A DNA stretch of 20,731 bases from a virus: the IMG/VR virus record IMGVR_UViG_3300032238_000969, positions 1-20,731 of that record. The stretch is one strand, 5' to 3'. The position numbers and the translations under genes were made by a program. The notes below the pieces were generated by a model. It did no database searches, was not told the origin of the DNA, and saw nothing but the letters and a program-made list of their open reading frames with translations. This document shows, piece after piece, positions 1-20,731 of the stretch; the first letter of the stretch is position 1, and every line of letters starts with the position of its first letter.

Positions 1-243
1 GCATTAGAAGAACAAGTCCCCCCCAACCGCCCAGTGTGGTTGTCACAAGAGCATCGGATATGCAAGGCATGTCCCTTTAAAACGGAGTGTTGGAATGAGA
101 GTAATACAAAGTCGTCCGACGGATCAGGTGATGACAAATTTCAAGCAGAAGTTCGACCTACCATCACGACCACCGATGGAGATTCCAACGATCCCCGCCC
201 TTCTCGACGAATTGTCCGACAGCAGATTGATGGCGCTCTATAA
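1..243 (+). CDS. Cas4/RecB-like PD-(D/E)XK exonuclease, C-terminal end (partial)
   Basis: The frame is open from base 1, so the start lies outside the window; 80 codons are visible, ending in TAA at 241-243. The visible part holds C-K-A-C-P-F-K-T-E-C-W, a C-x2-C-x5-C pattern. In the Cas4/RecB/AddB nuclease families such trailing cysteines bind a 4Fe-4S cluster that holds the C-terminal end of the nuclease fold. The catalytic core is not visible, so the family call rests on this motif and on the neighbouring recombination-type genes. After the cysteines the tail is polar and low in complexity. It overlaps the next gene by 149 nt in another frame, which is unusually long for this compact genome. 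Other zinc or iron-sulfur proteins could show the same motif. Confidence 0.5.
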   Translation, partial: ALEEQVPPNRPVWLSQEHRICKACPFKTECWNESNTKSSDGSGDDKFQAEVRPTITTTDGDSNDPRPSRRIVRQQIDGAL

Positions 244-589
244 CGAGTTTATGGCGTGGGTGTCTTACGCTAAAGCGGAGTACGTACAGGCGGAGATTGC
301 AGAAGAACGAGCAGAGAATGACATGCGTGTCACTGAGTCATTGACTCTCATTGGTCAGTGGAATGATAAGACCAAAGGTGACACCGTAACTCTTGCCAAG
401 GCTAAACGAGATGTTGATATGTCAGTTATTAACGCTCGCAATGCCTACTCGGAATCACGGGCATACCGCAAACTAGTTGAATCTGTCTTTGAGCGCTGTG
501 AACGTGGCGCTCAAGTGTTAAGCCGTGAACTTAGCCGTCGCATTGGTCTTGCTCCTCAGGAGCGCCGTAACGCAAGGTTCAACCCATGA
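95..589 (+). CDS. Helical coiled-coil protein beside the exonuclease
   Basis: 164 aa. The ATG at 95 is favoured because GGAG at 84-87 lies 7 nt upstream; in-frame ATGs at 131 and 176 lack a good ribosome site. The first 35 residues are Pro-rich and lie in the overlap with the previous gene. From about residue 37 the protein is strongly helical and charged, with heptad-like stretches (residues 60-75 and 105-150) and a basic end (RRIGLAPQERRNARF). From memory, similar helical proteins sit beside Cas4-type exonucleases in other actinophages, which would suggest a recombination partner; that role is inference. Its TGA overlaps the next ATG (ATGA at 586-589), so translation is probably coupled. 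Confidence 0.75.
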   Translation: MRVIQSRPTDQVMTNFKQKFDLPSRPPMEIPTIPALLDELSDSRLMALYNEFMAWVSYAKAEYVQAEIAEERAENDMRVTESLTLIGQWNDKTKGDTVTLAKAKRDVDMSVINARNAYSESRAYRKLVESVFERCERGAQVLSRELSRRIGLAPQERRNARFNP

Positions 590-747
590 GCCATATGCCT
601 GACCTGTCAGTGGATGAGACCCTCCAAGAACAACGCCGTGTCATTAAGTTTTGGGTACAGCGTTGTCAGGATTTAGAAAAAGAAAATGAAGAACTTAGGT
701 ATAAGTTGACGTCTTTTACGGGTGCTACATACAAAGTAAGTAGATAG
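586..747 (+). CDS. Small coiled-coil protein, 53 aa
   Basis: ATG at 586 overlaps the stop of the upstream gene in an ATGA junction, and the frame closes at TAG 745-747. The 53-residue product begins MSHMPDLSVDETLQEQ and has one amphipathic helix (about residues 10-42, rich in Glu, Gln, Lys and Leu) that should form a short coiled coil. No domain is recognised. The ATGA coupling and sensible composition are the main support. It ends the first tight + strand cluster; an AT-rich stretch follows. Confidence 0.6.
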   Translation: MSHMPDLSVDETLQEQRRVIKFWVQRCQDLEKENEELRYKLTSFTGATYKVSR

Positions 748-795
748 GGATAGTGTTGTCTTTTAACAGTTTTTTCATATTTACTATTTATTATT

Positions 796-984
796 TTGCT
801 TTTCAAGGAGTACGTAAGGTCGTTACGGACCTTATTTATTGGGTTCAAAGAATACTTGACGATTACGATTACAAAACATCTTAAAGGGGTGATTAACGTT
901 TTTATTGTGCTTATGCTTATCTGTGTTGGTATTGGTTGGAATCTAAAACAGTTTTGGATTGAAATCCGTGGCAATAGGGAGTAA
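796..984 (+). CDS. Small membrane protein
   Basis: 62 aa from a TTG at 796, which has no convincing ribosome site. A clear membrane segment covers roughly residues 34-53 (GVINVFIVLMLICVGIGW), preceded by a basic stretch and followed by a short charged tail. The frame stays open upstream to 754 and would encode a second hydrophobic segment (LLTVFSYLLFIILLF) if translation began earlier, but only rare non-standard start codons are available there. The product could be a one- or two-helix inner-membrane peptide; holin-like or host-interaction roles are possible but unsupported. A hairpin at 814-835 lies inside the proposed coding region, which lowers confidence. Confidence 0.4.
   Translation: MLFKEYVRSLRTLFIGFKEYLTITITKHLKGVINVFIVLMLICVGIGWNLKQFWIEIRGNRE
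814..840 (+). terminator. Possible hairpin terminator or RNA structure
   Basis: TAAGGTC (815-821) and GACCTTA (828-834) form a 7-bp stem around loop GTTACG, followed by ATTTATT. It resembles a weak intrinsic terminator for the preceding cluster, but the T-tract is broken. It overlaps the putative membrane-protein gene starting at 796, so either that gene starts later or the hairpin acts inside a transcript. Confidence 0.3.
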
Positions 985-1141
985 CCCTGAAATAGGTATC
1001 GTTTTTACCACATGGGGGAAAATGGACGAAGCCTCTAAAGAAGCGTGGATGGCATATTGTCGTGACTTGCGTGAACGGGGCAACATCCTTGAAGGGTACG
1101 CCACAGTCCATTATCCAAAGAATAGGCAAAATGGGAAATAA
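959..1141 (+). CDS. Small unknown protein
   Basis: Up to 60 aa in a frame ending at TAA 1139-1141. The start is uncertain: TTG at 959 and GTG at 968 overlap the end of the previous gene, while ATG at 1022 follows GGGGG with only 3 nt spacing and would give 39 aa. The stretch before 1022 (EIGIVFTTWGK) looks like real protein, favouring an upstream start. The core is helical (EASKEAWMAYCRDLRERG). No family is recognised. It overlaps the next gene by 11 nt, as expected for a coupled phage operon. Confidence 0.45.
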   Translation: MKSVAIGSNPEIGIVFTTWGKMDEASKEAWMAYCRDLRERGNILEGYATVHYPKNRQNGK

Positions 1142-1496
1142 AGCAAAAGCAAAAGGAACCTCATTTGAGGTACTTATCAGAGACTATTTAATTTCTAAAG
1201 GTTTTATACACGCCCACCGCCCTGCTTTATCGGGGGGTAATGACACGGGAGACATCAATGGTCTTGCTCGTCGATCTACCCTCCGAAAAGTAGCCGTGCA
1301 GTGCAAGAACCAAAAGCAGTTCCAATTGAGCCAGTGGTTGAATGACACTGTGGAGCAGGCTGAACGTCTTAATGGGGCGCTTCCCGTTCTAGTCGTCAAA
1401 CGTGCTGGTAAAGGCGAAAAAGCGTTGGATGATACGTATGTTGTGATGAGATTAGGCGACCTAGTTGACCTGCTACAGGAAGCCGATTACTCGTAA
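1131..1496 (+). CDS. Holliday-junction-resolvase-like PD-(D/E)XK endonuclease
   Basis: 121 aa from ATG 1131; an earlier in-frame ATG at 1062 would lie deep inside the upstream gene. The residues expected of a PD-(D/E)XK nuclease appear in order: Glu13 in GTSFE, Asp41 in TGDI, and Gln57-x-Lys59 in VAVQCKN, followed by a helix (QWLNDTVEQAERLNG) and a hydrophobic strand (LPVLVVKRAG). Size and layout fit archaeal-Hjc-like or phage resolvases, which cut branched DNA during recombination and before packaging. The sequence alone does not settle substrate choice, so a general restriction-like or repair nuclease remains possible. Together with the nuclease at the window start it suggests a recombination module. 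Confidence 0.8.
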   Translation: MGNKAKAKGTSFEVLIRDYLISKGFIHAHRPALSGGNDTGDINGLARRSTLRKVAVQCKNQKQFQLSQWLNDTVEQAERLNGALPVLVVKRAGKGEKALDDTYVVMRLGDLVDLLQEADYS

Positions 1497-1531
1497 AATA
1501 AAGGGACAATCTTTCTACAAGGAGTTCCTAT

Positions 1532-1822
1532 ATGTCACAAGAATTAAATACCACAATTGACGACGTCCTAAAAGTGTCGGGGTCCAGTAACCCACAGTCG
1601 GTTGGTTCAATCATGGCTCGTGCAATTAACCAAGGTCAGTTACCTAAAATGCGTGCTATTGGTGCATCTGCTGTAAACCAAGCCGCTAAAGCGGCAGCAA
1701 TTTCCCGTGGATTTGTTGCTCCCCGTGGCATCGATTTATCGTTTATAATTGGTTTTGACGATATTGAAGGTGAAAACGGAGAAACTATTTCCGCTATTTC
1801 CTTCCGACCATTACTTAAGTGA
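1532..1822 (+). CDS. SpoVS-family (Alba-fold) protein
   Basis: 96 aa with a strong AAGGAG at 1519-1524 before ATG 1532. Residues 12-95 match the stage V sporulation protein S family: VLKVSGSSNPQSVGSIMARAI, then the signature M-RAIGASAVNQAAKAAAISRGFVAPRGID, then a final strand with FRPLL. SpoVS proteins are small, dimeric and nucleic-acid-binding-like with an Alba-type fold; in Bacillus SpoVS acts in sporulation control. In a phage, the plausible roles are DNA or RNA binding, or interference with host regulation. Nearly the whole protein is the domain, and the conserved core is intact. It heads the run of small proteins ending at 5234. Family assignment is confident; the role is not known. Confidence 0.9.
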   Translation: MSQELNTTIDDVLKVSGSSNPQSVGSIMARAINQGQLPKMRAIGASAVNQAAKAAAISRGFVAPRGIDLSFIIGFDDIEGENGETISAISFRPLLK

Positions 1823-1828
1823 GGCACG

Positions 1829-2248
1829 ATGATTACGCACCGAGGGCAATACGATGATGACCGTTCACATCATGAGAGTGGTCGTAAAGGAAGCATTTTT
1901 GGCAGTAACAGATCTACGGCTTTTGGTCTTCCTATCGTTGAATGGGGCAGTGACAAAATGGAGCAACTGCACGAAAACCCACGAGGGTTTAACCATCAAA
2001 ATGAAAACTCTAAACCATATAGCGGTTTAGGTGCTCCATGGGGAAGTAATATGGCGGTTGGTGCAATCAAGTCTTCTGTTGGCTACCACCCAAGCATTAT
2101 TGATTACGATGAAGGCACTGTTGCAACTGGCAACGTTGGGTTTAAAACCAAAATGGGTGCTCGTCACCATGCTCGTAAAACTGCTCGTAAAGGTGTTAAA
2201 CCTGAAGGTAGTGGAATTGGCGCCCCTCAACCATCAATTTTTGATTAA
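1829..2248 (+). CDS. Unknown Gly/His/Asn-rich protein
   Basis: 139 aa, ATG 1829 with GAGG at 1821-1824, only 6 nt after the SpoVS stop. The N-terminal half is polar (DDDRSHHESGRKGS), the middle is Gly- and Asn-rich, and residues 105-125 form a basic patch (KTKMGARHHARKTARKGVK). No signal peptide, membrane segment or known domain is seen; the composition suggests a largely disordered chain. Position suggests co-transcription with the SpoVS gene. Nucleic-acid binding through the basic patch is possible, but inference only. Confidence 0.7.
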   Translation: MITHRGQYDDDRSHHESGRKGSIFGSNRSTAFGLPIVEWGSDKMEQLHENPRGFNHQNENSKPYSGLGAPWGSNMAVGAIKSSVGYHPSIIDYDEGTVATGNVGFKTKMGARHHARKTARKGVKPEGSGIGAPQPSIFD

Positions 2249-2251
2249 TTA

Positions 2252-2404
2252 ATGTCAACACGTAAGCCTTACCGTTCACGCACACAGCAACGCTATGCAC
2301 GCAAGCGTGCTGTTCAGCGATCAATGCGCCCTATCTCAAACGTAGGTGGTGGACAGGGTGGGCTTATGTCTCCTTCAGGTAATGCAGGAAGTGCTTGGGG
2401 CTAA
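2252..2404 (+). CDS. Small basic protein, 50 aa
   Basis: ATG 2252, three bases after the previous stop codon, runs to TAA 2402-2404 and gives 50 residues. The first half is strongly basic (RKPYRSRTQQRYARKRAVQR) and the second is Gly/Ser-rich. The stop overlaps the next start as TAATG, which supports real translation. No domain is recognised; the basic N-terminus would suit binding to nucleic acid or to acidic partners. Confidence 0.6.
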   Translation: MSTRKPYRSRTQQRYARKRAVQRSMRPISNVGGGQGGLMSPSGNAGSAWG

Positions 2405-2901
2405 TGAGTCAACAAACTCAAACCTTTAACCAGTGGAATAATAACCCTGAAGGAGTTGGGGGCACCGCCGTAACGTACGGTCCTGCTCCAGTATTTCGTA
2501 ACGCTAAAGATCAGATGCTTACGGGGTACCGTAATAGCCCTGATGCCCAGTACCCTGATGGCTATCTTGGCACCATGTCGGCTAACCGCCGTCAAGACAA
2601 GGTTCTCGGCACCCTAAGTCGTATGAATGCACGGCAGTACAGCCGTGGCGTACACAAAGGCGAACGCATCAATGCTGGCGACTACATTTGGCCTGATGAA
2701 TTCAATCTTTATACTGCTCTTGAACTTCAAGCAAAAGGTAAAAAGTTTGCCCCTGTAGGAGCCGAACCTGTACGCCTCACCAATGATGGCAAAGTCGGTC
2801 CACGAGGCATCCCTAGCCCTCAAACTAGTTGGGAAGATGCACAGGAGATCAGCCCTGAACGTCGCTCTATGCTTAAATCTCTCGCTCCACGTTGGCGATA
2901 A
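2404..2901 (+). CDS. Unknown protein, 165 aa
   Basis: Starts at ATG 2404 in a TAATG overlap with the upstream gene; a TTG at 2395 in the same frame is less likely. The N-terminal 60 residues are rich in Asn, Gly, Pro and Tyr and likely disordered. Residues 75-110 look better ordered (GERINAGDYIWPDEFNLYTALELQAKGKKFAPVG is split by Pro and Gly). The end is helical and basic (PERRSMLKSLAPRWR). No recognised domain. It is one of the larger members of the small-protein run, and its role is unknown. Confidence 0.7.
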   Translation: MSQQTQTFNQWNNNPEGVGGTAVTYGPAPVFRNAKDQMLTGYRNSPDAQYPDGYLGTMSANRRQDKVLGTLSRMNARQYSRGVHKGERINAGDYIWPDEFNLYTALELQAKGKKFAPVGAEPVRLTNDGKVGPRGIPSPQTSWEDAQEISPERRSMLKSLAPRWR

Positions 2902-2917
2902 CTGGTAAAATGTTTGT

Positions 2918-3109
2918 ATGGATAAAGATCGTTACGAGCAAGCCAAAGAAGATTATAAACGGATGTTTGAACCGTCTAAAGTCAACCGTGTAGACCACTT
3001 TAAAGAGGGACTAGAGTCTGCTCGGGATAACCAACTTCCTTTGATGTACCCAAGCACTAATGCTCCAGAATACACTGACGGCTACGACTATGGTCGTTAC
3101 CAAGGCTAA
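2918..3109 (+). CDS. Small charged protein, possibly leaderless
   Basis: 63 aa from ATG 2918. The N-terminal half is a charged helix (DKDRYEQAKEDYKRMF) and the C-terminal half is Tyr/Gly/Asp-rich and ends DGYDYGRYQG. No Shine-Dalgarno precedes the start. Instead TAAAAT (2906-2911) lies 6 nt upstream, the spacing expected of a promoter -10 box for a leaderless mRNA, a common arrangement in Actinobacteria. No -35 box is clear. Function unknown. Confidence 0.65.
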   Translation: MDKDRYEQAKEDYKRMFEPSKVNRVDHFKEGLESARDNQLPLMYPSTNAPEYTDGYDYGRYQG

Positions 3110-3126
3110 GTGAAAGGCAACTAACA

Positions 3127-3432
3127 ATGGCTAGAGGCGAAAACACCGCACACCATCCCAACCGCAAGGTTGGTCGAGATCGTAACAACTATGGATACAC
3201 CGATGTCCACAGTTTGACAAAAGATGCCACAGGGTACCAAGTAGGTATGGACTGGGCTACAGGTGATCATGAGTCATTCCCATTGGATCAACTTGTCCAT
3301 GATGATGACTCATCACCATATTATGGTAAGCAGGTGCGTATTAAGCACTTGAAAGAAACCGCTAAAAAAGCAAAAGGTCACTACGCAGAATCCTCTATGG
3401 AGCGTATCCAAGTAGCACGGAAAGATTCGTAA
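3127..3432 (+). CDS. Unknown small protein (MARGENT)
   Basis: 101 aa, ATG 3127. The N-terminus is basic and Asn/His-rich (MARGENTAHHPNRKVGRDRNN), the middle is acidic (LVHDDDSSPYYG), and the C-terminus is helical and basic (KHLKETAKKAKGHY). No domain is recognised. It shares a MARG start and an R-N-G/V-R-D-rich opening with the gene at 3890, which may hint at common origin but could be chance. It lies in the tandem run of small unknown genes. Confidence 0.7.
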   Translation: MARGENTAHHPNRKVGRDRNNYGYTDVHSLTKDATGYQVGMDWATGDHESFPLDQLVHDDDSSPYYGKQVRIKHLKETAKKAKGHYAESSMERIQVARKDS

Positions 3433-3440
3433 GGAGAATC

Positions 3441-3887
3441 ATGGAACCTAAGAAAAAAACTTCAAAGAATGAGTGGAGTCCTGCTCCTCGTAAAGATTTT
3501 GGTGGGAAGTTTTCAAAAAAAACAATGGCACCAACAGAGTCTGAAGAAAAGCAAGACAAAACTAAAAAAGATCAAAAACCTTCAAGGGATGAGTATCATG
3601 CCCCTTTTAAAAAAACGAATGAGTGGATTCATATTTCAAAAAAAGATAAGGATATTCATTCGCCCTACCCTAAAAAAGGTGATCCTAAAAAAGATCAAGA
3701 AACTTCAAGGGATGCACCTCATAAAAAACAATACGACTACAACAAGCCATCAAAAGATGAGTCCAAGCCAACGCCTAAAAAAGTAATTGCTAAACCAGTT
3801 GACTCTAAAAAGATTAATGATAAAAAAACAGGCTCTTCAGGTAAGAAGAACCCACACACACCCTCTTCTAAAGAACGGATCTATTAA
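3441..3887 (+). CDS. Lysine-rich disordered protein with internal repeat
   Basis: 148 aa with AAGGAG at 3431-3436 before ATG 3441. The chain is dominated by Lys, Asp, Ser and Pro and has essentially no hydrophobic core, so it should be intrinsically disordered and strongly basic. A 29-nt DNA segment is repeated with two differences at 3563-3591 and 3686-3714, encoding KKDQxxSRD, and NEW occurs twice (near 3468 and 3619). Such chains resemble histone-tail-like or nucleic-acid-condensing proteins in composition, but composition alone does not prove a role. Runs of six to eight adenines (for example 3516-3523) are prone to slippage, so the frame deserves care. Confidence 0.7.
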   Translation: MEPKKKTSKNEWSPAPRKDFGGKFSKKTMAPTESEEKQDKTKKDQKPSRDEYHAPFKKTNEWIHISKKDKDIHSPYPKKGDPKKDQETSRDAPHKKQYDYNKPSKDESKPTPKKVIAKPVDSKKINDKKTGSSGKKNPHTPSSKERIY

Positions 3888-3889
3888 TC

Positions 3890-4096
3890 ATGGCTCGTGG
3901 TATACGCCGCCCCAATGGTGCTGGTCGTGTAGACCGTCAGTCACAAAAAATTCGTTACCCTTTGTTTAGTTCTTCGGTAACCAAAGCCCGTATTGATGTT
4001 GCAAATCATCGTATAGCCCAACTTACAAGATATGACAGGGGCGCACAGGAACGTCTTGAAGAGCATTTTAATACAACAAAAAAAGAAGAAGAGTAA
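3890..4096 (+). CDS. Small basic protein, 68 aa
   Basis: ATG 3890 lies 2 nt after the preceding stop. The N-terminus is basic (MARGIRRPNGAGRVDRQSQK) and the rest is mostly helical (KARIDVANHRIAQLTRYDRGAQERLEEHF), ending in a KKEEE tail. No domain is recognised. Tight spacing on both sides (the next ATG is at 4100) puts it in one transcript with its neighbours. Confidence 0.65.
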   Translation: MARGIRRPNGAGRVDRQSQKIRYPLFSSSVTKARIDVANHRIAQLTRYDRGAQERLEEHFNTTKKEEE

Positions 4097-4099
4097 ATA

Positions 4100-4408
4100 A
4101 TGCCTCAGTATCCCTATAAGCCCAATCAGAACCATTCAGAGATGCTTGTTGACCAAGCATTGATGTCTGCTATTTCTGACCCTGAGACTATTAGGAATAT
4201 TCGCCCATCTTCACCACAGCAATTGATGCCACAGAGACTTGGATTTTCTAAACAAAGTTTGAGCATTATGGATGTACTAACTATCGACCGTAACCTTCCT
4301 ACAAACCGCTCATGGTTGTCAGGCGCTCCAGTGATGTTTCGCAATGGTTTTGTGGATGACAGTTGGGAAGGCTCTAGCCGTTACTCTATGCAAAGTTTGG
4401 GAGCATAA
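4100..4408 (+). CDS. Unknown protein, 102 aa
   Basis: ATG 4100, 3 nt after the previous stop, with GAAGAAGAG acting as a purine-rich ribosome site inside the end of the upstream gene. The product has a short Pro/Tyr/Asn-rich start, then a helical segment (SEMLVDQALMSAI), then a mixed polar region ending in DSWEGSSRYSMQSLGA. No known domain, signal or membrane segment. Its TAA overlaps the next ATG (TAATG at 4406-4410). Confidence 0.65.
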   Translation: MPQYPYKPNQNHSEMLVDQALMSAISDPETIRNIRPSSPQQLMPQRLGFSKQSLSIMDVLTIDRNLPTNRSWLSGAPVMFRNGFVDDSWEGSSRYSMQSLGA

Positions 4409-4995
4409 TGGCTAACAATTTCAATCCTCAAATTTCAGGGGAATCAAACACTTCAAATAGTTTTACCCGTGTGAGTAGTGTCCCTTACAAACAAGGACAG
4501 ATTTTTCGTGGGCAGGCTCCTGCACAAAATAGGTTCCAACCACCTAACGCAGGAGTTCAACAGAATTTTGGCGGTCGCCCACCTGTTTTGCAACGCAACA
4601 CACAGGGTTCCATTATTAACCCTATAAACCAAGTGTTATCCGCATTTGCTCCTGAAAAAATTCAAAAAGTTCAATTAATAGATTCCAATGCTAAACTTTC
4701 TCAAGCCTCTAAGTTATTGCCAAAAGGTAATTTCAACGCTGACGATCCTCAAGGAACTAACGGTTCTTCCACCTCTGAACCCACCACAGCCGAGGGTAAA
4801 GGGTGGTTTGAAAATATGTATGAAGACAACGAAGGCGACAACAATACGGGTAAACCAAGTATTGTTGGAAGGGTTGCACGTCGTGCTGGTGAGGCTGTTG
4901 CAAATAGGCAAGGTCGCCGTAGAGGCTCATCACGAGATTCTAGTAATTCCCCTCAACCCCCAGCACCGGGGTTGCTCGATGACACATTCACTTAA
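4408..4995 (+). CDS. Disordered Asn/Gln/Pro-rich protein
   Basis: 195 aa from ATG 4408, coupled to the upstream stop. Residues 1-70 are Asn/Gln/Ser/Pro-rich. Residues 72-105 contain the only stretch likely to fold (NPINQVLSAFAPEKIQKVQLID). A Gly/Asn/Glu-rich linker follows, then a basic patch (VGRVARRAGEAVANRQGRRRG), then a Ser/Pro tail ending LLDDTFT. No family is recognised. The layout (flexible ends, one core, one basic patch) is compatible with a scaffold- or DNA-associated protein, but that is speculation. Confidence 0.65.
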   Translation: MANNFNPQISGESNTSNSFTRVSSVPYKQGQIFRGQAPAQNRFQPPNAGVQQNFGGRPPVLQRNTQGSIINPINQVLSAFAPEKIQKVQLIDSNAKLSQASKLLPKGNFNADDPQGTNGSSTSEPTTAEGKGWFENMYEDNEGDNNTGKPSIVGRVARRAGEAVANRQGRRRGSSRDSSNSPQPPAPGLLDDTFT

Positions 4996-5015
4996 CTGAT
5001 AGAATAGAGATTGAT

Positions 5016-5234
5016 ATGGCAGTAAATGACACACGCTCAATGAACAATGACTTGCGCCTTGGCGCCCGTGACGGGATGTTCAAGTCTCTCACCCCTGACC
5101 GTGGTGGAGACGTTGACCCCACACACGCTACTTACCGTATGGCGTCACTCAAGGCACCTTTCCCAACAGGAGAGATGTACAGCATCATGGAGCGCCCTGC
5201 TATCGCAGATGCACCCGATGGGATGTTTCACTAA
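5016..5234 (+). CDS. Small unknown protein, 72 aa
   Basis: ATG 5016 follows a TAGAAT box at 5000-5005 and has no good Shine-Dalgarno, so it may have a very short 5' leader. The protein is polar with Gly/Asp/Met-rich stretches (NNDLRLGARDGMFKSL and EMYSIMERPAIADAPDGMF); DGMF occurs near both ends. No domain is recognised. It is the last gene in the run of small proteins before the palindrome at 5229-5245, which overlaps its stop. Confidence 0.6.
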   Translation: MAVNDTRSMNNDLRLGARDGMFKSLTPDRGGDVDPTHATYRMASLKAPFPTGEMYSIMERPAIADAPDGMFH

Positions 5235-5252
5235 TTTAATTAGTGCTAGTAT
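5229..5252 (+). promoter_or_regulatory. Perfect palindrome beside a -10-like box (putative operator)
   Basis: CACTAATT (5229-5236), one central T, and AATTAGTG (5238-5245) form a perfect 8+1+8 inverted repeat directly upstream of TAGTAT (5247-5252), a plausible -10 box. A ribosome site, TAGGAG, and ATG 5279 follow. This is the arrangement expected of a dimeric repressor site in a promoter spacer. No good -35 box is seen, so a small transcript hairpin is an alternative. Confidence 0.4.
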
Positions 5253-5278
5253 TCCTACAAACACACTAGGAGTACCAA

Positions 5279-5746
5279 ATGGCTGAAACTGGCTTTGATC
5301 GTTTATTAGTTTGCAAGACTCATGGAGTCATGTACAAAATGCGTCCATACGATGGTCCTGCGGAATATGACCAAGAGTTGATTGAACTCTGTGATCGTCA
5401 TAACGCCCAAATTCCCGACCCCGAGAATTGTAAAGCGCTCATCTATCGCACTGACCCTGAGACCGCTAAAAAACTTGATATTGAAACGGCGCTCAAAAAC
5501 GAACTAAAAGAACAAGACGTCTATATACGTGACTTCCGTGACGAGTTAAAGGTTGATGCACTGAAGTGCTACAACAAACATGATCGCCCCAAGCAAGGAT
5601 GCATTGACTGGTGCACAGAAGGTAAAACAATCGGTCGCAAGATTGGGGTAGCACCTGATAAACGCCAATACCTCTGCATGTACTGCCCTGTGGGGTCGTG
5701 GGTAGCAGAACAAGAACGAATCGCAATGGGTATGTACGGCAAATGA
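5279..5746 (+). CDS. Cys/His-rich conserved phage protein
   Basis: 155 aa with TAGGAG shortly before ATG 5279. Cysteines and histidines cluster in pairs: CKTHG at the N-terminus, CDRH near residue 37, then C-Y-N-K-H-D-R-P-K-Q-G-C-x3-C and C-M-Y-C-P near the C-terminus. This suggests one or two metal sites. The KHDRPKQGC-IDWC and YLCMYCPV pattern resembles conserved hypothetical proteins of actinophages as I remember them; no catalytic motif is seen. The ATGA overlap at 5743-5746 couples it to the HAD-like gene. Likely a zinc-stabilised accessory protein, function unknown. Confidence 0.75.
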   Translation: MAETGFDRLLVCKTHGVMYKMRPYDGPAEYDQELIELCDRHNAQIPDPENCKALIYRTDPETAKKLDIETALKNELKEQDVYIRDFRDELKVDALKCYNKHDRPKQGCIDWCTEGKTIGRKIGVAPDKRQYLCMYCPVGSWVAEQERIAMGMYGK

Positions 5747-6219
5747 TAGTCATTGCTCTCGATGTGCTCGCACATTCGGGGGATGAACTCGGCGCTCGTC
5801 AACCCGTATTAGAAAGTCGAAAATTATGGAACATGTTTTTTACTCAATACCAAGGACGCATATGTATTCTTGGAACTGGAATAGAAAAACACAAAACACC
5901 AATATTGATGGAATGGTTAAAGCGTGAAGGCTACAAGGCTGGATCGCTAGATATCACCCATGAAACAGATGCCGATGCCAAACTGGAACGTGTTCGTTCT
6001 ATCCAAGCAGGATATGGAAGAGTCGACTGGTTCGTCGACATTGATCCCTCCACGATTGCCAAGACCATCCATGAAGGAATCTCATCCCTCCTCGTATCTA
6101 TCCCACAAATTGCCCGACCCGAATGGCAACAGTCACGAGGGATCAAAGGTTGGGGCGAAATTTCTAAAGAACTTGATGCCCAAGCGCTTGCCAAAGCCGA
6201 AAGGGCATGGAAAGATTAG
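5743..6219 (+). CDS. HAD-like phosphatase-fold protein
   Basis: 158 aa from ATG 5743, overlapping the upstream stop; the frame is open further upstream, but that part lies in the previous gene. The order of elements resembles small phage HAD proteins: a first hydrophobic strand ending in Asp7 (IVIALDVLA), a second strand with Thr45 (ICILGTG), a helix with Lys51, a strand FVDIDP (Asp99, Asp101), then SLLVSIPQIARPEW, a closing segment I associate with phage HAD proteins. The usual second Asp of the DxD motif is replaced (D-V-L), so phosphatase activity may be lost or altered. A true deoxyribonucleotidase lies nearby at 8195. Confidence 0.5.
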   Translation: MIVIALDVLAHSGDELGARQPVLESRKLWNMFFTQYQGRICILGTGIEKHKTPILMEWLKREGYKAGSLDITHETDADAKLERVRSIQAGYGRVDWFVDIDPSTIAKTIHEGISSLLVSIPQIARPEWQQSRGIKGWGEISKELDAQALAKAERAWKD

Positions 6220-6223
6220 CGAC

Positions 6224-6469
6224 ATGGAATTTACAGATGAGACAACGTTTACTGAATGGATGCTTTTTGGGATGACAAAAGGATGGTGCGGACCTCCAAT
6301 TTGTGAAACCCATGACGGATTCCCCATGTCAGAAGAAGAAGCCGACGAGTTTGATGAGCACGGCGAAGCGTCCTGCATGCACATGCTCAGACTTTATGGC
6401 AGCCCCGAGCACCAAGACGCCGTAGAAGAATCGCACTCTCCTTCTCAATGGCGTAAACACGGCTGGTAG
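6224..6469 (+). CDS. Small conserved actinophage protein, 81 aa
   Basis: ATG 6224, 4 nt after the previous stop. The sequence has the pattern EWMLFGMTKGWCGPPICETHDG, an acidic stretch (SEEEADEFDEHGE), C-M-H-M-LRLYG and PSQWRKHGW. From memory this W-T-x-GWCGPP-C-THDG pattern recurs in conserved actinophage proteins. Cys and His residues (WC, IC-ETH, SCMHM) could bind a metal. Its stop overlaps the GTG start of the next gene (TAGTG at 6467-6471). Function unknown. Confidence 0.75.
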   Translation: MEFTDETTFTEWMLFGMTKGWCGPPICETHDGFPMSEEEADEFDEHGEASCMHMLRLYGSPEHQDAVEESHSPSQWRKHGW

Positions 6470-7902
6470 TGAAAGTCTTTTTTGGCGGAGCCGAGAAAGG
6501 CTCACATCGTTCAATCCTTCTTGGGGCTGGCGTAGAGAGGTTTGGTATCAACCTCACCCACTTTCCCATCCCCAAGAAAAAGGCTCTTGATCTCGCACAG
6601 GTGTTTCAGAACAATGAAATAGTTTTGTACACCTCAGAGGGAGACGAAGATCTTGCTCGTTACGATTCTTTTGTGCGTGATCACATAGATAGTTTGACTT
6701 ATGTGATTGGTCGCCCTGACTATGACGGTGCATGGATGGGGGAGAAGTACGTCCCCATTTGGAATGATGAATCGGACTTAGAAAGACTGACATGGCTTTG
6801 TCAGAAATACCCGATGGTTGCCATATCAGACAAAGCAATTACGGGAAAGAACATGGCTCGTATCGGTCAGATATCCATGAGGTGGCAGTCACAACTTATT
6901 GGGATGACGTCTAAGCCCGACCTCATCGAGAAGATGCCATGGGAGTCTGTTGTAGTGGGTTCATGGTCTAGCGCCATCCGCTACGGGGAAACGCAGGTAT
7001 GGGACGGTCACACACTTCACCGATACCCAGCACAGCAAAAAGAGAGCGCTAGACGACGACACAGAAATGACATCACACGTCTTGGTATCAACTTTGACGC
7101 TGTTATGGATGATGAAGTAAATGCAGTAGCGCTTCTTTCTATTAGGTCGTGGCAAGCATGGGAGACAAAGAATTTTGGGGGCTATGACCTTATGAAAGAT
7201 GATGACGAGCAAGAGTTTTCTAACTCTGAAGATGCCCAAAACATTATGATTTCGGGGGGTACCGATAATGTGCTATCTCCGGTTTCTAGGGGGTCAAACA
7301 TTGTTACTAACATCCCTGAGAAACGGCACCCAAGTGACAGAACATTGTTACCAGTTATGGGTGTTGAAACGATCACTTCTTTTGGTTCACATGATGCAGA
7401 AAACTCAGGAGAATCAATAGAAATTGACCCTGAACGTGTAAACGTTTTGCGCTACAACGCAGACCCATTACGTCAATGCAATCATTGTTACTTGGCAAGC
7501 CGTTGTCCGCAGTTTCAAGAGAATTCTGAGTGTGCGTTTTCTTTGCCTATTGAGATCCGCACCAAAGATCAACTTAATGCTGCTATGAGAGCCATGGTGG
7601 AGATGCAAGTAGGTCGTGTGATGTTCGCTAGGTTCGCTGAAGAACTAGAAGGTCAAGGCATTGACAGCACATTGTCTACAGAGATGGACAGGGTGTTCAC
7701 CATGGTAGAAAAACTAAAGAACATTTCTGATAACCGTGACCTCGTTCGTTTTGAGGTTGAAGCCCGTGGATCGTCGGGAGTGTTGTCTCGTTTGTTTGGT
7801 GCTAAAGCAGGAGAACAAGCACGCATGCTTCCTAACGGGGGTCTTAGCGAAGAAGGAACAAATAACTTGTACGCAGAAATTATTGATTTATCGTCTGATT
7901 GA
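6469..7902 (+). CDS. Large two-part conserved protein with Cys4 site
   Basis: 477 aa from GTG 6469, which overlaps the preceding TAG. The N-terminal part (1-240) looks like an alpha/beta domain with repeated strand-turn motifs (MKVFFGGAEKGSHRS, IVLYTSEGDED, YVIGRPDYDGAWMG, VVVGSWSS, RYGETQVWDG). A polar linker (240-325) follows. The C-terminal part starts with Cys337-x2-Cys340-x5-Cys346-x8-Cys355, probably a zinc or Fe-S site, then long helices (DQLNAAMRAMVEMQVGRVMFARFAEELEGQG) and a conserved-looking GSSGVLSRLFGAKAGEQARM tail. I recall similar proteins in actinophages but no established function. A packaging-related role is one guess. The fusion of two distinct parts is notable. Confidence 0.75.
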   Translation: MKVFFGGAEKGSHRSILLGAGVERFGINLTHFPIPKKKALDLAQVFQNNEIVLYTSEGDEDLARYDSFVRDHIDSLTYVIGRPDYDGAWMGEKYVPIWNDESDLERLTWLCQKYPMVAISDKAITGKNMARIGQISMRWQSQLIGMTSKPDLIEKMPWESVVVGSWSSAIRYGETQVWDGHTLHRYPAQQKESARRRHRNDITRLGINFDAVMDDEVNAVALLSIRSWQAWETKNFGGYDLMKDDDEQEFSNSEDAQNIMISGGTDNVLSPVSRGSNIVTNIPEKRHPSDRTLLPVMGVETITSFGSHDAENSGESIEIDPERVNVLRYNADPLRQCNHCYLASRCPQFQENSECAFSLPIEIRTKDQLNAAMRAMVEMQVGRVMFARFAEELEGQGIDSTLSTEMDRVFTMVEKLKNISDNRDLVRFEVEARGSSGVLSRLFGAKAGEQARMLPNGGLSEEGTNNLYAEIIDLSSD

Positions 7903-7932
7903 TTGACAGTTGTCAATAAGTGCTCGTAGAAT
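7902..7932 (+). promoter_or_regulatory. Sigma70-type promoter with palindrome over the -35
   Basis: TTGACA (7903-7908), an 18-nt spacer and TAGAAT (7927-7932) form the best consensus promoter in the window, 26 nt before ATG 7959. The -35 box is half of a perfect palindrome, ATTGACA-GT-TGTCAAT (7902-7917), so a dimeric repressor could block it. It would drive the genes from 7959 onward; AAAGGAG precedes the first start. Confidence 0.65.
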
Positions 7933-7958
7933 TCACAGGATTTACTAAAGGAGCATAA

Positions 7959-8198
7959 ATGGATTTTGATGAAATGAAGGGCGCTTACGCCCGTGCAACA
8001 TCTACGGACACCTACCGAGAAGGGTCTGAGAATATTGATATCGCCAACAGCGATTGCGACTATGGGATTGTGCGCATGCCTGATGGTGCGTACCTAGTTG
8101 TGCGGTCAGTGCGCCTCGGCTCTCTTGACTACGACTACGTTGCATTATGCGCCAACCATCATGAAGCACGAGAGATTGTGGGAGCGCTAAACAAATGA
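7959..8198 (+). CDS. Small acidic protein, 79 aa
   Basis: ATG 7959 with a strong AAAGGAG 5 nt upstream, the first gene after the promoter at 7903-7932. The N-terminus is helical (DFDEMKGAYARA). The rest alternates strands (YGIVRMPDGAYLVVRSVRLGSLDYDYVALC) and a final helix (HHEAREIVGALN), suggesting a small alpha/beta fold. No family is recognised. ATGA overlap with the deoxyribonucleotidase gene suggests coupled translation. Confidence 0.75.
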   Translation: MDFDEMKGAYARATSTDTYREGSENIDIANSDCDYGIVRMPDGAYLVVRSVRLGSLDYDYVALCANHHEAREIVGALNK

Positions 8199-8875
8199 TT
8201 ACCGATGTTGGTATTGACATGGACGGCGTCTTGTACGACTTCGTTCATGCATTTCGTAATTACTGCTCCGCACGTCTCGGCAGGACAGACTTGCCATACC
8301 CATCTTCTTGGCTTTTCTACGAAGATTGGGGATTGGACAAAGAAACCTTTGAAGTATGGGTAGAAGAAGCCACACAAGAAGTCGACCTCTTCAATTCACA
8401 GTTTCCATATCATAACTCTGTTGAAGGTTGGGCAAAGTTGCGCACCATGGATCTGCGCATACATATCATGACTCACCGAGAGCCATACGCCTACAAGCAA
8501 ACGCTTGACTGGATAGAAGGCTTTGGGTTTATTCCCGACAGCCTGCACTTTGGTGACGAAAAAGTAATTTTGGAAACTTACGTACGTGATGAAGGGGCGG
8601 CTATTGATGACTACCCCAAGTACTACCGAGACTACGAGGACGTAGGAGTCAAGGCATTTATCCGAACACAAGAATGGAATAAAGGTTTTGCTGGAAGGCG
8701 TGTTCCTGACCTGCTGGGTTTTGCTCGTGCCATTGAGGTTCACAATGAGTACCACGGCATGGAGAAACTTTCTATTGGCTCCAAGCCAAGAAAACCAAGT
8801 CTCTTAGACAACAGGGACTACACACAGCCACCATCATTTTTGGTCACCACCCACTACCCCAAAGAGTTGCAATGA
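8195..8875 (+). CDS. 5'(3')-deoxyribonucleotidase-like HAD phosphatase
   Basis: 226 aa. HAD motif I is D8-M-D10-G-V-L-Y-D-F, motif II is T93-H-R, Lys123 fits motif III, and motif IV is D138-D139-Y. This is the NT5C-type order in bacterial and phage deoxyribonucleotidases, which dephosphorylate dNMPs in the cytoplasm. The core ends near residue 180. A 45-residue polar, Pro-rich tail (PRKPSLLDNRDYTQPP) has no counterpart in the minimal family. In phages such enzymes adjust nucleotide pools. The gene starts inside the upstream stop (ATGA 8195-8198) and overlaps the next start in the same way (8872-8875). Confidence 0.85.
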   Translation: MITDVGIDMDGVLYDFVHAFRNYCSARLGRTDLPYPSSWLFYEDWGLDKETFEVWVEEATQEVDLFNSQFPYHNSVEGWAKLRTMDLRIHIMTHREPYAYKQTLDWIEGFGFIPDSLHFGDEKVILETYVRDEGAAIDDYPKYYRDYEDVGVKAFIRTQEWNKGFAGRRVPDLLGFARAIEVHNEYHGMEKLSIGSKPRKPSLLDNRDYTQPPSFLVTTHYPKELQ

Positions 8876-9189
8876 AAAAAACAGAACAAGTAAACAACCG
8901 TACTGATGTACTTGCTGAAGCAGACAGCCTTGTCAACGGAGACAGGAACGACACTTATGGTGACCCCATAGATGATTTCACCACGACAGCAGAGATGTGG
9001 ACTACCTACATCCGCCGTATCTTTGACCGACGACAGAACTATGAATTAAAGCCACATGATGTAGCCGCAATGATGATGCTGTTAAAAGTATCTCGGTTGA
9101 CGTGGTCTCCTGAGAAGCGTGACCATTGGGTTGACGCCATCGGATACGGAGCCTGTGGTTGGGACTGCGTAGAGCGCCAAGATGTCTAG
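8872..9189 (+). CDS. DUF6378-like protein
   Basis: 105 aa. Residues 12-98 match the pattern I associate with DUF6378: ADSLVNGDRNDTYGDP, then DFTTTAEMWTTYIR, then KPHDVAAMMMLLKVSRL, then KRDHWVDAIGYGACG. The layout, with conserved Asp, His and Lys on helices, recalls all-alpha MazG-like nucleotide pyrophosphohydrolases, but activity has not been shown to my knowledge. Its place right after a deoxyribonucleotidase fits nucleotide metabolism. It overlaps the preceding gene by 4 nt and the next by 8 nt. Confidence 0.7.
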   Translation: MKKTEQVNNRTDVLAEADSLVNGDRNDTYGDPIDDFTTTAEMWTTYIRRIFDRRQNYELKPHDVAAMMMLLKVSRLTWSPEKRDHWVDAIGYGACGWDCVERQDV

Positions 9190-9376
9190 AAAAACTAATG
9201 CTGAACTTCAAGAAGAGGTAGCAAAACTTCAAGAAGAGTTAGAGTCCATGCGTATCAAACTGGAGCAGGCTCTTCGTGTGGTGCTGAACGTCCTAGATGA
9301 TGCAAACAACTCCGTTGCCCTACACCTGCGAACCTTGCAGTTAGCAGATATAGACCAACGGAGCGTTGACTTGTGA
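9182..9376 (+). CDS. Short coiled-coil protein, 64 aa
   Basis: ATG 9182 overlaps the end of the DUF6378-like gene by 8 nt. Residues 5-40 form an obvious heptad pattern with a repeated segment (AELQEEVAKLQEELESM), then a helical second half. It probably oligomerises; no other motif is seen. It is the last + strand gene of this cluster and converges on the - strand gene that stops at 9379, only 2 nt away. Confidence 0.7.
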   Translation: MSRKTNAELQEEVAKLQEELESMRIKLEQALRVVLNVLDDANNSVALHLRTLQLADIDQRSVDL

Positions 9377-9378
9377 CG

Positions 9379-9768
9379 TTAGCGAAGGAAGGGCTTGGAC
9401 TGCTTGGTGCCTTTGGCACCGATGACATCGCCTTCTTCAATACGCCCAACAAGGAGTTCGGCTTCAAGCCTGCTCTTGTCAAGTTTGCGAACCGATACTC
9501 GGTTCCATTGAGCCGTGCTCAGGTACTCCTGAAGAACTTCTTCATTCCACACCGTGGTGCTGGACTGAATGAGATTCAGTTTTCCAAGGTCGGTCTCAAC
9601 CTTGCTGACGCCAGCGGACTGGAACTCGGTAATAACAATTTCATCGAGCGCTTTGAGGCGCTCTGCGAGATCATCAAGTTCCGCCTTCAAGCGAAGACGC
9701 TCGTTGACGAGGGTGGACAGGGGCTGGGTTACCTCCGCAGTGCGGTCGGTCTTGGTCTTGGTTGCCAT
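9379..9768 (-). CDS. Isolated - strand helical protein
   Basis: 129 aa from ATG at 9768; a longer frame to 9804 is less likely because it would cross the intergenic palindrome. The N-terminus is polar, residues 13-50 are a charged coiled coil (LVNERLRLKAELDDLAERLKALDEIV), and the second half has a beta-like segment (VETDLGKLNLIQSSTTVW) followed by helices and a basic tail. This layout resembles common phage proteins of unknown function. It is the only - strand gene in the left half and diverges from the WhiB gene, hinting at separate control. An overlapping + strand frame has implausible composition. Confidence 0.75.
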   Translation of the reverse strand: MATKTKTDRTAEVTQPLSTLVNERLRLKAELDDLAERLKALDEIVITEFQSAGVSKVETDLGKLNLIQSSTTVWNEEVLQEYLSTAQWNRVSVRKLDKSRLEAELLVGRIEEGDVIGAKGTKQSKPFLR

Positions 9769-9790
9769 ACATGCCACCCTAGCAGGTGGG

Positions 9791-9803
9791 TGTACTAAGT
9801 ACA
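9791..9803. promoter_or_regulatory. Palindrome between divergent genes (putative operator)
   Basis: TGTACT-A-AGTACA is a perfect 6+1+6 inverted repeat in the 56-nt space between the - strand gene starting at 9768 and the WhiB gene starting at 9825. Its position suits a shared operator for divergent promoters. No strong -35/-10 pair was identified. Confidence 0.35.
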
Positions 9804-9824
9804 AGAATCTTTAAATGGAGAATG

Positions 9825-10238
9825 ATGCACACTGAATGGCGCTTAGAAGCCTTATGCCGAACACGCAACAATAATCTTTGGTACCCCCCAATGGATGCGG
9901 ACGTCCCCGAGCAGTACTATTCAATTGCCCGAGAACTATGCCGTCGCTGTCCAGTATGGGAGACATGCCTAGAAGACTCTCAGAAGCCCCCACTTGAAAC
10001 ATGGGGAATGTGGGGCGGTCTCACTCCACAGGAGCGTGGAGCGCTAAATAACCCCTCACCAAAGCCTTCTATCATGAGAGCACATGGATCATGGGTGAGG
10101 TACCGCCAAGGATGCCGTTGCACTTCTTGTGTAGACGCTCACAACAATAGTTTGCCGAATGTGAATATGAATGTTATTCCGTACATGCACGAATCATTGG
10201 GAGATTTAGACGCAATAAGGTTTGGCTTGCTCTCATAA
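9825..10238 (+). CDS. WhiB-like Fe-S regulator with C-terminal Cys motif
   Basis: 137 aa. ATG 9825 is preferred over ATG 9822 because GGAG at 9817-9820 is then 4 nt upstream. WhiB signature: Cys11, Cys39, Cys42 and Cys48 (C-x27-C-x2-C-x5-C) bind a 4Fe-4S cluster, followed by the turn G61-M-W-G-G65. WhiB proteins control transcription in Actinobacteria, usually through the main sigma factor, and phage copies can reprogram the host. After residue 80 comes an extra segment, HGSWVRYRQGCRCTSC, resembling an HGT-x-YR-x-GCRC-x2-C motif I recall from other actinobacterial and phage proteins, so it may carry a second metal site. A strong terminator follows. Confidence 0.93.
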   Translation: MHTEWRLEALCRTRNNNLWYPPMDADVPEQYYSIARELCRRCPVWETCLEDSQKPPLETWGMWGGLTPQERGALNNPSPKPSIMRAHGSWVRYRQGCRCTSCVDAHNNSLPNVNMNVIPYMHESLGDLDAIRFGLLS

Positions 10239-10256
10239 CCCGTATAAACTTGTTCT

Positions 10257-10324
10257 AGCGCCCATACCAAGGCTTACCCCCGAGACATCCCCCGTCTCTC
10301 TTGGTATGGGCGCTTTGTTTTATC
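10257..10324 (+). terminator. Strong intrinsic terminator after WhiB gene
   Basis: A perfect 15-bp stem pairs 10257-10271 (AGCGCCCATACCAAG) with 10300-10314 and is followed by TTTGTTTTAT. The 28-nt apical region can form an inner stem GAGAC/GTCTC (10282-10286 with 10294-10298). It should end transcription of the WhiB gene 18 nt after its stop. Confidence 0.85.
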
Positions 10325-10343
10325 CGACGGCGAAAGAGGAATT

Positions 10344-10856
10344 TTGTTACTCATAAAAATCGGTTTAATCACCACACTTTTTGTCCCATCCACTAACACA
10401 CCCGTACACGAGCAATCAAGACCAAACACACCCTCACCAGTAGAAGTACTTGTACACGAGCAATCCATAGAGAAACAGCCTGCGCTCGTTTACACCGAAC
10501 TTGAGTTGCAGATAAAGACTCGCAAAGTAATGCCAGTGGCATATTGGGAAGACGTCGCCCATTGTGAAACAGATGCCACTAGGCGTGGATGGAAAGACGG
10601 TGGTCGCTACGCAGGAGGGCTAGGTATCTACGTTGGTACATGGAGAACTTTTGGTGGTACTGACTTTGCCCCCACACCAGACAAAGCCACCAAGGCGGAG
10701 CAAATAACCATCGCAAACAGAATCACGGTCTTTGGGCACAAAGAAAAGAACAGGGTTTCGTACTTTGGTTGGGGCTGTATTAAAAACCACAAGTACCTGC
10801 ACCCTGAGACATGGCTAAAGAAACATAAAGCACAAAAAGCACCTAAAATAAAATGA
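10344..10856 (+). CDS. Secreted Rpf-like muralytic protein
   Basis: 170 aa from TTG 10344, with AGAGGA just upstream. Residues 1-14 are a short hydrophobic signal or anchor (LLIKIGLITTLFV). A linker holds two VHEQS copies 16 residues apart, from a 14-nt exact DNA repeat (10404-10417 and 10452-10465). Residues 66-130 match the resuscitation-promoting-factor/transglycosylase fold: W68-EDVAHC74-E75, then GGRYAGGLGIYVGTW, FGG and a closing helix. Glu75 fits the catalytic acid that cleaves glycan strands; Cys74 may pair with Cys145. A role in lysis or wall penetration is likely. Its TGA overlaps the next ATG. Confidence 0.85.
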   Translation: MLLIKIGLITTLFVPSTNTPVHEQSRPNTPSPVEVLVHEQSIEKQPALVYTELELQIKTRKVMPVAYWEDVAHCETDATRRGWKDGGRYAGGLGIYVGTWRTFGGTDFAPTPDKATKAEQITIANRITVFGHKEKNRVSYFGWGCIKNHKYLHPETWLKKHKAQKAPKIK

Positions 10857-11083
10857 TGAACAATAGCGCACTACCAGTAGATGACATCCTTGGCACTGCC
10901 GAGGTTGCCTCCGTATTGGGAGTGAGTAAGCAACGCATACATTCTCTTCGGCAGATGGTGGAATTTCCTGAGCCAGTAAAAGTTCTCGCCTCAACACCTA
11001 TTTGGGATAAGTCGGAGATAATGTCTTTTCTTGCAGTGTGGCGACCATGGAAGGTACTCGGAGATGACCAAACGAATTTATGA
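10853..11083 (+). CDS. Helix-turn-helix DNA-binding protein (MerR/excisionase-like)
   Basis: 76 aa from ATG 10853, overlapping the Rpf gene stop. Residues 11-60 show a winged HTH of the excisionase/AlpA/MerR N-terminal type: ILGTAEVASVLGVSKQRIHSLRQ (helix-turn-helix), then FPEPVKVL and PIWDKSEIMSFL (wing and closing helix). Such proteins act as excisionases or small repressors; no integrase is in the window to decide. It overlaps the following mini-gene by 20 nt. Confidence 0.8.
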   Translation: MMNNSALPVDDILGTAEVASVLGVSKQRIHSLRQMVEFPEPVKVLASTPIWDKSEIMSFLAVWRPWKVLGDDQTNL

Positions 11084-11204
11084 ATGCAAGTCATGTGGAC
11101 AGAAGGTGACCCTGTTCGTTAATCCCTCCAGCCCACCATCGCACATGTGCAAGAAGAACCTCGACAAGCCAAAGTTGTTGGAAGAGATCACCGACAAGAA
11201 ATAA
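11064..11204 (+). CDS. Mini zinc-ribbon protein, 46 aa
   Basis: ATG 11064 with CGGAG just upstream; it overlaps the end of the HTH gene and ends at TAA 11202-11204. The product starts MTKRIYECKSCGQKVTLFV and has Cys8-x2-Cys11, then a further Cys29 with His27 nearby (SHMCKK), a plausible single zinc site. Similar mini zinc-ribbon proteins are, from memory, frequent in actinophages with no known role. It is the last + strand gene and is followed directly by the bidirectional terminator. Confidence 0.7.
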   Translation: MTKRIYECKSCGQKVTLFVNPSSPPSHMCKKNLDKPKLLEEITDKK

Positions 11205-11211
11205 AGCAAAA

Positions 11212-11259
11212 AAAAAGACCCACCCTCACCGCAGTGACGCAGTGAAGGTGGGTCTTTTT
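11212..11259. terminator. Bidirectional intrinsic terminator
   Basis: AAAAAGACCCACC (11212-11224) pairs with GGTGGGTCTTTTT (11247-11259), extended inward by TCAC/GTGA across one mismatch, with A-tract and T-tract on the two sides. It can end + transcripts from 11204 and - transcripts of the WhiB gene, whose stop codon at 11258-11260 overlaps the stem edge. It divides the two transcriptional arms. Confidence 0.85.
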
Positions 11260-11575
11260 AGTTTTTGGGTTTACTGCGACTGGGGGAGAAGTTGATCCCT
11301 CCCCACACGCCGTGTTTCTCTTGATTATTTATAGCAAAGTTGTAACACTCAATGCGCACGGGGCATCGGTTACACAACTTGATGGCAAGTTTAGTGGAGT
11401 TGAGGCTCATGGAGTAGAACCCTTTGTTACCAAAGTTCTTGCACAGAGCCTCATCACGCCACTCACCCAGTTCAACGTATAAAGGCTGTGGGAACCTAAA
11501 TGCGTGCTCGTCAAAAGGGGGGGACATGGCGTCCCCCCCTTTCTCCACGACCTGCTGGTCGTTGGCGTCTGTCAT
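11258..11575 (-). CDS. Second WhiB-like Fe-S regulator
   Basis: 105 aa; ATG at 11575 overlaps the stop of the DUF932 gene (ATGA). Cys45, Cys68, Cys71 and Cys77 give C-x22-C-x2-C-x5-C, followed by G89-V-W-G-G93, the standard WhiB core. Before the core is a 35-residue polar extension absent from the other WhiB gene; an internal ATG at codon 17 could give a shorter form. Spacing between the first two cysteines and the sequence differ clearly from the WhiB at 9825, so this is not a recent duplicate. It is the last gene of the - strand arm, and its level would depend on readthrough of the whole arm or on a promoter near 12659-12688. Confidence 0.93.
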   Translation of the reverse strand: MTDANDQQVVEKGGDAMSPPFDEHAFRFPQPLYVELGEWRDEALCKNFGNKGFYSMSLNSTKLAIKLCNRCPVRIECYNFAINNQEKHGVWGGINFSPSRSKPKN

Positions 11576-12612
11576 GCAGACACCAGTTGGTCAATGGTGT
11601 TGAGCACAAGACGGTCGCTGGCTTCTGCCTTGCCGATGATGGCGTTCAAAGCGTTGCGCTCCGAGCGTGAGACATCGGTACCTGCAAAGTGATGCTGGTA
11701 GGTGTTGAATGCTTGAAGCACACCCAACTTGGTTCCTGTCCAGTCCTTCACACGCTCATCTGTCTTGTAGATGTGGCGGATGAGTTCACGCTTGTTCTGC
11801 ACACGAGCCTGCACCTGTGGGCGAACCTCAATGCTGAGGTCAACAGGGATCAGTTGCTCAATGATGGCTTGGAACTCATTGTCAGTGACCACCTGTGAAG
11901 ACAGGCGCTCAATCTCAGCCACGAGGTCATCAGTGAACTCATGCACGATGCCAAGAGCATCACGCACGTTCTGCAAGCGACCGATGCTGTGCTTGCTGTG
12001 ACGCACCTTGTGCTGTGCGGTGGATTCACCGAGAGCACCAGCAAGGGTGTTGTCGCACACCACGATGGTGGCAATTGCCTTGTAGGTGGTTGACAGCGTG
12101 CCGTCATGCGAGGTGCATGCGAGCAAGTGTGGGCGGACGTTGAAGCCTGACGGAGTCTTGATCGTGTCGGGCAATTCCACCGTGACGTATGCCTTGCCAC
12201 CGTTGCGCAAGAGACCTGCGGTGCCGATAGCGAGATTGTCATCATCGATGATGTTGGACACGGTATCCAAGAGCCACTTCTTGTAGGAGTGAACTTGGTA
12301 TCCCGACTTAAACACATTGAAGACGGTGTCGTCATCACTGCGCACGATTGCTTTGCGGTCAGGGTCAGCGATGTAGCGAGTGCCACCATTGTGTGGGACA
12401 CCTACGAACACTGGCGCTTCAATGGCTTCCCAGTTGAAGAGACGACGTAATACGTCGTCTACTGGGATGGCGTGTGCATAGTGGTTGTCTTCAATACCGA
12501 GTTGCTGACGCAACACGGGGTTGTTGTGCCATGCATTGCCACGACCATAGGTCGGGTCAGTGAAGCCAATTAATTGGAAGGTATTAAGCACCTCTGCTGA
12601 TTCTGCGGACAT
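11572..12612 (-). CDS. DUF932 phage/plasmid-like protein
   Basis: 346 aa from ATG at 12612. The body follows the DUF932 (TIGR03299-type) pattern: an N-terminal region with GNAWHNNPVLRQQ, the segment AIVRSDDDTVFNVFKSGYQVHSYKKWLLDTV, then GLLRNGGKAYVTVELPD, LLACTSHDGTLSTTYKAIATIVVCDNTL, and helices to the end. Proteins of this group are frequent on phages and plasmids; their biochemical role is not established. Homologues of the family tend to be expressed early, but the sequence here does not show timing. It follows an 85-nt intergenic leader with TTGG repeats and is coupled to the WhiB gene. Confidence 0.88.
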   Translation of the reverse strand: MSAESAEVLNTFQLIGFTDPTYGRGNAWHNNPVLRQQLGIEDNHYAHAIPVDDVLRRLFNWEAIEAPVFVGVPHNGGTRYIADPDRKAIVRSDDDTVFNVFKSGYQVHSYKKWLLDTVSNIIDDDNLAIGTAGLLRNGGKAYVTVELPDTIKTPSGFNVRPHLLACTSHDGTLSTTYKAIATIVVCDNTLAGALGESTAQHKVRHSKHSIGRLQNVRDALGIVHEFTDDLVAEIERLSSQVVTDNEFQAIIEQLIPVDLSIEVRPQVQARVQNKRELIRHIYKTDERVKDWTGTKLGVLQAFNTYQHHFAGTDVSRSERNALNAIIGKAEASDRLVLNTIDQLVSA

Positions 12613-12697
12613 TGTATTCTCTTTCTTTGGTTGGTTGGTTGGTTGAGTTACGAGGATTAATCTATCCCCGTGATTACAGGTATTGCAAATTAATTAA
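12613..12697 (-). promoter_or_regulatory. Leader of DUF932 gene: possible promoter, hairpin, CCAA repeats
   Basis: In - sense the order is an AT-rich TAATTAATTAA at the upstream stop, a possible promoter TTGCAA (12683-12688) with 18-nt spacer to TAGATT (12659-12664), a hairpin CGGGGAU-AGAUUA-AUCCUCG (12651-12670, with one G-U pair), then four and a half CCAA repeats (12627-12644) and a purine-rich AAAGAAAGAG before ATG 12612. Unlike other CCAAC leaders in this arm, the ribosome site here is not in a hairpin. Promoter elements overlap the hairpin, so one of the two readings may be wrong. Confidence 0.5.
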
Positions 12698-13156
12698 TTA
12701 ATCGCCTGAGTCCACTTTGTAGTGGTAGTCACATTTGGTGCATTTGTATGACCAGTAGCAGTTACCCAGTTGGGTACCTTCCATGGTGTGCCTACAGCCG
12801 ACGGTGACACGGAAGAAGACCCCGTCGTCGTGGGCGTAGGGATTACAGATGAACTGAATATTCCCACCTCCACCAGCCTGACCACCGATTGGCTCACGCA
12901 CGGCGATGAAGTAGTAGCAGGTAGGTGTGAACCCACGGGCGATGATCTCCCGTTGCAGGTAATCGGGCAAGTTGTTTGTCATGCACACCCAAGTCTTGCC
13001 ATGCGCCTCTTTGGTGCTCGCACCTGCCTTGAAAATTGCTTGTGGGGTATCAAGTACCTCTACCTTGATGGGGTCTTTCATAAGTTCATCAACCCCACCC
13101 TTCTCTTCAATTTCAGCGTTGATGGATTCCCATTGCTTGAGTTGGTATGCGTCCAC
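12698..13156 (-). CDS. Unknown protein with C-terminal zinc ribbon
   Basis: 152 aa from GTG at 13156, which overlaps the upstream TAG by one base and has GAGGAG 8 nt upstream; a GTG at 13165 is possible but lies against that ribosome site. The N-terminus is helical and acidic. The middle includes KTWVCMTNNLPDYLQREIIARGFTPTCYYFIAVREP, and a Gly-rich loop follows. The C-terminus has GCRHTMEGTQLGNC-YWSYKCTKCDYHY, where Cys and His residues could form a zinc ribbon. No known family. It lies between the small membrane protein and the DUF932 gene. Confidence 0.7.
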   Translation of the reverse strand: MDAYQLKQWESINAEIEEKGGVDELMKDPIKVEVLDTPQAIFKAGASTKEAHGKTWVCMTNNLPDYLQREIIARGFTPTCYYFIAVREPIGGQAGGGGNIQFICNPYAHDDGVFFRVTVGCRHTMEGTQLGNCYWSYKCTKCDYHYKVDSGD

Positions 13157-13389
13157 TATTGCCACTCCTCTTCTTCAACGATGTAGCGGTCAGGGTTGAT
13201 GCGTTGGTCGTGGCGTAGCACGTTCTTGAAAAGGATCACAGAAAAGATCCCACACAACAGACCCCATGAGGTCGTAGGTGGAAAATCAACGCCTTCCAGC
13301 CCACCGATCAATATGATTCCAATAGCGAACAACGCTCCAGCAGTGAGTGCTTTTGTACGTTGCCACCTGCTCCAGTCTGTAACTTTCAT
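13156..13389 (-). CDS. Two-helix membrane protein, 77 aa
   Basis: ATG at 13389 with AAGGAGG upstream is the natural start; the frame continues upstream but that part is the previous gene. Two membrane segments are clear: about residues 14-31 (ALTAGALFAIGIILIGG) and 40-58 (SWGLLCGIFSVILF). The N-terminus is basic and aromatic, and the C-terminus is charged and ends VEEEEWQ. Size and layout suit a small holin-like or superinfection-exclusion protein, but no lysin is adjacent, so the role is open. Its ribosome site is inside the GUCC/GGAC hairpin at 13397-13409. Confidence 0.75.
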   Translation of the reverse strand: MKVTDWSRWQRTKALTAGALFAIGIILIGGLEGVDFPPTTSWGLLCGIFSVILFKNVLRHDQRINPDRYIVEEEEWQ

Positions 13390-13390
13390 G

Positions 13391-13558
13391 TTAAATGTCC
13401 TCCTTGGACGTTGGTTGGTCTGAGAACGCACGGTCGCATGCTCGGCATACGTAGCCGAACACACGCCCGAGCGTGGTGTTGACATCCACACCTGCATGTG
13501 GGATGCCGTCTACTGGTTGCTCGCACCAAATGCAGTTGGTGAATTCAATTGTGTTCAC
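13391..13558 (-). CDS. Mini zinc-ribbon protein, 55 aa
   Basis: GTG at 13558 overlaps the upstream TGA (GTGA) and is preceded by GAGG in the end of the upstream gene; the frame stops at TAA 13391-13393. The product has Cys9-x2-Cys12 (NCIWCEQP) and Cys38-x2-Cys41 (YVCRACDRAF), a classic four-cysteine zinc ribbon, and ends DQPTSKEDI. The last ten codons also carry the CCAACCAAC motif and the hairpin that surrounds the next gene's ribosome site, so this DNA has two functions. Zinc-ribbon proteins this small often bind nucleic acids or proteins. Confidence 0.75.
   Translation of the reverse strand: MNTIEFTNCIWCEQPVDGIPHAGVDVNTTLGRVFGYVCRACDRAFSDQPTSKEDI
13397..13418 (-). promoter_or_regulatory. 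CCAACCAAC plus SD hairpin before membrane-protein gene
   Basis: In - sense CCAACCAAC (13418-13410) is followed at once by GUCC-AAGGA-GGAC (13409-13397), a 4-bp hairpin whose loop and 3' arm hold the Shine-Dalgarno for ATG 13389. It lies inside the coding end of the zinc-ribbon gene, which ends 1 nt before the start. Ribosomes finishing that gene would open the stem. Confidence 0.6.
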
Positions 13559-14010
13559 TCTTCAACCTCGATGAGGTCGGGAGCATGCTTCACAAAGTAT
13601 GTGTCGTAGCCAGCGATGTATGCGTCAAGCACAGCACTGGACTTCTCATTGGGGTCTATGTCTTCAAACTCATCGTCGCTGGTGGCTTCTGCCTGCCTGA
13701 TGAGGTCGCCCAACAACTCAGGGATGGACTCCCCAGCCCATTCACCCGAGAGAGGTGACGGGCAGTACCAGCCATCAAGGGCGTCGTAGAAGGCACTGAG
13801 GCGCCCACGGTAGTACGCCTTGGTGTAAGGGCTGATGTCTACATTGTTGAGCCACCAGTGCCCCTGATCTTGTATGAACTCCACCACGCCGTCCCAATTC
13901 TCAAAGGCGTACTTCTCGGATCGGGAATTATTGACGTTAGTGAACTCCAAGATGTACGGCAGTGACGCCACCTCGGTTTTGACGATGTTGATATTTAACA
14001 AGTTGCTCAT
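13555..14010 (-). CDS. Unknown acidic protein, 151 aa
   Basis: ATG at 14010 with AAAGGG upstream; the frame is open to 14142, but that stretch lies in the previous gene. N-terminus MSNLLNINIVKTEVASLPYIL, then a Trp/Tyr-rich middle (ENWDGVVEFIQDQGHWWLNN, SPYTKAYYRGRLSAFYDAL) and an acidic C-terminus (SDDEFEDIDPNEKS, DLIEVEE). No membrane segment, signal or family recognised. The last codons provide the start site of the zinc-ribbon gene by overlap (GTGA), so the two are coupled. Confidence 0.72.
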   Translation of the reverse strand: MSNLLNINIVKTEVASLPYILEFTNVNNSRSEKYAFENWDGVVEFIQDQGHWWLNNVDISPYTKAYYRGRLSAFYDALDGWYCPSPLSGEWAGESIPELLGDLIRQAEATSDDEFEDIDPNEKSSAVLDAYIAGYDTYFVKHAPDLIEVEE

Positions 14011-14012
14011 GG

Positions 14013-14264
14013 CTATGCCCTTTCTGCGTTGATGTATTGGAATATTTTCGATGGGTCTTTGCCAACAGCATGTGCAAAGCGTGCGAGCGCTTCTGCTTCT
14101 GTGTACGCATGTAGTACTGGGAATTGAATAGTGACATTCCATTCACGCAGAATGTTGTGCGTCTCGCATGATTGGCATACGCCTTCATCATCAAAGGCTT
14201 CGTACGTGGCATTGCAAGTAGCGTTGCGACACCACAGTGGTGGTTGGTTGATTGGTTCTGACAT
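14013..14264 (-). CDS. Zinc-ribbon protein, 83 aa
   Basis: ATG at 14264 with AGGAAA upstream. Cys12-x4-Cys17 (CRNATC) and Cys30-x2-Cys33 (CQSCETH) suggest a zinc ribbon over the first 36 residues. The second half is a beta strand and helix (VTIQFPVLHAYTEAEALARFAHAVG), a pattern seen in small phage proteins. The CCAATCAACCAACC sequence found in leaders elsewhere in this arm here falls just inside the coding region (codons 4-9, EPINQPP). Function unknown. Confidence 0.72.
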   Translation of the reverse strand: MSEPINQPPLWCRNATCNATYEAFDDEGVCQSCETHNILREWNVTIQFPVLHAYTEAEALARFAHAVGKDPSKIFQYINAERA

Positions 14265-14274
14265 TTTGTTTTTC

Positions 14275-14853
14275 CTAACTAAGTGATGAATTGAGGTCGT
14301 CGTATTCGTCGGAGAGCCATTCTCGGAAAGACTTAACGTCTCTCTCTTTTACGAGAACAGTGATCGCCGTTGAAAACAGGTTGGATGTTGGGTCAGTCAC
14401 GATAGCAACTGAACAGGGTGGATATATCTCTTGGGTGAGTAAAGCCTCAGCCCACTCATTGAAGTTTGCCTTGCGGTCAGCAACTGGGTCACCCCAGCCA
14501 CCTGTCGTCCAGCCACTGAGCACGTCAACCCAGCCAGTGATGACTGTGTTGTGGTACCCACGCCAGCCATCGCTGGAGATCCACTCACGCCTGATCCTGA
14601 GACCTCCGTCAACGGGGTCTCCGTACTCATTGAAGATGTCAAGGTCGCCAACGTAGATCTTCACTACGAGGTCACCCTCAATGAGGTGGATGGTTGAGCA
14701 TGACTGGATGTCACTCTCATAGCACGAGTAACAGACGTAGTCCTCCTTGACGGATGACCAGCGACTGTCGTCGTTGCCTTCAGGGTCTACTGTCTCTTTG
14801 CATTCAACGCACAGGTGCTCTTCAAGAGCATCAATGTCTACTTCGGTATTCAT
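14275..14853 (-). CDS. Unknown protein with N-terminal zinc ribbon, 192 aa
   Basis: ATG at 14853 is preferred over ATG at 14871 because AAGGAGGTC lies between them, correctly placed for 14853. Cys15-x2-Cys18 (LCVECKE) and Cys41-x2-Cys44 (YVCYSCYES), with a further Cys near 52, form a zinc ribbon. A beta-rich segment follows (IHLIEGDLVVKIYVGDL, GLRIRREWISSDGWRGYHNTVITGW), then a helical C-terminus (KSFREWLSDEYDDLN). No known family; the fold suggests a small adaptor or inhibitor. Its start is under one of the SD hairpins (14856-14870). Confidence 0.75.
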   Translation of the reverse strand: MNTEVDIDALEEHLCVECKETVDPEGNDDSRWSSVKEDYVCYSCYESDIQSCSTIHLIEGDLVVKIYVGDLDIFNEYGDPVDGGLRIRREWISSDGWRGYHNTVITGWVDVLSGWTTGGWGDPVADRKANFNEWAEALLTQEIYPPCSVAIVTDPTSNLFSTAITVLVKERDVKSFREWLSDEYDDLNSSLS

Positions 14854-14855
14854 GT

Positions 14856-14889
14856 TGACCTCCTTGGTCATTGAGTGGTTAGTGATTTA
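14856..14889 (-). promoter_or_regulatory. SD hairpin leader, UGACC/GGUCA
   Basis: In - sense: CACTAACCACTCA, then UGACC-AAGGA-GGUCA (14870-14856), a 5-bp hairpin with the Shine-Dalgarno in loop and 3' arm, 3 nt before ATG 14853. The repeat element is degenerate (AACCAC rather than CCAACC). Stem sequence differs from the 13397 and 17343 sites while pairing is kept. Confidence 0.55.
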
Positions 14890-15183
14890 TCAAAAGGGTG
14901 ATACATAGGAACTGGAGATGCCTTGAGAGTTCAACGCTTCTGCGATAGAAGCGATCTCTGCATCATGCGACCAGCCAAGAGAGAGCCAGTAGATGTCGAT
15001 CTGAAGGGTCGCCCACTCTTCTTCAGTGAGCGCCCTCCCAGCCACGTTCTCTGCTTCTTGCCTGTCGTGCGGACAGATGACCAGTTCAAAGAAGTCAGCG
15101 ACTGCACTGAGCACTGCGCTCTGTGACAGTTCGTTGATGTCCAACTGCTCTAGGAAATGGGTTGTCTTCTCGTAGGTATTCAT
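14890..15183 (-). CDS. Unknown acidic helical protein, 97 aa
   Basis: ATG at 15183 with GAAGGAG upstream; it overlaps the upstream TGA (ATGA). The protein is mainly helical and acidic (NTYEKTTHFLEQLDINELSQSAVLSAVADFFELV, then ALTEEEWATLQIDIYWLSLGW) and ends SSSYVSPF. A CPHDRQEA segment at about residues 37-44 has one Cys and one His. No family is recognised. Coupled to the preceding gene. Confidence 0.7.
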   Translation of the reverse strand: MNTYEKTTHFLEQLDINELSQSAVLSAVADFFELVICPHDRQEAENVAGRALTEEEWATLQIDIYWLSLGWSHDAEIASIAEALNSQGISSSYVSPF

Positions 15184-15695
15184 TGCAGTGCTCCTTCTTG
15201 GATAACGATTGTGATGTTGTAATTAATTTTTGATGTGTTGATCTTCCAGCCATCGTTGTGTTCAATGCCGTCCTTCAAGTCAAACCACTCTTGCTCAGTG
15301 GCGTAGTAGAAGATCTGATCGTCTCCGATACCAAAGGAGTCAGAGACGACGTCTTCGCCCTCGTATTCTTCAGTGCCGAAGGAGATGTACTGGCTCTCGG
15401 GCTTGTAGGAGTCATTCCATGTGACCTCTACCCAAGCGCCGATGGCTTGTGATTGACCTCGTGCCACGACTTCTTCCTCTTCAACACGCTTGATGTATTC
15501 CACAGCAAACCACTTTGGCTCGGTGAGGTCGTGGTTCTCGTCGTAGTAGCCATCATCGCCCCACTTGAGGTCTCGCACCCAAAAGTGCGTACCTGAATTG
15601 GTGCGTGATGTCACAACGTGGCGAGTGATGGTTCCACGATATTTACGAGAAACGATGTCTCCATTTTTAAGTTTGTCTAGCGCTGTCTTCTTCAT
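15180..15695 (-). CDS. Unknown protein, 171 aa
   Basis: ATG at 15695 with GGAGGAAAA upstream, overlapping the upstream stop by 4 nt. The N-terminus is basic and looks like a small beta-barrel (LKNGDIVSRKYRGTITRHVV, then TNSGTHFWVRDLKWGDD). The middle is acidic (RVEEEEVVARG, GTEEYEGEDVVSDSFG), and the C-terminus is a set of strands (GWKINTSKINYNITIVIQEG). No domain recognised. It is one of the run of small acidic proteins in this arm that could target host proteins, an inference from composition only. Confidence 0.7.
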   Translation of the reverse strand: MKKTALDKLKNGDIVSRKYRGTITRHVVTSRTNSGTHFWVRDLKWGDDGYYDENHDLTEPKWFAVEYIKRVEEEEVVARGQSQAIGAWVEVTWNDSYKPESQYISFGTEEYEGEDVVSDSFGIGDDQIFYYATEQEWFDLKDGIEHNDGWKINTSKINYNITIVIQEGALQ

Positions 15696-16024
15696 TGTTT
15701 TTCCTCCACGGAGTTGTTTGATACGTCGGTGATCTTGCCTGTCTTGGGATTGAATGTGACCAGTCGTAAGTACGTGCTGTAGTCGGTATCGCCATATTCT
15801 TGGGAGTCTTTGAACTCAACTGGGTACACGCTGACGTGCGTGACTTCGTCTCCGTTGTCTTCTTCCCATATGAACACGTTGAAGTCAAAGGCTTGGTCTT
15901 CAATGATGAGTGACTCCCACGCATCAATGTCGTTGCAGTAGGTGTCTGCATTAATTATTTTTCGTGCATGCTTAACAAGCACTGTCTTGTGTTGAAGGAT
16001 GTCTTCAAGGGTTGATGTTTTCAC
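15692..16024 (-). CDS. Unknown acidic protein, 110 aa, GTG start
   Basis: GTG at 16024 with AGGAGG 6 nt upstream inside the SD hairpin at 16027-16041. N-terminal helices (TLEDILQHKTVLVKHARKII) precede a beta-rich acidic part (FDFNVFIWEEDNGDEVTHVSVYPVEF, YLRLVTFNPKTGKITDV). The GTG start combined with a 150-nt structured leader suggests tightly limited translation. No family is recognised. Coupled to the next gene (ATGA 15692-15695). Confidence 0.7.
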   Translation of the reverse strand: MKTSTLEDILQHKTVLVKHARKIINADTYCNDIDAWESLIIEDQAFDFNVFIWEEDNGDEVTHVSVYPVEFKDSQEYGDTDYSTYLRLVTFNPKTGKITDVSNNSVEEKQ

Positions 16025-16175
16025 TGTGACCTCCTAGGTCATTGTTGGTTGGTTAATTGGTGCTCGGGCAGTAAGTGCCCTCAGAGTGCATGGGGACTGG
16101 AACTTAGGAGGCAAAAGCCCCATGCACCCTGAGCGCACCACGGACTCTCGCCCGTGATGCCCCGTGGTTGATTGC
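16025..16175 (-). ncRNA. Structured leader element B (RNA family copy 1)
   Basis: A 151-nt gene-free stretch, read in - sense. First comes a box GGGGCAUCAC (16163-16154) within a CCACGG/CCGUGG stem. Next is a 16-bp helix CUCAGGGUGCAUGGGG / CCCCAUGCACUCUGAG (16133-16118 with 16095-16080, one G-U pair) with a 22-nt loop containing CCUCCU. A stem GGCA/UGCC (16080-16066 area) follows, then CGAGCACCAA, CCAACCAAC (16052-16044), and the SD hairpin UGACCU-AGG-AGGUCA (16041-16027) just before GTG 16024. No open frame fits. It closely parallels the leader at 19262-19449. It could be a riboswitch-like or protein-bound leader. Confidence 0.7.
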
Positions 16176-16520
16176 TCAGTATTCGTCTTCGTCGGTTTCG
16201 TAGTCGTCTTCGTCGGTCTCGTGTGAGCCATCAAAAGAGATTGTGATCTCGATGATCCGACCGTTGTGGTCACGCTCAATGTAGACGGGGTAGGAGCCAT
16301 CTCCATAGCCAGTAGACACAGCGATTGCATTGCCATTAGCAAGCACACCAGCACCCTTCTTAGAGCACGTTGCAGAGCACGCACCGTTGTAAGAGTACGG
16401 GTAAGGCTGTGGCAGGTCGGCGCTGAACAACTCCTCCGTGATGAACTGGTCTAGGTAGCAAGGATCACCGATAATGATCTGACCACTGTCAACCCCAAAA
16501 TATCCGATGAGTTCACTCAT
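16176..16520 (-). CDS. Conserved SGQ/DPCY-type phage protein, 114 aa
   Basis: ATG at 16520 with GGAGG upstream; a longer frame to 16535 would include the ribosome site. The sequence begins MSELIGYFGVDSGQIIIGDPCYL and has GVLANGNAIAVSTGYGDGSYPVYIERDHNGRIIEITISF, a pattern of small beta-rich proteins (DUF4241-like as I recall) found in phages and bacteria; function is not known. Cys at 21, 48 and 52 could bind metal. The C-terminus is a tandem 21-bp duplication (16179-16199 and 16200-16220) encoding ETDEDDY/ETDEDEY, a strongly acidic tail. Confidence 0.7.
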   Translation of the reverse strand: MSELIGYFGVDSGQIIIGDPCYLDQFITEELFSADLPQPYPYSYNGACSATCSKKGAGVLANGNAIAVSTGYGDGSYPVYIERDHNGRIIEITISFDGSHETDEDDYETDEDEY

Positions 16521-16521
16521 T

Positions 16522-16785
16522 TTATATACCTCCATTAATTATTCTGTCTGATGGGATGATTCCGCAATTCAACAAGTCAATTGCGTTGCCAAGTTGTGAG
16601 GACAGTTCGTCCTCGTTGTCTATGTACTCACCATCACCGAGGTAGGCGTAACCCCACTCGTTGGTCTCGTTGTGGACGACGGTGCCTTCGTGGAAATGAA
16701 GTTCTTCTGCTTCGGTATCCCATTCCCATTTGCTGGTTGATGAGTTGTACGAGACAACAAAGTAATGCGTGTGCGTAGCGCTCAT
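16522..16785 (-). CDS. Unknown acidic protein, 87 aa
   Basis: ATG at 16785 with AAAGGAA upstream, overlapping the upstream TGA (ATGA); codons further upstream belong to the previous gene. The protein has an aromatic beta-like start (THTHYFVVSYNSSTSKWEWD), an acidic middle (LGDGEYIDNEDELSSQLG) and a helical end (AIDLLNCGIIPSDRII). No family is recognised. Its start junction is a 13-nt exact copy of that of the next gene upstream. Confidence 0.68.
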   Translation of the reverse strand: MSATHTHYFVVSYNSSTSKWEWDTEAEELHFHEGTVVHNETNEWGYAYLGDGEYIDNEDELSSQLGNAIDLLNCGIIPSDRIINGGI

Positions 16786-16958
16786 TCTGATTCCTTTACT
16801 TCCCATGGTGAGTCCCATGAAATGCTTCCATCTTGGTCAAGTGTTTTCAATTGGTCGTCGTCGTATGAGTAGTAAATCTCTAACGCTTCCTCTTCCGATC
16901 CAGCCTCCACTTCGTATGAGTGGTTCACTGTCTCGGTTACTTCAATTGTGTATTTCAT
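16782..16958 (-). CDS. DpnD/PcfM-like small protein, 58 aa
   Basis: ATG at 16958 overlaps the upstream TGA (ATGA) and has GGAGG 7 nt upstream; the frame ends at TGA 16784-16782. The first 28 residues, MKYTIEVTETVNHSYEVEAG followed by SEEEALEI, fit the strand-strand-helix pattern of DpnD/PcfM-like proteins, small factors common on phages and plasmids. The rest is acidic (YYSYDDDQLKTLDQDG) and ends KESE. The family resemblance is moderate; function is not established. Confidence 0.65.
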   Translation of the reverse strand: MKYTIEVTETVNHSYEVEAGSEEEALEIYYSYDDDQLKTLDQDGSISWDSPWEVKESE

Positions 16959-17335
16959 TCTGATTCCTCCAAACCTAGGGCTTCATTAAATGTTGTCTCA
17001 ATATCGTGGGCGAGATTCCATACTGAATTGGTGATCTCGTAACTTTCCCAATTTTCAAATGGCTCCCACACCACGATGTCTTCACTCTCTCCGATAGCGG
17101 AGAATGTTTCGTCGGATGTTTTGTCACCGTCAAAGTCGGACAGGTGGTAGCGCAATGCCACAGCCAGTGCGAGTTCTTTGACCTGTAGTGCTTTTGGACT
17201 GGACGTGGTGACGCCCCAGCCTTCTTCGCAGTCAGCGTTGATGTCCTGAAGCACGCTTTTGATAGCGCTGTCAATGAACACGTCCGCAGTGTATTCGTCG
17301 GGATGTGTGATTGTGACTAGTACATGGGTCTTCAT
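16955..17335 (-). CDS. Unknown acidic protein, 126 aa
   Basis: ATG at 17335 with AAGGAGG upstream inside an SD hairpin (17343-17354). The N-terminus is beta-like (THVLVTITHPDEYTADVFIDSAI), the middle is helical (LQVKELALAVALRYHL), and the C-terminus is acidic (VVWEPFENWESYEI, FNEALGLEESE). No motif points to a function. ATGA overlap with the next gene (16955-16958). Confidence 0.7.
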   Translation of the reverse strand: MKTHVLVTITHPDEYTADVFIDSAIKSVLQDINADCEEGWGVTTSSPKALQVKELALAVALRYHLSDFDGDKTSDETFSAIGESEDIVVWEPFENWESYEITNSVWNLAHDIETTFNEALGLEESE

Positions 17336-17342
17336 TTTGTTT

Positions 17343-17363
17343 GCCTCCTTAGGCGTTGGTTGG
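17343..17363 (-). promoter_or_regulatory. CCAACCAAC plus SD hairpin, GCCU/AGGC
   Basis: In - sense CCAACCAAC (17363-17355) is followed by GCCU-AAGG-AGGC (17354-17343), with the Shine-Dalgarno in loop and 3' arm, before ATG 17335. The repeat is also the coding end of the upstream gene (ATPTNA, stop), like the 13397 site. Confidence 0.6.
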
Positions 17364-17525
17364 TGTTGCTAATAGTTGTTCCCGTAAAGGAAGGATGCGA
17401 TTGACGAGCGCAACAATCTCTTCTTCCCATGTGTTTAATTCTCGTTGTGCTTTGGCGGAACGGTAAGTCGCTCTGTCCAGTTGCCAGTACAGCGCTTTCA
17501 ATTTTTCTTCAGGTGATAATTCCAT
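17349..17525 (-). CDS. Short coiled-coil protein, 58 aa
   Basis: ATG at 17525 with AGGAGG upstream in the hairpin 17529-17542; ends at TAA 17351-17349. Nearly the whole chain is one amphipathic helix (MELSPEEKLKALYWQLDRAT to NRILPLREQLLA), probably a coiled coil or helical hairpin. Its last codons ATPTNA carry the CCAAC motif for the next gene. It is preceded by the large structured leader C, so a 58-residue product has an almost equally long 5' leader. Confidence 0.68.
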   Translation of the reverse strand: MELSPEEKLKALYWQLDRATYRSAKAQRELNTWEEEIVALVNRILPLREQLLATPTNA

Positions 17526-17674
17526 TGGTGCCTCCTAAGGCATTAGTAGTTGGTTGCTTGGACTTGCGTCCCATGAGCACTGCGATGTGTTGTGAAAGGG
17601 GAAGACCCACACCGCAGTGCCCATGGCACGCCACAGAGTTGCCTCTGTGACGTCCTGAGCACCACCTCAGATTG
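17526..17674 (-). ncRNA. Structured leader element C (RNA family copy 2)
   Basis: 149 nt with no gene, read in - sense. Stem CUGAG/CUCAG (17670-17655). Then an 11-bp hairpin with one U-G pair and GCAA tetraloop (17653-17628). Then a 13-bp helix CAUGGGCACUGCG / CGCAGUGCUCAUG (17625-17572, one G-U pair) with a large apical loop. Then GGAC-GCAA-GUCC (17571-17560), AAGCAACCAAC (17559-17549), and SD hairpin UGCCU-UAGG-AGGCA (17542-17529) before ATG 17525. The 3' half mirrors leader D (GGGC-GUAA-GCCC then GAGCACCAACC); the 5' half is different. Confidence 0.7.
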
Positions 17675-19261
17675 TTAGCCGACCCACTCTTCAAGTAGGG
17701 AAGCGATGATTGAACCAGCCTCTGCACCGAGGTCACTAGCGAAGCCATCCAGCACGCTGGAGACGACTTCACTCTTGTGGTTGAGCAGTGCATACAAGCG
17801 ACCGTCCAGCGTCTCGCTGGAGTCCTTCTTGACGGCTGTGATGTGCCAGCAGGTGACCGATTCAGTCTGACCGATGCGGTGAATGCGATCTTCTGCTTGG
17901 CTGAGTGTGCTTGGCTCCCATGGCAACTGCAACGACACCCACTGGGTGCATGCCTTGTCGCCACTGGAGGTGAGCGTGAGACCAACACCTGAGGCTTGGT
18001 AGTTGCCAACGAAGATGTTGGCTTCACCCGAGCGGAAAGCGTCTACAGCCTTTTGCTTGGCTTCATCACCAAGACCACCGACAACCTTGACCGCACGCCA
18101 GCGTGGGTCTGTCTCAGCACGCTTGTCGCACTCAGCGATGAATGAGTCAATGACTGCACGGTGGTGAGCGAACACCACAACAGGCTGGTCGCCGTCAATG
18201 AGGCTCTCAACATGCTCAATGCCTGCCTCCACCTTTGCCTTGCCAAGTTCCTGCAAGAGCGCTGTGAGGCGTGTGATGGTCTCGGCATTGCTTGCCTTGA
18301 GCACTGCTTCACGTCCACCCTTGTCAAATACCCAAGCGAGAAAATCTGCCTCAATGCGGTTGTACTCACGCAACGTTGCGTCACTCAATGCGATAGCCAG
18401 TTGAGCACGACGCTTTGGTGGCAACTCAGTGAGCACGTCCAACTTGCGACGTCGGATGTACACCGTGCCACGCAACTTGTCGTGCAACTCAGCGGTGTTA
18501 CTTGCACCGTTGTATGTGTAGACAATCCGACGTCCGATGTTGACTGGCTGTGGATCGCAGTAGCGAAACTTGAACGAGCCAGCAGAGCCGAACACAGGAG
18601 CCAGCACACCGAGGATGTCTAACTGTGCGACAAGTTCTAGTGGCTTGTTGAGGCATGGAGTGCCTGAAGCGAGAACGATGTAGCCATCCTTGTCAATGGT
18701 CAGAGCCAGCGCCTGTAGAGCCTTGGTGCGCTGTGCACGGGGGTTCTTGGCACGGTGTGACTCATCAACCAGCAAGGAGCCGAAGCCAACCTTGCCGAGC
18801 GCTACAGCCCACGAGACGAGCGTGGCATCACCGATGACAATGACGTCAGCGTTGCTCAACTTGTATGGCTTGGCACCTGCGATGACTTCAACTGACAACT
18901 CGCCAGCAGTGAACTTCAACAACTCACGTCGCCAGTTCTCACGCAGTGATGGGGGCACCACGATGAGCGAGCGCTTGCCGTTGCGCTTCGCATGAAGTGC
19001 CACAGCGATTAATTGCGCAGTCTTACCGAGACCAGCCTCATCACCGAGCAGTGCACGGTGACCGATGCCCTCATGCTTGTGTTGAAGGATGTACTTGACG
19101 CCAGCACGCTGGTATGGGAGCAGTGGCAGTGACAGATCAAAGTCAAGGTCAGCGTCATGTGCACCTGAGAGGTTCGCACGATCTTGATCAATGACAATGG
19201 CGTTGGCGACTCGTGGCAATTGCGTGAGCAACGAGTCAAGGGTAGAACGGTGTGCATTCAT
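17675..19261 (-). CDS. SNF2-family DNA-dependent ATPase (SMARCAL1/HepA-like)
   Basis: 528 aa. Helicase motifs in order: PYQRAGVKYI (Q-like, 49-58), Walker A G73-DEAGLGKT81, motif Ia VVPPSLRENW, Walker B D166-E-S-H169, motif III S199-G-T-P202, a C-terminal RecA domain with VVVFAHHRAVID and GVGLTLTSS, and motif VI Q455-AEDRIHRIGQ465. This is the compact SMARCAL1/RapA-like form with no accessory domain. The class translocates on duplex DNA, reanneals strands, remodels forks or recycles polymerase; in phages it probably serves replication or recombination. It is the longest gene in the window and follows the most structured leader (D), with its ribosome site in a GCCU/AGGC hairpin. Confidence 0.95.
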   Translation of the reverse strand: MNAHRSTLDSLLTQLPRVANAIVIDQDRANLSGAHDADLDFDLSLPLLPYQRAGVKYILQHKHEGIGHRALLGDEAGLGKTAQLIAVALHAKRNGKRSLIVVPPSLRENWRRELLKFTAGELSVEVIAGAKPYKLSNADVIVIGDATLVSWAVALGKVGFGSLLVDESHRAKNPRAQRTKALQALALTIDKDGYIVLASGTPCLNKPLELVAQLDILGVLAPVFGSAGSFKFRYCDPQPVNIGRRIVYTYNGASNTAELHDKLRGTVYIRRRKLDVLTELPPKRRAQLAIALSDATLREYNRIEADFLAWVFDKGGREAVLKASNAETITRLTALLQELGKAKVEAGIEHVESLIDGDQPVVVFAHHRAVIDSFIAECDKRAETDPRWRAVKVVGGLGDEAKQKAVDAFRSGEANIFVGNYQASGVGLTLTSSGDKACTQWVSLQLPWEPSTLSQAEDRIHRIGQTESVTCWHITAVKKDSSETLDGRLYALLNHKSEVVSSVLDGFASDLGAEAGSIIASLLEEWVG

Positions 19262-19449
19262 TTTGTGTGCCTCCTAAGGCTTGATGGGTTGGGTTGGTGC
19301 TCGGGCTTACGCCCTCAGAAGCCACCAGCAGGACGCTGGTGACCTCTGAGGACGCCACCACCGAAGTGGTGACGCTCCTGCCCATTTAACTCACGCACCT
19401 GCCGAGCAGTAGCAGGTGACGTGTCTCGGGGGAGTGATGCCCCTAGATC
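19262..19449 (-). ncRNA. Structured leader element D (RNA family copy 3)
   Basis: 188 nt without a gene, read in - sense. Box GGGGCAUCAC (19443-19434). Stem CACCUGC/GCAGGUG (19418-19396), extended across a bulged U. A 10-bp hairpin with UUCG tetraloop (19375-19352, two G-U pairs). A 16-bp helix CUCAGAGGUCACCAGC / GCUGGUGGCUUCUGAG (19350-19314, two G-U pairs). Then GGGC-GUAA-GCCC (19314-19303), GAGCACCAACCCAACCC (to 19286), and SD hairpin GCCU-UAGG-AGGC (19280-19269) before ATG 19261. No U-tract follows any stem, so it is not a simple terminator. It controls, or is carried upstream of, the SNF2 gene. Confidence 0.75.
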
Positions 19450-20172
19450 TCAGAGCGTGATGTCACGCTGAAGTATTTCTTTCGCCTCCTTGAGGCTGGG
19501 GTACCACCAGCCATTGTTAGAGGCGCAGGTCTGACCGTAGCCAGCAGACAACGAGCGGTCGTCGGTGAGGTCACGACAGCACGAGACGCAGAAGCGATGC
19601 AGACGACCAATGCGTGACGCCTCCTCCTGCGTGAGCAGAGCGCCGTACGCCTTGATCTTGGCGACGCCACCTTGCCAGTACTCAAGGTGCCCTGTGCCGT
19701 CCTCATCAATGATGAGACGACGTGAAGCAAGGCGCCCGTTCTGTGTGGTGTACGCAACAGCGATGGTGCCGTCTTCAAGGAGATAGGTCTTGCCACTCTC
19801 GACCTCAATGCTCGGAGCACTGACGTCAACTGTGACGCACTGACCAGCGCTGTGGAAGGTGCGCCAGCCTGCGCTGGTCTGCACTGCCCAGCCGTCGCCA
19901 GCCTCCACGTACGAGTTGCACAGGGTGCACTTGTTGCCGTATCGGTTGGCGATGACACGCCCCTCGGGAAGGTGTGCATGCTCGGACTTCTTGGAGCAAG
20001 GGATGCTCTTCAAAGCCTCAATGAGTTTGCTCGCACCTTGACCCGTGAGGGTGTTGATGGACTGTGTCTTGATGTACTCGTCAAGATCGGTGATCTCAAG
20101 TGCATCTAGGCGCTCCAGTAAAAGCGAGCGCACAAATGACTGTTGCTTGACGGTGATGGTTGATGCAGACAT
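19450..20172 (-). CDS. Zinc-ribbon protein, DUF6011-like C-terminus
   Basis: 240 aa from ATG at 20172 with GAGGAGGAAA upstream, one base after the previous stop. Residues 7-58 form a helical module (VKQQSFVRSLLLERLDALEI, LTGQGASKLIEALKSI) that I recall at the start of several phage zinc-ribbon proteins. A central region has Cys82-x2-Cys85 and Cys112, with GDGWAVQTSAGWRTFH. The C-terminus has RFC195-VSC198-CRDLTDDRSLSAGYGQTC216, the DUF6011-type pattern C-x2-C-GxxLTD-x-S-x3-GxGxxC. It may bind DNA or proteins through zinc sites; the role is not known. It lies upstream of the SNF2 gene, separated by leader D. Confidence 0.75.
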   Translation of the reverse strand: MSASTITVKQQSFVRSLLLERLDALEITDLDEYIKTQSINTLTGQGASKLIEALKSIPCSKKSEHAHLPEGRVIANRYGNKCTLCNSYVEAGDGWAVQTSAGWRTFHSAGQCVTVDVSAPSIEVESGKTYLLEDGTIAVAYTTQNGRLASRRLIIDEDGTGHLEYWQGGVAKIKAYGALLTQEEASRIGRLHRFCVSCCRDLTDDRSLSAGYGQTCASNNGWWYPSLKEAKEILQRDITL

Positions 20173-20173
20173 T

Positions 20174-20695
20174 TTAAATTTCCTCCTCTAATCGGTATGT
20201 CTCAACTACTTCTATGACAACCTCATCTTGGTTGCCGTGTTCCTGTGGGTTGTTCTCCAGCCAGTAATCATTCTGACCACTGATGTCAGACTCGCCTGAG
20301 TGCCAGTGACAGTAATTGTTGACGTGGTTGTACTTGTCGTCCAACGACAACTGACTCCACTGCCATGGCAATTCTTTGGCAGTGAAGACGTCGTACTTGA
20401 GGTAGACGCACTCGGTGCCGTACGAGACTCTTGTGGTGGTTTCAATTTTTATTGATGTTGTGTACCTCGTAGGTGCTGGGACGACTGTCCATGTGCCGAC
20501 ACTAAACGGGTTGTACTTTTCGCTATTGGTATGCCGTTTTGCAAAAGCAAGAGCCTCCTCAAAACTGGCAAACCTCTTAGCAATATCTTGATGCGCTGTA
20601 GTGGAAACTCTCACCACAGCGTCTCCAGTATTGGCAAGATAAAAAGTGCCGTCGTGGCGTGTGCCTGTGAATACGAATTGAATGTTGTACTTCAT
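20174..20695 (-). CDS. Unknown acidic protein, 173 aa
   Basis: ATG at 20695 is preferred over ATG 20710 because GGAGGTC lies between them, correctly spaced for 20695. The N-terminus is beta-like (YNIQFVFTGTRHDGTFYLAN), followed by a helix (SFEEALAFAKRHTN), a strand-rich part (TTSIKIETTTRVSYGTECVYLKYDVF), and a polar, His/Asn-rich then acidic C-terminus (EVVIEVVETYRLEEEI). The ATTTAAA end also supplies the ribosome site context of the next gene. No family is recognised. Confidence 0.7.
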   Translation of the reverse strand: MKYNIQFVFTGTRHDGTFYLANTGDAVVRVSTTAHQDIAKRFASFEEALAFAKRHTNSEKYNPFSVGTWTVVPAPTRYTTSIKIETTTRVSYGTECVYLKYDVFTAKELPWQWSQLSLDDKYNHVNNYCHWHSGESDISGQNDYWLENNPQEHGNQDEVVIEVVETYRLEEEI

Positions 20696-20731
20696 GATGT
20701 TGACCTCCATTGGTCGGTTGGGTTGGTTATA
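20696..20731 (-). promoter_or_regulatory. CCAACCCAACC plus SD hairpin, GACC/GGUC (leader cut by window end)
   Basis: In - sense: TATAACCAACCCAACC (to 20716) then GACC-AAUGGA-GGUC (20715-20702) before ATG 20695. It is the same composite element as upstream of 13389, 14853, 16024, 17335, 17525 and 19261. Any larger leader lies beyond the window. Confidence 0.55.

Follow-up and report, generated by a model that had tools for sequence, protein, structure and literature searches.

A phage DNA fragment of 20.7 kb (20,731 nucleotides, called the window below) contains three elements, B, C and D, each of which is a complete minus-strand copy of the same RNA fold. The family to which they belong has many copies and covaries strongly, is not represented in Rfam and lies before many early genes of an uncultured phage group. 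The existence of this RNA family is nearly certain, and the shape of the fold is conserved far more than its letters.

The rightward genes of the window and a leftward, minus-strand operon converge at 11212-11259; B, C and D lie inside this operon, each flanked by two minus-strand genes. The features around the elements are:

11212..11259, no strand assigned: terminator-like inverted repeat, bidirectional, with 21-nt arms (90% complementary) and A and T runs
15692..16024, minus strand: gene downstream of B, 110 aa, GTG start at 16024
17349..17525, minus strand: small gene downstream of C, 58 aa
17675..19261, minus strand: gene downstream of D, SNF2-type helicase, 528 aa

The 110-aa protein led by B has no match in Pfam or PHROG. 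A close relative of the window, G001 (IMG/VR contig 3300042997_000757, 95 kb), keeps B, C and D and carries a fourth copy; the 58-aa gene is missing in this near-identical contig, in which C leads the homologue of window 16955-17335. Early expression of the minus-strand operon is not shown: it is inferred from gene content only (the helicase and numerous small proteins without a known function). The host is likely to be an actinobacterium, an inference drawn from the portal protein, whose closest isolated relatives are Streptomyces phages (about 53% identity); a blastn comparison of the region with known phages gave no match. No tRNA or tmRNA was detected by ARAGORN in the window or in five related loci. 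A scan of 13000-20731 for sigma-70-like promoters found none, where 5.3 would be expected, so that there is no sign of such a promoter at each leader (other promoter types were outside the scan), and no minus-strand terminator-like site, i.e. a hairpin followed by a U-run, was found at B, C or D.

The fold consists, in order, of a P2 hairpin of about 10-11 bp, a P3 hairpin of about 16-17 bp and a P4 hairpin of 3-5 bp; a CA-rich linker comes next, then a Shine-Dalgarno hairpin, after which the gene begins. Compared with dinucleotide shuffles, folding gave z-scores of -5.0 (B), -6.0 (C) and -6.0 (D), and none of 200 shuffles equalled the native elements. The parts of the three copies, with the bit scores of the R2 model described below, are:

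16056..16164, minus strand: B core P2-P3-P4, 69.9 bits
16135..16160, minus strand: B P2 hairpin, GAGA loop, conserved U.G pair (alignment and pair counts)
16080..16133, minus strand: B P3 hairpin, 16 bp, arms 16118-16133 and 16080-16095
16066..16080, minus strand: B P4 hairpin GGGC-ACUUACU-GCCC, its 3' strand alternatively pairing with a 5' CGGG (P1)
16029..16041, minus strand: B Shine-Dalgarno hairpin GACCUAGGAGGUC, upstream of the GTG at 16024
17550..17657, minus strand: C core P2-P3-P4, 73.8 bits
17628..17653, minus strand: C P2 hairpin, GCAA loop
17571..17626, minus strand: C P3 hairpin, about 18 bp
17561..17570, minus strand: C P4 GAC-GCAA-GUC (alignment)
17530..17541, minus strand: C Shine-Dalgarno hairpin GCCUUAGGAGGC
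19293..19379, minus strand: D core P2-P3-P4, 81.6 bits
19352..19375, minus strand: D P2 hairpin GCGUCACCAC-UUCG-GUGGUGGCGU, UUCG loop
19314..19350, minus strand: D P3 hairpin, 16 bp
19304..19313, minus strand: D P4 GGC-GUAA-GCC
19269..19280, minus strand: D Shine-Dalgarno hairpin GCCUUAGGAGGC

The initial annotation had described B and D as sharing an ordered series of parts that began with a GGGGCAUCAC box. The remainder of the series does recur in both, namely P3 (CUCAG...CUGAG), P4, CGAGCACCAA, the CA-rich linker and the Shine-Dalgarno hairpin, and the inner P3 pairs indeed differ between B and D yet pair in both. By contrast, the GGGGCAUCAC box is not homologous in the two elements: in B it forms the 5' arm of P2 (about 16163-16154), whereas in D the same string occurs about 60 nt further upstream, outside the element, the true P2 of D being 19375-19352. 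C, taken for a half match, has a complete P2, P3 and P4 and scores above B (73.8 versus 69.9 bits).

The family was delineated with two models. The first, R1, comprised seven copies, the three of the window and four from a 61%-identical relative; its held-out matches (E-values of 1e-7 to 1e-12) were new copies in G012 and G016 and the fourth copy in G001. The second, R2, together with a DNA pattern, yielded 107 copies in 22 phage records from about ten lineages, with about 3-9 copies per genome. Some of these records are near-identical, which reduces the independent number to 59 distinct sequences among the 107 copies.

Compensatory change has kept the fold: over the 59 distinct copies, 98.5% of the cells pair, double changes occur at 25 of the 27 pairs, and the covariation score is 0.689, versus 0.235 after shuffling and at most 0.123 with slid partners. 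Note that this alignment was fitted to the structure, a bias in favour of the fold. The first alignment, made from seven sequences with MAFFT, agrees (98.9% paired, 0.723 versus 0.261); its P3 and P4 loops were trimmed and short fillers inserted, and the counts on native sequences are more trustworthy. P2 follows the consensus GC(A/G)UCAC...GUGG(U/C)G; its stem end is variable, and its loops are mostly of the GNRA or UUCG type. P3 has 16-17 bp in most of the 59 copies and always 14-20 bp, with a loop of very variable length, and the spacer between P2 and P3 is one nucleotide in 59/59 model alignments. Certain pairs are fixed while their neighbours vary freely: in P2 a C-G (59/59), an A-U (57/59) and a U.G pair (49/59), and in P3 a C-G pair (55/59). 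G.U or U.G pairs are common at fixed places in P3. The retention of such pairs, combined with the low antisense scores of the R2 model at B, C and D (14-17 bits versus 70-82 bits on the sense strand), points to the RNA rather than the DNA level. The Shine-Dalgarno hairpin is present in 35 of 55 distinct leaders, compared with 5% in shuffles.

As the initial annotation had suspected, the RNA corresponds to no known riboswitch or Rfam class: no Rfam family matched the window elements at E <= 1, nor did Rfam 15 yield a match at E <= 0.3 in G002, G012 or two other loci. Weak PyrR matches on a variant closed by an additional helix, P1, were below the cut-off, and within the literature collection searched no comparable phage leader was found. 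Nothing convincing was found by model search in eleven isolated actinophages, a 16.7-bit match in Streptomyces phage Keanu being rejected. Likewise, 334 kb of element-free relatives contained no match at E <= 1; a gene-content check of four near-complete portal relatives found neither the RNA nor the early module that has the DUF6011 and DUF932 proteins. A match of 25-26 bits in G005 was discarded as GC-rich DNA that does not fold into the element, and 16 stretches retrieved by a pattern scan of the genome collection, none of which matched the model, were taken as chance.

The position of the RNA is consistent: 103 of the 107 copies end 9-31 nt upstream of a same-strand start codon, and 83 of 104 begin no more than 25 nt from the previous stop codon. 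Of the suggestion that the elements are phage leaders regulating separate genes, the family and its placement before separate genes hold across the 22 records, and regulation remains an inference. We also took a census of the early region in representatives of the ten lineages. Among 80 junctions of at least 60 nt, 51 carried this RNA, 20 a second RNA and 9 neither; 55 further early junctions were overlapping (coupled) or short. Two of the nine had the P1-closed variant, one a hammerhead-like motif and two an apparently divergent second RNA, while the last four seem to be mis-called starts, a linker with nothing but a Shine-Dalgarno hairpin, or another hairpin. The census is approximate, as it relied on our own simple gene caller and on the element positions to drop overlapping false ORFs. 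The analysis shows the three-hairpin RNA to be a cis-acting element that occupies most wide junctions of the long early operon in this phage group and heads clusters not translationally coupled to the preceding gene.

The second RNA, unrelated to the three-hairpin fold, is a three-way junction, CCCCAG-[4-bp hairpin]-UG-[stem UUCAAU stem]-A-CUGGGG, followed by a hairpin and a Shine-Dalgarno hairpin. It occupies other slots in five lineages (G016, G072, G073, G080 and G081, plus near-identical contigs). Over 21 distinct sequences, 95.5% of the cells are paired and the score is 0.532, versus 0.156 after shuffling. Its model found 33 copies in 8 phage contigs, all of which carry the first RNA too; a weak match in one Streptomyces phage was excluded from this count. 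The hammerhead-like self-cleaving motif is confined to a single slot, in G073, falls below the Rfam cut-off and has one extra U in its core.

Our preferred reading, held tentatively and in the absence of transcript data, is that the three-hairpin RNA is intergenic mRNA punctuation involved in the processing and insulation of the early message. P2 and P3, adjacent and of near-fixed length, would be recognized and cleaved as double-stranded RNA by an enzyme, most likely host RNase III, as at the early-gene sites of phage T7. Cutting would release each gene cluster as its own mRNA, the upstream message would keep a stable hairpin at its 3' end, and the Shine-Dalgarno hairpin of the remaining leader would set how often the next cluster is translated. 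The outcome would be a tuned ratio of early proteins from one promoter, i.e. selective RNA processing and stabilization. We favour this mechanism because of the anatomy of the elements, the lack of internal sigma-70-like sites and the fact that unrelated folds occupy equivalent slots; the hammerhead-like motif in one such slot also fits cutting as the common job. Stem-loops and endonuclease sites are known to set upstream and downstream yields in polycistronic operons (PMC10667835), and RNase III, whose targets include RNAs of lambda, T7 and T3, is able to open a ribosome-binding site (PMC5371410).

With the same reserve, we suggest that a few unrelated architectures (the three-hairpin RNA, the three-way junction and, rarely, a hammerhead-like ribozyme) stand at most wide early junctions and perform the same cutting or insulating job, one promoter thereby giving rise to many separately tuned mRNAs. 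These phages allow a direct test of whether unrelated RNA folds have been co-opted for one common job, the separation of cistrons. The family would represent a new class of post-transcriptional control in phages, besides offering a set of naturally tuned intergenic parts.

Apart from the absence of transcript data, several points argue against processing. The hammerhead-like motif is a single, sub-threshold case, and no RNase III domain was found in eight of these phages, so that the host enzyme would have to serve. P3 alone is shorter than two helical turns, and efficient cutting may need P2-P3 stacking. Moreover, judging from the sequences, the conserved pairs within P2 and P3 exceed what a generic RNase III substrate would need (an analysis of E. 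coli RNase III sites detected no striking pattern in their sequence; PMC5371410), and a dedicated binding protein would fit them equally well. Such a protein is the strongest rival, albeit an unlikely one in our estimation: one phage or host RNA-binding protein would read the CAU/GUG signature (with its U.G wobble) in P2 and P3 and jointly switch the translation of all element-led clusters, with the Shine-Dalgarno hairpin as output. Base pairs conserved at fixed helix places between freely varying neighbours, the near-fixed helix lengths, the one-nucleotide P2-P3 spacer and the many copies ahead of functionally different early genes speak for this reading. However, the partner protein is not identified; the co-occurring DUF6011 protein and DUF932 arrive with the whole early module, as judged by gene-content search, and structure prediction followed by a fold search gave no informative structural match for the DUF6011 protein.

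Less probable still is that any strong structure suffices, the elements merely shielding the ribosome-binding site from the upstream message and stopping exonucleases, like REP hairpins. That unrelated folds can stand in equivalent slots, and that the elements start directly after stop codons, would suit such a passive role, which nevertheless has no need for sequence-specific pairs or near-constant helix lengths.

That the leader is a two-state switch, in which P4 and a 5' GGG-type strand (P1) compete for one 3' CCC strand and the outcome affects the linker and the Shine-Dalgarno hairpin, seems improbable. P1 complementarity does exceed permutation over the 59 distinct copies (9.0 versus 7.9, 0/20000) with sequences that differ (CAACGGG/CCCGUUG, AUCGGGU/GCCCGAU, CUCGGG/CCCGAG), and one variant has a firm P1, but the permutation ignores relatedness. 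P1 reaches four or more pairs in only about a third of the copies, whereas P4 is nearly universal; P1 was therefore rejected as a universal closing helix and is retained as an alternative pairing in about a third of the copies. Nor was the conserved unpaired ligand pocket of a metabolite riboswitch found: the conserved positions lie in helices, and the loops vary.

Two further readings are very unlikely. Factor-independent antitermination of the put type, in which the nascent hairpins bind RNA polymerase and cause terminator read-through, would agree with the invariant P2-P3 gap, but one promoter-proximal copy would do where 3-9 are present, each at a gene start, and no clear coding-strand terminators were found between or near the elements. 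A DNA-level feature, i.e. a mobile repeat or a linker through which recombination exchanges genes, could explain why the gene behind a copy can change (copies G072 L209:5127 and G080 L217:12139 are 100% identical and lead different called genes) and why a small gene separates C from its partner in the window and not in G001, yet G.U pairs and covariation require RNA. In addition, most slots look inherited, because the nearest relative of 50 of 55 copies sits in another genome, often in the same slot, which leaves the idea of a mobile RNA cassette mostly unsupported; the exception is lineage G082, which looks recently amplified.

The three-hairpin RNA can finally be set against known systems. 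Ribosomal-protein and T4-type translational operators are likewise leader RNAs with conserved helix positions before a start codon; unlike them, the phage RNA has no known partner protein and many unrelated target genes. REP and BIME intergenic hairpins are also repeated and placed right after stop codons, but the phage RNA always has one orientation, is linked to start codons and keeps a fixed three-hairpin architecture. put RNAs consist of two hairpins separated by about one unpaired nucleotide. The HK022 put antiterminator RNA, in an early phage operon, thus resembles the RNA described here in its closely adjacent hairpins; the latter differs in having three hairpins, many copies and start-codon adjacency, with no evidence of antitermination. 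The RNase III sites of the T7/T3 early region come close: there too, a polycistronic early transcript has several structured sites between its genes, each directly ahead of a gene. Two properties of T7-type sites are present here, several sites between early genes of one operon (earliness being inferred from gene content) and a long double-stranded helix (P3 of 14-20 bp beside P2 of about 10-11 bp); the phage fold is distinguished by three adjacent hairpins, conserved pairs, a Shine-Dalgarno hairpin and another host group, and its cleavage is only inferred. The stem-loops associated with selective processing and stabilization of RNA in bacterial operons are intergenic as well and are thought to set expression ratios within operons (PMC10667835), but those are case-by-case structures, whereas here one homologous RNA family is reused at many wide junctions.

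In the G082 lineage, the copies of the three-hairpin RNA (locus L219, 14443-17468) are closest to one another, with identities of up to 91%, suggesting, on sequence comparison, that the RNA may have been recently amplified within a genome. In the window, the region upstream of leader element D perhaps represents a decayed copy, and the three-hairpin covariance model gives no score there:

Window 19380-19449, minus strand: additional hairpin CACGUCACCUGC...GCAGGUGCGUG and second GGGGCAUCAC string

Element C is separated from the gene at 16955-17335 by a 58-aa gene (within 17336-17525); the near-identical contig G001 lacks the latter, and C directly leads the homologue of the 16955-17335 gene.

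In a variant of the three-hairpin RNA, P3 is very long and a firm helix closes the structure; weak, sub-threshold matches to the PyrR site coincide with this variant:

L209 3812-3956, minus strand: closing-helix variant
L150 11732-11868, minus strand: closing-helix variant
L217 13569-13732, plus strand: closing-helix variant

Each of the eight tested genomes that carry the element encodes both of the proteins below, and four relatives that lack the element encode neither:

Window 19450-20172 and 11572-12612: DUF6011-type and DUF932 proteins

A second leader-RNA family, unrelated to the three-hairpin RNA and without a match in Rfam, folds into a three-way junction bearing a UUCAAU loop and sits in slots of the same kind (examples listed; others exist):

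L150 17658-17749, minus strand: three-way junction
L210 3465-3562, plus strand: three-way junction
L217 5110-5209, plus strand: three-way junction
L209 11914-12008, minus strand: three-way junction

Divergent three-way junctions at L210 2103-2197 and 2900-2996 (plus strand) carry T-loop-like 7-nt loops, UUCACGA and UUCGUGA.

A leader slot of G073 (IMGVR_UViG_3300043446_004424) holds the only hammerhead-like match in the ~4.6 Mb scanned, scoring 32.6 bits, below the cut-off of 37:

L210 2442-2501, plus strand: type II hammerhead-like ribozyme

Its core reads CUGACGA/GAAA/GUC, with one extra U ahead of stem II.
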